NCBI GenBank assembly: GCA_037200385.1
Contig: JBBCGL010000001.1
Span: forward strand, 1,736,001 to 1,800,000
Length of the DNA stretch: 64,000 bases
Direction: 5' to 3'
From: Rhizomicrobium sp.
GTDB lineage: Bacteria > Pseudomonadota > Alphaproteobacteria > Micropepsales > Micropepsaceae
Shown here: positions 1 through 64,000 of the stretch, piece after piece
How positions within the stretch are numbered: the first letter of the stretch is position 1
How the letters are laid out: each line of letters starts with the position of its first letter
Translations under genes and position numbers: made by a program
Notes under the pieces: generated by a model
Databases searched by the model: none
Seen by the model: only the letters and a program-made list of their open reading frames with translations
What the model was told of the DNA's origin: nothing

Positions 1-1
1 A

Positions 2-1804
2 GACGCCCGTATACGGATCATCACCCGCAAGGATCCCGAGGCGCTGGAGCTGATCCGGCACGACGCGGCCCATGTGCTCGCCATGGCGGTTCAGGACTTG
101 TATCCCGGCACCCAGGTGACCATCGGCCCGGCGATCGATGATGGCTTCTACTACGACTTCGCGCGCGCCGAGCCGTTCACACTCGACGATCTGCCGAAGA
201 TCGAAGCCAAGATGCGCGAGATCGTCAAGGCGGGGCTGCCGACCGCACGTGAAGTGTGGCCGCGCGACAAGGCGATCCAGCATTTCAAGGATATCGGCGA
301 GACCTATAAGGCGGAGCTGATCGAGAGCATTCCGTCGGACGAGGATGTCTCGATCTACTATCACGGCAACTGGCACGACCTGTGTCGTGGGCCGCATTTT
401 GCGACCACCGCACAAGTCGGCGATGCATTCAAGCTGACCAAACTCGCGGGCGCCTATTGGCGCGGCGACGCGAAGAACGCGCAGCTGCAGCGCATTTACG
501 GCACCGCCTGGCGCGACCAGAAAGAACTCGACGAATATTTGAAGCGGCTCGAGGAACAGGAAAAGCGCGATCATCGCCGCATCGGCAAGGACCTGGAACT
601 CTTCACCTTCTCGCCCGACGTCGGCGCGGGGCTGCCGCTCTGGATGCCCAATGGCATGGTGATACGGCAGGAACTGGAATTTCTCGCGACCCAGGAAGAG
701 CGGAAGGACGGCTACAAGCGCGTTTCGACTCCGGAGATCACCAAGGAGAACCTCTACATCCGGTCGCGGCATCTCGCCTATTACGGCGACGACATGTATT
801 CGCCGATCGATATCGAGGGCGAGAATTATTACCTCAAGCCCATGAACTGCCCGCATCATCACATGATCTATCTGGCGACACGCCATTCCTATCGCGAGCT
901 GCCCGTGCGGCTGGCGGAGTATGGACATTGCTATCGCTATGAAGCGTCGGGCGGGCTATCGGGCTTGATGCGGGTGCGTGGCTTTGCCCAGAACGACGCG
1001 CATATCTATTGCCGCTTCGACCAGGCCAAGGACGAGTTCCTGAAGGTCATGCGCTTGCACGCGCGCTATTACGACCTGATGGGCATCAAGGACTACTATA
1101 TGCGGTTCTCGCTGCCCGACCTGACCAAGAAGCACAACTTCGTGGACGAGCCGGAGCAGTGGAAAGCCGCCGGCCAGGTGATCCGCGACGCGATGAACGA
1201 AAGCGGCCTGCCCTATATCGAGGCGGAAGGCGAAGCCGCGTTCTACGGCCCGAAGGTCGACTTCATGATCAAATCGGTGATCGGCACCGAATACGCGATC
1301 TCGACCAATCAGCTCGATTTCATGGCGACCCAGACCTTCGGCTTGAGGTACATCGGCGAGGATGGGCAGGACCACCCGGTCTATGTCATCCATCGCGCGC
1401 CCCTGGGTTCGCATGAGCGCTTCACCGCGTTCCTGATCGAGCACTATGCCGGCAACTTTCCGACCTGGCTGGCGCCGGTCCAGGCGCGGGTCATTCCGAT
1501 CAGCGAGAAGGCGTTCGAATACGGCCACAAGGTCGTGGAGCGGATATTCCAGGCCCCTGTGGTCAACGGGACGACCGGCCTGCGCGTCGACATCGATACC
1601 TCGAATGAGCGCATGCAGAAGAAAATCCGCGATGCGCAGCTGCAGAAAATCCCCTACATGCTGGTGGTCGGCGAACGCGAGGCTGCGGAGGGCAAGGTCG
1701 CGGTTCGCCTGCGTTCCGGCAAGGATCTGGGGCCGATGCCGGTCGAAACCGTCATCGAAAGATTGAAAAAGGAGGCCGAATCCCGCGTGGATGTGGCCGA
1801 ATAG
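2..1804 (+). CDS. thrS: Threonyl-tRNA synthetase, 5' end missing
   Basis: Charges tRNA-Thr with threonine in the cytosol. About 600 codons are visible and the frame is open at the left edge, so the N-terminal TGS domain is outside the window. The fragment opens in the editing domain, with the HxxxH motif (HDAAH) near its start and the second editing motif CRGPH about 110 residues later. The class II catalytic core follows: MNCPHHH carries the zinc Cys, NDAHIYC the first zinc His and the segment around APLGSHERF the second. The C-terminal anticodon-binding domain is complete and ends in TAG. infC follows on the same strand after 171 bp, the common thrS-infC order. All key residues I looked for are present. 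Confidence 0.97.
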   Translation, partial: DARIRIITRKDPEALELIRHDAAHVLAMAVQDLYPGTQVTIGPAIDDGFYYDFARAEPFTLDDLPKIEAKMREIVKAGLPTAREVWPRDKAIQHFKDIGETYKAELIESIPSDEDVSIYYHGNWHDLCRGPHFATTAQVGDAFKLTKLAGAYWRGDAKNAQLQRIYGTAWRDQKELDEYLKRLEEQEKRDHRRIGKDLELFTFSPDVGAGLPLWMPNGMVIRQELEFLATQEERKDGYKRVSTPEITKENLYIRSRHLAYYGDDMYSPIDIEGENYYLKPMNCPHHHMIYLATRHSYRELPVRLAEYGHCYRYEASGGLSGLMRVRGFAQNDAHIYCRFDQAKDEFLKVMRLHARYYDLMGIKDYYMRFSLPDLTKKHNFVDEPEQWKAAGQVIRDAMNESGLPYIEAEGEAAFYGPKVDFMIKSVIGTEYAISTNQLDFMATQTFGLRYIGEDGQDHPVYVIHRAPLGSHERFTAFLIEHYAGNFPTWLAPVQARVIPISEKAFEYGHKVVERIFQAPVVNGTTGLRVDIDTSNERMQKKIRDAQLQKIPYMLVVGEREAAEGKVAVRLRSGKDLGPMPVETVIERLKKEAESRVDVAE

Positions 1805-1902
1805 CCCTTGCGCAAACGGATTTGGCTCCTATTCTTAACACGTCAACGCCGCCCGCTTGGCGCGCCACGAGGACACACGCCCACGCCCCAGGAATCGGAC
1901 AT

Positions 1903-1940
1903 CGTTTCGCGAGGCTGACAGGCAAGGTTCTCGCGAAATG
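1903..1940 (+). promoter_or_regulatory. Stem-loop in the infC leader
   Basis: TTTCGCGAG (1905-1913) is the exact reverse complement of CTCGCGAAA (1930-1938). The stem extends outward by a G-U and a C-G pair to 1903/1940, and the loop is 16 nt. It lies between the thrS stop and the infC ribosome binding site. No T-run follows it, so it is more likely an RNA processing or control structure than an intrinsic terminator. Function is inferred from position only. Confidence 0.5.
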
Positions 1941-1975
1941 CGTTTCCGCGCGGGCTCACCACAGGAGAGAAAGTC

Positions 1976-2521
1976 ATAGTTCCCAGACGTTTCCAGCAGC
2001 CCGACAAGGTACCAGCCAAGGACGGGCCCAGAATCAACGACGAGATTTTCTCGCGCACGATCCTTTTGATCGGAGACGACGGCCATAAGTATGGCGAGAT
2101 CGGCATCGACGAAGGGCGCGCGATCGCCGAGGAGAAGGGCTTCGACCTGGTCGAGGTATCGCCCGAGGCCAAGCCGCCCGTGGTCAAGCTGATGGACTAC
2201 GGCAAATACAAATACGAGCAGCAGAAAAAAGCGGCCGAGGCGCGCAAGAAGCAGAAGGTCATCGAGATCAAGGAGATCAAGATGCGCCCGACCATCGACG
2301 ACCACGACTACGACACCAAGATGAAGCAGATGCGGCGCTTCTTCGACGAGGGTGACAAGGTCAAGGTCACCTTGCGCTTCCGCGGCCGCGAGATGGCGCA
2401 CCAGAATCTCGGCATGGACCTGCTGAACCGCGTCCACAAGGACGTCGAGCCGGTCGCCAAGATGGAGCAGTGGCCGAAGATGGAAGGCCGCCAGATGATG
2501 ATGGTCCTGGCGCCGCGATAG
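1976..2521 (+). CDS. infC: Translation initiation factor IF-3 with an AUA start codon
   Basis: IF-3 binds the 30S subunit, prevents premature joining of subunits and proofreads start-codon selection. The frame encodes 181 residues, the usual length. The N-terminal domain carries the conserved GPRIND and LIGDDG..G elements, followed by the Lys-rich linker and the C-terminal domain ending in MMMVLAPR. The first in-frame ATG (2066) would remove the first 30 residues, including GPRIND. Between the in-frame TGA at 1916-1918 and that motif there is no ATG, GTG or TTG in frame. ATA at 1976-1978 lies 8 nt after AGGAG (1963-1967), so I take it as the start. IF-3 genes are known for rare AUU-type starts that allow autoregulation. 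Downstream is a terminator, and rpmI/rplT do not follow. Confidence 0.93.
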
Positions 2522-2547
2522 ATGTCTTGCGACCGGCGATAGCATCG

Positions 2548-2579
2548 GGCGCCGACGGCGATCGCTGTCGGCGCCTTTT
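2548..2579 (+). terminator. Rho-independent terminator after infC
   Basis: GGCGCCGAC (2548-2556) pairs perfectly with GTCGGCGCC (2567-2575), and TTTT follows at once. It lies 27 bp after the infC stop and closes the thrS-infC unit. Confidence 0.85.
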
Positions 2580-2611
2580 GCTTATGGTACGGAAAGCGCC
2601 GTGAAAGCTGG

Positions 2612-3205
2612 TCAGTAGCGATACGCGACGGGCATAACTGCGGTCCGCGGCATCGCCATCGGTGCAACAGGCATATGGCGCGCCAGCAGGGTCTGCGGCA
2701 CGCCGCTGATCATCTTGTAGGCTACCCGACCGTTTTCAACGACCAGCGTCACTTCCGGTATATGACCGGCGGCATTGGCCGCGCCGAAGCCGAGCGAGGC
2801 CAGCATGTTCCCCTTGCCGGGTTCCAGGTCGGCGGACTTGAAGACATAGGCCGTGCAGTGGTCGCGCGCTTCGATGCAGTCCTGCAGCGCCTCGTCCAGA
2901 CGATCGAATTTCGTGGAGTCGCCTGTCATGAAGCGTTCCATCACGCCGAGATAGGAAAGCACTTCCACATTCGGCGTGGCGGAATCGAAACCGAGACCGC
3001 CGAGTTGAGAGGCGCGGGTCTCGCCCGGCTGAACCCGAGCATAAGCTTCGGCAAGATCCTTGAGCGATTTGATGCTGTTGGCGGGTGAATCCGCTTGCCG
3101 CGGCAGCAGCGTGAGGGTGCCGCATCCGACCAGCGCCAGAGCCACCACGGCAATTGCAATCGAAGCGGCATAGCGGATAGAGCCGCTGGCCTGTCCCACG
3201 CCCAT
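2612..3205 (-). CDS. Putative lipoprotein, function unknown
   Basis: A 197-residue protein. The chosen ATG (3205) has a GGGGT ribosome binding site and starts directly before a typical signal: a hydrophobic stretch (IAIAVVALALVGC) ending in a lipobox Cys, so an envelope lipoprotein is expected. The frame stays open upstream, but that extension has no coding character. The mature part is soluble, has two Cys spaced as in CIEARDHC that could form a disulphide, and ends in an Ala/Met/Pro-rich tail. I recognise no family with certainty. It lies downstream of the dehydratase gene on the same strand (97 bp gap) and converges with infC. Confidence 0.75.
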   Translation of the reverse strand: MGVGQASGSIRYAASIAIAVVALALVGCGTLTLLPRQADSPANSIKSLKDLAEAYARVQPGETRASQLGGLGFDSATPNVEVLSYLGVMERFMTGDSTKFDRLDEALQDCIEARDHCTAYVFKSADLEPGKGNMLASLGFGAANAAGHIPEVTLVVENGRVAYKMISGVPQTLLARHMPVAPMAMPRTAVMPVAYRY

Positions 3206-3302
3206 AATTACCCCAACGCCCGACTTCTTATGGTTGCCCAATCCTAAACAGGTTGTTGTGGATAAGGGAAGCTCAAGAAGAAAGCATGGTAAGCGAATGC
3301 GA

Positions 3303-4295
3303 TTACGGATTGGTGACTGCCGCGCAGCAGCGCGCCAGGGTTGCAGGATCGCAATTACCACCCGTCAGGACCAGCGCGATCGCCTTGTTTTCCGTGGCGA
3401 TTTTGCCCGCCAGCAGGGCTGCGAGGGCGGCTGCGCCGCCCGGTTCGACGACCAATTTGAGGCGCTGCGCGGCGAAACTCACGGCTTTTTCGAGCTCGCC
3501 GTCGCTCACGGTAAGGATTTCCGGCGCCAGGATTTTTGCGAGGGCGAAGGGGATGTGCCCGGGCGCCGGCGCCATCAGGGCGTCCGCGAGGGACAGGGCG
3601 CCGCCCGGCGCGAAGGTTCGGCGGCCCGCTGCCAGGGACAGACGCATCCCGTCGAAACGTTCGGGTTCTATGCCGATCACCTTGGTCCCCGGGCTTGCTC
3701 CGGAGAGGGCGAGCGCAACGCCGGTGAGGAGTCCCGCGCCGCCGCAAGGCGCGACGACCGCATCGAGAGCGATGCCAAGAGCCTTGGCGTCCGCCGCGAT
3801 CTCCAAGCCTATAGTTCCCTGTCCTGCTATGACCATGGCGTTGTCGAACGGCTGGATCAGGGTGGCGCCGGTGCGGCCGACGATCTCGCGAGCGATGGCT
3901 TCGCGGTCGTCGGTGCGGCGATCGTAGAACACGACATCGGCGCCGAGGCGGCGTGTGCCGGCGATCTTCGCGGCCGGAGCATCCTTGGGCATGACAATCG
4001 TGGCAGGCATGCCGAAGAGGGCAGCGGCCGCCGCGACACCCTGTGCGTGGTTGCCCGAAGAAAATGCGATGACGCCGTTGCCGCGGCGTTCTTCCGGGAT
4101 CTGGAGCGCCGCATTCACGGCGCCGCGGAACTTGAAGGAGCCGGTGCGCTGGAAAATCTCGGGCTTGAGGAACACGCGGCCACCGGTACGGGCATTCAGT
4201 TCAGCGTTCTCGAGCAGGGGCGTGCGGACCGCATGGGGTGCGATGCGGACTGCGGCCGCTTCGACGTCGGCGAAGGTGGGGACTGCGATGGACAT
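3303..4295 (-). CDS. Threonine/serine dehydratase or serine racemase-like PLP enzyme
   Basis: Fold-type II PLP enzyme of 330 residues. GSFKFRGA near residue 55 holds the Lys that binds PLP, SSGNHAQG near residue 80 is the substrate/phosphate loop, and CGGAGLL near residue 187 is the Gly-rich phosphate-binding loop. Members deaminate Thr or Ser to 2-oxo acids or racemise Ser/Asp. There is no C-terminal ACT domain, so it resembles the short catabolic or racemase type rather than feedback-regulated IlvA. Substrate cannot be decided here. The gene is divergent from corA; the 220 bp between them should carry both promoters. Confidence 0.88.
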   Translation of the reverse strand: MSIAVPTFADVEAAAVRIAPHAVRTPLLENAELNARTGGRVFLKPEIFQRTGSFKFRGAVNAALQIPEERRGNGVIAFSSGNHAQGVAAAAALFGMPATIVMPKDAPAAKIAGTRRLGADVVFYDRRTDDREAIAREIVGRTGATLIQPFDNAMVIAGQGTIGLEIAADAKALGIALDAVVAPCGGAGLLTGVALALSGASPGTKVIGIEPERFDGMRLSLAAGRRTFAPGGALSLADALMAPAPGHIPFALAKILAPEILTVSDGELEKAVSFAAQRLKLVVEPGGAAALAALLAGKIATENKAIALVLTGGNCDPATLARCCAAVTNP

Positions 4296-4515
4296 GGCGG
4301 GCCGCTGGACGACTCCGGCGCGATCCTAGAACGGATTCCTGCGGGCGGCGGCATGCATGCCGGGTCTGGCGAATCATGGCTGGACGCATATCGCCGCATA
4401 GCAGGCCGGAAGGGGTTGGCACCGTTCGCGAGCCCGGCTTATGGTCCGGCCGTGTCCGGGCCCGGGGGCGGCGGATACAAGCCTTTAATCCGATTTGCGC
4501 GACGCGAGACTTCGC

Positions 4516-5490
4516 ATGCTGAAGATCTATCAGCAGCAGAATGGCGGCCTGAAAGGCATGAACCTTTCGGAGGCCGATCCGATTCCGCCCGATGCCGTGT
4601 GGCTCGACCTGATCAGCCCGACCAATGAGGAGCGGCGCAAGGTCAATGCCATGCTCGGCATGGAGATGCCGACCCGCGCCGACATGGAGGAGATCGAAGT
4701 CTCCAGCCGGCTCTACCAGGAGGACGGCGGCATCTTCCTGACCGCGCTGATCCTGTCGAACATGGAGACCGACCAGCCGTTCGCGGACGTGGTGAGCTTC
4801 GTGCTGAGCCAGGACAAGCTGGCGACCGTACGTTACATCGATCCGCAGCCCTTCAAGACCTTCGCGGCGCGCTGCGAGCGCGGCAGTGCGACGCCGCAGC
4901 GGGCCGAAATGGTGCTGATGGGGCTGCTCGACGTGATCATCGACCGCATGGCCGACGTGCTGGAGCGTGCCGGGGCGGAGATCGAGACCCTCTCGCGCGA
5001 GATCTTCCAGCCGCACGAAGGCACCGTGATGCAATCCAAGGACTTCCAGAACGTCCTGCGCCGGCTGGGCCGCAAGCACGACCTGACGGGCAAGATGCGC
5101 GAGAGTCTCTTGTCGATCAGCCGCGTGCTCTCCTTCCTCACACCGGCGATGGAGGGAAAGCCGAACAAGGAGGTGCGGACGCACATCAAGACGCTGACGC
5201 GCGACGTCCAGTCGCTGCAGGACCACACCGGATTCCTCGGCGGCAAGCTCAACTACCTGCTGGACGCGACGCTCGGGCTGATCAATATCGACCAGAACAA
5301 CATCATCAAGATCATGTCGGTCGCGGCGATCGTGTTCCTGCCGCCGACCCTGTTCGCCTCGATCTGGGGAATGAACTTCCAGAACATGCCGGAGCTGCAT
5401 ACCGCCTGGGGCTATCCCGTCGCGCTGGTCATGATCGTCATATCCGGCATTCTGCCTTATGTGTGGTTCAAGCGCCGCGGCTGGCTATAG
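4516..5490 (+). CDS. corA: CorA-family magnesium/divalent cation channel
   Basis: Inner-membrane pentameric Mg2+ (Co2+, Ni2+) channel family, 324 residues. The long N-terminal part is the cytosolic funnel with extended helices. Two membrane segments lie at the C-terminus: the first ends in the family signature GMNF (WGMNFQNMPEL) and the second precedes the basic tail WFKRRGWL. I start at ATG 4516, seven codons inside a slightly longer frame, because MLKIY matches the expected N-terminus. An EamA transporter gene starts 9 bp after the stop, so the two are probably cotranscribed. Confidence 0.92.
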   Translation: MLKIYQQQNGGLKGMNLSEADPIPPDAVWLDLISPTNEERRKVNAMLGMEMPTRADMEEIEVSSRLYQEDGGIFLTALILSNMETDQPFADVVSFVLSQDKLATVRYIDPQPFKTFAARCERGSATPQRAEMVLMGLLDVIIDRMADVLERAGAEIETLSREIFQPHEGTVMQSKDFQNVLRRLGRKHDLTGKMRESLLSISRVLSFLTPAMEGKPNKEVRTHIKTLTRDVQSLQDHTGFLGGKLNYLLDATLGLINIDQNNIIKIMSVAAIVFLPPTLFASIWGMNFQNMPELHTAWGYPVALVMIVISGILPYVWFKRRGWL

Positions 5491-5499
5491 TCGGGCGCT

Positions 5500-6405
5500 A
5501 TGCAGCATTCCTCCCGCGGCATCGCGCTGAAGCTCGGCGCCACGCTCGCTTTCGCCCTGCAATATGTCGGCATCAAGCTGGCCGGCAACGTGCCGGTCGG
5601 CGAGATCGTGTTCTTCCGCGCCTTCTTCGCGCTGATCCCGCTCTTCCTCCTGGCGACCCGGACCGTGGGACTGAAAGCGGCGGTGCATACGGCGCGGCCG
5701 GGATTGCATATCGTGCGCGGGGCGGTGGGCGCGACGGGGATGTTCCTGAACTTCGCGGCGCTCGAGCGTCTGCCCCTGGCCGACATCACGGCGTTCGGCT
5801 TCGTGCAGCCGATCTTCGCGGTGGTGCTGGCGGCGCTGGTGCTGAAGGAGACCGTAGGGCCGCATCGCGGCGCCGCAGTGGTGATCGGTTTCGCCGGAAT
5901 CCTCCTGATGATCGAGCCGCATGGCGGGCTGTTCGCCATCGCGGGCCACGGGCTGTCGGGCGGCGCGCTGCTGGCCCTGACGGGCGCGTTCTGCTCGGCC
6001 TTCGTGGTGATCTATATCCGCCAGATGAGCGCCAGCGAGAAGAGCGAGACCATCGTATTCTGGTTCATGTCGTTCTGCGCGGTGGTCGGCGCGGCGACCA
6101 TGCTGTGGTGGCGGGTGCCGCTGCGCTGGGACCAGGCAGGCTGGCTGGTCGCGGCGGGGATCGCGGGCGGGGTGGGACAGATCGCCATGACCTTTTCCTA
6201 TCGCTATGCCGAGCCGTCGCTGCTGGCGCCGTTCGACTACATCGGAATGATCTGGGCGGTGGCCTTCGGCTATCTGATCTTCGCCGAAGTGCCGGCGCTT
6301 CCGGTGATCGCGGGCGCCGCGGTGGTGACGGCCGCCGGCGCGTTCATCGCCTGGCGCGAGCATCGGCTGGGACGCGAGCTGGCGAGCCGGGTCGAAGCGA
6401 TATAG
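5500..6405 (+). CDS. EamA/DMT-superfamily transporter
   Basis: A 301-residue inner-membrane protein with about ten hydrophobic helices arranged as two EamA repeats of five. The first repeat begins after residue 10 (ATLAFALQYVGIKL) and includes the short loop EIVFFRAFFALIP; the second contains GALLALTGAFCSAFVVIYIRQM and ends with a basic tail. Members export metabolites such as amino acids or nucleosides, or import S-adenosylmethionine; the substrate here is unknown. It starts 9 bp after corA on the same strand. Its stop is 5 bp from a terminator that points the other way. Confidence 0.9.
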   Translation: MQHSSRGIALKLGATLAFALQYVGIKLAGNVPVGEIVFFRAFFALIPLFLLATRTVGLKAAVHTARPGLHIVRGAVGATGMFLNFAALERLPLADITAFGFVQPIFAVVLAALVLKETVGPHRGAAVVIGFAGILLMIEPHGGLFAIAGHGLSGGALLALTGAFCSAFVVIYIRQMSASEKSETIVFWFMSFCAVVGAATMLWWRVPLRWDQAGWLVAAGIAGGVGQIAMTFSYRYAEPSLLAPFDYIGMIWAVAFGYLIFAEVPALPVIAGAAVVTAAGAFIAWREHRLGRELASRVEAI

Positions 6406-6410
6406 CCGCG

Positions 6411-6443
6411 AAAAAAAGGGCGGAGTCGTTGCCGTCTCCGCCC
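6411..6443 (-). terminator. Intrinsic terminator for a minus-strand transcript
   Basis: GGGCGGAG (6418-6425) and CTCCGCCC (6436-6443) form an 8-bp stem. On the minus strand it is followed by seven T (A7 at 6411-6417 on plus). It therefore ends a transcript coming from about 6660, not the EamA gene. Confidence 0.75.
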
Positions 6444-6448
6444 CTGAT

Positions 6449-6628
6449 CTACCCGCGCCGCAGCCAGCGGTCGGCCGCATCCGGCCGGCCGACAGGCACT
6501 CCTCGCTTCGAACCCACGGTCCCCTGCGTCCTGCTCCGCGCTGCCAGACCCTCGCATAGCGAGGCGGGAACCGCTCGGCGTCCGCGCGGGCGAGCACGAG
6601 CGCGCGCCCCCGACCTGTATGTGCCCAT
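6449..6628 (-). other. Small transcription unit: Arg-rich 59-codon frame or ncRNA
   Basis: Immediately upstream of the minus-strand terminator lies a 59-codon frame (ATG at 6628, TAG at 6449-6451, only 5 bp from the terminator stem). The predicted peptide is very Arg/Ala/Gly-rich and matches nothing I know. A GGGGTG lies 4 nt before the ATG. Just upstream a strong AGGAGG (6651-6656) precedes the two-codon frame ATG-AAC-TAA (6640-6648). The terminator shows that something is transcribed here; whether it is an sRNA or a small protein with a leader micro-ORF is open. I looked for 4.5S RNA, tmRNA and RNase P signatures and found none. Confidence 0.35.
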
Positions 6629-6697
6629 GCTGCACCCCGTTAGTTCATAGCCTCCTCGGACCTTTATCGTGAGCAGTATAAGGCCGGTTTTCCGGTG

Positions 6698-6716
6698 TTG
6701 GATAACATTTATCCAA
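6698..6716. promoter_or_regulatory. Operator-like dyad TTGGATAA-N3-TTATCCAA
   Basis: Perfect 8-bp inverted repeat with a 3-bp spacer in an AT-richer stretch between the small minus-strand unit and the carbonic anhydrase gene. A second small palindrome, CCGGTTTTCCGG, sits at 6684-6695. The position suits a regulator binding site for one or both divergent units. The rest of 6629-6878 shows no gene. Confidence 0.4.
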
Positions 6717-6878
6717 GACTAATAAAATCAACGCGCTAGATAGAATCCGACACGACTTATCCCCGTCCGGATTTTCGCGATGCAATTACTTCCGGTTACT
6801 CGCCGCAGGTCGCGTCCCGAGGCATACTGCAACCCGAGTCGCGGCGTCTACGTGACGACAGTGGACTTGGAGATTCCC

Positions 6879-7589
6879 ATGCATCGCAGAATTGTGGCGG
6901 GCGGCTTCGCGGCCGTCCTTGCCGTCGCGTTCTCCGGCCTCGTCGCCCTGGGCCAAGCCCCGGCCGGCCAGCCCCTCGGCGACCAGCAATCGCCGATCGT
7001 GATCACCGGCGCCATTCCGGCGCATATCCAACCGCTGCAGATCCGCTATCCGCGCGGGCTGGCGGAGTTCGACGTCTACAATGACGGCCATACGATCAAG
7101 GTCGCACCGCTGCGCGTCACCTACGAGACGATGTATGACGGCAAGACCTACAAATTGTCCGAATTCCATTTTCACCATCCTGCCGAACACCAGGTGGCCA
7201 ACGCGCCGCCGCCTGCACCGCAGATGGAGGTGCATTTCGTCAACAAGAACGCGGACGGCACCGCGGTGGTCTTCGGCGTGTTCGTCGATGCCGGCGGGCA
7301 AAATCCCGCCTTCGCAACGGTCATGCGGGCGGCGCCGCTCCAGCCCGGCGTCCATGTGGTGGTCCACATCGACCCCAGCGAGCTGCTGCCGGCGGATCAT
7401 CATTACTGGATGTATATGGGCTCGCTCACGACGCCGGACTACGACCAGGTCGTGCGCTGGATCGTGCTCAAGCACCATGTGCGGGTCGACCAGCCAAGCA
7501 TCGACAAATTCGCGAGCATCTTCCCGAACGATGCCCGGGAGGTGCAGGACCTGAACCGGCGGTTCATCCTGGAGGGACCGGCACATTGA
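6879..7589 (+). CDS. Alpha-type carbonic anhydrase, periplasmic
   Basis: Zinc enzyme interconverting CO2 and bicarbonate. The 236-residue product starts with a signal peptide (MHRRIVAGG.. to about residue 27). The mature part has the family marks: QQSPIVI near the N-terminus, FHFHHPAEH with two zinc His plus the gate-keeping Glu region, MEVHFVN with the third His, and the late motif YMGSLTTP. The ATG at 6879 follows GGAG and opens directly into the signal peptide; an upstream in-frame ATG (6780) would add 33 residues without signal character. The gene converges with the Cys-rich protein gene across a palindromic repeat. Confidence 0.93.
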   Translation: MHRRIVAGGFAAVLAVAFSGLVALGQAPAGQPLGDQQSPIVITGAIPAHIQPLQIRYPRGLAEFDVYNDGHTIKVAPLRVTYETMYDGKTYKLSEFHFHHPAEHQVANAPPPAPQMEVHFVNKNADGTAVVFGVFVDAGGQNPAFATVMRAAPLQPGVHVVVHIDPSELLPADHHYWMYMGSLTTPDYDQVVRWIVLKHHVRVDQPSIDKFASIFPNDAREVQDLNRRFILEGPAH

Positions 7590-7623
7590 AAGACGTCATC
7601 CGGAGTGCCGACGCGTCGCGTTT

Positions 7624-7750
7624 CCTCCCCCGTGTTTACGGGGGAGGTGGCGCGCCGCGCAGCGGCGCGACGGAGGGGGGCAGCGCCGTGCCGGCCCCCT
7701 CCACCAATCGCTTCGCGATTGGTCCCCCTCCCCCGTAACAACGGGGGAGG
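7624..7750. repeat. Palindromic intergenic repeat, copy 1
   Basis: Each end is itself a hairpin: CCTCCCCCGT-gttt-ACGGGGGAGG (7624-7647) and CCTCCCCCGT-aaca-ACGGGGGAGG (7727-7750). The middle holds further GC-rich inverted segments, including AATCGCTTCGCGATT. It fills the gap between two convergent genes and could terminate both. Copy 2 at 10353-10500 has the same build and shares the core GGGGGGCAGC. Confidence 0.8.
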
Positions 7751-7757
7751 AAAAATC

Positions 7758-8372
7758 TTACGCGAAGCTCTTGGCGGCGCCTTCTTGTTGCGTCGCGCGG
7801 CAAAGATTATCCAGCTCGGCGACGAACTCTTCGCCGAAATAGTACCTGAGCTCGTCCCGCGCCCCTTCATACACCGTGGGACCGGCGCCGGCGCAGGCCA
7901 GGCTCTTGTCGTGGACTTCGCTGCTCGCCACCAGGACGCCATAGTCGAAGGTGGTGGGGAACAGCGTGCTCACCATGGGCTTGAGCTCGTGATAGTCGAT
8001 GCCCTTCTCCAGCGCATAGCCATGGATGGCGCAGCCGCGGCCCTGCGGACTGCGGAAGACGCAGCGGCCGCCCTTCTCCTGCGTGCGAACATAGCGGCCG
8101 GTGGGGAATTCCGGATCTTCGACGATGTCGGCGGTGAACCATTCGCTGCGCGGCACGGCGATGCGGGCGGCAAAGTCTTCGCCCAGCGCGGCGAGGCGCA
8201 TGACGTTGCCCAGGTCGATGTCCACGCCATAGGAGCAGCACTGGTCGTCGCAGAAGGCGCAGTCCATGCAGCGCGCGAAATAGCGCAAGGCGAAGATGTC
8301 GGTATCCACCGAATGGATCACCGGCGCGCCCTGCACGCAGACATAGTCGCGGGCGAGCCGGACGACGGCCAT
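7758..8372 (-). CDS. Cys-rich protein, YkgJ-like metal-binding fold suspected
   Basis: A 204-residue soluble protein with ten Cys: 12, 35, 38, 41, 45, 46, 104, 114, 160 and 191. The cluster CMDCAFCDDQCC recalls the zinc- or iron-chelating YkgJ-type domain, where such Cys bind a metal or Fe-S cluster; this assignment is from memory and only moderate. It is the last gene of the minus-strand kamA / ATP-grasp / ATP-grasp operon: its ATG overlaps the TGA of the preceding ligase by 1 nt (TGATG), so translation is coupled. A role as redox or metal partner of the pathway is inference. Confidence 0.7.
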   Translation of the reverse strand: MAVVRLARDYVCVQGAPVIHSVDTDIFALRYFARCMDCAFCDDQCCSYGVDIDLGNVMRLAALGEDFAARIAVPRSEWFTADIVEDPEFPTGRYVRTQEKGGRCVFRSPQGRGCAIHGYALEKGIDYHELKPMVSTLFPTTFDYGVLVASSEVHDKSLACAGAGPTVYEGARDELRYYFGEEFVAELDNLCRATQQEGAAKSFA

Positions 8373-9355
8373 CAGCGGGCGGCGCCGGCCAGCGCGGTGT
8401 CCACCAGCTTGACGATGAGCTTGTCGTAGGGGATGCCGAGCTCGGCGCCGGCGGCGGCGAAGCCGGCATCGGGCGCGATGCAGGGGTTGGTATTGATCTC
8501 CAGCACCAGCGGCTCGCCCTCAGGGGTCACGCGGAAATCGACGCGGCAATAGCCGGTGAGGTCGAACAGCTTCCACACCCCGATGCAGGATTTGCGCAGC
8601 TTGGCGGCGAGGACGGGATCGTTCTTCTCGGTATCGAAGGCGCGGACCATCTGGTCGTTGATGTCCAGGCTCTCGTCCCATTTGGCGCCATAGCCGACGA
8701 TACGCGGCTTGTCGGACGGCCAGTCGTCGAACCGCATCTCGGCCAGCGGCATCACGAGAGGCTCCCCGTCGGGGCCGTCCATCACCGAAATGTTGAACTC
8801 GCGGCCGTCGATATAGGCCTCGGCGAACCATGTGCCGCCGTGGCGGCGGGCGCTCTCCTCGGCGCGGGCGACGACGTCCTTGCCCAGGCAGACGCAGCCG
8901 TCGTCGAGGCCGACCGAGGCGTCCTCCAGCGTGGACTTGACGATGTACTTCGCGTCGTCCTTCAGGCCCTTCCAGTCAGGCCCTTCGCACCAGTCGGCGG
9001 TGGGGATGCCGGCCTCGCGCATGCGGCGCTTGGTGAGCGGCTTGTCGGAGGTGAGCGCCATGGCGACGCCGTCGGCGCCGGTGAAGACCGCACCGGCCTC
9101 GTCCAGCATGCGCGGCGCGGTGCAGGCGAGCGCGCCGATGCCGTCGATGCCCTCGACCAGGTTGAACACGACGTCGGCCCTGTGCGCCGCCAGAAGCGCC
9201 TCGAAGCGGTCGGGATCGGGCGTGAAGGGCGCCTGGGCGACCTCGTGGCCGTTCAGGGCGAGCGCGTCGGCGACCGCGGCGGCGGAGGTCAGGGTGTCGA
9301 TCTCCTCCGGCGGCGCGTCGGGCGCCACGTCGGAGTGCAGGACGAGGATGCGCAT
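8372..9355 (-). CDS. ATP-grasp ligase, D-Ala-D-Ala ligase-like (second of pair)
   Basis: A 327-residue carboxylate-amine ligase. The N-terminal subdomain (MRILVLHSDV..VVFNLVEG) matches the D-Ala-D-Ala ligase start. The central ATP-grasp region has the lid Lys in KYIVKS and the hinge FAEAYIDGREFNISV. The C-terminal metal site reads YCRVDFRV...LEINTNP, with the Asp, Glu and Asn that coordinate Mg-ATP. It differs from housekeeping Ddl in sequence and context. It starts 1 nt after the stop of the first ATP-grasp gene, with AAGGGG as its binding site. The paired ligases probably act in sequence on the same product; substrates are unknown. Confidence 0.85.
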   Translation of the reverse strand: MRILVLHSDVAPDAPPEEIDTLTSAAAVADALALNGHEVAQAPFTPDPDRFEALLAAHRADVVFNLVEGIDGIGALACTAPRMLDEAGAVFTGADGVAMALTSDKPLTKRRMREAGIPTADWCEGPDWKGLKDDAKYIVKSTLEDASVGLDDGCVCLGKDVVARAEESARRHGGTWFAEAYIDGREFNISVMDGPDGEPLVMPLAEMRFDDWPSDKPRIVGYGAKWDESLDINDQMVRAFDTEKNDPVLAAKLRKSCIGVWKLFDLTGYCRVDFRVTPEGEPLVLEINTNPCIAPDAGFAAAGAELGIPYDKLIVKLVDTALAGAAR

Positions 9356-9356
9356 C

Positions 9357-10349
9357 TTATTTCCCCTTGAGCGCGGGATAGCGCGCGAGGAAGGACTCCA
9401 TGATCTTGCCGATCAGCTCCTGGTAGGAGACCCCCTCGCGCTCCGCGATGAAACACATGTCCGAATACTCCGGGCGCAGGCCGGCCAGCGGATTCACCTC
9501 GATGAAATGCGGGCGGCTCGCGCCGTCATAGCGTATGTCGATTCGCCCGCCGTCACGGCATCTGAGACAGCGCCAGGCGGCGAGCGCGACGTCGCCGGCG
9601 GCCTTCGCATCGGCCGGCGGCGCGCCCACGATGTCGAGGCGGCCGTGCCAGTCCTCCTTGTTGACCAGGCCGTAGCCGTGACCGTGATAGCCGGCGAGCG
9701 GGACGATCTCGCTGACGCCCAGCACGGACGCGGCGTCGCCCGTGCCGGTGATCGCGACGGTGAACTCGCGGCCCGGCAGATAAGGCTCGACCAGGACGGG
9801 CTGCCGGAAGCGGGCCAGCAGGTCGGCGGCGGTGGCGGCGAGCTCGGCAGAGTTCTCGACCCGGTTGTTGGTGCCGATGCCCTTGCCCGAACCCTCGGCG
9901 ACCGGCTTGCAGAAGAGCGGGAAGGGGAGCGTCACCTTGGGCAAGTCGGCCAGGGTCTCGATCACCGCGAAATCGGTGGTGGGCACGCCGCAATCGCGCA
10001 CCACCCGCTTGCACATCGCCTTGTCCAGTGTGAGCGCCATGGTGAGCGGATCGGAGAAGACGTAAGGGATCTCATAGGCTTCGAGCAGGGCGGGAACCTG
10101 GGCCTCGCGCGAGAGGCCGTGCAGGCCTTCGCAGAAATTGAAGACCCCATCCCAGCGCTCGCCGGCGGCGAGGCGGGCGGTCAGCGGCTTGATGTTGCCG
10201 ATGCGGTCGGGGACGAAGCCGAGGCCGGTGAGGGCGTCGCAGAGGCCGTCAATGGTGACCTCGGCGTCGAATTCGGCGGTGTCCTCCTCGCTGTAGCCCA
10301 GCGCGAGGTAGTCGGAGCGCAGGTCGTAGGTGACGCCGATGCGGAGCAT
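9357..10349 (-). CDS. ATP-grasp ligase, D-Ala-D-Ala ligase-like (first of pair)
   Basis: A 330-residue ATP-grasp enzyme. Conserved parts in order: MLRIGVTYD start, VFNFCEG, the ATP-binding segment FPLFCKPVAEGSGKGIG (Gly-rich loop), VEPYLPGREFTVAI, and the metal-binding end GRIDIRYDG...FIEVNPLAGL. The last motif is the Asp/Glu/Asn triad of this fold. It is only distantly similar to the ligase that follows it, so this is not a recent duplication. Its ribosome binding site, GGAGGTGATC ending 1 nt before ATG, is made by the edge of the palindromic repeat at 10353-10500. It sits between kamA and the second ligase in one operon. Confidence 0.85.
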   Translation of the reverse strand: MLRIGVTYDLRSDYLALGYSEEDTAEFDAEVTIDGLCDALTGLGFVPDRIGNIKPLTARLAAGERWDGVFNFCEGLHGLSREAQVPALLEAYEIPYVFSDPLTMALTLDKAMCKRVVRDCGVPTTDFAVIETLADLPKVTLPFPLFCKPVAEGSGKGIGTNNRVENSAELAATAADLLARFRQPVLVEPYLPGREFTVAITGTGDAASVLGVSEIVPLAGYHGHGYGLVNKEDWHGRLDIVGAPPADAKAAGDVALAAWRCLRCRDGGRIDIRYDGASRPHFIEVNPLAGLRPEYSDMCFIAEREGVSYQELIGKIMESFLARYPALKGK

Positions 10350-10352
10350 GGA

Positions 10353-10500
10353 TCACCTCCCCCTTGTGGGGAGGGTTCGTAGCGACAGCGTACGAACGCG
10401 CGAAGCGCGTCGGGTGGGGGGCAGCTCTATCCGGACGGGGCATCCCCCCACCCGAAAAACCGCTGCGCGATTTTTCGACCTCCCCACAAGGGGGAGGTGA
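10353..10500. repeat. Palindromic intergenic repeat, copy 2, inside an operon
   Basis: The outer 22 bp (10353-10374 and 10479-10500) are perfect inverted repeats; each begins TCACCTCCCC read from its own end. Inside are CGGGTGGGGGG / CCCCCCACCCG and a hairpin CGAAAAA...TTTTTCG. The element separates kamA from the first ATP-grasp gene. Read on the minus strand its edge is GGGGAGGTGA, a near-perfect anti-16S match, which serves as the ribosome binding site of the ligase. Confidence 0.88.
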
Positions 10501-10532
10501 TGATCCATCATAGCTGCTCTCGACCTGCGTCG

Positions 10533-11855
10533 TTATTCGGCGGCGAGCTTGAGCTTGCCTTTGCCGCGGCCCAGCGTGCCGCCCGGATCGGGGTAGCGGT
10601 AGACCTGGCCCTCGAAATTCTTGAGCAGCAGGTCGTCGCCGTCGCGGCCCATGACGAAATCGGGGGCGAGCTGGATCTTGCCGCCGCCGCCGGGCGCGTC
10701 GACCGCGAAGATGGGCGTCGCATAGCCGGTGGTGTGGCCGCGCAGGCCCTCGATGATCTCCAGGCCCTTCTGCACCGTGGTGCGGAAATGGGCCGAGCCG
10801 CTGATCGGGTCGCACTGGTAGAGGTAATAGGGACGCACCCGGCGCTTGAGCAGGCCCTGCATCAGGGGCTTCATCACGGCGATGTCGTCGTTGATGCCCT
10901 TCATGAGCACGGTCTGGCTGCCCAGCGGGATGCCGGCGTCGGCCAGGCGGGCGGTGGACTCGGTGACCTCGTCCGTCAGCTCATTGGGATGGGTGAAGTG
11001 GATGCTCATCCACAGCGGATGATGCTTCTTGAGGATCGAGACCAGGTTCTTGGTGATGCGCTGGGGCGTCACGACCGGCATCTTGGTGCCGATGCGCAGG
11101 AACTCGATGTGCTTGATGGCGCGCAGGCGGGTCAGCAGCCAGTCCAGCTTGTCGTCGCCGATGGTGAGCGGGTCGCCGCCCGAGAGCAGGACGTCGCGGA
11201 CCTCGGTATGGGCCTCAAGGTAGGCCAGCGCCTGTTCCCACTGCTTGAGCGAGAAATTGTACTCGCCGCCCGGATTGCCCACGACGCGGGCCCGGGTGCA
11301 GTAGCGGCAATAGGTCGAGCAGGTGCCGGTCGTGAGGAAGAGGACGCGGTCGGGGTAGCGGTGGACGATGCCGGGGGCGACCGTGTCGTGGTCCTCGCCC
11401 AGGGGGTCGTTGTCCTCGCCCGCGGTGCGGATGTATTCGCCGCCGGTGGTGATGTGGGTGCGGCGCAGCGGCTCGGACGGATCCCGGAGGCCCATGAGCG
11501 ACGCATAATAAGGCGTGATGCCCACGGGCAAGGAGCCTTTGTGGCGGGCGACCGCCTGATATTCGTCCTCCGACAGGCGGAAAATGCGGGCCAGCTCGTC
11601 GAGGGTGCGGATGCGGGCGCGCATCTGCCAGCGCCAGTCGTTCCACTCGACCGTCGAGGTGCCGGGGTAGAACTCTTTATAGAATGCGCGGGTGTCGGGG
11701 TTTACGGGGAAGCGGAGCGCGGTCTTCTTCGCGGGCAGTGCCGCGGCGACGGGCGCGTCGGACGCTTCCTTCAATTGGGGTCGGACGTCCTGCCTTGGGC
11801 GTATCGTCCGAAGCGGAGGCTTGGCTTCACGCCCCCGCGCGATCTGGAGACTCAT
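10533..11855 (-). CDS. kamA: Lysine 2,3-aminomutase-like radical SAM/PLP enzyme
   Basis: KamA-family enzymes move the alpha-amino group of an amino acid to the beta carbon using S-adenosylmethionine, a [4Fe-4S] cluster and PLP. The 440-residue frame from ATG 11855 has the cluster motif C179-STY-C183-RY-C186 and the PLP Lys K393 in DAPGGGGK. Two Asp (D349 in QCDP and D386 in DAPGGGGK) are 37 residues apart, exactly like D293/D330 that bind the lysine side-chain amine in clostridial lysine 2,3-aminomutase; glutamate mutases carry Lys and Asn there. The substrate should therefore be lysine-like. An alternative start at 11915 adds 20 residues. It heads a minus-strand operon with two ATP-grasp ligases, which suits beta-lysine used in a peptide or conjugate. 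Confidence 0.9.
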   Translation of the reverse strand: MSLQIARGREAKPPLRTIRPRQDVRPQLKEASDAPVAAALPAKKTALRFPVNPDTRAFYKEFYPGTSTVEWNDWRWQMRARIRTLDELARIFRLSEDEYQAVARHKGSLPVGITPYYASLMGLRDPSEPLRRTHITTGGEYIRTAGEDNDPLGEDHDTVAPGIVHRYPDRVLFLTTGTCSTYCRYCTRARVVGNPGGEYNFSLKQWEQALAYLEAHTEVRDVLLSGGDPLTIGDDKLDWLLTRLRAIKHIEFLRIGTKMPVVTPQRITKNLVSILKKHHPLWMSIHFTHPNELTDEVTESTARLADAGIPLGSQTVLMKGINDDIAVMKPLMQGLLKRRVRPYYLYQCDPISGSAHFRTTVQKGLEIIEGLRGHTTGYATPIFAVDAPGGGGKIQLAPDFVMGRDGDDLLLKNFEGQVYRYPDPGGTLGRGKGKLKLAAE

Positions 11856-12275
11856 CGTCCTATAAGACGCTCCGGTGTTGCCGATCACGCGAAAGCCCCG
11901 ACGACTCCCCATCAACGATCCTGCAACGCGCCGATATTTAGTGGCTTGAATACAGCCGTCAAGAGAAACGAGAGAGGGGGTGCAGCCCGCGATGGCGCAA
12001 CGCAGCGCCCCGGAAGGCCGTACACCCCCGATTCAATCCGTAGACGGATTATTTCGGCCGGCGGCGCGGACGCCGGCGGGCGCGGCGGGCGCGATTTCAT
12101 CTAAGCCTTGCGCCATCGATATGAAACGTGTTTCGCGAATCGCGGCAACGGCACGGGGCCAGGGCTCCTGCAAGCGTCGCCGGTCCATCGCGGATGTCGC
12201 GACGGCGGGGTCGCGCCGAGGCCGGGCGGGGGCTACGTCCCTGTGAATGAAAATCGCATTTGTGGCCCGCTGGCA
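11856..12275. other. Gene-free stretch upstream of kamA
   Basis: About 420 bp between the kamA start and the stop of the next minus-strand gene. It should carry the kamA operon promoter. I see only short inverted repeats (for example GAAAC-GT-GTTTC at 12123-12134), no clear terminator and no credible gene. Confidence 0.5.
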
Positions 12276-14042
12276 TCACTCGGCCGGGGGAACGGTCACG
12301 TCATGGGTCGCGGTGACTCGGTAGAGGGTCATGTGGACCTTGGCGCCGCGCGTGTAGTTGAGGCCGTCGAGCCGGGCGAGCGGCGCCGCGTCGGTCTCGA
12401 GCTCGGCGATATGGGCGAGGAAGGCGGCGCGCTCATGGTCCTCGATGAGGGCGAGGCCGCCCTGATAGCCGCCGATCTCGGCGGCGCTGCGGCCGTCGGT
12501 CAGGCGGGTCTCGCTGCCCAGGAGGAACATCATGCTGGGCTCGGTGTAGCCGGCGAGCGCGGGCGGCGGGTCGCCGGGACGCTGGTATTTCGCGATGAGC
12601 GCGGCGGCGCGGGGGCTGATCCAGATCGCGTCGAGGCGCGGCGCGGCGCCGGCGGTGAGGGTCGGATAGAAGACCAGCGCCGAAAGCGCCGCAGCCGTGA
12701 AGGCGAAAAGCCTGGCGCGGCGCAGATGGGCGATGAGCGCGATGGCGCCCAGCGCCGCGCCCAGCGCGGCCAATCCCACCAGCCACCAGGTCGTCCCGCT
12801 GCCATAGGACCGGGTCGCGAGGATCGGCGCGGCGGCGAGCGCGGCGGCGCCGACCGCGAATTGCACGGCCGCGAGATAGAAAAGCACGGGCTGCCAGCGG
12901 CGCTCGCTCGCGTCGCGCGGCCAGAACAGCCATAGCGCGGCCAGCATGGCGAGCGGCGGATAGGCGGGAAGGACGTAGTTGGGCAGCTTGGTCGGTACGG
13001 CTTCGAACATCAGCCAGCTCGCGCCGGCCCAGGCGAGCAGGAAGCGGGTGGCGGGATCGGCGAGGCGGCGCAACGCGGCGCCGAGGCCGGGCACCACGAA
13101 CAGGATCGCGGGCCAGAAGGTCAGCGTCACCAGCAGCAGGTAATAGCCGGGCGGCGCGCCATGGCTCTCCTGCCCGCCGGCGATCTTGGCGGCGAAGTCC
13201 TGGCCCAGCGACTGCTCGTAGAATTCGCCGTGGCTCGCGACGAGGATCGCGACGGCCCAGGGCAGCACGATGAGGAGCGCGAGCGGCACGCCATAGAGCG
13301 GCCTGGTGGTCTTCAGCCAGCGCCAGTCGCCGCGCTCCCAGGCGAGAAGGGCGAGGATGGTCACGGCGCAGACGCCGGGCACGACGGGTCCCTTGATCAG
13401 GACCCCGGCGGCGAACGCGGCCCAGCCGAGCAGGACGGTGCGCGTCGGAACGGCGGCCCGGGTTGTGTCGCGCGCCGCGAGATAGACGCGCAGCAGGACG
13501 CCCATGGCGCCCATCACCGCCGCGAGCTGGCAGGCATCGGTCGTCGCCATGGTCGATTCGGCGGTGAGCAGGAGCGAGGTCGCCAGCAGGGCGGCGGCGC
13601 CCCACGCGACCTCGGCACTCGCGAAGGCGCGGGCGCACCAGAAACACAGCAGCACGGCGAGGATGCCGCCGAGCAGCGAGGCGAGGCGGTAGGTCCAGAT
13701 ATGGCTGCGGTCGCCCAGCCCGGCGATCGCGGTCGTTGCCGATTGCAGCCAGTAGATCCCGGCCGGCTTCTTGTAGCGCGGGACATGGCCGAAGCGGATG
13801 TCGACGAAATTGCCGCTCTCGAGCATCTGGCGGGAGGATTCGGCGAAGCGGCTCTCGTCGCGGTCGATCGGCGGCAGGCTCAGGATGCCCGGCGTCCACA
13901 GGACGATGCAGAGCAACGCCAGCGTCGCCCACCAATGCCGTGCCGCCCAGGACAGTGCATGGCCGGCGGGGCCGGCCGGAACGACCGGACCCGCCGGCGG
14001 CAGGACGGCCGGCGACGGCGCCTCATCCGCGTCGTCTCTCAT
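12276..14042 (-). CDS. ArnT-like (GT39/83-type) membrane glycosyltransferase
   Basis: A 588-residue polytopic enzyme of the dolichyl-mannosyltransferase/ArnT superfamily that moves a sugar from a polyprenyl-phosphate donor onto an envelope acceptor on the periplasmic side. After a Pro/Ala-rich cytosolic start comes TM1, then the first periplasmic loop with PPIDRDESRFAESSRQM and RYKKPAGIYWLQ. The Asp-Glu of RDES are the catalytic/metal residues of the family and KKP is typical for ArnT. About ten further helices and a C-terminal periplasmic part follow. Divergent, 217 bp away, are an ArnC-like synthase and an LAB_N protein, the usual partners of such a transferase. Lipid A or another cell-surface lipid is the likely acceptor. 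Confidence 0.88.
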   Translation of the reverse strand: MRDDADEAPSPAVLPPAGPVVPAGPAGHALSWAARHWWATLALLCIVLWTPGILSLPPIDRDESRFAESSRQMLESGNFVDIRFGHVPRYKKPAGIYWLQSATTAIAGLGDRSHIWTYRLASLLGGILAVLLCFWCARAFASAEVAWGAAALLATSLLLTAESTMATTDACQLAAVMGAMGVLLRVYLAARDTTRAAVPTRTVLLGWAAFAAGVLIKGPVVPGVCAVTILALLAWERGDWRWLKTTRPLYGVPLALLIVLPWAVAILVASHGEFYEQSLGQDFAAKIAGGQESHGAPPGYYLLLVTLTFWPAILFVVPGLGAALRRLADPATRFLLAWAGASWLMFEAVPTKLPNYVLPAYPPLAMLAALWLFWPRDASERRWQPVLFYLAAVQFAVGAAALAAAPILATRSYGSGTTWWLVGLAALGAALGAIALIAHLRRARLFAFTAAALSALVFYPTLTAGAAPRLDAIWISPRAAALIAKYQRPGDPPPALAGYTEPSMMFLLGSETRLTDGRSAAEIGGYQGGLALIEDHERAAFLAHIAELETDAAPLARLDGLNYTRGAKVHMTLYRVTATHDVTVPPAE

Positions 14043-14259
14043 GTCAGATTCCTCCGGAACGAAGCTTGTATGCCCGCCTTGGGGCCGGACGGATCGGCCA
14101 TAAGGAATGCGGCAAATGGGTCATCCTGGAACAAGCCTGTTTCTGGACGGCATGGGCCTGTATAAGGCGCCCGGCCGGAACGCATACGCGAAAGCGGGAA
14201 GCCGGGAAGACCGGCAGGCCGCCACTCTATTCTACGACGGGATCGAACGGAACCTCAGC

Positions 14260-14985
14260 ATGGCGGCCTCTCTCTCCGTGGTCGTGCCCGTCAAGGACGA
14301 GGCCGAGAATGTCGGGCCGCTGGCGCGCGAGATCGCGGCCGCGGTCGCCGGCGAGGCCGGGGCCGAGATCATCTTCGTCGACGACGGCTCGCGCGACGGC
14401 ACCGCCGAGGCGCTGCAGGCGCTGAAAGCGGAGATCCCGTCGCTGCGCGTCATCCAGCACGGCACCAATCTCGGACAGAGCCGCGGCATCCGCACCGGCG
14501 TGCGCGCCGCGCGCTCGGACATCATCGTCACGCTCGACGGCGACGGACAGAACGATCCGGCGGACATCCCCAAGCTGCTCGCGATCCTGCGCGGGCCCGA
14601 CAACGCGCAGATCGGGGTCGTCTCCGGCGTGCGCGCCAAGCGCCAGGACACGTTCAGCCGCCGTCTCGCCTCGCGCCTCGGCAACGGCATCCGCCAGGGC
14701 CTGCTGAACGACGGCGCGACGGACACGGGCTGCGGCCTCAAGGCCTTCCGCCGCGACGCCTTCCTCGCCCTGCCCTATTTCGATCACCTGCACCGCTTCA
14801 TCATCACGCTGATGATCCGCGAGGGCTATGACGTGCGCTTCGTCGAAGTGAACCACCGGCCGCGCACCCACGGCAGCTCGAAATACACCAATTTCGGCCG
14901 CATGCTGGTGAGCGTGAACGACCTTCTGGGCGTGCGCTGGCTGCAGCGGCGCTTCAAGCGCGGCAGCGAAACGCGAGAGCTTTGA
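14260..14985 (+). CDS. Family 2 glycosyltransferase, polyprenyl-phosphate sugar synthase type
   Basis: A 241-residue GT-A fold enzyme. MAASLSVVVPVKDEAENV is the typical start; IIFVDDGSRDGT and VTLDGDGQNDP hold the nucleotide-sugar and metal Asp residues. GSSKYTNFGRM is the late motif of the DPM1/ArnC-type subgroup. It probably loads a sugar onto undecaprenyl phosphate at the cytosolic face. An in-frame ATG at 14107 would add 51 residues with no homology character, so I use 14260. Its TGA overlaps the ATG of the LAB_N gene by 1 nt. It pairs functionally with the divergent ArnT-like transferase. Confidence 0.9.
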   Translation: MAASLSVVVPVKDEAENVGPLAREIAAAVAGEAGAEIIFVDDGSRDGTAEALQALKAEIPSLRVIQHGTNLGQSRGIRTGVRAARSDIIVTLDGDGQNDPADIPKLLAILRGPDNAQIGVVSGVRAKRQDTFSRRLASRLGNGIRQGLLNDGATDTGCGLKAFRRDAFLALPYFDHLHRFIITLMIREGYDVRFVEVNHRPRTHGSSKYTNFGRMLVSVNDLLGVRWLQRRFKRGSETREL

Positions 14986-15305
14986 TGACCTATCTCACGC
15001 ATCTCTACCTGCAGGCGGCGTCGCATCCCTACGACACGCTGTGGGGCGGCATCGGGTTCGTGGGCCAGATCGTGTTCGGCATCCGGTTCCTCATCCAATG
15101 GGTGCGGAGCGAGCAGGAGGGCCACAGCGTGGTGCCGCTGGCCTTCTGGTATTGCAGCATCATCGGCGGCGTCATCAGCCTGACATATGCGGTGCACATG
15201 CAGGCCTGGCCGCTGGTGCTCGGCCAGGCGATCCCGATCCCGATCTATGTCCGCAACCTGTACCTTATATATCGCGACCGGTCGGCGGAGAGCCCGGCCG
15301 CTTAA
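14985..15305 (+). CDS. LAB_N (LpxB N-terminal domain-like) membrane protein
   Basis: A 106-residue membrane protein with about three helices. GFVGQIVFGIRFLIQWVRSE and VVPLAFWYCSIIGGVISL are the hallmarks of the domain found at the N-terminus of some lipid-A-disaccharide synthases and as small free-standing proteins beside glycosyltransferases. Translation is coupled to the GT2 gene (TGATG). A TTG one codon upstream is possible but ATG 14985 is preferred. By context it may help flip or present the polyprenyl-linked sugar; the exact role of the family is not established. Confidence 0.9.
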   Translation: MTYLTHLYLQAASHPYDTLWGGIGFVGQIVFGIRFLIQWVRSEQEGHSVVPLAFWYCSIIGGVISLTYAVHMQAWPLVLGQAIPIPIYVRNLYLIYRDRSAESPAA

Positions 15306-15440
15306 CCAAGGCCGCGAAAGCCGCGTTAACCGCGCCCCTTTTTCGCCCCAATATGGTACAAGCCTCACATGGCCGTGGTGGCCCGTTGGTTTGGCGCATC
15401 TTCCGGGCAAGCCCGCCGGGATGCTTCAGGGGAGGTTTCG

Positions 15441-15872
15441 ATGTTCCGTCTGTTTCCGCTGCTTCTGGTCCCGGTCGTCATCTACAATCTGATCGTGTTC
15501 TTCGGCGGCGTCCTGTTCCATATGAACATCCAGGACGCGCTGAGCAGCGCGCATGCGCTTCCCATCCGGATGTTCTCGGGCGAGGCGTGGAATTTCAGCT
15601 TCGGCGACCTGCTGATCCTGCTGACGCTGGCCCTGCTGTTCGTGGAAGTGGTGAAGGCGACGCGCACGACCTCGCGCGAGATCATCAATCACGGCCTGTC
15701 TATGCTGACCTTCGTGATCGCGCTGATCGAGTTCATCACGCTGAAGGGCTTCGCCTCGTCGCCCTTCTTCTTCATCATGATCATGACCCTGTTCGACGTG
15801 ATCGCGGGCTACACGATCTCCATCGTCGCGGCGGAGCACGACCTCGGCCTGGGCCGCGCCGGCACGGACTGA
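15441..15872 (+). CDS. Small integral membrane protein, unknown function
   Basis: A 143-residue protein with four likely membrane helices: LFPLLLVPVVIYNLIVFFGG, LLILLTLALLFVEVV, LTFVIALIEFITL and FFFIMIMTLFDVIAGYTISI. ATG 15441 follows AGGGGAGG at an ideal distance, so the longer frame from 15369 is rejected. I recognise no family. It lies 135 bp after the LAB_N gene on the same strand and ends before a bidirectional terminator. Confidence 0.8.
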   Translation: MFRLFPLLLVPVVIYNLIVFFGGVLFHMNIQDALSSAHALPIRMFSGEAWNFSFGDLLILLTLALLFVEVVKATRTTSREIINHGLSMLTFVIALIEFITLKGFASSPFFFIMIMTLFDVIAGYTISIVAAEHDLGLGRAGTD

Positions 15873-15896
15873 GCGGACGGGCGACAACCGCAGAGG

Positions 15897-15925
15897 ACGG
15901 GCGGCCCCAAAAAGGCCGCCCGTTT
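15897..15925. terminator. Bidirectional intrinsic terminator
   Basis: ACGGGCGGCC (15897-15906) and GGCCGCCCGT (15914-15923) form a perfect 10-bp stem. The loop CCAAAAA gives no long T-run on either strand (TTT on plus). It lies between the convergent membrane-protein and TPR genes. Confidence 0.7.
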
Positions 15926-15959
15926 CCGTTCGTGCGGCGGCCCGGGGCGCCTGTTGCCT

Positions 15960-16481
15960 TCAAGGGGACGGTGCGGCGCCCAGTTCGGCGAGCTGCGCCT
16001 TCGCGTCGCTCATGCCGGGATCGAGACGGACGGCTTCCGCGAAGCAGGCACGGGCGCGATCCCGCTGTTCCAGCCGCCGATGGGCGATGCCTTTCTGCAG
16101 CCAGGCGCCGGGACAGGCGGGATCGATCGCCCGTGCGTCGCCGGCCGCCAGGAGCGCCTGCTTGTGGCGGCCCAGATCGTTCAGGCACGCCGCCAGCGCG
16201 ACGAGGATGGAGACCGTCTTCGGGGCCAGGGTGTGGGCGCGCTGCAGGTCGTCGAGCGCCTCCCGAAGCCGGCCCCGGTCGCGCATCCAGCGGCCGCGCA
16301 GATCGAACAGGCGCGGATGGACGTAGCCGCTTTCGATGGCGCGCTGCGCCAGCGCGACGGCCGCCGCCCCGTCGCCGCCTTGCTCGGCGCGGTCGATCGC
16401 GGCAAGCAGCTCGACCGGAACCTCAATCCTGGCATGGCTGTCCGGTGTCTGCACGTGTGCTTCCCGCGGCGGCATCCCCAC
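15960..16481 (-). CDS. TPR-repeat protein
   Basis: A 173-residue soluble protein with about three to four tetratricopeptide-like units (for example ALDDLQRAHTLAPKTVSILVALAACLNDLG and RARACFAEAVRLDPGMSDAK). TPRs are protein-interaction scaffolds. There is no signal peptide or enzymatic domain. It is the only gene between the terminator at 15897 and the tRNA-Ser gene. The 292 bp between them should hold its promoter and that of the tRNA. Confidence 0.8.
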   Translation of the reverse strand: MGMPPREAHVQTPDSHARIEVPVELLAAIDRAEQGGDGAAAVALAQRAIESGYVHPRLFDLRGRWMRDRGRLREALDDLQRAHTLAPKTVSILVALAACLNDLGRHKQALLAAGDARAIDPACPGAWLQKGIAHRRLEQRDRARACFAEAVRLDPGMSDAKAQLAELGAAPSP

Positions 16482-16773
16482 GACGTCCGCATTCCCGTGT
16501 CAGCTAAGGCGCGGCATCTCTCAAAAGTTTCCCGGCGCGGGCCGGAATATCATGAAGTTTTCGTTGGAAATGCCGCTTGCGACGGTCGCCGGACACGATG
16601 GCGGGCCGCCTTTCGACCACGCCCGGCAGTGCACCGGCCCGGCCGCTCCGGCCGTGGCGAGACGGCCGGCTTCGACGGGCGCGGGTACGCCGCACGGGCC
16701 TGGGCGGCTGGTTTGCTTTTGGGGCGCAGGCAGGATATTTCGCGCTCCCTGCCTGCTGATCGGCGGGCTCCCC

Positions 16774-16864
16774 GGACAGGTGGCCGAGTGGTTTAAGGCG
16801 CACGCCTGGAAAGTGTGTAACGGTTAATAGCCGTTCGAGGGTTCGAATCCCTCCCTGTCCGCCA
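16774..16864 (+). tRNA. tRNA-Ser (anticodon GGA)
   Basis: Acceptor stem GGACAGG (16774-16780) pairs with CCTGTCC (16854-16860). The discriminator G is followed by an encoded CCA (16862-16864). The anticodon loop CTGGAAA has anticodon GGA at 16808-16810. The long variable arm (around AACGGTTAATAGCCGTT) is typical of class II tRNA-Ser, and the T-loop reads GGTTCGAATCC. A serine recombinase gene on the opposite strand runs into it from the 3' side. Confidence 0.97.
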
Positions 16865-18478
16865 CTTCAGTACCGAACTGCGAACGCCGGGCGTAGCCGA
16901 TTTTACGCCTGCCGCCGCGGTGAGAGTCCGGAGCAGATCGCTCTTCGATCCCATGATGCGAACTTCGCTCGCGGCGACCTCCACGCGCTGCGCGAGGGCG
17001 CGAAGATGGTCGCGGCGGTAGCCGCCACCGGGCAATCGGATGCGCGTCCTGGCGGCATTGGCAAAGCCTTTGAGCAGCGCCGGTGTGATGGCGGCGCCTG
17101 CACCTTCCAAACTAACCTTGGCGCGTTCCGCGTCGTTCCGGGACTGATCCCGCACGGCTTTGAGACCGGCAATTCGGTCCTTGAGCGCCGGGTCGTCCAG
17201 ATCGGCAATCCCGGATTCGATGGCGTCATAGAGGCGTTTGAGGCGTAGCTCCGTTTCGGCAGCGCGTTTGTTCAGTTCGGCGATGTGCTCGCGGCGGCGT
17301 TCGGTGCGCTCCTGGCGCCGGTCCAGAAGCGAGGCGAGGACTTCTTCGAGGCGCTCGCTATCGAGCAGCCGATCCTCCAAATGGCGGGCAACCAGATCGT
17401 CCAGCTTCTCCATCGGGATCGACCGGCCCTTGCAGCCGGTCTCGCCCTGCCGGGCTTTGATCGAGCAGGTGTAATACCGATAGCGCCCGCCCTTCCCGGT
17501 CCTCAGCGTCATGGCGCCGCCGCAGTCGGCGCAAAAGCAGATGCCAGTAAGCAGCGTTGGGCCGCTCACCACGCGGGCGGGAATCACCTTTGGATTGCGC
17601 GCGCGCAGATGCGCCTGCACGGCATCGAACGTGGCCTGATCGATGATCGGCGGGACGGGAACCGTCACCACCTCACTGATGGGCTTCAGCTCCTTGGACT
17701 TGGAGCGCTTGTTGAACTCGTGCGCGCCGGCATAGGTGCGGCGGGTCAGGATACGGTGGACCTGCCCAACACCCCACCGGCCACCGTCGCGGGTGAAGAT
17801 GCGGTGTGTGTTCAGATAGGAGACGATCTTCTTCACACCGAGAGGGCCGCACGTTCCATCCCCTTCCAGGAAGAGCCGATAGATCAGCCGGACCGTATCG
17901 GCATGGAGCGGATCGACCTCCAGCTTCTTCTTGGTCTTGGCACCGCGCTGTTCGGCCGCGACCACCCGATAGCCGATAGGCGGCAGCGAGCCGTTCCAGA
18001 AGCCCTGCCGGGCATTCTCCTTCAGGGCGCGCAGGACATGCTTGGCGTTCTCCTTGGACTGGTACTCATCGAACAGCGCCATGATCTGGCGCATCATGAC
18101 GTGCATCGGATCGTCGCCCATCTCCTGTGTGATGGAGACGAGCCGGACGCCGTTCTTCGCAAGCCTGCGGACGTAGAACTCCAGCTCGAAGTGATCGCGG
18201 AAGAAACGCGAGAAGCTGTGAACGATGACGATGTCGAACGGCGATGGTTTGCTGGTTCCCGCTTCGATCATCTTCTGAAACTCTGGCCGCCGGTCGTTGG
18301 TCGCCGAGGCACCCGCTTCCACATAGGTCTCGACGAGCTGATAGCCGCGCGAATGGCAATAGGCTTCGCCCTGCCGCCGCTGGTCGGGAATGGACACGTC
18401 ATGCTCGGCCTGCCGGACGGTCGAGACACGCAAGTAAAGGGCTGCGCGGAGCGGCACGGTCCGTTGCGGTGCGTTCAT
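16793..18478 (-). CDS. Large serine recombinase ending inside the tRNA-Ser gene
   Basis: A 561-residue site-specific recombinase. The N-terminal resolvase/invertase domain (residues about 10-150) starts ALYLRVSTVRQ with the nucleophilic Ser and continues with DIVIVHSFSRFFRD. A recombinase domain, then a zinc-ribbon (CFCADCGGAM ... YTC.....GCKG) and a long coiled-coil follow, the usual order for phage or island integrases. The last 20 or so codons are antisense to tRNA-Ser and the TAA (16793-16795) lies in its D-arm, so the native C-terminus is probably shorter or set by the junction. This suggests attachment at the tRNA 3' end. A small gene precedes it by 11 bp. No second tRNA 3' copy is seen in the window. 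Confidence 0.9.
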   Translation of the reverse strand: MNAPQRTVPLRAALYLRVSTVRQAEHDVSIPDQRRQGEAYCHSRGYQLVETYVEAGASATNDRRPEFQKMIEAGTSKPSPFDIVIVHSFSRFFRDHFELEFYVRRLAKNGVRLVSITQEMGDDPMHVMMRQIMALFDEYQSKENAKHVLRALKENARQGFWNGSLPPIGYRVVAAEQRGAKTKKKLEVDPLHADTVRLIYRLFLEGDGTCGPLGVKKIVSYLNTHRIFTRDGGRWGVGQVHRILTRRTYAGAHEFNKRSKSKELKPISEVVTVPVPPIIDQATFDAVQAHLRARNPKVIPARVVSGPTLLTGICFCADCGGAMTLRTGKGGRYRYYTCSIKARQGETGCKGRSIPMEKLDDLVARHLEDRLLDSERLEEVLASLLDRRQERTERRREHIAELNKRAAETELRLKRLYDAIESGIADLDDPALKDRIAGLKAVRDQSRNDAERAKVSLEGAGAAITPALLKGFANAARTRIRLPGGGYRRDHLRALAQRVEVAASEVRIMGSKSDLLRTLTAAAGVKSATPGVRSSVLKWRTGRDSNPRTAINRYTLSRRAP

Positions 18479-18489
18479 GGTGTCACTCC

Positions 18490-18819
18490 TCAGATGGGTC
18501 CAAGCAGTTCGTCCAAAATATCACCAAACCAGGCTTCGAACACATCCACTTCGCGGTCCGTCACAGGCACGTGCTCCGGCCAGTCGTCGGTGACTGTCCA
18601 GGCCGACAGGTCGTGCGCTGGCGGGCGTCCGCTCCGCCGCGCCGGTGGTGCCGCGAAGTCGTAAAGATCGTCGGGAAGGATGCCACGCCGCGAGAGCGTC
18701 CGGGTGTTCCGGAGCGGCGAATCTTTTGGCGGTTGGCGGCGCTCGGACATGAGCCAAGCGTCGCGCCATCGCGGCCAAAGCAGAATGGCCGATTCATGCG
18801 CCACGGTGCGGTTCGCCAT
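18490..18819 (-). CDS. Small recombinase-associated protein, unknown function
   Basis: A 109-residue protein from ATG 18819 (a frame extending to 18963 is possible). It is rich in Arg, Pro and Trp in the middle and acidic at its C-terminus (DREVDVFEAWFGDILDELLG). It ends 11 bp before the recombinase start, so both are likely cotranscribed; small proteins in this position may act as recombination accessory factors, which is a guess. I recognise no domain. Confidence 0.55.
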   Translation of the reverse strand: MANRTVAHESAILLWPRWRDAWLMSERRQPPKDSPLRNTRTLSRRGILPDDLYDFAAPPARRSGRPPAHDLSAWTVTDDWPEHVPVTDREVDVFEAWFGDILDELLGPI

Positions 18820-19360
18820 CGCGGCGAGCCATCGCACAAAATCGCACGTTTGGAGGGATGGCTGGCATCTAAGCCTTTGAGTATCAGCGGCAAGTGTGGC
18901 GCGCGGCTGGCTGCAAGCGTCGCATCGGTCGCCGTAAACCTCTGTAGCAGAACCACAATCCACGACCCGCTAAGGACGCTTTTATCTCGCAGTCCAAAAA
19001 TTTCTATATTCCGACACTCGCATGTTGGGGTCAGCGCGTTCCGATTCGGCACTGCATGTGCCGCCGAGAAGTCTAAACGATCACAAAAATTGGGTGGCCA
19101 ACACGCCTATTCGTTGCAGAAGACATGACGACCGGCGCGCCAAATCCACGTGCCAAGCCTAGATTCCAATGGGGATTAGGCGTGGAATTCAAGCTACTGA
19201 CGCGCCCGGTTCATGCTCACCGCTGTAATCCCGATGCGGCGATTTCGCGCCTCAATCGGCCAAAAATTGGCGATCAATGTGGTGACCAAGACCAGCTCAG
19301 GCGTGCGGTGTTTGCACTCCTGCAAGTAGAATACGGCGCCGGCCCGCTCACAGGCCCACC
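18820..19360. other. Gene-free stretch inside the island
   Basis: About 540 bp between the small recombinase-associated gene and the stop of the HEPN gene. Base composition is less GC-rich than the core genome. It should contain the promoter of the recombinase pair. Short open frames exist on both strands, but none has coding character I trust. Confidence 0.45.
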
Positions 19361-20062
19361 TCACAAGCTCTCAGGGTGCAAAGCGCGAGCCGCCATTTGA
19401 TCAACCTGCTGCCCAACGAACGCGACAAGCAAGCGGAAAGCTAAAAAGCAGTGCGTGATGAACGCATCTTCGATCACCAGCTCATGCCGATCAACCGTTA
19501 TGCCGCGCGCCACAAGCTGGTTCTTGTCGGACGCGGTGATCGACTCTGAACTTCCATTCTCATGCACGAGAATATTCCGGACTCTGACGAGTACCTGAAG
19601 TTCAGACCAATTATCTGGCGGAAACTCGAACCTTCCATAGCGTTCAAGAAACTTCTTTCGCTTGGTCCATTTGTCGCCAGCCAATTCGTCGGACCGAAAT
19701 ACGACGTTGTGCTCGCCGAGGATTGTGGTCACCTTTTTGCAAGCTTTGGCAAGATACATTTCCAATAACGACGCCATATAGATGACATCTGCGTAACGGA
19801 TCCTCTTTATGTGGTATTCAGCGACAAGCCACCCCGCGTTGTCGGCACTCGCGTCTGTTTGTCCGGCGTCGATCTGTTCATTTACAAACGCACGCTCCTC
19901 CGCGAGCATCCGCTCTATCACCTTCCCATTTTCATGCACGTACCACTCGAACAGGGACAGCTCATCGGCGTCTAGAATCTCTTCTCCCCTCATCTGTTCC
20001 AGCAGTTCCTGCCGCCACTTGTGCGCGAGGTGCGGCGGTAAGTCGCCAGCGGACGTTGCCAT
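19361..20062 (-). CDS. HEPN-domain protein, candidate RNase
   Basis: A 233-residue soluble protein. R162-NILV-H167 (RNILVH, followed by ENG) is the Rx4-6H motif that forms the ribonuclease site in HEPN proteins. The preceding helix MASLLEMYLAKACKKV fits the first helix of that fold. HEPN proteins occur as toxins and in phage-defence systems. The chosen ATG is at 20062; the longer frame to 20188 lacks similarity. It is last in a minus-strand operon after the Sel1-repeat protein (109 bp gap). RNase activity is inferred from the motif only. Confidence 0.7.
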   Translation of the reverse strand: MATSAGDLPPHLAHKWRQELLEQMRGEEILDADELSLFEWYVHENGKVIERMLAEERAFVNEQIDAGQTDASADNAGWLVAEYHIKRIRYADVIYMASLLEMYLAKACKKVTTILGEHNVVFRSDELAGDKWTKRKKFLERYGRFEFPPDNWSELQVLVRVRNILVHENGSSESITASDKNQLVARGITVDRHELVIEDAFITHCFLAFRLLVAFVGQQVDQMAARALHPESL

Positions 20063-20171
20063 TTTCTGATCTCCCCATCCCTTGAAATGCCACTCGAAGA
20101 TTGAGACCGGCTGCACCAAAAGGGGAAGGTGTTCCTGTATGCTATTTGCCGCGCGTCGGCGCACGGAGCCT

Positions 20172-22229
20172 CTATTCCGCGCTCTCAAGCCATGCCACTA
20201 TTTCGGCGCCATTCTGCGACAGCGGATCACCGGCAAAGTCGAATCCTCCTAAGCGGTCCTTGGCCGGCTTGTGGCCTTGGGCTGCGGCTTTGCTATACCA
20301 CCGCCTGGCTTCGTCACGATCCCACGGAGCGCCTCGGCCGCCCGAATAAATCTCTGCAAGCTCATATTGCGCGTTGGCGTAGCCTTGCTCCCCGGCACTG
20401 CGGAACAATTTTGCGGCGCGTTCATGATCCTTCGGTATCCATTTTCCCTCGCGGCACATGATCGCGAGCTGATACTGCGCTTGAGCGTGCCCCTGTGCAG
20501 CGGCCTTCCCATACCAGTCCGCGGATTCGACGTATTTCTGCGCGGGGATCATGCTTGTAAGTTCACCTATTTTTGCAGCGCCTTGGAGTAGGTCCGTTAT
20601 TGCGTCGCCGGACCTTACAAGCAGCGCCGCCGGTACTTCCACGTGTAGCAGCGCGCGTCCGAGTTCGTATTGCGCAATCGCGTCCCCTGATTCAGCAGCC
20701 TTGCGATAATAGTATTCTGATTGATTACGGTCCCGAGAAACGCCCTCGCCTTCTTCGTACATCCCGCCAAGCTGACGCGCGGCGGGCGCGAAGCCCTGGC
20801 GTGCTGCTTTTTGCAACCACTCTCCACCAAGATGGAATTGCGCTTTCATGTCCCCTGCTTCAGCGGCCTGACGGAACTCGCTCATGAGTTCCTCTTGAGG
20901 CTCCTTCGCCGATACTTCGCGCATACCGTCGATTGCGCGCCGGGCCAATTCCCATCCGGATTCCGCGGCACCACAGAGCCATGCCGCTGCCTCGGCACGA
21001 GTCGCCGGCCAGAAGTGAATGCGCCCTTCGTAACTGCCTGCGTCCTCCTTGCGCCAGCGAAGCCGCTGAGCCGCCAAGCGATACCATTTGCCACCTTCGG
21101 CGAAGTTCTGCGGCACGCCGTCACCGACAGCGTACATATGACCGAGTCTGTTTTCGGGCTCGCCGCGCCACGATGATCCTTGTTCCGCTGCTGCTCGGTA
21201 CCATCGCGCAGCTTCGGCGAGATTTTGCGGAACACCTTTGCCTATCGTGCAAATGTCGCCCAGTTCGACCTGGGCGTGCGCTACGCCTTGTTCGGCCGCT
21301 CTGCGATACCATGTGGCACCCTCAACGGGGTCGTGCAGCTTGGCTTCTTTCAAGCCCGCCGGGGCAAAGTCGGGGGAATTATGCAGAATTTCGCTGGCAA
21401 AAATGGACGCGAGCTGCGATTGGGCTCCGGCATGCCCGGCTTCGGCGGCAAGCCGGTACCACTTGACCGCCTCTATCGCCTGCTCTGCCGAATCCAGACC
21501 TGATATGTGACCGAGCACGTACTGCGCACCAGCATGGCCATTCTCCGCGGCGGTATGCAGCCATTTGATCGCTTCCTCACGGCCTTCCTTGCGTGCCAAG
21601 TCTCCCTGTTGGAGCTGCGTTTGTAGGTCTTCCTCCAGGTTTCTGGGTCCGCCTTTCGATGCCCAACGGCCCGTGGCATAGAGATAGGCAAGATTGAATT
21701 GCGCACGCGTATCGCCGCGCAGGGCGGCTTCTCGCCACCACTTCACCGCCTCATCGTAAGTTGGCGCATCTTCGTCAACCTTTGTGTCTTGCGACAAGGC
21801 GAAGGCGAGCTGGAACTGCGCCGCGCGATCGCCTTGTTCAGCTTTTTGCCGAAGCGCAGCGAAGTCCCGTGGAAGCCGAAGTGCGCGGTAAAAATCAGTG
21901 TAGCTTTGGGGACTATCGAGGGTGTTACCAAGCACGGCCATGTTCCATGCCGCGCGCGCCAGCCAGGCACCGGCTTGGGTGTGGCGTTCGGCTTGCGCAA
22001 GGTCGGGGCCAAGGGGATCGGCGCCGTGGATTAGCAAGGCGTCAACGCCTCTTTGCATGTCCGCGGCGTTCAATGTGAACCTATCGGCGTCAAGCAGTGT
22101 CCTGCCGGGCTGTGCTATAGCCGACGCGAGAACCTCCGCGATTTCACGGGTGAGCTTGGCATGCACGGCCGCCACAACTGCGGCGTCGTGGGCAGCATGT
22201 TCACGGGCACTGCGCTTGAAACCGAACAC
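20172..22229 (-). CDS. Sel1-like repeat protein
   Basis: A 685-residue protein with roughly twelve Sel1-like repeats of about 36 residues, each with the pattern A..WY..AA..G...AQ..LG.....G (for example EAVKWYRLAAEAGHAGAQSQLAS and RRWYSKAAAQGHKPAKDRLGG). The first 100 residues are a different alpha-helical domain. No signal peptide is seen, so a cytosolic scaffold is likely. Sel1 repeats mediate protein binding and also appear in bacterial immunity loci. It lies between two HEPN-type genes, 23 bp after the first, all on the minus strand, within the recombinase-bearing island. Confidence 0.85.
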   Translation of the reverse strand: MFGFKRSAREHAAHDAAVVAAVHAKLTREIAEVLASAIAQPGRTLLDADRFTLNAADMQRGVDALLIHGADPLGPDLAQAERHTQAGAWLARAAWNMAVLGNTLDSPQSYTDFYRALRLPRDFAALRQKAEQGDRAAQFQLAFALSQDTKVDEDAPTYDEAVKWWREAALRGDTRAQFNLAYLYATGRWASKGGPRNLEEDLQTQLQQGDLARKEGREEAIKWLHTAAENGHAGAQYVLGHISGLDSAEQAIEAVKWYRLAAEAGHAGAQSQLASIFASEILHNSPDFAPAGLKEAKLHDPVEGATWYRRAAEQGVAHAQVELGDICTIGKGVPQNLAEAARWYRAAAEQGSSWRGEPENRLGHMYAVGDGVPQNFAEGGKWYRLAAQRLRWRKEDAGSYEGRIHFWPATRAEAAAWLCGAAESGWELARRAIDGMREVSAKEPQEELMSEFRQAAEAGDMKAQFHLGGEWLQKAARQGFAPAARQLGGMYEEGEGVSRDRNQSEYYYRKAAESGDAIAQYELGRALLHVEVPAALLVRSGDAITDLLQGAAKIGELTSMIPAQKYVESADWYGKAAAQGHAQAQYQLAIMCREGKWIPKDHERAAKLFRSAGEQGYANAQYELAEIYSGGRGAPWDRDEARRWYSKAAAQGHKPAKDRLGGFDFAGDPLSQNGAEIVAWLESAE

Positions 22230-22252
22230 GGGATTCTCCTATCGCGGCTTAA

Positions 22253-22693
22253 TCATTCCGGCAGTAATTCGGGCAACTGGTCTGCGATGCTCAACAGGTG
22301 TTGATTGGTGACGGTAAGCGTCTCCTGAACGTCCGGCAGCACCTCAACATCGATGGGCGCCATATAGCGAAAGTTGTGGTCCCGATGATAAGGTCCGATC
22401 CTATCAACTAATGCCATCACGGCTTGACTCGGATGGGTGAGGTCGAGAGCGCATGCTGCATCTATGGCTCTGTGCAGATCGTGTCCTATAGCGCGACATT
22501 TCTTGTCGGTTCCGCCGCTATGGATGATGTAGGCTTTCAACGACAATTCGAGCGCATATCCGGTGTTGGCGAAGAACGGCGGCCATGGAAAGTCGCGTTC
22601 AACGCCGCAACTCGCGATGCGCTTAGCGGCCAAATGGAATCCCATCGCGTTACCCAGGAGCAGCGTCGCGAGCTGCCTGCTTTCGTCAGCCAT
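22253..22693 (-). CDS. Small HEPN-like helical protein
   Basis: A 146-residue all-helical protein. FANTGYALELSLKAYIIHSG followed by CRAIGHDLHRAIDAAC resembles the HEPN-like pattern (long helix ending in LK-Y-h-h---G, then G-H-D-L). The canonical Rx4-6H is not exact (R67 and H71 give Rx3H), so a non-catalytic or antitoxin-type relative is equally possible. It is the first gene of the HEPN-like / Sel1 / HEPN operon and its stop is 23 bp before the Sel1 start. The promoter should lie in 22694-23048. Confidence 0.55.
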   Translation of the reverse strand: MADESRQLATLLLGNAMGFHLAAKRIASCGVERDFPWPPFFANTGYALELSLKAYIIHSGGTDKKCRAIGHDLHRAIDAACALDLTHPSQAVMALVDRIGPYHRDHNFRYMAPIDVEVLPDVQETLTVTNQHLLSIADQLPELLPE

Positions 22694-22905
22694 CCCGTCA
22701 GAATATCGCCCACGCGTTAAGCCTTTCTTGAGACATGGCGTCCGAAATCGGGAAAATCACACGCGAGGCCAGACGGCAAAAGGAGGTGCATCGTAGACTG
22801 CGTAGCGTTGGACTTTTCCCGACTGCGTCCGGACATCGCAGGGATACGAAATCATAGGGCTATAGCGTAGACATAGTGCTCATCATCGTCGGTCGCGGCC
22901 CGCCA

Positions 22906-22985
22906 TCCGCCTTCGCCGAAGCTCCGGCGGACGAGGTGAGCCAACCCCGCGGTGGATGCCCTCCGAAGCCTTGGCGTAGGAGGGC
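22906..22985. repeat. Two GC-rich hairpins in the island flank
   Basis: TCCGCC (22906) ... GGCGGA (22931) encloses TTCGCCGAAGC-type sequence. GCCCTCC (22958-22964) pairs with GGAGGGC (22979-22985). Both look like dispersed intergenic palindromes. They lie in the 355-bp gene-free gap between the HEPN-like operon start and the alkB stop, near the presumed right end of the island. Nothing else is recognisable in the gap. Confidence 0.5.
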
Positions 22986-23048
22986 CGGGGAATATCCGCT
23001 TTCGGTGCCCAATCCTCCGCCATCGATTCCGGCTGCGGCCTCGCGGGG

Positions 23049-23639
23049 CTACGCCTTGGTCGGGGCGCCCGCGAAATTCCGGAAGGTCACCGAGTAGCGC
23101 AGCGCCGCCACCGGCGGGACGCTGTGCTCCCAGACGTGCCGCGCCGCGCCGCGCAGCAGATAGGCCGAGCGCGGCGCGACCGGCAGCGCGGCGCGCTCCC
23201 AGCCGGGGCCTCGGCGGCGGCGCAGGCGCAGGGTGCAGTCGGCAAGAAACGAGAGCGCGACGACGTCGTCGAACATCGGCTTGTCGCGGTGCCAGCCGAT
23301 GCCGGCTCCCGCAGCGTATTCGGTGACGAGGGCCTGCTGCAGGCCGGCGGCGGGCAGGCCGGCGAAAGCGCCGGCCGTCTCGCGCAAGGGCAGCAGGAAA
23401 TCGGGGATCGGCACGCTCTCCCGCAGCGCATGGCCGGCATAGTCGTAGCGCCAGCCGAAGGAAACGATGCGCCGCTTGCCGAGATAGCCGTGGAACTCGA
23501 ATGGCTTGAACGGCAGCGCGGCGAACCGCGCGGCATAGGCTCTCTCCTCGGACGGCGAGAGCACGGCTTCGCGGTAGCGCAAGCCGTCGGGCTGAGGGGC
23601 GGGCGCGGCGAAGAGATCGGGCTGGTGCTTGGCGGCCAT
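23049..23639 (-). CDS. AlkB-like Fe(II)/2-oxoglutarate dioxygenase
   Basis: A 196-residue oxidative demethylase family member, likely repairing alkylated bases in DNA or RNA. The iron ligands are H117-R-D119 (GWHRDKPMF) and H172 (WEHS), and the 2-oxoglutarate/substrate Arg pair is R181...R187 (RYSVTFR). FGWRYDYAG is the usual substrate-lid region. An IS630-type element begins 2 bp upstream of the ATG, so the original promoter and leader have been pushed 1.18 kb away. The only ribosome-binding candidate is AGGA formed by the element's terminal repeat. The coding sequence itself is intact. Confidence 0.9.
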   Translation of the reverse strand: MAAKHQPDLFAAPAPQPDGLRYREAVLSPSEERAYAARFAALPFKPFEFHGYLGKRRIVSFGWRYDYAGHALRESVPIPDFLLPLRETAGAFAGLPAAGLQQALVTEYAAGAGIGWHRDKPMFDDVVALSFLADCTLRLRRRRGPGWERAALPVAPRSAYLLRGAARHVWEHSVPPVAALRYSVTFRNFAGAPTKA

Positions 23640-23641
23640 CC

Positions 23642-24821
23642 TAGTGTCCTGATCGAGAAGTTTCTGAGATCATGTCTGAGTGATTCGGAGGGCATGATGG
23701 ATGGGCAAGCCTGCACCCGCGATTGAGTTGAGCGCGCCGGAACGGCGAGAGCTTGAGGGATTGGCGCGGCGGCGCAAGACGGGACAGGGACTGGCGCGTC
23801 GTGCGCAAATTGTCCTGATGGCGGCGGACGGAGTTGAGAACCAAGTCATCGCGGAGCGGCTTGGGGCGAGCCAGAACACGGTGGGATCGTGGCGTCGGCG
23901 CTATGCGGCCAAGCGCCTGGAGGGGCTTTACGACGAGCCGCGTCCGGGCGCACCGCGCCAGATCGGTGACGACGAGATTGCCGAGACGATCCGTCTGACG
24001 CTGGAGGCGGCACCGGCGAACGCGACCCATTGGAGCTTGCGCTCGATGGCGCGGGCGGTTGGTCATGCGCCCTCGACGATCCACCGCATCTGGCAGGCCT
24101 TCGGTCTTCAGCCGCACCGCAGCGAGACCTTCAAGCTCTCCGGCGACCCGCTGTTTGTGGAGAAGGTTCGCGACATCGTCGGCCTTTATCTCGCTCCGCC
24201 GGAGCGGGCGCTGGTTCTGTGCGTCGACGAGAAGAGCCAAATCCAGGCGCTGGATCGCACGCAACCCTTGCTGCCGATGCGGCCCGGACAAGCCGAGCGG
24301 CGCAGTCACGACTATACCCGCCACGGAACCTTGTCGCTGTTCGCGGCCCTCGATACGGCAAGCGGAACGGTGATCGGCAAATGCTTCGCGCGCCATCGCG
24401 GCAGCGAGTTCTTGAAGTTCCTGCGCGAGATCGAGGCCAATGTCCCGGACGATCTCGACATCCACCTGGTGATGGACAACTACGCCACGCACAAGACGCC
24501 GGCGATCCGCCGCTGGCTGGCCAAGCGTGTGCGCTGGCATGTCCACTTCACGCCCACTTCCGCCTCTTGGATCAATCAGGTCGAACGCTTCTTCGCCGAT
24601 CTGAGCGAACGCAAAATCCGCCGTGGCGCCCACCGCTCGACGCGCCAGCTCGAAGCCGCGATCCGCGACTACATCAAATGCGTCAACGACGACCCAAAGC
24701 CCTTCCGGTGGACAAAGACCGCAGACGACATCCTGGCCTCCATCAAGCGCTTCTGTCTCGCAACCCTGAAGATCGCCAACTACCAAGCCAAAAACGCTAG
24801 AACTTCTGAATCAGGACACTA
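23642..24821 (+). mobile_element. IS630-family insertion sequence
   Basis: About 1.18 kb bounded by TA dinucleotides (23642-23643 and 24820-24821), the target duplicated by IS630/Tc1-type elements. The termini are inverted repeats: left starts GTGTCCTGATCGAGAAGTTT, right read inward starts GTGTCCTGATTCAGAAGTT. It carries one intact transposase gene. It lies 2 bp upstream of the alkB start codon. Confidence 0.93.
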
Positions 24822-24822
24822 G
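23701..24822 (+). CDS. IS630-family transposase
   Basis: A 373-residue DDE transposase in a single frame. N-terminal helix-turn-helix regions (residues about 15-70 and 95-125, with [20 protein letters not shown]) bind the terminal repeats. The catalytic core has VDEKSQ (first Asp), VMDNYATHK (second Asp) and [10 protein letters not shown] (Glu). GGAGGG precedes the start region. The TAG stop (24820-24822) consists of the duplicated target TA plus the first flanking base G, so termination depends on the insertion site. The gene appears intact and possibly active. Confidence 0.93.
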
Positions 24823-24921
24823 AGTCCGTTGCTTTCAAGTTGATGCAACCCAACCCTGTGCCATGGGTGGCTCCATCCGATCACAACAGACTCCAGACGG
24901 TACTGAAAGATATCTTGTGCA

Positions 24922-27900
24922 TCAGCCCAGGACGAAATCGCCGCTGTTGAGTTGCGCCAGGACGACGTTGTGCAGCGTGATGTGGTTGGCGGGGTCGAAG
25001 GCGATGACGGTGTCCGAGCCGGACTGGGTCATCAGGGCCTGGAGCGCCGCAAAGGTCGCGACGTCGTAGCCGTGCAGCTCGATCACGTCGCCCGAGGCGC
25101 TGCCGGGGCTGAAATCGGTGATGGTGTCGAGCCCGTCGCCATTGTGGAAGACGAAGCGGTCGTCGCCCGCGCCGCCGGTCAGCATATCGTTGCCGGTGCC
25201 GCCCACGATCAGGTCGTTGCCGCCCATGCCGTTCAGCGTGTCGTTGCCCGCGAAGCTGTAGAGCATGTCGTTTTCGCTGCCGCCGGTCTGGTTCAGCGCG
25301 ACGGCCGCGCCCTGGTTGGGATCATAGGGCGTGGTGAGCCAGAGCTGGGCATCGAAGGCGGGCCCGACCTCGGCCAGCGTGACCGGCGCGCTGCCGGTGT
25401 CCTGCTGGCCTTCGATGCCCGTCACGTTCCAATTGGCATCGTAGAATATCCGCGCCCAGGCGAAGGCATATTGGTTGCCGATATCCGCCAGATAGACGTC
25501 ATGCGTGCCGTTGTCGTAGGTCTCCGTCTGCGTGATCGGCGCGTTGCTGGAGGGATCGGTCGAGCGTTCCGTCACCGCCCAGGCGAGATCGAACTGGTTC
25601 TGGACGTCGAAGAAGCTGGTCCATTCCGTTCCGGCATCGGTGATCGTGTCGACATACTTGATGCTGCCCGACGCGTCGTGGCTGATGTCGATGGAGCCCC
25701 AGTGGAAGTCGTTGCCGGTGTCGTAGACGATCGTCTCCGGCCCGCCGGCACTGCCTACGGAATTGTTGACCGTGTCGCTCGAGATATCGAGCGTGCTGCC
25801 GTCGGCGAAATGGAGCGTCTCGATGCCGTCGATCTGGTGCGAGCCGTCGGGCGCACCCGAGCGGTTGTCGGCGAGGACCCAGCCCGACGACGGAAGCCCG
25901 TAGATCTGCCCGATCCAATAGGGCCTGTCCTGGAGGGTGAGCGTGTAATCCGCTTGGTTGCCGCTCAACATCAGCACGTCGTTGCCGTCGCCGCCGTGAA
26001 TCACATCCGCCGTGCCGGGGACGAGAATGTCGTTGGAATCGTCGCCGGTGACCTGGATGGTCGCCGTCGCGGTGACGCCGCCGACCGAATAAGTGAAGCT
26101 GTCGGTCGCTGTGGCGTTCGCGGCCCCGGAATCGGGGCTCGGCAGGCTGTCGAAGGCGCCGTTGGGATCGTAGATGAAGCTGCCGTCGCCGTTGAGCGTC
26201 AGGAGCGCGCCCGAGGTCAGCGTGATCTGGTGGCCGACATTGCCGGTGCTGCCGTTCACCGCGGTGACGTGCAACACGGTGTCGGGGTCGCTGTCGGCGC
26301 CATGGCCGTTGTTGGCGAAGACATTCTCGGCGACGATCTGCCGCCCGGTCGCGAAGGAGTCGTCGTGCAGCACCGCCGGATCGTCCACCGCGGCGATGGT
26401 GAGCGATGTATAGAAGCTGCCGGTGTGGTTGACGGACTGCCCGTCGTCGATCGTCCAGAACAGGCTACGGGCGGGATTGGCGCCGAAATTGTCGGGGTTG
26501 TCGCTGGACGAGGAGAAGGTGATCGCGCGCAGCGCCGCCTGGTAGCTCGCGAGGCTCGCCGTGCCGCTCAGCGTCAGGACATGGGTGCTCGCGTTCCAGC
26601 TTCCGGCGATGCCGTTCTGGTTCGTGAAGCCGAGCGTGTCGCCCGACACGAATCCCGTGGAGATCGTCACGCTGGCGCCGACCAGGGTGTTGCTGTCGCT
26701 GTCGACCACGGTAAGCGCGGCATCGGCGGCGACGGGTGCCGTCTGCTCGGTATAGCTCGGCGTGCCGCCCGTACCGCCCAGGGTGGGCGCGTCGTTGACC
26801 GGCGTGACGGTCAGCGTCGTCGTGACCGCATTGCTGGCGTGGTTGGCGCTCTGGCCGTCGTCGACGGTCCAGGAGATGGTGCGTGCCGGGCTCGCGCCGA
26901 AATTGGCCGGATTGTCCGAGGCGGAGGAGAAGGCGACCGTGCGCAATGCCGCCTGGTAGTTGGCAGCGCTCGCCGCGCCCGTCAGAGCGAGCACATGGGT
27001 GGCGGCATTGTAGCTGCCGCTGATTCCGTTCTGGCCGGCGAAGGTGAGCGTATCGCCCGAAACGAAGCCGGCCGAGATCGTCACCGTCGCGCCGGTCAGC
27101 GTTGCGCTGTCGACATCGCCGACGACGATGGCGCCGTCGAGAACGACGGCTGCGCCCTGTTCGGTGAACCCGACGACGTTGCCCGCGCCGCCCAGCGTCG
27201 GCGCGTCGTTCACGGCCGTGACCGCGACGGTGCTCGTCGCGGCCGCGCTGGCCGCCACGCCGTCGGTGACGGCGAAGCCGATGGTCCGCGCGGCTGCGCC
27301 CCCTGCCGTCGGGTCGTCGCTGAGCGATGAATATGTCACCGAGCGCAAAGCGGCCTGGTAGTTCGCGGCGCTGGAGACACCGCTCAGGGTGAGGACATGG
27401 GTCCCGGCATTGTAGCTGCCCGTGATGCCGTTCTGGTTCGTGAATCCGAGGAGGTCGCCCGCCACGAAGCCGGAAGCGATCGTCACGGTGGCACCGGTGA
27501 GACTGGCGCTGTCGCTGTCGGCGAGCGTCAGCGCGGCGTCGATGGCGACCGCGGCTGCCTGTTCGGTATAGCCGACGCTGTTGCCGGCACCGCCGAGGAC
27601 CGGCGCGTCGTCGACCGCCGTGATGTCGAGCGTCGTCGTCACCGGCGCGCCGGCGTGATTGGCCGGCCGGCCGTCGTCCACGCTCCAGGAAAGCGTGCGT
27701 GACGGGCTGGCGCCGAAATTGTCCGGATTGTCGGAGGCGGAGGTGAAGGTCACCGAACGCAACGCCGCCTGGTAGCTCGCGAGCGACGCCGCGCCCGTCA
27801 GGGTGAGCACATGGGTGCCGGCATCGTAGCTGCCTGTGATGCCGTTCTGGCTCGTGAAACTAAGCGTGTCGCCGGTGACGAAGCCGGCGGAGATCGTCAC

Positions 27901-30900
27901 CGTCGCGCCCGCCAGGGTCGCATTGTCGACGTCGCCGGCCGTGATGGCGCCGTCGAGGACCGCCGCCGCGCCCTGCTCGGTGAACCCGACAGTGTTGCCG
28001 GCGCCGGCGAGCGTCGGCGCGTCGTTCACGGCCGCGATGTTCAGTGTCGTCGCGACCGTGCTGCTCGCATGGTTCGCGCCCTGTCCGTCATCGACGGTCC
28101 AGGAGACGGTGCGCGACGGGTTGGCGCCGAAATTGTCCGGGTTGTCGGAAGTCGAGGAGAACGTCACCGAACGCAGGGCGGCCTGATAGCCGGCAACGCT
28201 TGCCGCGCCCGTCAGCGTCAGCACATGCGTGGCGGCATTGTAGCTGCCGGCGATGCCATTCTGGTTGGTGAAGTTGAGCGTGTCGCCCGAGACGAACCCC
28301 GACGAGATCGCCACCGTGGCGCCGGCGAGATTTGTGCTGTCGCTGTCGGCGACGGTGAGCACGGCATCGAGCGCGACGGGCGCTGCCTGCTCCGTATAGC
28401 CCAGCGTGTTGCCCGCGCCGCCGAGGCTCGGCGCGTCGTTGACGGCCGTGACGTTCAGCATCGTCGTTGCGGCGGCGCTTGCATGGTTCGCGCTTTGGCC
28501 GTCATCGACAGCCCAGGAAAGGGTGCGAGACGGGTTCGCGCCGAAATTGTCCGGGTTGTCGGAAGTCGAGGAGAACGTCACCGAACGCAGCGCCGCCTGG
28601 TAGTTCGCGACAGAGGCGGCGCCGCTCAGCGTCAGCACATGGGTGCCGGCATTGTAGCTGCCGGCGATGCCGTTCTGGCCGGCGAAATCGAGCGTGTCGC
28701 CGGCGACGAAACCGGCCGAGATCATCACGGTGGCACCCGCCAGCGTCGCGTTGTCGACGTCGGCGACGACGATGGCGCCGTCGAGAACGACGGGTGCGCC
28801 CTGCTCCGTGAACCCGACGGAATTGCCGGCGCCGGCCAGCGTCGGCGCATCGTTGACGGCCGTGATGTCCAGCGTCGTCGTGACCGCGCCGGCGGCATGG
28901 TTCGCACTCTGGCCGTCATCGACAACCCAGGAAAGGGTGCGCGACGGGCTGGCGCCGAAATTGTCCGGGTTGTCGGAGGCGGAGGTGAAGGTCACCGCGC
29001 GCAGCGCGGCCTGGTAGTTCGCGACCGACGCGGCGCCGCTCAGCGTCAGCACATGGGTGCCGGCGTTGTAGCTGCCTGTGATGCCGTTCTGGTTGGTGAA
29101 ATCGAGCGTGTCGCCGGTGACAAAGCCCGCGGAGATCGTCACCGTCGCGCTTGCCAAGGTCGCGTTGTCGACGTCGCCGACCGTGATGGCGCCGTCGAGG
29201 ACGGTCGCCGCGCCCTGCTCCGTGAACCCGACGGTATTGCCGGCGCCGGCCAGCGTCGGCGCGTCGTTGACCGCGGTGATATTCAGCGTCGTCGTGACGC
29301 TATTGCTGGCATGGCTCGCGCTTTGGCCGTCATCGACGGTCCAGGAGATGGTGCGTGCGGGGCTCGCGCCGGAATTGGCCGGATTGTCGGAAGTCGAGGA
29401 GAACGTCACGGAACGCAGCGCCGCCTGATAGTTCGCGACCGAGGCGCCGCCGCTCAGGGTGAGCACATGGGTGGCGGCATTGTAGCTGCCGCTGATGCCG
29501 TTCTGGCTGGCGAAATTGAGCGTGTCGCCGGCCACGAAGCCGGCGGAGATCGTCACCGTCGCACCCGCCAGATTCGCACTGTCGGCATCGCCGACCGTGA
29601 TGGCGCCGTCGAGGAGCGCGGCCGCGCCCTGCTCCGTGTATCCGGCGGTGTTGCCCGCGCCGGAAAGCGTCGGCGCGTCGTTCACCGCCGTGAGGTTCAG
29701 CGTCGTCGTGACGGTGCTGCTGGCGTGATTTGCGCTCTGGCCGTCATCGACCAGCCAGGAGATGGTGCGTGTCGGGCTGGCTCCGAAATTCGCCGGATTG
29801 TCGGACGCCGATAAGAAGGTCACCGAGCGCAGCGCAGCCTGGTAGCTCGCGACCGATGCGGCGCCCGTCAGGGTGAGCACATGGGTGCCGGCATCGTAGC
29901 TGCCGCTGATGCCGTTCTGGTTGGCGAAGTTGAGCGTGTCGCCGGTGACGAAACCGGCGGAGATCGTCACCGTGGCGCCCGCCAGCGTCGCATTGTCGAC
30001 GTCGCCGGCCGTGATGGCGCCGTCGAGGATGACGGCCGCGCTCTGCTCCATGAAGCCGACGGTGTTGCCGGCGCCGGCCAGGGTCGGCGCGTCGTTGACC
30101 GCGGTGACCGCGACCGTCGCGCTGACCGCCGCGCTCGTGCTGGTGCCGTCGCTGGCCGTGAAGCTGATGGTCCGGGTCGCGCTGCCGCCAGCGGTGGGAT
30201 CGTCGCTGGTCGAGGAGAAGGCGACGGAACGCAGCGCCGCCTGGTAATTCGCGACCGAGGCGGAGCCCGTCAAGGTCAGGACATGGGTCGCGGCGTCGTA
30301 GGCGCCGGTGATGCCGTTCTGGTTGGTGAAGGCGAGCCGATCGCCGGCGACGAACCCGGACGCGATCGTGACGGTCGCGCCCGCGAGGCTGGCGCTGTCG
30401 GAGTCGCCGACCGTGATCGCCGGATCGACGGCGACCGCGGCGGCCTGCTCGGTATAGCCGACCGCATTGCCGGCACCGCCGAGCACCGGCGCGAGATTGC
30501 CGCCCAGCGCGATGGTCCGGTCGGCGAATTGCGCGAATTCGACTCCGGTCAGCGTGTCGACGCCATCGGGCGAACCGGCGCGGTTGTCGGCAACGGTGAA
30601 GGTCGAGCCGCCGGCCGGACTGACGGTATAGCTGGCGTAGTTGCCGCTGAAGACCGCGGTGTCCGATCCGCTGCCGCCGGTGAAGCGGTCATTGCCGCCA
30701 TTGCCCCTGAACGTGTCGCCGTCGCCGTTGGCGGCGACCGCGTCATTGCCCGAACCGCCGACGAATTTGTCGATCGCGGTGCCGAAGGCGATGCCGAGAT
30801 TGTTCGTCAGCCCATCGACGCTGCTGAACGTGCCGGGACTGAGGTTGACCGCGGAGGCCGCCGCGAAGCCGCTGAGATCCAGCGTGTTGCCCGTGCCGGC

Positions 30901-32022
30901 GTCCCACAGGGTGAGGATGGGCGTGCTGTTCTTCGTGAAGTCGAAGAACATCTCCGTCGGCCCGACAATGTTGCAGTTGAAGCCGAACACCTGGCCGCCG
31001 GACAGCGGCGTCGACGTGGGGGCGCCGTACAGCGCCTGGGCCGCCAGGATGTCGAGCGGCATGAGGCCGGTGGGATCGCTGAACCCGGCGCTGCCACGCC
31101 AGTTCGTGCCGGCGACGGGATATTGGCTGTAGTACTCCGCCGAGGTCGTCCGCGGCTCGATATAGGACATGATCGACCACAGGCGCGTGTCATACGGGCT
31201 GAATTGCTGCGTCGTGACGTCGACATTGCCATTGTAGGGACCGGCATGGCCGAGCCCGATGGCATGTCCTTCCTCGTGCAGGAAGGTCATGATCGGGTAG
31301 CCGCCCTGGGTGGTGAACGCGCCGTCGATCGGACCGAAGCCATTGCCGGACGTGTCGATGGAGATCGTCGCCTTGGTCAGGGTGAGCAGCACGCTGCCGC
31401 CGGTCTGGCCGCCGCCGCCCGGGTCGCTCAGCGTCGGCGAGGTCTCGGCGCCGCCGTCGCTGCCGCGGGTGAAGACGATCTGGGCCTGCGATGCGTTGGT
31501 CGTCTGGGCGAAGGAGATGTCGGCGACGTCGGACCACAAGGCGAGACCGGCCGCGAGGAACGTCTGTTCGGTGCTGCTCCAATGCGACGACGGCGTGAAG
31601 AAATAGAGGATCGTGCCGCCCGCGGTCTGCGCCGTCGGCGCCCCCCATTTTCCGGTGTTGGTGAACCCACCCGTATAGGTGGCCGGATTGTCGCCGTTCC
31701 AGGCGCTGAAGGCATAGAGCGGCAGCGTGCCGTCCTGGTAGACGCCGGCGATGAAGGCGATCTCGTCGGACTGGCCGAAGGCCGCCGAGGTGGGGCTGAG
31801 CTCGACCCGCGCGGCGCCGTCCACGGCATAGGGATCGAGCGCGAAACCGGACAGCAATTGCGGCTGCGAGGCATGGAGACCGCCGGCAAGCGCGGGATGC
31901 CCATCGGCGGGATTCGCGAAACTGTCCGTCGGGTCTCCGAAACGGTCGCGGCCGTCATCGTCGAGCCGCGACAAATTCCGGAACCACGAAAAGGTCTTCG
32001 CGGCCAAGTCCGCCTCGATCAT
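24922..32022 (-). CDS. Giant serralysin-type RTX metalloprotease with ten tandem repeats
   Basis: A 2366-residue secreted zinc protease/adhesin. There is no N-terminal signal peptide. Residues about 80-300 form an M10B-type peptidase domain with the zinc motif H249-EEG-H253-AIGLG-H259 and the Met-turn SIMSY at 283-287. RTX-type Gly/Asp nonapeptides (GGSGNDAV, GGNDRFTGGSGSD) follow near residues 420-450. Residues about 508-1884 are ten tandem repeats of about 137 residues ending mostly in AVNDAPT. A further beta-rich part and a last RTX block (GGNDLIVGGTGNDMLTGGAG) lead to a serralysin-like C-terminus, the signal for type I export. A divergent type I secretion operon lies 225 bp away. The target is unknown. 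Confidence 0.92.
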   Translation of the reverse strand: MIEADLAAKTFSWFRNLSRLDDDGRDRFGDPTDSFANPADGHPALAGGLHASQPQLLSGFALDPYAVDGAARVELSPTSAAFGQSDEIAFIAGVYQDGTLPLYAFSAWNGDNPATYTGGFTNTGKWGAPTAQTAGGTILYFFTPSSHWSSTEQTFLAAGLALWSDVADISFAQTTNASQAQIVFTRGSDGGAETSPTLSDPGGGGQTGGSVLLTLTKATISIDTSGNGFGPIDGAFTTQGGYPIMTFLHEEGHAIGLGHAGPYNGNVDVTTQQFSPYDTRLWSIMSYIEPRTTSAEYYSQYPVAGTNWRGSAGFSDPTGLMPLDILAAQALYGAPTSTPLSGGQVFGFNCNIVGPTEMFFDFTKNSTPILTLWDAGTGNTLDLSGFAAASAVNLSPGTFSSVDGLTNNLGIAFGTAIDKFVGGSGNDAVAANGDGDTFRGNGGNDRFTGGSGSDTAVFSGNYASYTVSPAGGSTFTVADNRAGSPDGVDTLTGVEFAQFADRTIALGGNLAPVLGGAGNAVGYTEQAAAVAVDPAITVGDSDSASLAGATVTIASGFVAGDRLAFTNQNGITGAYDAATHVLTLTGSASVANYQAALRSVAFSSTSDDPTAGGSATRTISFTASDGTSTSAAVSATVAVTAVNDAPTLAGAGNTVGFMEQSAAVILDGAITAGDVDNATLAGATVTISAGFVTGDTLNFANQNGISGSYDAGTHVLTLTGAASVASYQAALRSVTFLSASDNPANFGASPTRTISWLVDDGQSANHASSTVTTTLNLTAVNDAPTLSGAGNTAGYTEQGAAALLDGAITVGDADSANLAGATVTISAGFVAGDTLNFASQNGISGSYNAATHVLTLSGGASVANYQAALRSVTFSSTSDNPANSGASPARTISWTVDDGQSASHASNSVTTTLNITAVNDAPTLAGAGNTVGFTEQGAATVLDGAITVGDVDNATLASATVTISAGFVTGDTLDFTNQNGITGSYNAGTHVLTLSGAASVANYQAALRAVTFTSASDNPDNFGASPSRTLSWVVDDGQSANHAAGAVTTTLDITAVNDAPTLAGAGNSVGFTEQGAPVVLDGAIVVADVDNATLAGATVMISAGFVAGDTLDFAGQNGIAGSYNAGTHVLTLSGAASVANYQAALRSVTFSSTSDNPDNFGANPSRTLSWAVDDGQSANHASAAATTMLNVTAVNDAPSLGGAGNTLGYTEQAAPVALDAVLTVADSDSTNLAGATVAISSGFVSGDTLNFTNQNGIAGSYNAATHVLTLTGAASVAGYQAALRSVTFSSTSDNPDNFGANPSRTVSWTVDDGQGANHASSTVATTLNIAAVNDAPTLAGAGNTVGFTEQGAAAVLDGAITAGDVDNATLAGATVTISAGFVTGDTLSFTSQNGITGSYDAGTHVLTLTGAASLASYQAALRSVTFTSASDNPDNFGASPSRTLSWSVDDGRPANHAGAPVTTTLDITAVDDAPVLGGAGNSVGYTEQAAAVAIDAALTLADSDSASLTGATVTIASGFVAGDLLGFTNQNGITGSYNAGTHVLTLSGVSSAANYQAALRSVTYSSLSDDPTAGGAAARTIGFAVTDGVAASAAATSTVAVTAVNDAPTLGGAGNVVGFTEQGAAVVLDGAIVVGDVDSATLTGATVTISAGFVSGDTLTFAGQNGISGSYNAATHVLALTGAASAANYQAALRTVAFSSASDNPANFGASPARTISWTVDDGQSANHASNAVTTTLTVTPVNDAPTLGGTGGTPSYTEQTAPVAADAALTVVDSDSNTLVGASVTISTGFVSGDTLGFTNQNGIAGSWNASTHVLTLSGTASLASYQAALRAITFSSSSDNPDNFGANPARSLFWTIDDGQSVNHTGSFYTSLTIAAVDDPAVLHDDSFATGRQIVAENVFANNGHGADSDPDTVLHVTAVNGSTGNVGHQITLTSGALLTLNGDGSFIYDPNGAFDSLPSPDSGAANATATDSFTYSVGGVTATATIQVTGDDSNDILVPGTADVIHGGDGNDVLMLSGNQADYTLTLQDRPYWIGQIYGLPSSGWVLADNRSGAPDGSHQIDGIETLHFADGSTLDISSDTVNNSVGSAGGPETIVYDTGNDFHWGSIDISHDASGSIKYVDTITDAGTEWTSFFDVQNQFDLAWAVTERSTDPSSNAPITQTETYDNGTHDVYLADIGNQYAFAWARIFYDANWNVTGIEGQQDTGSAPVTLAEVGPAFDAQLWLTTPYDPNQGAAVALNQTGGSENDMLYSFAGNDTLNGMGGNDLIVGGTGNDMLTGGAGDDRFVFHNGDGLDTITDFSPGSASGDVIELHGYDVATFAALQALMTQSGSDTVIAFDPANHITLHNVVLAQLNSGDFVLG
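26370..30497 (-). repeat. Ten tandem coding repeats of about 410 bp
   Basis: The units encode about 137 residues each with the pattern GAGN..G.TEQ, D--TLAGATVTI--GFV-GDTL-F-NQNGI-GSY, THVLTL-GAAS, YQAALR-V-F-S-SDNP and AVNDAPT. Two flavours alternate irregularly: most units have DVDNATL/DNPxNFGA, while the first and eighth have DSDSASL/DDPTAGG with different ends. Long stretches are nearly identical at DNA level, which suggests duplication and gene conversion. Confidence 0.9.
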
Positions 32023-32247
32023 GCGCGCGCGTTCACCTTATAGAGAAACAGCACGGGCGGCGAGACCGAAGCCCATTGTTTGTGCCGCCATCGCCGATGC
32101 ATTATCTTGCCGAGAACTTTCCCGTGGGCGGCTGGAAGACGGGAAAGTTCCATCGGCGGCGCCATCCGACTTGTGCGGAGCGGACATTGCCGGCGCTTCG
32201 GCGTTCCCATTCATCCGGCAAAGTGTTCGAGCGTTCGGAACTCCTCG
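32023..32247. promoter_or_regulatory. Divergent control region, protease / secretion operon
   Basis: 225 bp between the start codons of the RTX protease (minus) and the TolC-like gene (plus). It must contain both promoters. I could not assign -35/-10 boxes with confidence. Confidence 0.4.
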
Positions 32248-33606
32248 ATGCGTGCACGCCTTGCTGCGTTCGGACTGATCGCCATGTTCACGGTTCCGGC
32301 GTGCGCACAGCCGTTCGCGCTCGGCGATGCGCTGGTCACCGCCTATGACACCAATCCACAGCTTGCCAGCGCCCGCGCGGCGCTCGACGCGCTCGATCAG
32401 GGCGTGGCGCAGGCAAACGCCGGCTGGCGGCCGAGCGTGAATGCCAGCGGTTCGTATGGTTACACCCATGGGACCGTCGACGGCATAGCAGCGCCTTTCG
32501 ACTCCTATCCCTTGATCGGACAGGTCACGGTGAGCGAGCCGCTGTTCCGCGGCGGCCGCACGGTGGCGGAGATCGGGCGCGCCATTGCGCTGGTCCATGC
32601 CGGCCGCGCCCAGCTCGCCTCCACGGAACAGGCCGTGCTGCTCGCGGCCGTGACGGCCTATGCCGATGTGGTGCGCGACTCGACGGTCTGGCGCCTGAAC
32701 AATGAGAACGTCCGCAGCCTCGAAGCCGAAGTGAAGGCCGTGCACACCGAGCTCGCCGCCGGCGATGTCACCAAGACGGACGCCCTGCAGGCCGAGGCGA
32801 GGCTGGCGCGGGCGAAGTCCGACCTGGCTTTGGCGGAGGCGCGACTGGCCGCAAGCCGCGCCGCCTTCGAGGCCGTGATCGGCCGGCCGGCGGAAACGCT
32901 GCAGGAAGACCTGCGCGCGCCGGCGCTGCCGGCATCGCGGGAGACGGCGCTGGCGATCGCGTTGCGGCAAAATCCCGATCTCGTCGCCGCGATGTACGAC
33001 GCCCGGGCGGCGGAATATGCCGTCGACGATGCGGCGGGCGCGCTGCTGCCGCAGGTTTCGGTCGCCGGACAGTATCAATATCTGCGCGACGCGGCGGGGA
33101 CCAATATCTTCGCGACCAAGAGTCCGCAGCAGATCCTCAGCGTGCTGGGCCAAGTGACGGTGCCGATCTACCAGGGCGGCGGCGAGGAGGCGACGGTGCG
33201 GCGCGCCAAGGACATCTCGCACCAGGCACGGATCGACATCGTCACGGCGCAGCGCAGCGTCGAGCAGGACGTCGCGAGCGCGTGGTCGGCCCTGCTGTCG
33301 CAAAAAGCGGCGGCGCTCGCCAGCGAGGCCGAAGCGGCAGCCGACCGCGAGGCGGCGGCGGGCGTGGCGGAGGAGCGCCGCGGCGGCGAGCGCTCCGAGC
33401 TCGACGTGCTGAACGCGCAGCAGGAATACATCAACGCCCAGATCGCGGCCGCGGCGTCGCGCCACGACTATTTCGTGGCGTCCTATCGCGTGTTGTCGGC
33501 GACCGGGCAGCTCACAGCGCGTCATCTGAGCCTCAACGTGAAGCTGTACGACCCGCGGGAGCACTATGACGGCGCGGCGGACGCCTGGGTGGGATTTGGG
33601 CAATAG
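32248..33606 (+). CDS. TolC-family outer-membrane channel of a type I secretion system
   Basis: A 452-residue outer-membrane efflux protein. ATG 32248 opens into a signal peptide (MRARLAAFGLIAMFTVPACA, cleavage after ACA). Two OEP repeats follow: the first starts LGDALVTAYDTNPQLASARAAL and contains the strand region GSYGYTHG; the second starts near residue 230 with ALAIALRQNPDLVAAMYDARAAEY. Long periplasmic helices are evident. The frame is open upstream to 32080 but that part has no signal-peptide character. It leads the operon with the ABC (3 bp gap) and adaptor genes and faces the RTX protease, its probable cargo. Confidence 0.92.
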   Translation: MRARLAAFGLIAMFTVPACAQPFALGDALVTAYDTNPQLASARAALDALDQGVAQANAGWRPSVNASGSYGYTHGTVDGIAAPFDSYPLIGQVTVSEPLFRGGRTVAEIGRAIALVHAGRAQLASTEQAVLLAAVTAYADVVRDSTVWRLNNENVRSLEAEVKAVHTELAAGDVTKTDALQAEARLARAKSDLALAEARLAASRAAFEAVIGRPAETLQEDLRAPALPASRETALAIALRQNPDLVAAMYDARAAEYAVDDAAGALLPQVSVAGQYQYLRDAAGTNIFATKSPQQILSVLGQVTVPIYQGGGEEATVRRAKDISHQARIDIVTAQRSVEQDVASAWSALLSQKAAALASEAEAAADREAAAGVAEERRGGERSELDVLNAQQEYINAQIAAAASRHDYFVASYRVLSATGQLTARHLSLNVKLYDPREHYDGAADAWVGFGQ

Positions 33607-33609
33607 ACG

Positions 33610-35379
33610 ATGAGCGGCGGACCGACCAACACGCTTCAGAGCGGACACGATCCGGTGCGGCAGGCACTCGCCGCCAGCCGGCCGCTCTTTGCCAGCGCCA
33701 TCCTGTTCAGCGCCGCGATGAGCCTGCTCGCGCTGACGACCTCGTTCTACATGCTGCAGGTCTATGACCGCGTGCTGGCAAGCCGCAGCGACGATACGCT
33801 GCTGCTGCTGACCGTCATCGCGGTGGTCGCGCTGGGCGTGTTCGCGGCGCTGGATTCGCTGCGGGCCCGGCTGCTGCAGCGCATCGGCATGCGGGTCGGC
33901 GAGGCGCTGGCGTCGCGGGTGCTGCGCGCCATGGTGGCGCTGGCGTCGCAGAACGGCGGCAACACGCTGCGCTCGGGGCTGCGCGACGTCGATACCATCC
34001 GCGGCTTCGTCGCCAGTCCCGGCTTCGCCGCGCTGCTCGATGCGCCGTTCATCGTCGTCTACATGCTCGTGCTGTTCCTGCTGAGCCCGTGGTTCCTGCT
34101 GGTGGTCGTGGTCGGCGGCGCCATCCTCGTCGCCATCGCGCTGGCGAACCAGCGCGCGACCCATCCGCCGCTGACGCGCTCCATCCAGCTTTCGATGCGG
34201 GCGCAAACCTTCGCCGATGACGGGTTGCGCAATGCCGAAGTTCTGGAAGGCATGGGCATGTCGGCGGTGTTCGTCGAACGCTGGCGCAAGGGCTGGCTGG
34301 CGGCGCTGGCGGAGGGGACGCAGGCCTCGGACCGCGACAGCCGGCTCTCCTCCCTGTCGCGCGGCGTGCGGCTGCTGATCCAGGTCGTGCTGCTCGGCGT
34401 GGGCGCGCTGCTGATCCTCGATTTCCAGGCGACGGGCGGCATCATGATCGGCGCCTCGATCATCGGCGCGCGCGCCCTGGCGCCGATCGAGACCGTCGTC
34501 TCGACCTGGAAGCACATCATCGGCGTGCGCGGGGCATGGGACCGTCTCGTCAAGCTGCTGGCCCAGGCGCCGCAGCGCGACGAAGGCATGAAGCTGCCGG
34601 CGCCGACCGGCCGCCTCCAGGTCGCCGGCCTGCAATATGTCGTGCCCGGGACGCGGCGCGCGATCCTCTCGGGCATCGGCTTCGAACTGAATGCCGGCGA
34701 GACGCTCGGCATCATCGGCCCGTCGGCTTCGGGCAAGTCGACGCTGCTGCGCCTTCTGGTCGGCGCCTGGCCGTGCAGCGCCGGCGTGGTGCGGCTGGAC
34801 GGCGCCGATATCTATGCCTGGCCGCGCGGCGAGCTCAGCCGGCATATCGGCTACCTGCCGCAGGACGTGGAGCTGTTCGCGGGCTCGGTGCGCGAGAACA
34901 TCGCAAGGCTGGACGAGGGCGAGCCGGACGCCGTGGTGCGCGCCGCGACGCGCGCCGGGGCGCATGAGATGATCCTGGGACTGCCCAAGGACTACAACAC
35001 CGACATCGGCGATTACGGCCACAAGCTGTCCGGCGGCCAGAGCCAGCGCCTCGGCATCGCCCGGGCGCTGTATGGCGAGCCGCGTTACGTCGTGCTGGAC
35101 GAGCCCAATTCCAATCTCGACGGCGCCGGCGAGGAGGCGCTGCTGCGCACCCTGGCCGATCTCAAGCAGGACGGCGTCACCGTCATCGTGGTCGCGCACC
35201 GCCCCAGCATCCTGCAGAACGTCGACAAGATGCTGGTGCTGAAGGCCAACGGCACGATGGACATGTTCGGACTCCGCGCCGAGGTGATGCAGAAATTCGC
35301 CGCCCGCCAGGCGCCGCAGCGGCCGCAGGCCAATGTCGTCGCCATGACGCCGGGCGACGGATCGGGGCGCATGCCATGA
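33610..35379 (+). CDS. Type I secretion ABC transporter (PrtD-like permease/ATPase)
   Basis: A 589-residue half-transporter that powers export of RTX proteins. About six membrane helices lie in residues 20-310 (FASAILFSAAMSLLALTTSFYMLQVYDRVL is typical of PrtD-type). The nucleotide-binding domain has Walker A GPSASGKST near residue 371, signature LSGGQSQR near 473 and Walker B YVVLDEPN near 494. No N-terminal peptidase (C39) domain is present, as expected for protease/lipase exporters. Its TGA overlaps the ATG of the adaptor gene (ATGA). Confidence 0.95.
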   Translation: MSGGPTNTLQSGHDPVRQALAASRPLFASAILFSAAMSLLALTTSFYMLQVYDRVLASRSDDTLLLLTVIAVVALGVFAALDSLRARLLQRIGMRVGEALASRVLRAMVALASQNGGNTLRSGLRDVDTIRGFVASPGFAALLDAPFIVVYMLVLFLLSPWFLLVVVVGGAILVAIALANQRATHPPLTRSIQLSMRAQTFADDGLRNAEVLEGMGMSAVFVERWRKGWLAALAEGTQASDRDSRLSSLSRGVRLLIQVVLLGVGALLILDFQATGGIMIGASIIGARALAPIETVVSTWKHIIGVRGAWDRLVKLLAQAPQRDEGMKLPAPTGRLQVAGLQYVVPGTRRAILSGIGFELNAGETLGIIGPSASGKSTLLRLLVGAWPCSAGVVRLDGADIYAWPRGELSRHIGYLPQDVELFAGSVRENIARLDEGEPDAVVRAATRAGAHEMILGLPKDYNTDIGDYGHKLSGGQSQRLGIARALYGEPRYVVLDEPNSNLDGAGEEALLRTLADLKQDGVTVIVVAHRPSILQNVDKMLVLKANGTMDMFGLRAEVMQKFAARQAPQRPQANVVAMTPGDGSGRMP

Positions 35380-36761
35380 CCTGGCTGTCGCAGATCAGGA
35401 ACGGCGCCGGCGCCGCGGCCGTCTGGGGCCGCGAGCTCGTCTCGCCGGTGGAGGAGTCGAAGGATCCCGATCTCGCGTTCATGAAGGCGCGCTCGATCAT
35501 CGGCACCGGCCGCCTGGTCATCCTCGTCTTCGTCGTGGGCTTCCTGGGCTGGGCGGCGCTGGCGCCGCTCGACAGCGCGGTGATGGCGCCCGGCGTGATC
35601 GTGGTGGAGACGCACCGCAAGACCATCCAGCATCTCGAAGGCGGCATCGTGCGCGACGTGCTGGTGAAGGACGGCCAGACCGTCACGGCGGGCCAGCTGC
35701 TCGTGCAACTCGACGACACCCAGGCCCGGGCGAGCCTGCAATTGCTGATGGGCGAGAGCGATGCGCTGGCGGCGCAGGAGGCGCGGCTGACCGCCGAACG
35801 CGACGGCGCCGCCACGGTGGCCTTCCCCGCAGACCTGCTGGCGCGCGCCGCCGACCTCAAGGTCGACGCCGCGATGAAGGGCGAGCTGAGCGCCTTCGGC
35901 GCGCGGCGCGAGACGCTGGCCAAGCAGATCGCCATCCTGAGCAAGCGCACGGCCGAGAACGCGCGCATCGTCGCGGGCCTGCGCAACGAGGTGACCGCGG
36001 TCGAGCAGCAGCAGGCCCTGATCGACCGCGAGACGCAGAGCGTGCAGGGGCTCTACGACCAGAAGCTCGCGACCCTGTCCCGGCTGCTCGCGCTGCAGCG
36101 CCAGGCGGCGGATCTCGCGGGCCAGCACGGCCAGCTGGTGGAGAAGATCGCGCAGACCGAGCTCACCTCCGGCGAGAACGAGCTGCAGATCATGAACCTG
36201 AAGAACCAGCAGCTCAGCGACGTGGTCAAGGACCTGCGCGACGTGCAGACCAAGCGCTTCGACATCCTCGACCGGGCGCAGCAGGCGCGCGACGTGCTGG
36301 CGCGCCTGACGGTGCGCGCGCCGGTATCCGGCAAGGTGGTGAGCCTTGCGGTGCACACCAACGGCGCCGTGCTCAAGCCGGGCGACACGATCATGGAGAT
36401 CGTGCCGCAGAAGGACGCGCTCGAAGTCGAAGCGCATGTCCGGCCCGAGGACGCGGACAGCATCCATGTCGGCATGACGGCGAAGGTCAATCTCAGCGCC
36501 TATCAGAGCCGCCGCCTGCCGATCATCGAAGGCGTGGTGAACACGGTCTCCGCCGACCGGCTGACCGACCAGCGCACGGGACAGGCCTATTTCAATGTCA
36601 GCCTGACCGTCGACCGGACGCCGCTCAAGGATTATCCCAATGCGCGGATCATCCCGGGCCTGCCGGTCGAGGTCGCGCTGGACACCGGCTCGCGCACCGC
36701 GCTCGAGTATTTCGTCGAGCCGATCACCGACGTGTTGCGCAAGGGGATGCGGGAGAAGTAA
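35376..36761 (+). CDS. HlyD-family membrane fusion protein of the type I system
   Basis: A 461-residue periplasmic adaptor linking the ABC transporter to the outer-membrane channel. A short cytosolic start is followed by one membrane anchor (LVILVFVVGFLGWAALAPLD, about residues 48-67), a biotinyl-lipoyl half (HLEGGIVRDVLVKDGQTV), a long coiled-coil hairpin (about 120-300), the second lipoyl half (VRAPVSGKVVSLAVHTNGAVLKPG) and a beta-barrel end. PGLPVEVALDTGSRTALEY is the conserved C-terminal element. It overlaps the ABC gene by 4 nt and completes the three-gene secretion operon. Confidence 0.94.
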   Translation: MTWLSQIRNGAGAAAVWGRELVSPVEESKDPDLAFMKARSIIGTGRLVILVFVVGFLGWAALAPLDSAVMAPGVIVVETHRKTIQHLEGGIVRDVLVKDGQTVTAGQLLVQLDDTQARASLQLLMGESDALAAQEARLTAERDGAATVAFPADLLARAADLKVDAAMKGELSAFGARRETLAKQIAILSKRTAENARIVAGLRNEVTAVEQQQALIDRETQSVQGLYDQKLATLSRLLALQRQAADLAGQHGQLVEKIAQTELTSGENELQIMNLKNQQLSDVVKDLRDVQTKRFDILDRAQQARDVLARLTVRAPVSGKVVSLAVHTNGAVLKPGDTIMEIVPQKDALEVEAHVRPEDADSIHVGMTAKVNLSAYQSRRLPIIEGVVNTVSADRLTDQRTGQAYFNVSLTVDRTPLKDYPNARIIPGLPVEVALDTGSRTALEYFVEPITDVLRKGMREK

Positions 36762-36850
36762 TCGCGTTGCGCGCGGGCGGCGGACCGGCTTAGCTTCGCC
36801 TCGGGAAAATGCCTGCGGTGTCGCGTCCGTTCGCAGGCGGGGGGCCTGTC

Positions 36851-38761
36851 ATGCGCCTGACGCAAATCCTCGCGGCTCTCGCGATCTGCCTGCCGGCCGG
36901 GGCGCTCGCGGCGCCGCTCGAGACCTATGGCCGGCTGCCCGGCGTCGAGAACATCGCGATCTCGCCGGACGGCAAGGATATCGCCTTCGCGACCAGCCTG
37001 GACGGCCAGCGCGCCGTGGCAATCGCCGCTCTGGGCGACAACAACAAGATCATCGCCGCCATGCACACCGGCGACGAGAAGATCCGCGACCTGAGCTGGG
37101 CCGGCAACGACAACCTGCTCATCACCTCGTCGACGGCGCACACCGCGATCGGAGTCAGCGGCCCCAAGCAGGAATATTACCTCATCCAGAGCTTCAAGCT
37201 CAGCACCCACAAGCTGAAGCCGCTGCTGGAAAATATCGCGAACGCGATGAACGTCGTGCGAGGGAACCCGGAAGTCCGGACGATGGACGGTCATACCGTC
37301 GTGTTCCTCACCGGCATCGACTTTCCCAGCGAGACCGGCGTGCCGGCCCTGTACGCCGCCGATCTCGATGCGGACCGTACCCGGCTGGTCCAGCAGGGCA
37401 CGCAGGACACCGAAGGCTGGACGATCGACGAGAGCGGCCGCGTGGTCGCCGTGACCGAATATTCCGAGCGGTCGCAGGTCTGGCGGGTGCGGCTGCATGA
37501 CGGCAATAGCTGGCGCGAAGTGTTTTCCACGCCCGCGCCGATCGACCTGCCGCAGATCGAAGGCATCGCGCCGGACGGCGGCGGACTGATCCTGGCCTTG
37601 CCTGGCGAGGACGACCGGCTGATCAAGCTGGCGGACGGCAGCGTCGTTCCGTCGCCCTATGAGAGCGACTACAACATGCCCGTCGACGATCCGGTCACGC
37701 ACCGCATGATCGGCGCGATGCGCGAGGGCATCGCCTATCGCTACGTCTTTTTCGGACACGCCGACGACCTCGCCTGGCGCAGCCTGATGACGGCCTTCGA
37801 CGGCGAGAATGTCGAGCTGGTGTCGTGGAGCGACGACCGCCAACGCGTCGTGGTGCGGGTCGACGGGCCGAGCGATGGGGTGGTCTACCAGCTGGTCGAT
37901 CTCGACGCGCACAAGGCGACGGTGCTGGCCCCGATTTACGAAGGCCTGGATCCTTCAGCGGTCGCGCCGGTGAAGCTGATCCATTATCGCGCGGCCGATG
38001 GGATGGAGATTCCCGCCTATCTCACCCTGCCGCTCGGCCGGACGCCGAAGGGCCTGCCGCTGGTCGTCCTGGCGCATGGCGGTCCGGCCTACCGCGACTC
38101 GCCGGAGTTCGACTGGTGGTCGCAGGCCCTGGCGAGCCGGGGCTATGCGGTGCTGCAGCCGGAATTCCGCGGCTCGACCGGTTTCGGCCTCGCGCATCTG
38201 AGCGCCGGCTTCGGCCAGTGGGGGCGCAAGATGCAGACCGACCTGTCGGACGGCGTGCGCCACCTCGCGGCCGAGGGCACGATCGACCCCAAGCGCGTCT
38301 GCATCGCGGGCGCGAGCTATGGCGGCTATGCCGCGCTGGCCGGCGCCACGCTGGACCGCGGGGTCTATCGCTGCGCCGTATCGGTGTCGGGACTGTCGGA
38401 TCTTCACGACATGATGCGGTGGGAGCGGTCCCGGCAATACCGCTCGGACAGCGCGACGCTGCGCTATTGGACGCGCTTCATGGGCGCGGAGGATATCGAC
38501 GATCCCCGGCTGGCCGACATCTCGCCGCATCTCCATGCGGCCCAGGCGGACATTCCCATCCTGCTGATCCACGGCAAGGACGATACCGTGGTCCCGATCG
38601 CGCAGAGCGAGGAGATGGACGACGCCTTGCGCGCCGCCGGCAAGCCGGTGCGCTTCGTGCGACTGGAGGGCGAGGACCACTGGCTGTCGCGCTCCGACAC
38701 GCGGCTGCAGATGCTGCGCGAGATGGTCGCGTTCCTCGAGGCCAACAATCCGCCCGACTGA
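36851..38761 (+). CDS. S9 (prolyl oligopeptidase-type) peptidase, exported
   Basis: A 636-residue serine peptidase. ATG 36851 starts a signal peptide (MRLTQILAALAICLPAGALA). Residues about 30-370 form the beta-propeller (ENIAISPDGKDIAFAT is a typical blade). The C-terminal alpha/beta-hydrolase domain has the nucleophile in GASYGGYA near residue 487, the Asp in IHGKDDTVVP near 577 and the His in GEDHWLS near 609. It likely trims oligopeptides in the periplasm. It follows the secretion operon after 89 bp; a functional link with the RTX protease (peptide breakdown) is possible but not shown. Confidence 0.92.
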   Translation: MRLTQILAALAICLPAGALAAPLETYGRLPGVENIAISPDGKDIAFATSLDGQRAVAIAALGDNNKIIAAMHTGDEKIRDLSWAGNDNLLITSSTAHTAIGVSGPKQEYYLIQSFKLSTHKLKPLLENIANAMNVVRGNPEVRTMDGHTVVFLTGIDFPSETGVPALYAADLDADRTRLVQQGTQDTEGWTIDESGRVVAVTEYSERSQVWRVRLHDGNSWREVFSTPAPIDLPQIEGIAPDGGGLILALPGEDDRLIKLADGSVVPSPYESDYNMPVDDPVTHRMIGAMREGIAYRYVFFGHADDLAWRSLMTAFDGENVELVSWSDDRQRVVVRVDGPSDGVVYQLVDLDAHKATVLAPIYEGLDPSAVAPVKLIHYRAADGMEIPAYLTLPLGRTPKGLPLVVLAHGGPAYRDSPEFDWWSQALASRGYAVLQPEFRGSTGFGLAHLSAGFGQWGRKMQTDLSDGVRHLAAEGTIDPKRVCIAGASYGGYAALAGATLDRGVYRCAVSVSGLSDLHDMMRWERSRQYRSDSATLRYWTRFMGAEDIDDPRLADISPHLHAAQADIPILLIHGKDDTVVPIAQSEEMDDALRAAGKPVRFVRLEGEDHWLSRSDTRLQMLREMVAFLEANNPPD

Positions 38762-38778
38762 GTTAACGCGCCTTTACC
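38762..38778 (+). promoter_or_regulatory. CtrA-like box upstream of the histidine kinase
   Basis: TTAA-CGCGCCT-TTAC (38763-38777) matches the alphaproteobacterial cell-cycle regulator consensus TTAA-N7-TTAA at seven of eight defined bases. It sits 78 bp before the kinase start. Further TTAA half-sites occur at about 38796 and 38813. Chance occurrence is possible. Confidence 0.35.
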
Positions 38779-38854
38779 ATCGGCCCCGCCGACGTTAACC
38801 GGCGGTGAATGAGTTAATCCTTACACTGCACGCGCAGGCTGGGAACATGCGTAG

Positions 38855-39675
<821 letters not shown>

Positions 39676-39679
<4 letters not shown>

Positions 39680-41358
39680 ACCAGATCTTCCGCGACCCGC
39701 GGACCCCGCCCAAAGAGCGCCGCGGCGTGCCGGCCGTGCCGCCGGTGCAGATCGCCCATATCGTCTCCGTCGCGGGCAGTCACGCCATCGCCGTGCTGGA
39801 GAAGCCCGCGCAAGCCGCCGCCGCGGCCAAGGATCCCCGCGTGCAGATCGGCGCGCTGGTCAAGATCGTGACACCCGACTCCGCGGTGATGGGCCTGGTC
39901 TCGGCGATGACCGCGCCGATGCCGAACGGCGAAGGCCATGAGGAGATGGGACTGATCGAGATTAATCTCGCCGGCGAGGTCGGCCTCGACGACGCCTCCA
40001 AGCGGCTGACCTTCAAGCGCGGCGTGACCCAGCTTCCCTCGATCGGCGACGCGGTGCTGTTCGCCGACCGCCACGACCTGACGCGCGTCTATGCCCCACC
40101 CGCCGTGGCGAGCGTCAAGGTCGGCACGCTGTTCCAGGACCCGAGCGTGCCGGCGCGGCTGCTGACCGACGACCTCCTGTCCAAGCATTTCATCGTGGTC
40201 GGCTCGACCGGCTCGGGAAAATCCTGCGCCCTGACCGCCATCCTGCAGCGCCTGCTCTACGAGCATTCCGGCGCGCATGTCGTGATCCTGGACGTGCACA
40301 ACGAATATTCCACCGCCTTCGAAGGCATGGTGGAGAAGGTCACGCTGAACAATTTCAACCTGCCCTTCTGGCTGCTCAACTTCACCGAGCTCGCCGCGGC
40401 GCTGACCTCCAAGGACCAGCACCACGATGCCGAGCTCGAGATCCTCAGCGAAGCGGTGGTCTTCGCCAAGCGCCGCTATTCCGAGGCCGCGGCGGGGCGG
40501 GCGCGCCGGCCGACCGAATTCACCGGCACGATCAGCGTCGACACCCCGACGCCGTTCCGCCTGTCCGACGTCACCGCCTATATCGACGACCGGCTCGGCA
40601 AGCTGGAGCGCACGCATCTCACCCTGCCCTATCGCCGGCTGAAGACGCAGATCGAATATCTCGTCGCCGACCAGCGCTACAATTTCATGTTCGGCAGCCT
40701 GACCATCCAGGACACGATGACCGACGTGCTGAGCCGGCTGTTCCGCATCCCCAACGAGGGCCGGCCGATCACCGTGGTGGACCTCTCGACCGCGCCGCCG
40801 GAGATCCTCGACGTGATCATCTCGGTGATCTCGCGCCTCGCCTTCGACCTGGCGGTATGGAGCAACGGCGCGGTGCCGATGCTGCTGGTCTGCGAGGAGG
40901 CGCATCGCTATGCGCCGGCCGGCGCCGACCTCACCTTCGTGCCGACCCGCGCGGCGCTGTCGCGCATCGCCAAGGAGGGACGGAAATATTCCCTGTCGCT
41001 GGCGCTGGTGACGCAGCGGCCGTCGGACCTCGACCCCAACATCCTCTCGCAATGCGGCACCGCGGTGGCGATGCGGCTGTCCAGCGAGCGCGACCAGCAG
41101 GTGATCCGCGCCAACACCTATGAGGGGATGATCGACCTGCTCGATTTCCTGCCGCTGCTCGGCGACCGCGAGGCCATCGTGCTCGGCCAGGGCGTGTCGA
41201 TGCCGATGCGGATCAAGTTCGACCAGCTCACCCGGGGCAACGTACCGAAGAACATGAATGCCGGCTTCTCGAAATCGTGGAAGACGCAGAAGCTCGAGCG
41301 CGCCTCGCTCGACGCCATCGTCACCCGCTGGCGCCTGGGCGGACGCGAGCGGGAGTAG
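39676..41358 (+). CDS. HerA-like P-loop ATPase (DUF87 type)
   Basis: A 560-residue AAA-like ATPase. An N-terminal HAS-barrel-like beta domain (about residues 20-160) precedes the ATPase core: Walker A GSTGSGKS near residue 176, Walker B-like MLLVCEEAHRYAP near 403, and the late motif LALVTQRPSDLDPNILSQC typical of the HerA/FtsK superfamily. Family members translocate DNA, often with a NurA nuclease or a defence nuclease; no nuclease gene is adjacent. It is translationally coupled to the histidine kinase upstream (ATGA overlap). Its cellular job here is unknown. Confidence 0.9.
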
Positions 41359-41408
41359 ACCCGCGCGACGGGTTGCGCCAATGTGCGGGCGCATCCCGGA
41401 ACGATTCC

Positions 41409-41792
41409 ATGACCTTCGGACGGACCATCGCGCTCGGCGCGCTCGCGCTTCTCATCGCCGCGCCCGCTTCGGCGGCCGTGCTGCGCGACGGAACCTACAA
41501 CTGCCTGACGGGCGCCTCGGCCTATGGCAACCTGACCACGCCGGGCCAGGTCGAGATCCGCGGCCAGACCTATCGCTTCCACGAAAGCGGCAAGCCGGAC
41601 GACCAGCCCTTCGCGCCTTATGGCGTGAGCGGCGGCTTGATCCACTGGGGCGGCGCGATGGGGTTCATGAGCCGCGGCGAATTCTCGATGCAGGCGACGC
41701 ATCTGGACGGCGTGGTGCCGGACAGTTTCTGGTGGCCGCTGCTGCTCGACGGCAGGAATATCTACACGGTCAGCTGCCGGCGGATCGGGTAG
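41409..41792 (+). CDS. Small secreted protein, unknown function
   Basis: A 127-residue protein with a signal peptide (MTFGRTIALGALALLIAAPASAA). The mature part of about 105 residues has two Cys (YNCLTGAS and VSCRRIG) that could form a disulphide, and Gly/aromatic-rich strands (YRFHESGKPDDQPFAPYG). I know no family. The stop codon TAG (41790-41792) is built from the TA and first base of a small TA-flanked repeat element, so its original end may have been different. Confidence 0.75.
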   Translation: MTFGRTIALGALALLIAAPASAAVLRDGTYNCLTGASAYGNLTTPGQVEIRGQTYRFHESGKPDDQPFAPYGVSGGLIHWGGAMGFMSRGEFSMQATHLDGVVPDSFWWPLLLDGRNIYTVSCRRIG

Positions 41793-41880
41793 GATCTGGA
41801 CTCAATTGGCGCCAACAAATCAAACGCCGTGTCATGGCCCGCAGTCGCGGCCATGACACTTTTTTTGAGTCCCCAACCTA
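41790..41880. repeat. Short MITE-like element with TA borders
   Basis: TA at 41790-41791 and at 41879-41880 bound about 87 bp whose ends share the family core GGACTCAA (GATCTGGACTCAATTG left; GTTGGGGACTCAAAA read inward from the right). The same end sequence bounds the element at 56446-56622, and both contain GTCATGGCC / GGCCATGAC inside. It lies exactly between two convergent genes and supplies the TAG stop codon of each. Confidence 0.7.
41829..41866 (+). terminator. Strong intrinsic terminator inside the MITE-like element
   Basis: GTGTCATGGCC (41829-41839) and GGCCATGACAC (41849-41859) form a perfect 11-bp stem followed by T7 on the plus strand. It ends the HerA/secreted-protein unit and may also slow transcription from the convergent gene. 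Confidence 0.85.
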
Positions 41881-42921
41881 GCCCCGCGAGAAGCATTCCG
41901 CGATCGACTTGAGCCAGCGCTTCACCGGCTCCAGCGCATCGTCGGGCGTCACGCCCAGGCGCACGAGGACCAGGTCGCGCTCGGGCGCCACCACGACATA
42001 TTGGCCCTGATAGCCATTGGCCGAGAAGCTTCCCGGGCCGGCGAGGTCGAGCCACCAATGGGCGCCATAGCGCGCGCTGTCGGTCGGCTGCTGCCAGGTC
42101 GACGTGCGGGCGTAGTCGACCCAGCCTTCCGGCAGGATGCGCGCGCCGTCCCAGACGCCGCCGCGCAGATAGAGCAGGCCGAAGCGCGCGAAGTCGCGCG
42201 GCGTCGCGAAGCAGAAGGATGAGCCGATGAAGGTGCCGGCCGGATCGAATTTCGGCAGCGCCGACGTCATGCCCAGCGGTGCGAACAGGCGTGCCCGCAT
42301 ATAGGCTTCGAGTTCGGCGCCCGATACGCCCGCCGCCGCGCCCGCGGCGCGCGCCACGATGTTCGCGGTGCCGCTGGAGTAGGCCCAGAAGCTGCCCGGC
42401 GCATGGGCCAGCGGTTGCGACGCCGCGTAATGCGCGACGTCGTCCTTGCCCGCGCCGAACAGCATCGCGATGGTGTCGGACGTCCTGTCGGCGACATATT
42501 CCTCGATGAAGGCGAGGCCGCTCGACATGTGCAGCAACTGGTCGAGCGTGATGGCGCGGCGCGGATCGTCCGGCGCCTGCCATTCCGGCACGGCGGCCGG
42601 CGCGTGGATGTCGAGCTTGCCGTCCTGCACAACGAGGCCGACCAGCGCCTGGGTGATGCTCTTGGCGATGGACCAGGAGGGCTGCGTGTCGCCGGCGGCA
42701 TGACCCTGGCCGTAGCGTTCGAGCACCAGCCGGCCGCGATGGACGATCACGAGCGCGTTGGTCTCGCGCAGATCGTCGGGCAGGAGCGGCGTGAAGGCAT
42801 AGTCGACCAGGCTTGCCAATCGCGCGGCGTCGGCGTCCGCAGGGATGTCGCCCAGGGGCCAGTCCTGCGTCGGCCAGGGCGTGTCGGCGGGTTGCGGGGG
42901 AAGCGGCGGAAGCGTGCTCAT
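41878..42921 (-). CDS. Serine hydrolase of the beta-lactamase/class C family
   Basis: A 347-residue penicillin-binding-like serine hydrolase. The nucleophile motif is S84-I-A-K87 (SxxK), the second motif Y181-S-S183 takes the place of YxN, and ITLDQLLHMSSGLAF is the usual landmark between them. No signal peptide is visible, so a cytosolic esterase or amidase is more likely than a true beta-lactamase. The stop TAG is contributed by the adjoining MITE-like element. It is divergent from the oxidoreductase gene; the 118 bp between them should hold both promoters. Confidence 0.88.
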   Translation of the reverse strand: MSTLPPLPPQPADTPWPTQDWPLGDIPADADAARLASLVDYAFTPLLPDDLRETNALVIVHRGRLVLERYGQGHAAGDTQPSWSIAKSITQALVGLVVQDGKLDIHAPAAVPEWQAPDDPRRAITLDQLLHMSSGLAFIEEYVADRTSDTIAMLFGAGKDDVAHYAASQPLAHAPGSFWAYSSGTANIVARAAGAAAGVSGAELEAYMRARLFAPLGMTSALPKFDPAGTFIGSSFCFATPRDFARFGLLYLRGGVWDGARILPEGWVDYARTSTWQQPTDSARYGAHWWLDLAGPGSFSANGYQGQYVVVAPERDLVLVRLGVTPDDALEPVKRWLKSIAECFSRG

Positions 42922-43039
42922 GCCGACAAGCCTAGACGCAAAATTTGTGCGCCGCGAGTGTCGTGGCGGAAGGTTGATCGCATCGCGGGCAGATCGCAGA
43001 GTGCGGCGACCGCCTTTCCCACTTGCAAGGACCGACGCG

Positions 43040-44047
43040 ATGAAAGTCTGGGAAATCCAGAACGCCTACGGCATCGACAATCTCAACATTGCCGAGCGGC
43101 CGGCGCCGAAGCCGGGCAAGGGCGAGATCGCCGTGGCGATGAAGGCCGCGTCGCTCAACTATCGCGACCTCATGACCGTGCAGGGCTTCGCGGGCGGCTT
43201 TCCGCTGCCGCTGATCCCTTTCTCCGACGGCGCGGGCATCGTGGAGGCGATCGGGCCGGGCGTGACGCGCGTCGCGGTGGGCGACCGCGTGTGCCCGCTG
43301 TTCTTTCAGTCCTGGCTCGGCGGGCCGGTCACGGCGGAAAGCCGTCATCGGCCGCTGGGCGGGCCGCTCGACGGCGTGTTGCAGCAGAAGATGCTGGTCG
43401 AAGCCGAAGGCGTCGCGAAATTCCCCGCGCATCTGTCGTTCGAGGAAGCGGCCACCCTGCCCTGCGCCGGACTGACCGCGTGGCGTGCGCTGACCGTCGA
43501 GGCGCCGGTCGGGCCCGGCGACACGGTGCTGGTGCAGGGCACGGGCGGCGTGTCGATCTTCGCGCTGCAATTCGCCAAGGCGCGCGGCGCAAGCGTCATC
43601 GCGACCTCGTCGAGCGACGAGAAGCTGGTGCGGGCCAAGGCGCTCGGCGCCGATCACCTGATCAACTACAAGACCACGCCGGACTGGGGCCGGCTGGCGC
43701 GCGAGATCACCGGCGGGCGCGGCGTCGACGTCGTGGTCGAGGTCGGCGGCGAGGACACGCTGTCGCAATCCTTCGACGCGGCGCGGGTCGGCGGGCATAT
43801 CGTGGTGATCGGCGTGCTGGGCGGCTTCTCCGCCCCGATGATGATCCCGGTCGTGTTCGCCAAGAACCTGCACATCCACGGCATCTCGGTCGGCAGCCGG
43901 GCACAGTTCGAGGACATGGCGGCCTTCATCGAGGCACACAAGCTGACCCCGGTGGTGGACCAGGTGTTCGCGTTCGGCGAATTGCGCGACGCCCTGCGCC
44001 TGATGCAGGCCGGCGGCCATTTCGGGAAGATCGTGCTGAGGATTTGA
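43040..44047 (+). CDS. Quinone oxidoreductase-like MDR-family dehydrogenase
   Basis: A 335-residue NAD(P)H-dependent medium-chain reductase. The GroES-like N-terminal domain contains SLNYRDLMTVQG and FSDGAGIVEAIGPGV but lacks the Cys/His of the structural and catalytic zinc sites. The Rossmann domain has VLVQGTGGVSIFALQFAKARGA with the cofactor Gly motif. This fits zinc-free quinone or enone reductases. The ATG at 43040 matches the family start. It probably acts alone; the GFA gene 132 bp downstream is on the same strand. Confidence 0.9.
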   Translation: MKVWEIQNAYGIDNLNIAERPAPKPGKGEIAVAMKAASLNYRDLMTVQGFAGGFPLPLIPFSDGAGIVEAIGPGVTRVAVGDRVCPLFFQSWLGGPVTAESRHRPLGGPLDGVLQQKMLVEAEGVAKFPAHLSFEEAATLPCAGLTAWRALTVEAPVGPGDTVLVQGTGGVSIFALQFAKARGASVIATSSSDEKLVRAKALGADHLINYKTTPDWGRLAREITGGRGVDVVVEVGGEDTLSQSFDAARVGGHIVVIGVLGGFSAPMMIPVVFAKNLHIHGISVGSRAQFEDMAAFIEAHKLTPVVDQVFAFGELRDALRLMQAGGHFGKIVLRI

Positions 44048-44179
44048 GAACCTCTACCGCGCGGGGCGAGGCTGCCGGGCCCTCCCCCGCGCGATGCGCA
44101 GGGGAGGAGCTGGCTCGCGAGAGTTCCGGCGTGCGGAACAACCGTCGCCTTCGTCTGTTGTTCACGCGCGAGGTATTCC

Positions 44180-44674
44180 ATGCCAAAATTGCTCGAAGGC
44201 TCCTGCCGCTGCCAGGCGGTCACGTTCCGGGTGCAGAGCCATACGCCTTATCCCTACCAACTCTGCTATTGCTCGATCTGCCGCAAGACGGCCGGCGGCG
44301 GCGGTTTCACGATCAACCTGATGGGCGATGCGCGGACGCTCGAGATCAAGGGCAAGCGGGCGTTGCGGGTCTATCGCGCGCGCATCCGCGACGATTCCGG
44401 GCGTTGCGAGACCAGTAAGGGGCAGCGGAATTTCTGCAGCAAGTGCGCCAGCGCGCTTTGGCTGTTCGATCCGCAATGGCCGGAGCTGGTGCATCCCTTC
44501 GCCTCGGCCATCGACACCGCATTGCCCAAGCCGCCGTCGAAGGTGCACCTGATGCTGCGCTTCAAGCCGAGCTGGGTGGTGCCGGATTTCGGCCGCGGCG
44601 ACCAGAAGTTCCGCGAATACCCCAGGCTCTCGATCGAGCAGTGGCACCGCAAGCGCGGGCTTTGGATCGACTAG
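44180..44674 (+). CDS. GFA (glutathione-dependent formaldehyde-activating/CENP-V-type) protein
   Basis: A 164-residue zinc protein. The conserved Cys pattern is complete: GSCRCQAV (CxC), YCSICRKTAG (CxxC) and NFCSKCASAL (CxxC), giving the two zinc sites of the fold. Family members include S-(hydroxymethyl)glutathione synthase, but many are of unknown function. Its last 4 bp overlap the end of the convergent minus-strand gene. Confidence 0.88.
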   Translation: MPKLLEGSCRCQAVTFRVQSHTPYPYQLCYCSICRKTAGGGGFTINLMGDARTLEIKGKRALRVYRARIRDDSGRCETSKGQRNFCSKCASALWLFDPQWPELVHPFASAIDTALPKPPSKVHLMLRFKPSWVVPDFGRGDQKFREYPRLSIEQWHRKRGLWID

Positions 44675-45432
44675 GGCTTGGGCGGTTTCGGCGCCGGCGC
44701 GTCGCGCTCGACCGTCACGCCGGTCGCGACCAGCGTGCCGCCGGCATCGGCCGCGGCGGCGGCGCTGATCGTTGCGCCGGGAAGAAGCTGCGATGTGTCG
44801 CCGGCTTCGATCGCGAGAATCGGGACGCCGCGGGCGAACTGGATCTCTGCCGCGCCGTTGCAACCGGTGCCGCCCGGCGCGGCATGGCCATCGCAGGCCG
44901 GCGAGCCCGGCGGCTCGGCACCATGGAACGCCACCACCAGCGTGCCGCCGACGCCGCCCGGCGTCACGGCCGTCAGCGCGCCGCCGATCACCAGGCGCGT
45001 CGGGTTGGCGGGGTCGACCGGCCAGGCGCCTTCGTTCTGGCCGCGCAGGGTGGCGGGATAGACGCGGATGCCCTGGGCGCGGAACTTGCCGTCGGCGCCT
45101 TTCAACGCGGCGACCATGAGGATGGCGCCGGGCTGGAGATCCGTCAGCTTGAGCAGCCGGTTGTGGACGAGCCGCGTCGCCGTCGTCATGCCCAGCGTGA
45201 CGAGCTTGCGCTCCGTCGTCTTGAGCGTGAGGAAGGGGCCGTCGAACTCGGCGATGGTGCCGCGATAGCGCTGCTGCGTGCCGGGCGGCGCAAGCGTGGC
45301 GGACGGCGCGGGCACGGCGGGTGCGACGGCCGGAACCGCGAGCACCGCCGGCTGGCCGGTCTGGGCGCCGGCCGCACCGATCAGGAGAAGCGCGCCCGAA
45401 AGCAGTGTGAAGAACCGGTTCCGGGCGCGCAT
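44671..45432 (-). CDS. Exported DUF5666-like beta-rich protein
   Basis: A 253-residue protein with a signal peptide (MRARNRFFTLLSGALLLIGAAGA) and a Pro/Ala-rich linker. Two regions recall the OB-like DUF5666 fold: YRGTIAEFDGPFLTLKT with LQPGAILMVAALKGADGKFRAQGIRVYP, and later AGGTLVATGVTVERD. Two Cys (ACDGHAAPGGTGC) lie between them. The family assignment is tentative. It starts 8 bp after the stop of the exported methyltransferase gene, so the two are probably cotranscribed and both act outside the cytosol. Confidence 0.7.
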   Translation of the reverse strand: MRARNRFFTLLSGALLLIGAAGAQTGQPAVLAVPAVAPAVPAPSATLAPPGTQQRYRGTIAEFDGPFLTLKTTERKLVTLGMTTATRLVHNRLLKLTDLQPGAILMVAALKGADGKFRAQGIRVYPATLRGQNEGAWPVDPANPTRLVIGGALTAVTPGGVGGTLVVAFHGAEPPGSPACDGHAAPGGTGCNGAAEIQFARGVPILAIEAGDTSQLLPGATISAAAAADAGGTLVATGVTVERDAPAPKPPKP

Positions 45433-45440
45433 CGTGATCC

Positions 45441-46205
45441 TTATCCGTGTCTCGGCTTGACGAATTTGAGGATGAATTGGTCCGTATGATGGCGGATCGA
45501 GGGATCGAATACGAGCTTGTCGCGCGGATCCTTCGGGTTGCGCAGGACATTGCTCTCGCCGGCCAGCTTGAAGCCGGCCGCCTCGACCTCCTGCTTGACC
45601 ACCGCCTCGTCGATCCGGTGCAGCGTCTCGGTCGCGGAGAGGCCCGATCCGTCGGCCGCCGCATGGTCGAGCACGATGTAGACGCCGCCCGGCTTGAGCG
45701 CGTCATAGACCGCCTTGTTCACCACGGCGAGGTCGGCCGGTCCCATGAACTTGTCGTGCAGGTCGTGATAGTTCTGTGCCGTGAACACCACGTCCAGCGA
45801 CTCCGGAGCGTAGAGCTTGTCGATCGGCGCGTGCAGCACGCTGACATTCGGATAGGCGGCGAACTGCTTGGTGACGTCGGCGCCCGGAGACTTCTTCTGG
45901 ACGAAGGAATCGATCTCGGTCGGCGAGTAGGCGTAGACATAGCCCTTGTCGCCGACGACCTTGGCGAAGATGTGCGTGAAATAGCCCTGGCCCGGCATGA
46001 TATCCATCACGCGGCTGCCGGGCTTGACGCCGGCGAAGGCGATCAACGCCTCGGGCTTGCGGTCGGCATCGAGCTTCTTCTCATCGTCCGGGCGCGCAGT
46101 GTCGCTCAGCGCGGCAGCGACATAGGCGGGCGTGACGGGCTTGGCGAAAGCCGATGCGGCAAACGCGGCGGCGAGCGCGGCCGCGAGCATCCAATGGCGT
46201 TTCAT
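45441..46205 (-). CDS. Class I SAM-dependent methyltransferase with a signal peptide
   Basis: A 254-residue protein starting with a clear export signal (MKRHWMLAAALAAAFAASAFA). The mature part is a Rossmann methyltransferase: VMDIMPGQGYFTHIFA is the SAM motif I, DVVFTAQNYHDLH motif II, and LKPGGVYIVLDHAA motif III. Export of a SAM enzyme is odd because SAM is cytosolic, although this family is seen in other alphaproteobacteria. It may act on an envelope substrate or have lost catalysis. It lies between the CoA-transferase gene (81 bp upstream) and the DUF5666-like gene (8 bp downstream). Confidence 0.85.
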   Translation of the reverse strand: MKRHWMLAAALAAAFAASAFAKPVTPAYVAAALSDTARPDDEKKLDADRKPEALIAFAGVKPGSRVMDIMPGQGYFTHIFAKVVGDKGYVYAYSPTEIDSFVQKKSPGADVTKQFAAYPNVSVLHAPIDKLYAPESLDVVFTAQNYHDLHDKFMGPADLAVVNKAVYDALKPGGVYIVLDHAAADGSGLSATETLHRIDEAVVKQEVEAAGFKLAGESNVLRNPKDPRDKLVFDPSIRHHTDQFILKFVKPRHG

Positions 46206-46286
46206 GACGTTCTCCCCTTTGGTGTTATGACACCCTACCTCGGCCGCGGCAGGGATGCACGGACCGGTGAAACCCCGGACAATCCG

Positions 46287-48101
46287 TCAGGCTCTGAGCG
46301 CGCCGCGCAAAAGCACCTTGTAAAACCTGTCGGCCAGAGTCGCGGGCCGCAGGAGACCCAGGCGCGCGAGCGGCTCCGCATCGTCGGGCGCAGGCGCCAG
46401 GCCGGCGGCGGCGAAACGGGCGAGCTGGAACGGTGTCGCGTTCTTCAGGCGCTCCAGCACCGGCAGCAGGCGCTGCTCGACCGGGGTGAAATCGCCGCCG
46501 AACGGATAATCGGGCAAAAGACCGCGTTCGCGCAGCGGCGCCAGCGCGGCGGCGATGCGCTCGGGATGGTTCTCGCGCTGTGCGGCGGGGATCCGATAGC
46601 TTTTCGCGATCTTGCCGGCGTCCTTGGCCCTGGCCAGGAGATCGCCCTGGAAGCGCGAATCCGCGACGGCGAGCATGCGTGCCACGACATCCTCGTCGCT
46701 CAGCCCGCGCAGATCGGCGATGCCGTATTCGGTGACGATGACGTCGCGCAGGTGACGCGGGATCGTGGTGTGGCCGTAAGACCAGACGATGTTCGATTGC
46801 CGGCCGCGTGTCGCCTTGACCGAGAGGATCGAGCGGGCACCTTCGAGCGCGAAAGCCTGGTCGACGAAGTTGAACTGGCCGCCGACGCCGCTGACCACCC
46901 GGCCGTCCTCCAGTCCATCGGAGACCACCGCGCCCAGCAGCGTCGCCATCATCGCGTTGTTGATGAAGCGCGCCTTCACGCGCGCGGCGCGCTTGCCCGC
47001 CTCGTCGCCATACAGGTGATTGGTGAAGGTGATCCGCGTCATCGCGATGCGGGCAAGCGCGTCCGGCGGCATCTCGCGCAGGCGGCGATAGAAGCTGCCC
47101 GGGCCGACGAAAAATCCGCCATGGACCAGGATGCCGTCCACCGCGCGGGTGAGGATGCCGGCGTCGATGAGCTCGAGGAAGCCGTCGACCAACATCTCGC
47201 TGACGCCATAAAGACCTTGCGCAAACGGCGTGCGCGCCTCGATCGCCAGCGGCGGCGCATCGGCGGTGAGGCGCGCGATCGTGTCGCCGAACGCGGCCGT
47301 CTGGCGATGGCGCAGGATCATGGCATGGACGGCGGCGTCCCCCTCCTCGCCGATGCCGATCTGCAGCGTGCCGCCGTCGGCGATCAGCCGCGCGACGTGC
47401 AGGCCGATGGCGTGCTCGGTCGTCGAGATCGGCTGGCGCGGCGCCGCGAACAGCGGAAAGTCGGCGGCGGGGCCGTCGAGCACGAAGGCGAAGGCATGGG
47501 CGGGAAGATCGGCGTCGCCCGGCATGAAGGGCAGTTCGGAATTGACCTGGCCCGCGAGGACGAACCGCGCCCGGCCGGCGGCCCGTACATCGAGCAAGTC
47601 GAGCGTGAGATCGGGATTGCAGCTCAACGAGTAGCGTCCGACTTTTTTCGCGACGAGCTGCGCCACCACGTTGACGCCGCGCGCCAGCAGGTAGTCCGCG
47701 GCGTGGGTGTAATTGGCCGAGATGTAGCTGCGCTGGGCGCCCGCATTGCCCATCCACTGTCCGGCGAGAAAGAAGAACTCGTCCACCCGGACATTGGGCG
47801 GCAGGGCATTGCGATGCGCCGCCAGGGCGTATTCGAGCGGCGGATAGCCGCCCAGCAGGCGCTGCGAGATCGGGTCGACGAAGCGCCTTTCCAGCTCGCT
47901 CTTGCCGCGCGGCGCCTCGAGCGTCAGGGCGGTGAAGATATGGAGGTCGAGCGACGGGTCGCGGGCGGCGCGGCGATAGAGCGCGTTGGCGATGTGGTTC
48001 GCCTTTCCCAGCCCCAGCGGCAGGCCGAGCACGATCTTGCGCCCGACCTCGGCGATGATGGCGTCCACGATGGTGTCGGGATCGGTGAAGATTTTCGGCA
48101 T
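46287..48101 (-). CDS. Acetyl-CoA hydrolase/transferase family protein
   Basis: A 604-residue CoA-transferase-type enzyme. Residues about 1-220 correspond to the N-terminal domain. The C-terminal domain has LQIGIGEEGDAAVHAM, SGVGGQFNFVDQAF and VTEYGIADLRGLSDE, all hallmarks of the acetyl-CoA hydrolase/4-hydroxybutyrate CoA-transferase group. It is about 100-150 residues longer than simple members because of a C-terminal extension rich in Leu/Arg. The acyl substrate is unknown. It is divergent from the APH-like gene with only 39 bp between start codons. Confidence 0.88.
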   Translation of the reverse strand: MPKIFTDPDTIVDAIIAEVGRKIVLGLPLGLGKANHIANALYRRAARDPSLDLHIFTALTLEAPRGKSELERRFVDPISQRLLGGYPPLEYALAAHRNALPPNVRVDEFFFLAGQWMGNAGAQRSYISANYTHAADYLLARGVNVVAQLVAKKVGRYSLSCNPDLTLDLLDVRAAGRARFVLAGQVNSELPFMPGDADLPAHAFAFVLDGPAADFPLFAAPRQPISTTEHAIGLHVARLIADGGTLQIGIGEEGDAAVHAMILRHRQTAAFGDTIARLTADAPPLAIEARTPFAQGLYGVSEMLVDGFLELIDAGILTRAVDGILVHGGFFVGPGSFYRRLREMPPDALARIAMTRITFTNHLYGDEAGKRAARVKARFINNAMMATLLGAVVSDGLEDGRVVSGVGGQFNFVDQAFALEGARSILSVKATRGRQSNIVWSYGHTTIPRHLRDVIVTEYGIADLRGLSDEDVVARMLAVADSRFQGDLLARAKDAGKIAKSYRIPAAQRENHPERIAAALAPLRERGLLPDYPFGGDFTPVEQRLLPVLERLKNATPFQLARFAAAGLAPAPDDAEPLARLGLLRPATLADRFYKVLLRGALRA

Positions 48102-48140
48102 GGCTTTGTGTCGGGCGGGGCGAAGCGGTTATAGAGCGAT

Positions 48141-49166
48141 ATGACCACAAAGACAGCGCCGGGAGAATTGGCGGAGATCGGGACGTCGCTCGCGGCGATG
48201 GGACTGATCGGCACGGGGGAGGATTTCGGCGTCGAGACTCTGTCGGGCGGCGTGTCTTGCGACGTTCTTCGCGTCACCGCCGGCGGACGCGCGCCCTTCG
48301 TGGTGAAGCGGGCCCTGCCGCGGCTGCGGGTCAGCGCGCTGTGGGAGGCGCCGCCGGAACGGGCGGCGGCGGAGGTGGCCTGGATCCGGCTGGTCGCCGG
48401 CATCGCGCCGCGCTGGGTCCCGGCGATTCTCGGCGAGGACCGGGAACGCCATCTGTTTGCGATGGAATTCCTGCCGCCGGAGCGATATCCGGTCTGGAAG
48501 ACGGAGCTTGCGGCGGGACGGATCGACACGGGCTTCGCGCGCGATGTCGGCGCGGCGCTGGCGCGCATCCACGGCGCGACGGCGGGAAAGAGCGAGGTCG
48601 CGGCGGCGTTCGACAATGGTGCGCAATTCCTTGCCCTGCGGCTGGAGCCTTATCTTCTGTTCACGGCCGAGCGGCATACCGACCTGGCACAGGCGATTCG
48701 CGACGAAGTCGACCGCATCGCAGCCGCGCGGATCGCGCTGATGCAAGGCGATATCAGCCCGAAGAACATCCTGCAGGGGCCCGAAGGTCCGGTCTTCCTC
48801 GACGCGGAGACCGCCTGCTACGGCGATCCGGCGTTCGACCTGGCGTTCTGCTTGAATCACTTCCTGCTGAAGGCGGTGTGGCATCCCGAATGGACCACCG
48901 GCTATGCGCGCAGCTTCGCGGCGATGAAGGCGGCCTATCTGGCCGGCGTCACCTGGGAGAAGGCGCAGGAGATCGACCGGCGCACGGCGCGGCTGCTGCC
49001 AATGCTGTTCCTGGCACGCGTCGACGGGAAATCGCCGGTGGAGTATCTGACGGACGACGCCGACCGCGCCTTCGTCCGCGCGGCGGCGCTGCAGATGATC
49101 ATCGAGCCGCCCTACAACCTCGACCTGCTGGCGGAAACCTATTTCGCGGTCGCCGGCTCACGATAG
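48141..49166 (+). CDS. Aminoglycoside phosphotransferase-fold kinase
   Basis: A 341-residue kinase-like protein. VVKRALP holds the ATP-binding Lys, MQGDISPKNIL is the catalytic loop (H of HGD replaced by Q) with its Asp and Asn, and FLDAETACYGDPAFDLA carries the metal Asp. The family phosphorylates small molecules such as choline, homoserine or sugars; resistance to aminoglycosides should not be assumed. The loss of the HGD His is notable but seen in relatives. The last 28 bp overlap the convergent VOC gene. Confidence 0.85.
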   Translation: MTTKTAPGELAEIGTSLAAMGLIGTGEDFGVETLSGGVSCDVLRVTAGGRAPFVVKRALPRLRVSALWEAPPERAAAEVAWIRLVAGIAPRWVPAILGEDRERHLFAMEFLPPERYPVWKTELAAGRIDTGFARDVGAALARIHGATAGKSEVAAAFDNGAQFLALRLEPYLLFTAERHTDLAQAIRDEVDRIAAARIALMQGDISPKNILQGPEGPVFLDAETACYGDPAFDLAFCLNHFLLKAVWHPEWTTGYARSFAAMKAAYLAGVTWEKAQEIDRRTARLLPMLFLARVDGKSPVEYLTDDADRAFVRAAALQMIIEPPYNLDLLAETYFAVAGSR

Positions 49167-49708
49167 CGTTCCTTGTCGACCGCCTTGGCGGGCTTGACCG
49201 CGACGTCGGTGGCGGCACCCAGCGGCCGAGTCCAGGCCGCGAATTCCAGCGCGATGCCGTCGGGATCGAAGAAATAGATCGAGCGCACGAAGGTGGTCGG
49301 CGTGATCTCCAGGCTTGCCTGCATCGGCGATTCGTCGTGGCTGATGACACGGCTCGCCCGGATGCCCTTGGCCGTCAGCTTCTCGTAATATTCGTCGATC
49401 CGGTCGCCGGGCACGTTGATCGCGATATGGTTCATCGATCCGTGGGCGGACGGTCCCGGCAGCATGCCGGGCGTCGCGCTGGCGACGCCCGGCGCGGCGG
49501 CCGGAGCGTCGGGAAACCAGAAGAAGGCCAAGCTGTCGCCATTGCCGATGTCGAAGAAGAAATGCTGCCCCATGCCGTTCGGCAGCTCGATCGTCTTGAT
49601 CAGCGGCATGCCGAGCACGTTGCTGTAGAAATCGACGGTGCGCGCCATGTCCTTGCACACCAGCGCGAGGTGATTGACGCCCCGCAGGTCGAATTCCGTG
49701 TTGGCCAT
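49139..49708 (-). CDS. VOC-superfamily (glyoxalase/dioxygenase-like) protein
   Basis: A 189-residue metal-dependent beta-alpha-beta-beta-beta protein. NHLALVCKDMARTVDFYSNVLGMPL is the first module, with a candidate metal His, and NHIAINV opens the second; IYFFDPDGIALEFAAW contains the conserved metal Glu. This fits ring-cleavage dioxygenase or glyoxalase-like enzymes, substrate unknown. It converges with the APH-like gene and overlaps it by 28 bp. Confidence 0.88.
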   Translation of the reverse strand: MANTEFDLRGVNHLALVCKDMARTVDFYSNVLGMPLIKTIELPNGMGQHFFFDIGNGDSLAFFWFPDAPAAAPGVASATPGMLPGPSAHGSMNHIAINVPGDRIDEYYEKLTAKGIRASRVISHDESPMQASLEITPTTFVRSIYFFDPDGIALEFAAWTRPLGAATDVAVKPAKAVDKERYREPATAK

Positions 49709-49843
49709 GGCCGAACTCCCGATCGCGCCCTCAGGCTAACAGAACCCGCCGCCGCACACGAGTTCGAACCTCTTTCCGCTGGGGAAACGGCCGTCCGCCC
49801 CGATGCGGCCGTTAATGCCGCGCGGCCGGACATAACGACCTGT

Positions 49844-49859
49844 TAAGCGCCTGCGCTTA
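49844..49859. promoter_or_regulatory. Dyad upstream of the PAS-protein gene
   Basis: TAAGCGC-CT-GCGCTTA (49844-49859) is a perfect 7-bp inverted repeat 36 bp before the ATG at 49896. It could be an operator or part of the leader RNA. There is no other gene in 49709-49895. Confidence 0.4.
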
Positions 49860-49895
49860 GGATTCCCCCGGCAAGACAAGTGGCGGTTCACGCCC

Positions 49896-50456
49896 ATGGC
49901 CCAGCGGACTCCCGAAACCGTCATGCAAGTCGATCCCGATCGTTTCGATCATCCGACCTGCATGTTCCTGCGCAATTACTGGAACGTCCGGCGCGGGGCG
50001 CGCGCCATGCCGGCCCGCAGCGATCTTTCGCCGGCCCATCTGAAGGACCATCTCGGCTGGGTGATGATCGTGGACGTGCTGCCCGGCGGGCGGGATTTCC
50101 GCTACCGCCTGATCGGTACCCTCGTGACGCAATATTTCGCGACCGACGCCACCGGCCAGACGGTGACGGAGGCGTTCGCGCTCAGTGGCGAGGCCGTCGC
50201 GAAGGCGGTCAACGCCGTATTCGAGAAGGTGGCGCACGACAAGGTGGTGGTGCGCACCGCCGGCGATGCGAACTGGCTGGCGGAGGGCATGGAGGAGTTC
50301 GAGGCGATCTATCTGCCGCTCTCGGACGACGGCGAAACGGTCACGCACATCCTGCACGCCTTCGTCTGCGACCGCGACCGCATGCTGCTGGCGCGCCAGA
50401 TCGCGCGCCTGAACGGCGGCAAGCTGGTGAGCCCGCCGCCGCCCCGGCCGGTTTGA
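49896..50456 (+). CDS. PAS_5-type PAS-domain protein
   Basis: A 186-residue single-domain protein. MFLRNYWNVRRGARAMPARSDL, then WVMIVDVL, DFRYRLIGTLVTQYF and TGQTVTEAF follow the pattern of the alphaproteobacterial PAS_5 family (formerly DUF1488-like uncharacterised proteins of motility and signalling loci; the Pfam name is from memory). There is no output domain, so it may sense a ligand or redox state and act through a partner. It is followed 61 bp later by the MHS transporter gene. Confidence 0.8.
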   Translation: MAQRTPETVMQVDPDRFDHPTCMFLRNYWNVRRGARAMPARSDLSPAHLKDHLGWVMIVDVLPGGRDFRYRLIGTLVTQYFATDATGQTVTEAFALSGEAVAKAVNAVFEKVAHDKVVVRTAGDANWLAEGMEEFEAIYLPLSDDGETVTHILHAFVCDRDRMLLARQIARLNGGKLVSPPPPRPV

Positions 50457-50517
50457 CGAACGCTTGAGGTAGCGCTGCCGCTCCGCTAGCTATGGCGCGA
50501 CCCGGGGAGGGCTCGCA

Positions 50518-52161
50518 ATGGCCGAGGCGGAGCCGCGCCGCGCGCGGATGGGACTGGTGCTGTCCGCCTCGGCGGCCGGCACGGTCTTCGAATGGTACGA
50601 CTTCTTCATCTTCGGCTCGCTGCTCTCGATCGTCACCAAGCATTTCTTCGCCAATGCGGGCGAGACCCAGGGCTACATCTTCGCACTCCTGACCTTCGCG
50701 GTCGGCTTCTTCGTCAGGCCGTTCGGCGGGCTTGTCTTCGGCTATTTCGGCGACCTGACCGGGCGCAAGCGCACCTTCCTCATCACCATCGTCGTCATGG
50801 GCCTCGCGACCTTCGCGATCGGGCTGTTGCCCGACACCGCGGCGATCGGAGCCTTGGCCCCGTATCTGCTGATCGGGCTGCGCGTGCTGCAGGGCTTCGC
50901 GGTCGGCGGCGAATATGGCGGCGCCGCGGTCTATGTCGCCGAGCATGCCGACGCGAACAAGCGCGGCGCGGCGACCGGCTGGATCCAGGTCGCCGCGACC
51001 GTCGGGCTGCTGCTCGCGCTCTGCGTGATCCTCGCCGTCCGCAAGACGCTGGGCGAGGAGACGTTCGCCGCCTGGGGCTGGCGCGTGCCGTTCCTGTTGT
51101 CGTCGGTGCTGCTCGCGATCTCCGTATGGATCCGGCTCAAGCTCGACGAATCGCCGGCCTTCCAGCAACTCAAGGCGCAGGGCCGGACCTCGCGCGCCCC
51201 GCTGTCGGAGACCTTCCTGCGCTGGCGCAATCTGCGCGTGGTGTTCGTGGTGCTGATCGGGCTGCTGATGGGCCAGGGCGTCGTATGGTACACGGCCCAG
51301 TTCTACACCCAGTTCTTCCTCGAACGCGCCGTCAAGGTCGAGCCGGTGACCGTCAATTGGCTGATCCTCAGCGTGACCGTCGCCAGCGCCCTGCTCCACA
51401 TCTTCTTCGCCCGGTTGTCCGACCGGATCGGCCGCAAGCCGATCATGCTGTTCGGGCTGGGCCTTGCGACGCTGGTCTTCCTGCCGGGCTTCCAATGGCT
51501 GACCGCGGCGGTCAATCCCGGCCTGAGCGAGGCCATCGCGCGGGCGCCGGTGACGGTCTTCGCCGCGCGCTCGGACTGCTCCTTCCAGTTCGATCCGGTG
51601 GGGACCAAGAAATTCGCGACCTCCTGCGACATCGCCAAGAGCACGCTGGCCAATCTCGGCGTGCCCTATCGCAACGAGGCGATCGAGGACGGCGCGCTCG
51701 CGCGCATCCGTGTGGGCACGGTGACGCTGTCGAGCATCGACGGGACGGTCCTGGCGCCTTCGGCGCTGGCGGTGGCGCAGAAGAATTTCGGGTCCGAGGT
51801 CAACAGGATGCTGAGCCAGGCCGGCTATCCGGCCAAGGCCGATCCGGCGCGGGTGAACGCGCCGCTCGCCTTCGCGATCCTGCTGCTCTTCGTGATCGCC
51901 GCGGCGGCGCTTTATGGACCGCAGGCGGCGACTTTGGTCGAGCTGTTTCCGACGCGCATCCGCTATTCGGCGTTGTCGCTGCCCTATCACCTGGGCGTCG
52001 GCTGGTTCGGCGGCTTCCTGCCGCCCATCGCCTTCGCCATCGTGACGGCGACCGGAAACCTCTATGCCGGCCTCTGGTATCCGGTGTCGGTGGCGGCCGT
52101 GGGCTTCGTGGTGACGCTGCTCTTCCTGCCGGAGACGAGAGGCCGGGACATCACGACCTGA
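50518..52161 (+). CDS. MFS transporter, metabolite:H+ symporter (MHS) type, with a large insert
   Basis: A 547-residue inner-membrane symporter. GTVFEWYDFFIFGSL at TM1, GYFGDLTGRKRTFL between TM2 and TM3, and RVLQGFAVGGEYGGAAVYVAEHA at TM4-5 are classic MHS features. A second GRKP motif (RIGRKPIML) marks the start of the C-terminal half. About 110 residues without hydrophobic helices (ARSDCSFQFDPV ... AKADPARV) are inserted between late helices, with two Cys that could form a disulphide; standard MHS members lack this. Dicarboxylates or osmolytes are common substrates, but none is shown. It ends 12 bp from the convergent lipoprotein gene. Confidence 0.9.
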   Translation: MAEAEPRRARMGLVLSASAAGTVFEWYDFFIFGSLLSIVTKHFFANAGETQGYIFALLTFAVGFFVRPFGGLVFGYFGDLTGRKRTFLITIVVMGLATFAIGLLPDTAAIGALAPYLLIGLRVLQGFAVGGEYGGAAVYVAEHADANKRGAATGWIQVAATVGLLLALCVILAVRKTLGEETFAAWGWRVPFLLSSVLLAISVWIRLKLDESPAFQQLKAQGRTSRAPLSETFLRWRNLRVVFVVLIGLLMGQGVVWYTAQFYTQFFLERAVKVEPVTVNWLILSVTVASALLHIFFARLSDRIGRKPIMLFGLGLATLVFLPGFQWLTAAVNPGLSEAIARAPVTVFAARSDCSFQFDPVGTKKFATSCDIAKSTLANLGVPYRNEAIEDGALARIRVGTVTLSSIDGTVLAPSALAVAQKNFGSEVNRMLSQAGYPAKADPARVNAPLAFAILLLFVIAAAALYGPQAATLVELFPTRIRYSALSLPYHLGVGWFGGFLPPIAFAIVTATGNLYAGLWYPVSVAAVGFVVTLLFLPETRGRDITT

Positions 52162-52173
52162 AGCCCCGCGCCC

Positions 52174-52524
52174 TCACGAGCCGCCGGGCTGCTGCTCGGT
52201 CACCGTGCCCGACCAGGTACCGCGGTCGGTCTGGACTTCGATGGTCGAAAGCGTGCCGCAGCGCCAGAAGGTCAGCTCGTGCTGTTCACGAGGCTGCAGC
52301 GTGACCTGGTCCGAATCGGTGCAGCCGGAATCGGTGCTGTTGCCGTTGATCACAATGCGCTGGATCGTAAAGGGATCGCTGTCCTGCGAGGTGATCACCA
52401 CGTGATCGACAAACGCCAAATTGTAGCGGTGGACTTCCATCTTGGGACCGCTGCAGGCCGCCAGAAACAGCACGGCACCCAAACCACCCAGCAATCTGAC
52501 CGTACGGAATGCTCTCATCATCAT
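52174..52524 (-). CDS. Small lipoprotein, unknown function
   Basis: A 116-residue protein with a lipoprotein signal (MMMRAFRTVRLLGGLGAVLFLAAC). The mature part of about 92 residues is beta-rich with two further Cys (DSGCTDSD and FWRCGTL). I recognise no family. It lies between the MHS transporter (convergent) and the Lrp-type regulator on the same strand. Confidence 0.75.
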   Translation of the reverse strand: MMMRAFRTVRLLGGLGAVLFLAACSGPKMEVHRYNLAFVDHVVITSQDSDPFTIQRIVINGNSTDSGCTDSDQVTLQPREQHELTFWRCGTLSTIEVQTDRGTWSGTVTEQQPGGS

Positions 52525-52597
52525 CGCCCCCCCGGGAATCTGCGGGAGATTAGCCGATGGAAAGCAAAGTGCAATCGCGGGTGGTATGCCGCTGCGG

Positions 52598-53077
52598 CTA
52601 GGGCCGCACGTCGAGCGGGACGCCGGCTTCGCTCTTGCTCGAATGGATTACAAGCGAACTCTTCACGCTGGCGACGTTTTTCTCCGCGGTCAGCGTCTCG
52701 GTGATGAAGCGCTGGAAGCTGGAGAGGTCGGTGGCGACGCATTTCAGCAGGAAGTCCACCTCGCCCGAAAGCATGTAGCATTCGCGCACCGCCGGCCAGG
52801 AGCGCACGCGCTCCTCGAAATGCTTGAGATCCGCGTCATGCTGGCTCGACAGGCCGACGAAGACATAGGCCGTCACTTCGAAGCCGAGCGCCTTGGCGTC
52901 GAGGTCGGCGTGATAGCCCTGGATGAAGCCCGTCTTCTCGAGCGCCCGCATGCGGCGCAGGCAGGGTGGCGCGGTGATCTTCGCCCGGCGGGACAATTCA
53001 ACATTCGTGATGCGGCCATTGGCCTGCAACTCGGCCAGGATGCGCATATCGATGGAATCGAGCTTGTGATGCTCCAC
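52598..53077 (-). CDS. Lrp/AsnC-family transcriptional regulator (GTG start)
   Basis: A 159-residue regulator of amino-acid metabolism type. The N-terminal winged helix (KLDSIDMRILAELQANGRITNVELSRR, then PPCLRRMRALEKTGFIQGY) binds DNA, and the C-terminal RAM domain (AYVFVGLS... VRECYMLSGEVDFLLKCVATDL) binds effector amino acids and drives oligomerisation. I start at GTG 53077, preceded by AAGG, because VEHHKLDSID matches the usual start and length; a longer frame to 53215 has no support. It is divergent from trxB (288 bp). Confidence 0.92.
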   Translation of the reverse strand: MEHHKLDSIDMRILAELQANGRITNVELSRRAKITAPPCLRRMRALEKTGFIQGYHADLDAKALGFEVTAYVFVGLSSQHDADLKHFEERVRSWPAVRECYMLSGEVDFLLKCVATDLSSFQRFITETLTAEKNVASVKSSLVIHSSKSEAGVPLDVRP

Positions 53078-53365
53078 GGCGGGACCTTCGGGTGACAGGA
53101 AACGGCCCGCTTTTAACCTAAGGGAGGCCTTTAGCGCAATAATATTTCTGACAAAGGTGCGACGGTCCGGCGATTCGCCATACCCATTGTTCGAAGCCGC
53201 GACAGCACCGGGCAAGCGCTTGCCACAAAAGTGTAATCGCCAAGCTTGACCTTTGAGGCCGCGCTTCCGATATCAGGGGCATCAAGCCAAGGGGCAGAGG
53301 GCTTCGCGGTGCGCGGCCGATGGCGGCGGGCCGGAAGCATCCGGCTCTTTCGAGTCGGAGCCGCC

Positions 53366-54307
53366 ATGTCTCATTCCAAAGTCATTATATTGGGCAGCGG
53401 ACCGGCCGGCTGCACCGCCGCGGTGTATGCGGCGCGCGCCATGCTGGAGCCGACTCTGATCGCCGGCATCCAGCCGGGCGGCCAGCTCACCATCACCACC
53501 GAGGTCGAGAACTATCCGGGTTTCGCCGAGGCGATCCAGGGACCGTGGCTGATGGAGCAGATGCAGGCGCAAGCGGCGCATCTGGGCACCAGGATGGTGC
53601 AGGACACGATCGTCGACGTCGATCTGGCGCGCCGGCCCTTCACGCTGAAGGCCGACAGCGGCGCGACCTACACGGCCGACACGCTGATCATCGCGACGGG
53701 CGCGAGCGCGAACTGGCTCGGCCTCCCTTCGGAGGGCAAATATCAAGGCTTCGGCGTCAGCGCCTGCGCCACCTGCGACGGCTTCTTCTTCCGCGGCAAG
53801 AACGTCGCCGTGGTCGGCGGCGGCAACACCGCGACCGAGGAAGCGCTGTTCCTCACCAATTTCGCCGACAAGGTGACGCTGATCCATCGCCGCGACACGC
53901 TGCGCGCCGACAAGACCAACCAGGCGCGCGTCCTGGCGAACCGGAAGATCGACTGCCTGTTCGACACCGAAGTGGTCGAGGTGCTGGGCGGCGAGAACCC
54001 CAAGGGCGTCACCGGCGTCACGCTGCGCAACACCGTCACCGGCTCGACCCGCGATCTCGCGGTGGACGGGGTGTTCGTCGCCATCGGCCATTCGCCGGCG
54101 ACGGAACTGTTCAAGGGCAAGATCGAGATGGACGAGGCGGGCTACATCAAGACCGCCCCCGACTCGACCCACACCAGCGTCGCCGGCGTGTTCGCGGCCG
54201 GCGACGTGAAGGACAAGATCTACCGCCAGGCGGTGACGGCGGCCGGCATGGGTTGCATGGCGGCGCTCGAGGCGGAACGGTTCCTGGCCAGCGGTCATGG
54301 TTCCTGA
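53366..54307 (+). CDS. trxB: Thioredoxin-disulfide reductase
   Basis: FAD enzyme that reduces thioredoxin with NADPH in the cytosol, 313 residues. VIILGSGPAGCTAAVYAARA is the FAD motif, PGGQLTITTEVENYPGF the second FAD-contact region, CATCDG near residue 134 the redox Cys pair, VVGGGNTATEEA the NADPH motif, and GVFAAGDVKDK the late FAD motif. The ATG at 53366 directly precedes the first beta strand. A LysR regulator gene follows after 76 bp on the same strand, the common alphaproteobacterial neighbour. Confidence 0.97.
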   Translation: MSHSKVIILGSGPAGCTAAVYAARAMLEPTLIAGIQPGGQLTITTEVENYPGFAEAIQGPWLMEQMQAQAAHLGTRMVQDTIVDVDLARRPFTLKADSGATYTADTLIIATGASANWLGLPSEGKYQGFGVSACATCDGFFFRGKNVAVVGGGNTATEEALFLTNFADKVTLIHRRDTLRADKTNQARVLANRKIDCLFDTEVVEVLGGENPKGVTGVTLRNTVTGSTRDLAVDGVFVAIGHSPATELFKGKIEMDEAGYIKTAPDSTHTSVAGVFAAGDVKDKIYRQAVTAAGMGCMAALEAERFLASGHGS

Positions 54308-54383
54308 AATTATGCGTCACGAAGCGTGCATTGCAGGGCGACGATAAGGGCCGCATGAGAGCGGCCCGAAAAAGGCAACGAAG

Positions 54384-55274
54384 ATGGATTGGGACAAGCT
54401 TCGCATCTTTCACGCGGTCGCCTCGGCGGGCAGCTTCACCCATGCCGGGCAGATGCTGACGCTCAGCCAGTCCGCGGTCAGCCGCCAGATCAGCGCGCTG
54501 GAGGAAGAGATCACCACGCCGCTGTTCCAGCGCCACGCCCGCGGGCTCACCCTCACCGACGAGGGCGAGATGCTTTATACCGCGGTGAGCGACGTGCTGA
54601 ACCGCCTCGCACAGGCGGAAGAGGCGCTGAAGAACGTGCGGGAGGCGCCGCGCGGCGCGCTCAAGATCACCTCCAGCCACGGCATCGGGACGTACTGGCT
54701 GCTGCCGCGGCTCGACGAATTCCTCATGGAATTCCCCGAGGTAGAAGTCCATCTCATCATGGAGGATCGCGAGCTCGACCTGGCGCAGCGCGAGGCCGAC
54801 CTGGCCATCCGCATGCGCGCGCCGGTCCAGGCCGACCTGATCCAGCGCAAGCTCTTCACCGTGCACTACCATATGTACGCGACGAAAGCCTATCTGGACG
54901 CGCGTGGCGTGCCCAAGACGCTGGACGAGATCGCCGATCATACCGTCATCGCCTATGGCGAGACCGCGGCGCCGGAAATCCGCGAGATCAACTGGCTGCT
55001 GGAAGAGACGCGGCGTCGCCTGGGCGGCAAGGGCCGCACGGTGCGCATCAACAACGTCACCGGCATCCTGTGCGCCACGGAAGCCGGTCTCGGCATCGCG
55101 GCCGTTCCGGACTATGTGGCGGCGAGCCGGCCGCACCTGATCCGCGTGCTGCCCGACGTGCCGGGCCCGAGCTTCGACGTTCATCTGGTCTATGCGGACG
55201 CGCTGCGGCAGTCCAAGCGGGTCGCGGCCTTCCGCGACTTCCTGGTGAAGGCCTCGAAGGACTGGAAATTCTGA
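54384..55274 (+). CDS. LysR-family transcriptional regulator
   Basis: A 296-residue regulator. The N-terminal helix-turn-helix (WDKLRIFHAVASAGSFTHAGQMLTLSQSAVSRQISALEE, residues 3-42) is followed by the linker helix and a periplasmic-binding-protein-like effector domain (from LKITSSHGIGTYWLLPRLDEFL). This type often sits next to trxB in alphaproteobacteria; its effector is unknown. No divergent target gene is present; it may be cotranscribed with trxB and regulate elsewhere. Confidence 0.93.
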   Translation: MDWDKLRIFHAVASAGSFTHAGQMLTLSQSAVSRQISALEEEITTPLFQRHARGLTLTDEGEMLYTAVSDVLNRLAQAEEALKNVREAPRGALKITSSHGIGTYWLLPRLDEFLMEFPEVEVHLIMEDRELDLAQREADLAIRMRAPVQADLIQRKLFTVHYHMYATKAYLDARGVPKTLDEIADHTVIAYGETAAPEIREINWLLEETRRRLGGKGRTVRINNVTGILCATEAGLGIAAVPDYVAASRPHLIRVLPDVPGPSFDVHLVYADALRQSKRVAAFRDFLVKASKDWKF

Positions 55275-55455
55275 TCGCCGGGGCTTGAAGGCCCGGAACT
55301 CGTCCTTATCTCACTGGTGTCGCGGACCGTCCCCCCAGTTTGGCCCGCGGCACGGACGGTGCTCCCAAGGCACCCGCCCGGGTGCGGAGCCTTCCGTTCC
55401 GCGCATCCCAAGCAAAGCCTGACGCCGGAGCGCGCAATCGCTCCGGCGTTTTTTT
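55275..55455 (+). ncRNA. Candidate structured RNA or long 3' UTR ending in a terminator
   Basis: Between the LysR stop and the next gene lie several nested hairpins. Among them are CCGTCC / GGACGG (around 55326-55366) and GCACCC-GCCC-GGGTGC (about 55372-55387), ended by a strong intrinsic terminator. This could be a separate small RNA or a structured 3' UTR. I could not match it to 4.5S, 6S or a known riboswitch. No promoter is assigned. Confidence 0.3.
55422..55455 (+). terminator. Strong intrinsic terminator
   Basis: ACGCCGGAGCG (55422-55432) and CGCTCCGGCGT (55439-55449) make a perfect 11-bp stem followed by seven T (55449-55455). It ends the trxB-LysR unit and precedes the metallopeptidase gene. 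Confidence 0.92.
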
Positions 55456-55525
55456 GTGCCGGCACCGACACTTTTCCGCCGCCATGCGCGTACTATCTTT
55501 TCATCCGCCGCTGCAGGGGAATGCC

Positions 55526-56386
55526 ATGCGTCTCGACGACCTCCGCCCGACCGAGAATACCGACGATCGGCGCGGCAGCTTCGGCGGCTTTGGCGGCGGC
55601 GGGTTCGGTGGATACGGTCCGCATATCGGCGGTGGCTTGGGCCTCGTCGGCGTCGTGGTGGTTGCGATGCTGCTCGGCGTCGACCCCAACCAGTTGCTGA
55701 ACGGCAATGTCGGCGTGGCGACCCAGCAGAGCCGGGGCGGCGGCGGCCCGCGCAGCGACGATGCCGCGTATCAATTCTCCCGCAAGATCGTCGGCTCGGC
55801 CGAGGACGTCTGGTCGCCGATCCTGAAGGCGCGTGGCGTGGCGTTCACGCCGGCCACCTTCACCGTCTACGACAACGCGACGCCGACCGGCTGCGGCGAG
55901 GGCGAGTCTTCTGCGGGGCCGTTCTATTGTCCGTCCGACGGGCACATCTATCTCGATCTCGCCTTCTTCAACGAGCTGGCGACGAGGTTCGGCGCCGCCG
56001 GCGATTTCGCGCAAGCCTATGTGATCGCGCACGAATACGGCCATCATATCCAGCAGCTGATGGGAACGATGGCGGCGCACCAGGACGGCGAGACCGGCGC
56101 GCAGAGCAATTCGGTGCGGACCGAGCTGCAAGCCGACTGCTATGCCGGGGTGTGGACCTATCATGCGAATGTCCGCTTCCACATCCTCGAGAAGGGCGAC
56201 GTGGAGGAAGGCCTGCGCGCCGCCAGCGCGGTCGGCGACGACACGCTGGAGAAGCAGAACCAGGGCTATGTCGTGCCGGATTCCTTCACCCACGGCACCA
56301 GCGCGCAGCGGGTGCGCTGGTTCAAGCGCGGCCTCGCCGAGGGCGACATGAACGCCTGCGACACGTTCGGCGCGAGCACGCTTTAG
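55526..56386 (+). CDS. YpfJ-type neutral zinc metallopeptidase
   Basis: A 286-residue membrane-anchored zinc peptidase family member. MRLDDLRPTENTDDRRG is the typical N-terminus, followed by a Gly-rich stretch (GGFGGGGFGGYG), one membrane helix (LGLVGVVVVAMLLGV, about residues 50-64) and the zinc domain with HEYGHHIQ (HExxH) near residue 172 and a downstream ELQADCYAG where the Glu is a likely third ligand. Cys residues (TGCGEGES..FYCPSD, QADCYAG, MNACDTF) may form disulphides. AGGGGA precedes ATG 55526. Substrates of this family are unknown. Confidence 0.92.
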   Translation: MRLDDLRPTENTDDRRGSFGGFGGGGFGGYGPHIGGGLGLVGVVVVAMLLGVDPNQLLNGNVGVATQQSRGGGGPRSDDAAYQFSRKIVGSAEDVWSPILKARGVAFTPATFTVYDNATPTGCGEGESSAGPFYCPSDGHIYLDLAFFNELATRFGAAGDFAQAYVIAHEYGHHIQQLMGTMAAHQDGETGAQSNSVRTELQADCYAGVWTYHANVRFHILEKGDVEEGLRAASAVGDDTLEKQNQGYVVPDSFTHGTSAQRVRWFKRGLAEGDMNACDTFGASTL

Positions 56387-56411
56387 ACCAATTCTGGCTC
56401 AGGAAGCCGCA

Positions 56412-56699
56412 CCCAATAGTCGTCATTGCCCGGCCCACGCTCTCGCTAGGGTCCGGACTCAATTGGGATTCGCAGTGTCACTGTCATGGCCGGCAAAAGC
56501 GGGCCATCCAGGTGACGCCGCCACAATCGTCGAAAGCACGAGCGCACCAACCGGATGGCCCGCTCTCCGGCGGGCCATGACAGGCCTTTGAATGACTCAG
56601 GGCAATTGAATACGGACCCTAGGCCTGTCCGGGCAACCCATTTTTCTGCGGCTGGGAAAATCGGCTCGCCCGCATGAAGCGGGCGATGACGGATTGGGG
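56412..56699. repeat. Outer palindromic repeat interrupted by a MITE
   Basis: CCCAATAGTCGTCATTGCCCGGC (arm 56412-56434) is an imperfect inverted copy of the arm at 56679-56699 (GCGGGCGATGACGGATTGGG). The arms would face each other if the TA-flanked element at 56446-56622 were removed. This looks like an older intergenic palindrome into which the MITE inserted. The stretch 56387-56723 contains no gene. Confidence 0.5.
56444..56624. mobile_element. MITE-like element with IS630-type TA borders
   Basis: Terminal inverted repeats of 20 bp (56446-56465 and 56603-56622) match at 18 positions; both start CTAGGGTCCG from the outside and end TCAATTG. TA occurs at the outer edge of each end (C-TA-GGG ... 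CCC-TA-G), as for Tc1/IS630-type insertions. The 177-bp interior codes for nothing but contains inverted GGCCATCC/GGATGGCC and GTCATGGCC/GGCCATGAC segments. A shorter relative lies at 41790-41880. Confidence 0.75.
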
Positions 56700-56723
56700 C
56701 AATTCGACTCACACCAAGCCGTT

Positions 56724-57281
56724 TCAGGTCGTGCTCTTCAATGCCCGCGAGATCAGCATGTAGCCCAGCCCGGTGGAGATGAAATTCACCCCCAGCAGGA
56801 TGCCGAGCACCATGATCGAGATCGCCGGCCAGCCGATCGCGATCACCACCGCCAGCACCGCGCTCGCCAGGCCCGAGAGCAGCATGCCCCACCAGCCGGG
56901 ATGCGGCCGCGTCTCGAAAGCGAAGAAGATCTCGAACGCGCCCTGGATCATGAAGACGAAGCCCAGGATGAGGGTCAGCGCCACGGCGCCCGCGAGCGGA
57001 TTGAAGACGACGAAGGCGCCGGCCGCCAGCGAGAGCAGCCCGGAGAGCAGCGCGCCGAAGAACGGCCCCGTGCCATGGATCGAGAACGCGCCGACGAAGG
57101 CGATGATCCCGGCGAACAGCAAGGTCCAGCCGACCAGCAGCGCTGCGACCAGCGTCGAGGTCAGCGGAAAGCCGATGGCGGCCAGACCCAGCAGCACCAT
57201 CGCAAGTCCGAGCCAGAACAGGCCGCCGGAAGAGGCACGCAGACGGCCGTGAAACGGTGTGTCGAGGCGGGCATCGGCCAT
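56724..57281 (-). CDS. HdeD-family membrane protein
   Basis: A 185-residue inner-membrane protein with six helices in three hairpins (GGLFWLGLAMVLLGLAAIGFP, LVAALLVGWTLLFAGIIAFVGAF, FFGALLSGLLSLAAGAFVVFNP, ALTLILGFVFMIQGAFEIFFA, WWGMLLSGLASAVLAVVIAIG, and MVLGILLGVNFISTGLGYMLI). The pattern matches HdeD, linked to acid resistance in enterobacteria; the molecular function is unknown. It stands alone between the repeat region and the EF-G-like gene. Confidence 0.9.
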   Translation of the reverse strand: MADARLDTPFHGRLRASSGGLFWLGLAMVLLGLAAIGFPLTSTLVAALLVGWTLLFAGIIAFVGAFSIHGTGPFFGALLSGLLSLAAGAFVVFNPLAGAVALTLILGFVFMIQGAFEIFFAFETRPHPGWWGMLLSGLASAVLAVVIAIGWPAISIMVLGILLGVNFISTGLGYMLISRALKSTT

Positions 57282-57403
57282 GGGAGGATCCTGCGGGAGG
57301 CGGCCTGCAGAGCTAGCGCCTGTTCGCGTGCGAATTCAATCGAACCCGATGCCGCGGCAAAGAGCGGAACGGCCGTGCCCGCAGCCGTTCCGCCTGCCCC
57401 TCG

Positions 57404-59443
57404 TCAAGCCGCGGCCTGGTGTTTCGCCACGACCTGGTCGGCCAGCTTGCCGGTCAGTTCGGCAAGGTGGTCGAACGCGGTCTCGAACGTGCCGACGCCC
57501 TGGGTCAGCGAGCGCAGCTCGATGATCAGGTCGGACAGCTCGGCCAACGGCATCTGCGCCTCCACCGTGTCCCAGCCCTTCCAGCCCTCACGCGCGTCGA
57601 AGCCCATGAGCTGGCCGCGCCGGCCGCTCACCACCGCATTGACCCTCGCCGTCGCCTCGCTCGGCACATGGATGCGCACATGCATGATGGATTCGAGGAG
57701 GACCGGGGCGCAGTTCGGCATGCCTTCGCTCATTGCGAGGCGGGCCGCCGTCTGGAACGCCGCGTCGGAGGAATCGACGGCATGGTACGAGCCGTCGGTC
57801 AGCGCCACCGCGACATCGACGACGGGAAAGCCCAGCGGGCCCTTGTGCAGATAGTCGACGACGCCTTTTTCAACCGAGGGGATCCATTGCCGCGGCACCA
57901 CGCCGCCCTTGATGCGATCTTCGAAGACGAAGCCGCCACCGCGCGGCAGGGGCTTGATCTCGATATGGACGTCGCCGAACTGGCCGTGGCCGCCGCTCTG
58001 CCGCCGGTGACGGCCATGCTGCGCGACGGCTTTGCGAATCGTCTCCTTGTAGGGCACGCGGGAGGCATGGACGTTGAGCCTGAGCCCGTATTTGCTCTGC
58101 AGCTTCTCGACCGCGACCTTGAGATGGATCTCGCCCTGGCCGAGCAGCGCCATCTCCTGCAGTTCGGCGTTCTGCTCGAAGACCAGCGACGGATCTTCCT
58201 CGCGCAGCTTGGCGATCGCGGCGGTGAGCTTGACCTCGTCCTTGCGGTCGGCCGCTTCGATCGCGAGGCGATAGACCGGCGTCAGCCGTTCGATCGCGAC
58301 GTTCGGAAGCTTCGTCTTGCCCGTCGCCAGCGTCTCGCCGGTCGCCACGCCCTCGAGCCGGCCGAGCGCGACGGTCTCGCCCGCCACCGCTTCGGCGAGC
58401 TTGGTCTGGGCCTCGCCCTTCAGCGCGAAGATGCCGCCGACGCGGGCTTCGTCGCCATCGCTCCGACGCAGCAGGGCGCCGTCCTTCAGCGTGCCGGCGA
58501 GCACCCGCGCCAGGCTGAGCTTGCCGCCATGGCTCGAATGGTAGGTCTTGAGAACCTGCACCACCGCATCGCCGTTCGGCGTTATTCCGAGGCGCTCGGC
58601 AGCGGCACCGACGGACGGGACTTCATGGCGCAGCGCCTTGAGCAGCCGGCGGATGCCGTTGTCGCCTTCCGCCGAGCCGATCAGCACCGGCACGACGAGG
58701 CCCTGCGCCAGTTCCTTGGCGAGGTCGGTGAAGACTTCCTCCTTCGGCGGCTCGATATCCGACAGGAGCTCCTCCATCAGGTGCTCGTCGTAATCGGCGA
58801 GCTTTTCCAGCATCGCGAAGCGCGCTTCCTTCTCGCCGTCCTTGTCCGCGATGTCGATCATCTCGCTGGGAGCGTGACTGCGGTAGATATAGGCGCGCTC
58901 CAGCGCGAGATCGACGAAACCGGAGACGACGTCGTCCTCCCAGATCGGGATCTGCCGCAGCAGAAGCGGCGCGCCGCTGGCATCCTGCAGCATGGTGAGC
59001 AGGGCGCGCAGCGAGCCGCTCGCCTTGTCGATCTTGTTGACGAACAGGAAATGCGGAATGCGCAGATCGGCGAGCCGCTTCAGATAGGGCTGCAGCATCT
59101 GCAGCTTGCCGGGCTCGGGCTCGCACACCACGATGGCGGCGTCCACGCCGGGCAGGACGTTCAGCGTGTCGGCGAGGAATTCGATCGAGCCGGGACAATC
59201 GAGGAAGGTGAAATTCTGCTCCATGTAGCGCGTCGTGGCGCAATTGACCTCGACGCTCATCAGCCGGGCGCGCGCTTCCGCGCTCCCATCTCCCACCGTG
59301 TTCTTCTGCGCGATCGCGCCTTTTCTCTGCACCGCGCCCGTGACGGAAAGGATGCTCTCCAGCAGCGTGGTCTTGCCGCTGCCATAGGGTCCCACCACGG
59401 CCACGGCGCGTGGTTCTCTGCCGCCTTTGTTTTCTCCAGACAT
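57404..59443 (-). CDS. EF-G-like translational GTPase (paralogue type)
   Basis: A 679-residue GTPase with the five-domain elongation factor G layout. G1 is GPYGSGKTT (from residue 18), G3 FLDCPGSIEF replaces the usual DTPGH, and G4 is NKID. Domain II follows, then domain III-V signatures such as GQGEIHLKVAVEKLQSKYG, GHGQFGDVHIEI and GRRGQLMGFD. It is slightly shorter than canonical FusA, and DCPGS in place of DTPGH marks the FusA2-like paralogue group, whose role (stress, ribosome recycling or other) is not settled. There is no ribosomal protein operon nearby, which also argues against the housekeeping copy. Confidence 0.9.
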   Translation of the reverse strand: MSGENKGGREPRAVAVVGPYGSGKTTLLESILSVTGAVQRKGAIAQKNTVGDGSAEARARLMSVEVNCATTRYMEQNFTFLDCPGSIEFLADTLNVLPGVDAAIVVCEPEPGKLQMLQPYLKRLADLRIPHFLFVNKIDKASGSLRALLTMLQDASGAPLLLRQIPIWEDDVVSGFVDLALERAYIYRSHAPSEMIDIADKDGEKEARFAMLEKLADYDEHLMEELLSDIEPPKEEVFTDLAKELAQGLVVPVLIGSAEGDNGIRRLLKALRHEVPSVGAAAERLGITPNGDAVVQVLKTYHSSHGGKLSLARVLAGTLKDGALLRRSDGDEARVGGIFALKGEAQTKLAEAVAGETVALGRLEGVATGETLATGKTKLPNVAIERLTPVYRLAIEAADRKDEVKLTAAIAKLREEDPSLVFEQNAELQEMALLGQGEIHLKVAVEKLQSKYGLRLNVHASRVPYKETIRKAVAQHGRHRRQSGGHGQFGDVHIEIKPLPRGGGFVFEDRIKGGVVPRQWIPSVEKGVVDYLHKGPLGFPVVDVAVALTDGSYHAVDSSDAAFQTAARLAMSEGMPNCAPVLLESIMHVRIHVPSEATARVNAVVSGRRGQLMGFDAREGWKGWDTVEAQMPLAELSDLIIELRSLTQGVGTFETAFDHLAELTGKLADQVVAKHQAAA

Positions 59444-59464
59444 TGAGCGCCTCTCAGACTTTTT

Positions 59465-59517
59465 GAAGCGCAGCAGACGTTGCGCGCCTATTGGGCGCGC
59501 GGCTGACGTTGCGCTTC
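59465..59517 (-). promoter_or_regulatory. Stem-loop in the EF-G-like gene leader
   Basis: GAAGCGCA (59465-59472) pairs with TGCGCTTC (59510-59517). Nested inside are GCGCGCC (59482-59488) and GGCGCGC (59494-59500). It lies 22 bp upstream of the EF-G-like start codon on the minus strand. It could control translation or mark a repeat. The remainder of 59518-59717 shows no gene. Confidence 0.4.
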
Positions 59518-59717
59518 AGGGCGCGGCGGGCGTGCATCCCGGGTCTTCGGGTCGCGTCACGCGCCCCACTTCGATGGCCGATGCTCGCGCCGGGCGAGGC
59601 CGAAGGCAAGCCGGTCGCCGTCACAAAAACCGGCGACGGAGGGACGCTTCGGATATTGCGACTGCGAAGGCCGGATGCGACAGTTCGCAGAACCGTCGAT
59701 CCGACAACCAACGCGCT

Positions 59718-61169
59718 TCAGGCCGGCGCGGGGTTCTCGTCATGCGCCAGGGGCACGCCGAGCTCGCCGAGGCGGTCGCGCAGGAAATCCATCGCGCGAT
59801 AGGCTTCGAGCGTGCCGATCTGGTCGCGCCGCTCGTCCTCGCCGACCGGCGCGGCGCAGTGCGGACAATCAGCGTGGCCGGCATAGAAGAACTGGTCGCA
59901 GCTCGCGCAGAGCAGCATGTCGCCCGCCGGCACGCCGGCACGCTTGGCGATCTCGTCCGCCGCCACGCGGTCCCAGGCTTCGGCGCCGGCCGGCGCCCCG
60001 TTCTGGTCCTCGAGGATCACGGCGAAGCGCCCCACCGCGAAGGGGAGCGGTGCCGCTTCCTCGACCTTCGCGACGCGCTCGCGCAGGCGATGCGTGGCGA
60101 GCCTGAGCGCGCGGTAGTGGCAGAACGGGTTGTTCCGCAGATCGCCGGTGACGGAATCGGCCTGCCAGCTGCAGCCGCTCGCGCAGGTGTCGCGGTGGTA
60201 GCAGACATTGCAGAAATTCGGCTGGTCCTCCGCCGCGCCGGATTTGCGCCGCCGCACGGGCTCACCGTCGCGCCAGATATCGGCGAAGGCGCGTTCGCGC
60301 ACATGGCCCATGCCGAATTTGCGCGTCTCCAGCGAAGGGCAACCCTTGATCGTTCCATCCGCCTCGATGCCGATGCCCGTCGCGGCGGCCTCGCAGCCCT
60401 TCCAATGGCGCTCTGCCTGCGCCAGGCCGCGGAAATGCCGTTCATGCGGTCCGAAATAGCCGATCGTGTTGCTCGCGGTGACCACCATGCCGCGCGCCTT
60501 GGCGCGCAGGCACAACTCGGACAGTTTGGGGATGACGCGGAGCAAATCATGCGGCTGCAGCAGCAGCCGTTCGTTCTCCACCGCGTTGCCCATGGGTACG
60601 GTGAGCATCGGCTGCCAATGCGTCACGCCCTCGGCGACGAGGATGTCGAACAATGCATCGAGCGCGCCGCGGGTCAGCGCATTCACCTGCGAATTGGCGC
60701 TCACGGCCAGCCCCAGCGCGCGCGCGTTGCGCACGACCGAAAGCGCCTGGCGGAACGAGCCGGGCACGCCGCGGATATCGTCGTGGATCTCCTCCGGGCC
60801 GTCGATCGAGACCCCGACGCCGTCCAGCCCCGCTTCCGCCGCGGCGGCGAGCTTCTCGCGCGTCAGCGCCCGCCCGCCGGTCTGGATATCGCAATAGATG
60901 TCGTGCCGCCGGATCGCGGCGACGATCTCCAGCCAGTCGCGCCGCAGATAGGCCTCGCCGCCGATCAGCGTGATCTCGCGCACCCCGGCTGCGGCGAGGT
61001 CGTCGACGAGCGCCAGCGCCTCGGCGGTCGACAATTCGTCGTCGCGCGGCGCACCGGCGCGGGAGCCGCAATGGCGGCATTTGAGGTTGCAGGACAGCGT
61101 GAATTCCCAGACGGCGTGGCGCGGCCTTCGCCGTTCGAGATCCTGTGCCGTTCGCCAGCGCGCAATCAC
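59718..61169 (-). CDS. Radical SAM/SPASM enzyme with a C-terminal zinc-ribbon-like extension
   Basis: A 483-residue peptide-modifying-type enzyme. The radical SAM cluster motif is C27-NLK-C31-RH-C34, with IGGEAYLRRDW as the GGE motif. The SPASM region (about residues 270-360) has Cys in GCPSLETRKFGMGHV, FCNVCYHRDTCASGCSW and NPFCHYRA, enough for one or two auxiliary [4Fe-4S] clusters. An extra 110 residues end in LCASCDQFF...CPHCAAP, a CxxC...CxxC zinc-ribbon. SPASM enzymes mostly modify ribosomal peptides. It starts 9 bp after the second of two small paralogous genes on the same strand, so those peptides are the prime substrate candidates. Confidence 0.93.
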   Translation of the reverse strand: MIARWRTAQDLERRRPRHAVWEFTLSCNLKCRHCGSRAGAPRDDELSTAEALALVDDLAAAGVREITLIGGEAYLRRDWLEIVAAIRRHDIYCDIQTGGRALTREKLAAAAEAGLDGVGVSIDGPEEIHDDIRGVPGSFRQALSVVRNARALGLAVSANSQVNALTRGALDALFDILVAEGVTHWQPMLTVPMGNAVENERLLLQPHDLLRVIPKLSELCLRAKARGMVVTASNTIGYFGPHERHFRGLAQAERHWKGCEAAATGIGIEADGTIKGCPSLETRKFGMGHVRERAFADIWRDGEPVRRRKSGAAEDQPNFCNVCYHRDTCASGCSWQADSVTGDLRNNPFCHYRALRLATHRLRERVAKVEEAAPLPFAVGRFAVILEDQNGAPAGAEAWDRVAADEIAKRAGVPAGDMLLCASCDQFFYAGHADCPHCAAPVGEDERRDQIGTLEAYRAMDFLRDRLGELGVPLAHDENPAPA

Positions 61170-61178
61170 GACCGGTGT

Positions 61179-61352
61179 TTATTTCCCGCGTTCGAGCTTG
61201 GCGATCTCGCCCCGCAGCACTTCCAGCGCACTGCGCACGTCGCCATACTCGGCGAGGTATTTTTCGGCGGCCTTCGCCACGGCTTTCATCGCTCCGAGAT
61301 CGCCCGATGCGACCGCCTGCTGGATCGCAGGGCCGTAAGGTTCAACCGACAT
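61179..61352 (-). CDS. Small paralogous peptide 1, candidate rSAM substrate
   Basis: A 57-residue peptide, MSVEPYGPAIQQAV.. to ..EIAKLERGK. ATG 61352 is preceded by AAGGATAGGTG, which overlaps the end of the gene before it. It shares with its two paralogues the pattern YGPAI-QAVASG-L--MK--A-AAEK-L---GDV--AL--L--EIAKLE. From memory this resembles the DUF1843 family, whose function is unknown. It is probably helical, has no Cys and no leader-type Gly-Gly. It lies 7 bp after peptide 2 and 9 bp before the radical SAM gene. Confidence 0.88.
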   Translation of the reverse strand: MSVEPYGPAIQQAVASGDLGAMKAVAKAAEKYLAEYGDVRSALEVLRGEIAKLERGK

Positions 61353-61359
61353 GCCGCAC

Positions 61360-61530
61360 CTATCCTTTGCGTTCGAGCTTGGCGATCTCGATCTTGAGCA
61401 GTTCGAGGGCGGATCGCACATCGCCGTATTCGGCAAGGTGCTTCTCCGCCGCCTTCGCCACCGCCTTCATGTTCTTGAGATTGCCCGAAGCGACCGCCTG
61501 ATGAATCGCAGGCCCATATGCGAGGATCAT
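61360..61530 (-). CDS. Small paralogous peptide 2, candidate rSAM substrate
   Basis: A 56-residue peptide, MILAYGPAIHQAV.. to ..KLERKG. GGGAGG lies 6 nt before ATG 61530. It is about 75 per cent identical to peptide 1 by eye, with the invariant YGPAI near the N-terminus and GDVRSAL in the second half. It is the first gene of the tight peptide 2 / peptide 1 / radical SAM operon. The AT-rich stretch upstream (61531-61691) should hold its promoter. Confidence 0.88.
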   Translation of the reverse strand: MILAYGPAIHQAVASGNLKNMKAVAKAAEKHLAEYGDVRSALELLKIEIAKLERKG

Positions 61531-61691
61531 GTCCGCCTCCCAACCAGATGACGCACAATAATATGTCAGTATTTATATGCACTATCAAGTCAATAATTTA
61601 CGAATACTTGTCAGTGATTTCACGAAATCCGGAAGAAATAACCATATAACTTTATCAATGCTTCGGAAATCGACTTCAGCCGGTTGTGCGG
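61531..61691 (-). promoter_or_regulatory. AT-rich promoter region of the peptide/rSAM operon
   Basis: 161 bp, unusually AT-rich for this sequence (roughly 61555-61670). It contains a direct repeat TGTCAGT (about 61566 and 61610) and an inverted pair AGTATT / AATACT. No reading frame of note. A promoter and regulator site for peptide 2, peptide 1 and the radical SAM gene is likely. Confidence 0.5.
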
Positions 61692-61862
61692 CTACGCCTT
61701 GTGCTCGAGCTTGGCGATCTCCGCCTTCAGCATCTGGAGCGCGGCGCTGACGTCGCCATGCGCTTCGAGATGCTTCTCCGCGGCCGTCGCCAGCGATTTC
61801 ATCGTCTTGAGATTGCCCGAAGCGACTGCCTGCTGGATCGCCGGGCCGTAAGGCTTGACCAT
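61692..61862 (-). CDS. Small paralogous peptide 3, candidate rSAM substrate
   Basis: A 56-residue peptide, MVKPYGPAIQQAV.. to ..KLEHKA. AGGGAGAGG precedes ATG 61862. It is more divergent than peptides 1 and 2 in the middle (MKSLATAAEKHLEAHGDVSAAL) but keeps YGPAI, QAVASG and EIAKLE. It is separated from peptide 2 by its own 161-bp AT-rich gap, so it may be transcribed separately. A frame open further upstream to 62048 is not supported because it runs through the AT-rich control region. Confidence 0.86.
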   Translation of the reverse strand: MVKPYGPAIQQAVASGNLKTMKSLATAAEKHLEAHGDVSAALQMLKAEIAKLEHKA

Positions 61863-61953
61863 ATGCCTCTCCCTGTTAAACGCCCCCTGAGGCTCGCAGC
61901 ATTCACCGAATACATCAATATTGGTAGAATAATTATTTGGTATTCGGCCGTCT

Positions 61954-61977
61954 ATATCACCACAACTTGGGTGATAT
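61954..61977. promoter_or_regulatory. Perfect dyad ATATCACC-N8-GGTGATAT
   Basis: An 8-bp perfect inverted repeat in the AT-rich 133-bp region between peptide 3 (minus) and the methyltransferase (plus). It ends 18 bp before the methyltransferase ATG. It is well placed as an operator controlling both directions, or as a leader hairpin of the methyltransferase mRNA. Confidence 0.55.
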
Positions 61978-61995
61978 CTGAGGAATACAATATTC

Positions 61996-62646
61996 ATGAC
62001 GGCCCGCTCATCGATCGCCGGCGATCGCCGAAGCCTGTACCGCGACATCCGCCGTTATCACGCCGGCGAGATCGCGCTTTCCAGCCGCGAAATCGAACGA
62101 CGCATCTTCGGAACCGGGGCAGCGTTGGCGGAGGACGGCCTGGGCGAGACGGTCCAGCGGCTGGGGCTGCACAAATTCGGCGAGGATCCGCCCAACTACG
62201 ACGTGGTGCGTGCCGCGCTCGGCCTTCTGCCCCGTCCCGGCATGACACTGCTCGATGTCGGCTGCGGCCGGGGACGCGTGCTGCTCTACGCCGCGCTGCT
62301 GGGCGCACCGCGCGTGACGGGGATCGAGATCCTCGAAGCGCGGGCGGCGCTGGCGCGCATGGCGGCGTCGGCGCATCTGCCGCCAGGCGCCGCGACGATC
62401 CGGACCGGCGACGCGCTGAAGCTGCCCTGGCCCGCCGCCGAGGCCCTGATCGTCATGAATCCGTTCTTTCCCTCCGCTTATCGCCATTTGCGGACACGGC
62501 TTCTCGACTATGCGGCGGCTAGGCAGACGGTCGTCATCAGCGTCTCCACCCTGCGCGACCGCCTTGCCGCCGACCGGCGGTTCCGCCAGATCGGCGCGGC
62601 GGAGGTCGGCTGGATCGCGCTCGGTGCCTTCGAAGTCCGCCATTGA
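61996..62646 (+). CDS. Class I SAM-dependent methyltransferase
   Basis: A 216-residue methyltransferase. MTLLDVGCGRGRVLLYAALLG is SAM motif I, VTGIEILEARAALA motif II, and ALIVMNPFFPSAYRHL has an NPF element like that of N-methyltransferases acting on amino groups of proteins or bases (NPPF/NPPY type). The N-terminal 60 residues are helical and basic. GAGGAA lies 10 nt before ATG 61996. It is divergent from the small peptide genes with a shared AT-rich control region, so it may modify the same peptides; this is inference. Confidence 0.85.
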   Translation: MTARSSIAGDRRSLYRDIRRYHAGEIALSSREIERRIFGTGAALAEDGLGETVQRLGLHKFGEDPPNYDVVRAALGLLPRPGMTLLDVGCGRGRVLLYAALLGAPRVTGIEILEARAALARMAASAHLPPGAATIRTGDALKLPWPAAEALIVMNPFFPSAYRHLRTRLLDYAAARQTVVISVSTLRDRLAADRRFRQIGAAEVGWIALGAFEVRH

Positions 62647-62721
62647 GAAGACGGGTTTGAAATCTCCGATCGCCTGGTGAAAAGTCGGACGAACCGGGCC
62701 GCGCCCGAGGAGACGACGCCG

Positions 62722-63570
62722 ATGCCCACCGCGCCTGCCCATACGAACACCGTCCGGCTCGCGCACCGCGGCGACGGGATCGCGGCATGGGATCGCGACG
62801 GGGACGCCCTGCCCTTCGTGCTGATCCATGGCAATTCCTGTTCGAAGGAGGCCTTCCGTCCGCTGTTCGAAAGCACCGCATTGGCGCGGCACCGGCTGGT
62901 TGCGCTCGACCTGCCGGGCTGCGGCGAGTCCGCCGACGCGCGCGCGCCGCAGGAGACTTATAACCTGCCCGGCCTTGCGGAAGCGGTCGTGGCGGTCGTG
63001 AACGCATTGGGCCTGACGCGCTATGCCCTGGTCGGCTGGTCGCTCGGCGGCCACGTCGCGATCGAGGCGCTGCTGCATGGCGCCGAGCCGGCGGGCCTCG
63101 TGCTGACGGGAACGCCGCCTTGCGGTCCCGACCCCGCGGAGATCGCCGCGACCTTCCTGCCCGTGGCAGGCAGCGAAGTGATGTCGATGGAACATCCGAG
63201 CGCGGCACAGATCGCGGCGTTCCTCGAGATCGTCTATGCGCCCTCGTTACCGAACGCGGCACAGGCGGCAGCCGCTGCGCGCGCCGATGGAAGGCTGCGC
63301 CGGCATTTCTTTGAATATGTCTTCGCCAACCCGCACCTGGAACCGCAGCGCGTGACCGTGGCACGCTGGCCGAGGCCCATCGCGCTGGTTCAAGGACGGC
63401 AGGAAGTGTTCTTCGATCCGGCGAAGCTCGACGCCTTGCGCTGGGGCAATCTGTGGCGTGGCGGGACGCAATGGATCGAGAACGCCGGCCACGCGCCATT
63501 CGTCAGCCAGACCGAGGCGTATGCGCAGGTGCTGCGCGCGTTTGCGGGGGAGATGGAAGCGGACAGTTAA
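62722..63570 (+). CDS. Alpha/beta-fold hydrolase
   Basis: A 282-residue hydrolase. VLIHGNSCSKEAF holds the oxyanion-hole HG, GWSLGGHVAI the nucleophile Ser, and NAGHAPFVSQ the catalytic His; an acid residue follows the VQGRQEVFFDP region. ATG 62722 has GAGGAG upstream, so the earlier in-frame ATG (62677) is less likely. The type resembles esterases or MhpC-like hydrolases; the substrate is unknown. It lies 75 bp after the methyltransferase on the same strand and could belong to the same unit. Confidence 0.87.
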   Translation: MPTAPAHTNTVRLAHRGDGIAAWDRDGDALPFVLIHGNSCSKEAFRPLFESTALARHRLVALDLPGCGESADARAPQETYNLPGLAEAVVAVVNALGLTRYALVGWSLGGHVAIEALLHGAEPAGLVLTGTPPCGPDPAEIAATFLPVAGSEVMSMEHPSAAQIAAFLEIVYAPSLPNAAQAAAAARADGRLRRHFFEYVFANPHLEPQRVTVARWPRPIALVQGRQEVFFDPAKLDALRWGNLWRGGTQWIENAGHAPFVSQTEAYAQVLRAFAGEMEADS

Positions 63571-63590
63571 TCGCCCGCATCCTGTTCCGT

Positions 63591-63719
63591 TGTCATCCCC
63601 GGCGAGCCGCGCGCAGCGCGGCGAGGGAAGGGGACCCAGGCCGGAAACACTGTGACGGTATTTCCGGCCTGGGTCCCCTTCCCTCGCGCTCACTACGTTC
63701 GCGCTCGCCGGGGATGACA
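63591..63719. repeat. 129-bp near-perfect palindrome
   Basis: The outer arms TGTCATCCCCGGCGAGC (63591-63607) and GCTCGCCGGGGATGACA (63703-63719) are exact inverses. A second exact 26-bp pair (63622-63647 and 63661-63686, containing GGGGACCCAGGCCGGAAA) surrounds a 13-bp loop. TTTTT follows on the plus strand. It lies between two convergent genes and can terminate both. This type of GTCATCCCCGG palindrome is a dispersed repeat in many alphaproteobacteria. Confidence 0.9.
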
Positions 63720-63728
63720 CTTTTTATC

Positions 63729-64000
<272 letters not shown>

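What the first reader, a model, noticed from the sequence alone, without database searches (positions are those of the whole stretch)
59718..62646. Possible new RiPP-like pathway: three paralogous 56-57-residue peptides with a radical SAM/SPASM enzyme and a methyltransferase
Seen: three small genes share YGPAI, QAVASG and EIAKLE. Two sit 7 and 9 bp apart in one operon with a SPASM-type radical SAM enzyme; a third and a divergent methyltransferase share AT-rich control DNA with a perfect dyad. Known: SPASM enzymes usually modify ribosomally made peptides, and multi-copy small genes beside them are typical precursors. Inferred: the peptides are substrates. They have no Cys, so thioether chemistry is unlikely. 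The invariant Tyr-Gly near the N-terminus is notable because splicease-type radical SAM enzymes cut at X-Tyr-Gly, but that link is speculative. I recall the peptides as DUF1843-like, a family without known function.
Basis: partly seen in the sequence, partly recalled or inferred. Interest (0 to 1): 0.88.

Follow-up and report, generated by a model that had tools for sequence, protein, structure and literature searches.

The report
Predicted tyrosine-splicing system on small proteins
A bacterial operon pairs three tiny helical proteins with a radical enzyme that, judging by its relatives, probably cuts most of one tyrosine out of their backbone and leaves a reactive amino acid behind, which would give a first biochemical role to a protein family of unknown function.

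Summary
The three peptides are Pfam DUF1843. The enzyme is an intact SPASM radical-SAM protein; its closest curated families are TIGR03913 ("GDL motif peptide-associated maturase") and TIGR04103 (nif11 maturase 3), but it falls below both cut-offs. The pairing is already named by NCBI; this is a divergent variant.

In 59 loci (window included) all 161 DUF1843 domains keep one tyrosine, mostly X-Tyr-Gly/Ala. Enzyme relatives beside unrelated substrates (cyanobacterial Nif11-like cores, mostly myxobacterial zinc-ribbon proteins) also have X-Tyr-Gly. All 10 sampled genomes whose DUF1843 match includes the tyrosine end carry the enzyme nearby.

Unexpected: every multi-copy locus (51 of 51; 17 of 17 with enzymes under 80% identity) has both a Pro-Tyr-Gly and a non-Pro-Tyr copy; none of 8 single-copy loci is Pro-Tyr-Gly. 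A methyltransferase recurs in 8 of 25 representative loci.

Most likely: tyramine excision at X-Tyr-Gly, confidence 0.65. No activity was tested. Scott et al. 2022, which may cover such systems, was not held.

The parts
59718..61169 (-). radical SAM/SPASM enzyme, 483 aa (GTG start); CxxxCxxC at C27/C31/C34, SPASM Cys 259, 277, 320, 323, 329, 333, 350; C-terminal domain with a CxxC-x10-CPHC zinc-ribbon-like motif and a long helix
61179..61352 (-). DUF1843 protein 1, 57 aa, Pro-Tyr-Gly copy (MSVEPYGPAI...)
   Evidence: PF08898 E 1.9e-21
61360..61530 (-). DUF1843 protein 2, 56 aa, Ala-Tyr-Gly copy (MILAYGPAI...), the only non-proline copy of the locus and the predicted first choice as splicing substrate (inference)
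   Evidence: PF08898 E 1.4e-21; pairing rule; three-helix model with Tyr5 at the start of helix 1
61692..61862 (-). DUF1843 protein 3, 56 aa, Pro-Tyr-Gly copy (MVKPYGPAI...), own upstream region
   Evidence: PF08898 E 6.3e-23
61996..62646 (+). divergent class I SAM methyltransferase, 216 aa, same subfamily as methyltransferases in 12 other DUF1843 loci
   Evidence: Methyltransf_25 7.7e-08; HMM of locus methyltransferases; neighbour clustering 8 of 25 loci; PADLOC mad2 methyltransferase domain 9.8e-18
61863..61995 (.). AT-rich divergent control region between DUF1843 protein 3 and the methyltransferase
   Evidence: sigma-70-like match 61960-61932 on the minus strand (3 found in the 1.1 kb scanned, 0.8 expected from shuffles)
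61954..61977 (.). perfect dyad ATATCACC-8-GGTGATAT, operator-like (inference), overlaps the predicted -35 box of protein 3
61531..61691 (.). AT-rich region upstream of the protein 2 - protein 1 - rSAM operon, with a promoter-like match at 61588-61560

Best explanation
The locus makes small helical DUF1843 proteins and a radical SAM/SPASM enzyme that modifies them at the single invariant tyrosine of X-Tyr-Gly near the N-terminus. [quoted passage not shown] Here X is Ala in protein 2 and Pro in proteins 1 and 3. The DUF1843 helix bundle would act as a C-terminal recognition domain (a follower in place of a leader), docked by the enzyme's own C-terminal zinc-ribbon/helix domain in place of the separate small partner of the cyanobacterial systems. 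Pro-Tyr-Gly and non-Pro copies seem to have distinct and jointly needed roles. The methyltransferase would act on the protein or its ketoamide. Shown by computation: gene content, families, co-occurrence, conserved Tyr, pairing rule. Inferred: that the enzyme acts on these proteins, the chemistry, the docking, and the biological role (perhaps a reactive protease-inhibitor-like protein).
For: (1) Nearest characterised chemistry: after TIGR03913, the enzyme's next NCBIfam match is TIGR04103 at 4.8e-113; the next is 5.2e-41, and PqqE is at 1.9e-28. Seven relatives tested match only these two families at E<=1e-100. (2) Tyr is present in 161 of 161 domain hits and 64 of 64 clusters, followed by Gly in 45, Ala in 16, Met in 2, Asp in 1. 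A control profile without the motif columns gave 159 hits, all with a Tyr in the 11 residues around the expected place. (3) All 10 cyanobacterial loci read whose enzyme passes the TIGR04103 cut-off have Nif11-like precursors with X-Tyr-Gly in the core. Mostly myxobacterial relatives sit by zinc-ribbon proteins with 86 YG where shuffles give a mean of 13.1, maximum 26. (4) A Bradyrhizobium DUF1843-like protein carries PIRPLYGVII; splice tags in PMC10533398 read PIRPLYGLPI and PIRPGYGLPI (passages). (5) The 10 sampled genomes with a DUF1843 match that includes the tyrosine end all have the enzyme within about 2 kb. (6) In the tree the window enzyme lies in a 16-row clade (98%) all linked to DUF1843, and the nif11 rows lie elsewhere inside the same family.
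Against: No activity data. The enzyme misses both curated cut-offs and has a long branch, 1.29, with four departures from glycines kept in 57-59 of 59 relatives: G262A, G318N, G345R, G361R. X is Pro in two of the three peptides and in 53 of 161 domains, and none of the Nif11-like X-Tyr-Gly motifs read here has Pro, though 6 of 61 in the zinc-ribbon proteins do. A quarter of DUF1843 clusters have Ala, not Gly, after Tyr, so the motif is not strictly X-Tyr-Gly. In the cited paper the two LYG tags, like most of the short tags, were not accepted at the FtsZ sites tried, so the string alone does not make a substrate. The small partner gene of the cyanobacterial loci was not found in any DUF1843 locus. 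DUF1843 and Nif11-like precursors are not detectably related. An invariant Tyr could serve structure, and the control profile was built from the same hits. That PlpX belongs to TIGR04103 is recalled through its InterPro number, IPR026482, not shown by a call.
Confidence: 0.65

Rival explanations
1. The enzyme modifies the invariant Tyr of the DUF1843 proteins, but by other radical chemistry (crosslink, C-alpha/C-beta cleavage without rejoining, epimerisation or beta-modification).
For: Tyr is the only invariant residue. The enzyme differs from the curated nif11 maturases and carries a C-terminal domain they lack. The residue after Tyr is Ala in 16 of 64 clusters, and before it Pro in 22 of 64.
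Against: The closest well-studied family is the nif11 maturase 3 group, far ahead of the PqqE, mycofactocin and sactipeptide families listed. The X-Tyr-Gly context is shared with that group's substrates.
Confidence: 0.22
2. DUF1843 proteins are self-assembling scaffold proteins (the published guess from repeated paralogs in operons), and the enzyme is incidental or tunes assembly.
For: PMC10994174 chose the family for this reason, after Beeby 2009 (passages).
Against: The same paper judged its protein likely monomeric and saw no higher oligomers (passages). The enzyme is present in 10 of 10 sampled genomes with the tyrosine end of DUF1843.
Confidence: 0.06
3. The operon belongs to the XYE class, as PMC12114271 assumed for the Chromobacterium relative.
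For: That paper's statement (passages).
Against: No XYE maturase family appears among the best 25 NCBIfam matches shown for the enzyme (81 matched in all). The one invariant residue is a Tyr, mostly in X-Tyr-Gly/Ala near the N-terminus of the domain.
Confidence: 0.03
4. The enzyme acts on something other than these proteins, and adjacency is chance or shared regulation.
For: No direct test was possible.
Against: Operon spacing of 7 and 9 bp, and co-occurrence in several phyla.
Confidence: 0.04

Closest known systems
[quoted passage not shown]
   Same: DUF1843 proteins beside an rSAM/SPASM enzyme with a C-terminal zinc-ribbon domain; mixed Pro-Tyr-Gly and Leu/Met-Tyr copies
   Different: the window enzyme is below the family cut-off (482.7 against 591.75 bits), no DUF1842 fusion, all copies short, non-Pro copy is Ala-Tyr-Gly, divergent methyltransferase present
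TIGR04103 nif11-class peptide radical SAM maturase 3 / PlpXY splicease (spliceotides)
   Same: same enzyme superfamily, X-Tyr-Gly in the substrate
   Different: Nif11-like leader in place of DUF1843; separate small partner gene in place of a fused C-terminal domain; 377.9 bits against a cut-off of 725
Aureibacter tunicatorum plasmid pAT1 cassette (three DUF1843, rSAM, class I methyltransferase; L022)
   Same: same gene set as the window
   Different: all five genes in one direction; Bacteroidota; enzyme 39% identical
Bradyrhizobium sp. LTSP885 (L098) and Rhodospirillales MAG (L076) loci
   Same: divergent methyltransferase, then DUF1843, then rSAM
   Different: a single DUF1843 copy each (Ala-Tyr-Gly and Met-Tyr-Gly); the L076 enzyme lacks the zinc-ribbon tail

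Membership tests
Pfam PF08898 DUF1843 | profile score over the curated cut-off of 23.3 bits | tested here: met
   76.8, 77.3 and 81.6 bits for the three peptides
radical SAM/SPASM enzymes | CxxxCxxC plus SPASM cysteines | tested here: met
   Pfam matches over cut-off; the ten cysteines conserved among 59 relatives are kept
TIGR03913 GDL maturase (equivalog) | score over 591.75 bits | tested here: not met
   482.7 bits
TIGR04103 nif11 maturase 3 (PlpX-type) | score over 725 bits | tested here: not met
   377.9 bits
PlpXY spliceotide system | Nif11 or NHLP leader precursor beside the enzyme | tested here: not met
   the small proteins beside the enzyme are DUF1843; profile comparison with Nif11-like precursors gives probability 4.5%
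PlpXY spliceotide system | separate PlpY-like partner gene | tested here: not met
   the profile of the small gene found downstream of cyanobacterial enzymes (called PlpY-like by place and size; 8 of the 10 loci it finds were its seeds) finds no DUF1843 locus, the window included, at E<0.1; the true PlpY sequence was not in hand
spliceases by function | X-Tyr-Gly in the substrate | tested here: met
   3 of 3 window peptides; in the family Tyr in 161 of 161 domains, Gly or Ala next in 61 of 64 clusters
spliceases by function | excision of tyramine from X-Tyr-Gly | not testable with these tools
   needs co-expression and mass spectrometry

The most novel reading that the evidence does not exclude
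DUF1843 loci are not natural-product clusters but a paired protein-splicing system: one splicease-type enzyme serves two obligate classes of small helical proteins, one with Pro-Tyr-Gly and one with mostly aliphatic-Tyr-(Gly/Ala). The two spliced, or spliced and unspliced, forms work together as an intracellular electrophilic protein. The pairing has been kept, or has arisen again, through several separate duplications.
Probability: 0.3. Interest if true: 0.88.

Novelty: new variant of a known kind. Interest (0 to 1): 0.72.

Why it matters
DUF1843 has no known function, though relatives are listed among strongly up-regulated transcripts in a B. thailandensis growth-phase study (PMC12322963, passages) and among quorum-sensing-dependent genes in Chromobacterium (PMC12114271, passages). 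[quoted passage not shown] The Pro/non-Pro pairing rule gives a precise hypothesis about why each system needs two kinds of substrate. Both points can be tested by co-expression and mass spectrometry in E. coli.

Tried and rejected
Self-assembly scaffold, XYE class and chance adjacency were weighed and put below the splicease reading (see rivals). A hidden homology between DUF1843 and Nif11-like precursors was tested and not found (only the Tyr-Gly letters align, probability 4.5%). A fold match for the DUF1843 model was not found (9 matches, best E 4.5). A PlpY-like stretch in the enzyme tail was sought; the best of 26 weak matches had E 2.3. The zinc-ribbon profile built from substrate ribbons finds 50 of 58 DUF1843-linked enzymes and 0 of 55 others, but not the window's own ribbon, which rests on the alignment; a short ribbon may also arise by convergence. 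The anti-phage library gave viperin matches to the enzyme (5.9e-13 at best) and the mad2 methyltransferase domain to the methyltransferase; a defence role is not argued. Pfam, NCBIfam and PADLOC were searched; PHROGs was not.

Exceptions to tell: of 161 domains one reads VYD, one YYG and four MYM. Sphingomonas ERG5 (L072) has a marginal DUF1843-like protein (E 0.0077) with VYYRP. Nine genomes gave partial PF08898 matches (profile 13-50, 14-50 or 6-51, so without the tyrosine end) inside ORFs of about 740-775 codons: 3, 2, 4. Six of the nine pass Pfam's cut-off. They were left out of the co-occurrence count, and the enzyme was not found in any of these nine genomes (E<=1e-20, E<=1e-60). Counted with them, 10 of 19 genomes with any PF08898 match have the enzyme.

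In one search the enzyme was sought only in nine genomes that had a PF08898 match, not in all of the samples. The domain tree has 45 columns and few firm forks, so its figure of at least 14 Pro/non-Pro switches is rough. Relatedness is only partly removed in the shuffles. The 25 representative loci were picked by hand.
Full report
WHAT IS THERE. The window end holds three short minus-strand genes (61179-61352, 61360-61530, 61692-61862), a 483-aa rSAM gene (59718-61169, minus) and a divergent methyltransferase gene (61996-62646, plus). The dyad is unique in the 5.0 Mb genome with up to 2 mismatches and overlaps a promoter-like match; promoter matches are weak evidence. All three peptides are DUF1843, and the genome has no further copy at E<=0.001. 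Of 59 other genomes of the same genus none has a DUF1843 match, and 4 of 385 genomes of the class do, the window's own included, which suggests gain by transfer or wide loss (inference).

COMPANY ACROSS BACTERIA. In whole-genome samples, a DUF1843 match that includes the tyrosine end (profile start 1-3) was found in 10 genomes: G000, G091, G220, G317, G551, G754, G918, G972, G805, G1377. All 10 have the enzyme within about 2 kb. Nine further genomes with partial matches inside long ORFs were set aside (see Tried and rejected). In Pseudomonadaceae DUF1843 with its tyrosine end and the enzyme pick the same 3 of 198 genomes. In the Bacteroidota sample (phylum of G805) DUF1843 with its tyrosine end is in 2 of 267 and the enzyme at over 500 bits in the same 2, while four more genomes hold only matches of 221-234 bits. 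A scan of named genomes kept 80 loci, from Pseudomonadota, Bacteroidota, Acidobacteriota, Myxococcota, Cyanobacteriota and other phyla (phyla as listed). With the window and plasmid and genome loci added, 59 loci hold DUF1843.

THE TYROSINE. Over 161 domain hits in 153 ORFs, Tyr is present in 161 of 161; in 64 clusters at 70% identity it is the only invariant column. The residue before it is Leu in 32 and Pro in 22; the residue after it is Gly in 45, Ala in 16, Met in 2, Asp in 1. A profile built without the motif columns, from the same hits, found 159 places, all with a Tyr in the 11 residues around the expected place; one new marginal hit has VYYRP.

LINK TO SPLICEASES. Splicing of X-Tyr-Gly by PlpXY, with loss of C8H9NO (-135.0757 Da), is described in PMC10533398 (passages) and PMC11002830 (passages); the latter puts PlpX in IPR026482, which I recall to be TIGR04103. 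Of 146 genomes sampled from the phylum of a Richelia locus, 9 have an enzyme over the TIGR04103 cut-off. Those 9 loci and a Nostoc plasmid (over the cut-off) all have Nif11-like precursors with X-Tyr-Gly after the GG site and a small downstream gene that I call PlpY-like by place and size; 8 of the 10 were the seeds of its profile. Among enzyme loci without DUF1843, 24 of 53 have zinc-ribbon proteins nearby with 86 YG in 36 ORFs; shuffles give a mean of 13.1 and a maximum of 26 in 2000. These ORFs were chosen by a ribbon pattern and by distance, not by YG, and most are myxobacterial. Three scaffolds without detected kinship thus carry X-Tyr-Gly (or Ala) next to one enzyme family; for the ribbon proteins kinship with the others was not tested. 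In the tree the window enzyme falls in a 16-row clade (98%), all DUF1843-linked; other DUF1843-linked enzymes (L022, L068, L070, L109 of Bacteroidota, L026, L076) lie outside it, and the nif11 rows lie inside the wider family. The tree is the quick kind, with a distant outgroup and a long window branch.

A MOVING DOCKING MODULE (inference). A profile made only from substrate ribbons finds the tail of 50 of 58 DUF1843-linked enzymes, 0 of 55 other enzymes and 0 reversed sequences; it misses the window's own ribbon, which is aligned with the others. In a Sulfitobacter MAG a ribbon is a separate 72-aa protein (L082), and in Tropicibacter a ribbon-like stretch stands at the enzyme's N-terminus (L023). 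The enzyme may carry its docking module where others put it on the substrate.

THE PAIRING RULE. Of 59 loci, 51 have two or more copies (domain hits), and all 51 have at least one Pro-Tyr-Gly and at least one non-Pro copy. The 8 single-copy loci have no Pro copy. All 53 Pro copies are Pro-Tyr-Gly. With enzymes under 80% identity 17 of 17 multi-copy loci obey it (0 of 20000 shuffles reach this); under 70%, 11 of 11 (43 of 20000); under 65%, 9 of 9 (234 of 20000). A genome not in that set, G1377, also has one of each. Copies group by lineage in some loci (window, Saprospiraceae L063, flavobacteria, Bryobacterales L062) and by kind in others (Pseudomonas, Chromobacterium, Burkholderia); of 63 copies, 23 have a copy of the other kind as nearest, 12 of them in the same locus; the tree needs at least 14 switches of kind and has few columns. 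The window obeys the rule with Ala-Tyr-Gly once and Pro-Tyr-Gly twice. I know of no explanation; Pro copies may be unspliceable partners or give a second product.

THE METHYLTRANSFERASE. Clustering of neighbours (ORFs of 90 codons or more within 5 kb) in 25 representative loci gives one widely shared extra gene, the methyltransferase, in 8 of 25. Apart from DUF1842/DUF1843 no other cluster spans more than 3 loci: a LysR-type regulator 3, an ABC-transporter ATPase 2, and several made of antisense or unidentified ORFs. A profile (9 seeds) finds the methyltransferase in 13 of the 59 DUF1843 loci: the window, L098, L076 and all ten Bacteroidota loci. It is divergent in the window, L098 and L076 and downstream of the enzyme in Bacteroidota. 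Two of three Bacteroidota copies tested pass the Pfam DOT1 cut-off; all six copies tested match the methyltransferase domain of PADLOC mad2. No transporter or protease was seen in more than 2 of the 25 loci, but clusters were named from few rows only.

LITERATURE. DUF1843 occurs in 3 held papers. PMC10994174 (passages): a DUF1842-DUF1843 protein made in E. coli, likely monomeric, with a proteolytic cut perhaps directly before the DUF1843 domain, where the Tyr motif lies in the fused relatives; the passages seen mention no enzyme. PMC12114271 (passages): co-expression with a GDL maturase. PMC12322963 (passages): DUF1842/1843 genes among strongly up-regulated transcripts. PMC11117315 (passages) states that spliceotide products are protease inhibitors, citing Scott 2022. 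Searches for DUF1843, GDL motif/TIGR03913, splicease/spliceotide, PlpX, DUF1842 and tyramine splicing listed no paper that joins DUF1843 to splicing; one search listed 20 of 24 papers and 40 of 64. Morinaka 2018, Scott 2022, Richter 2024 and Haft and Basu 2011 are not held, so prior report cannot be excluded.

VERDICT. A divergent example of a named but uncharacterised kind of locus, most likely a splicease-type modification system on small proteins, with a strong and unexplained pairing of substrate kinds.

Noticed in passing
window 57404-59443 (minus): A second-type elongation factor G-like protein (NF009379 over cut-off) lies just downstream of the rSAM gene; no link to the system seen.
   Followed up: no
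L137:7597-8037: Bradyrhizobium genome G804 has a second enzyme copy beside a DUF1843-like protein (E 2.1e-05) with PIRPLYGVII, nearly the string of cyanobacterial X-Tyr-Gly cores.
   Followed up: partly
L055:5476-5916, L059:5452-5904, L049:5091-5834: Undibacterium and Lysobacter loci carry two or three DUF1843 motifs (LYA, LYG, MYA, PYG) in one ORF.
   Followed up: partly
L072:5444-5968: Sphingomonas ERG5: marginal DUF1843-like protein overlapping the enzyme gene by a few bases, with VYYRP in place of X-Tyr-Gly.
   Followed up: no
L023 (Tropicibacter oceani plasmid): Relative of the enzyme among two further radical SAM genes, a trypsin-like peptidase and an M23 peptidase, without DUF1843.
   Followed up: no
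L067-L111, for example L077:7267-9495: Zinc-ribbon proteins, mostly myxobacterial, with repeated X-Tyr-Gly motifs beside enzyme relatives; six matches of the enzyme family in one Nannocystis genome (G802).
   Followed up: partly
window 61996-62646: The methyltransferase matches the methyltransferase domain of the PADLOC protein mad2 (62.2 bits) better than its best Pfam family (33.4 bits).
   Followed up: partly
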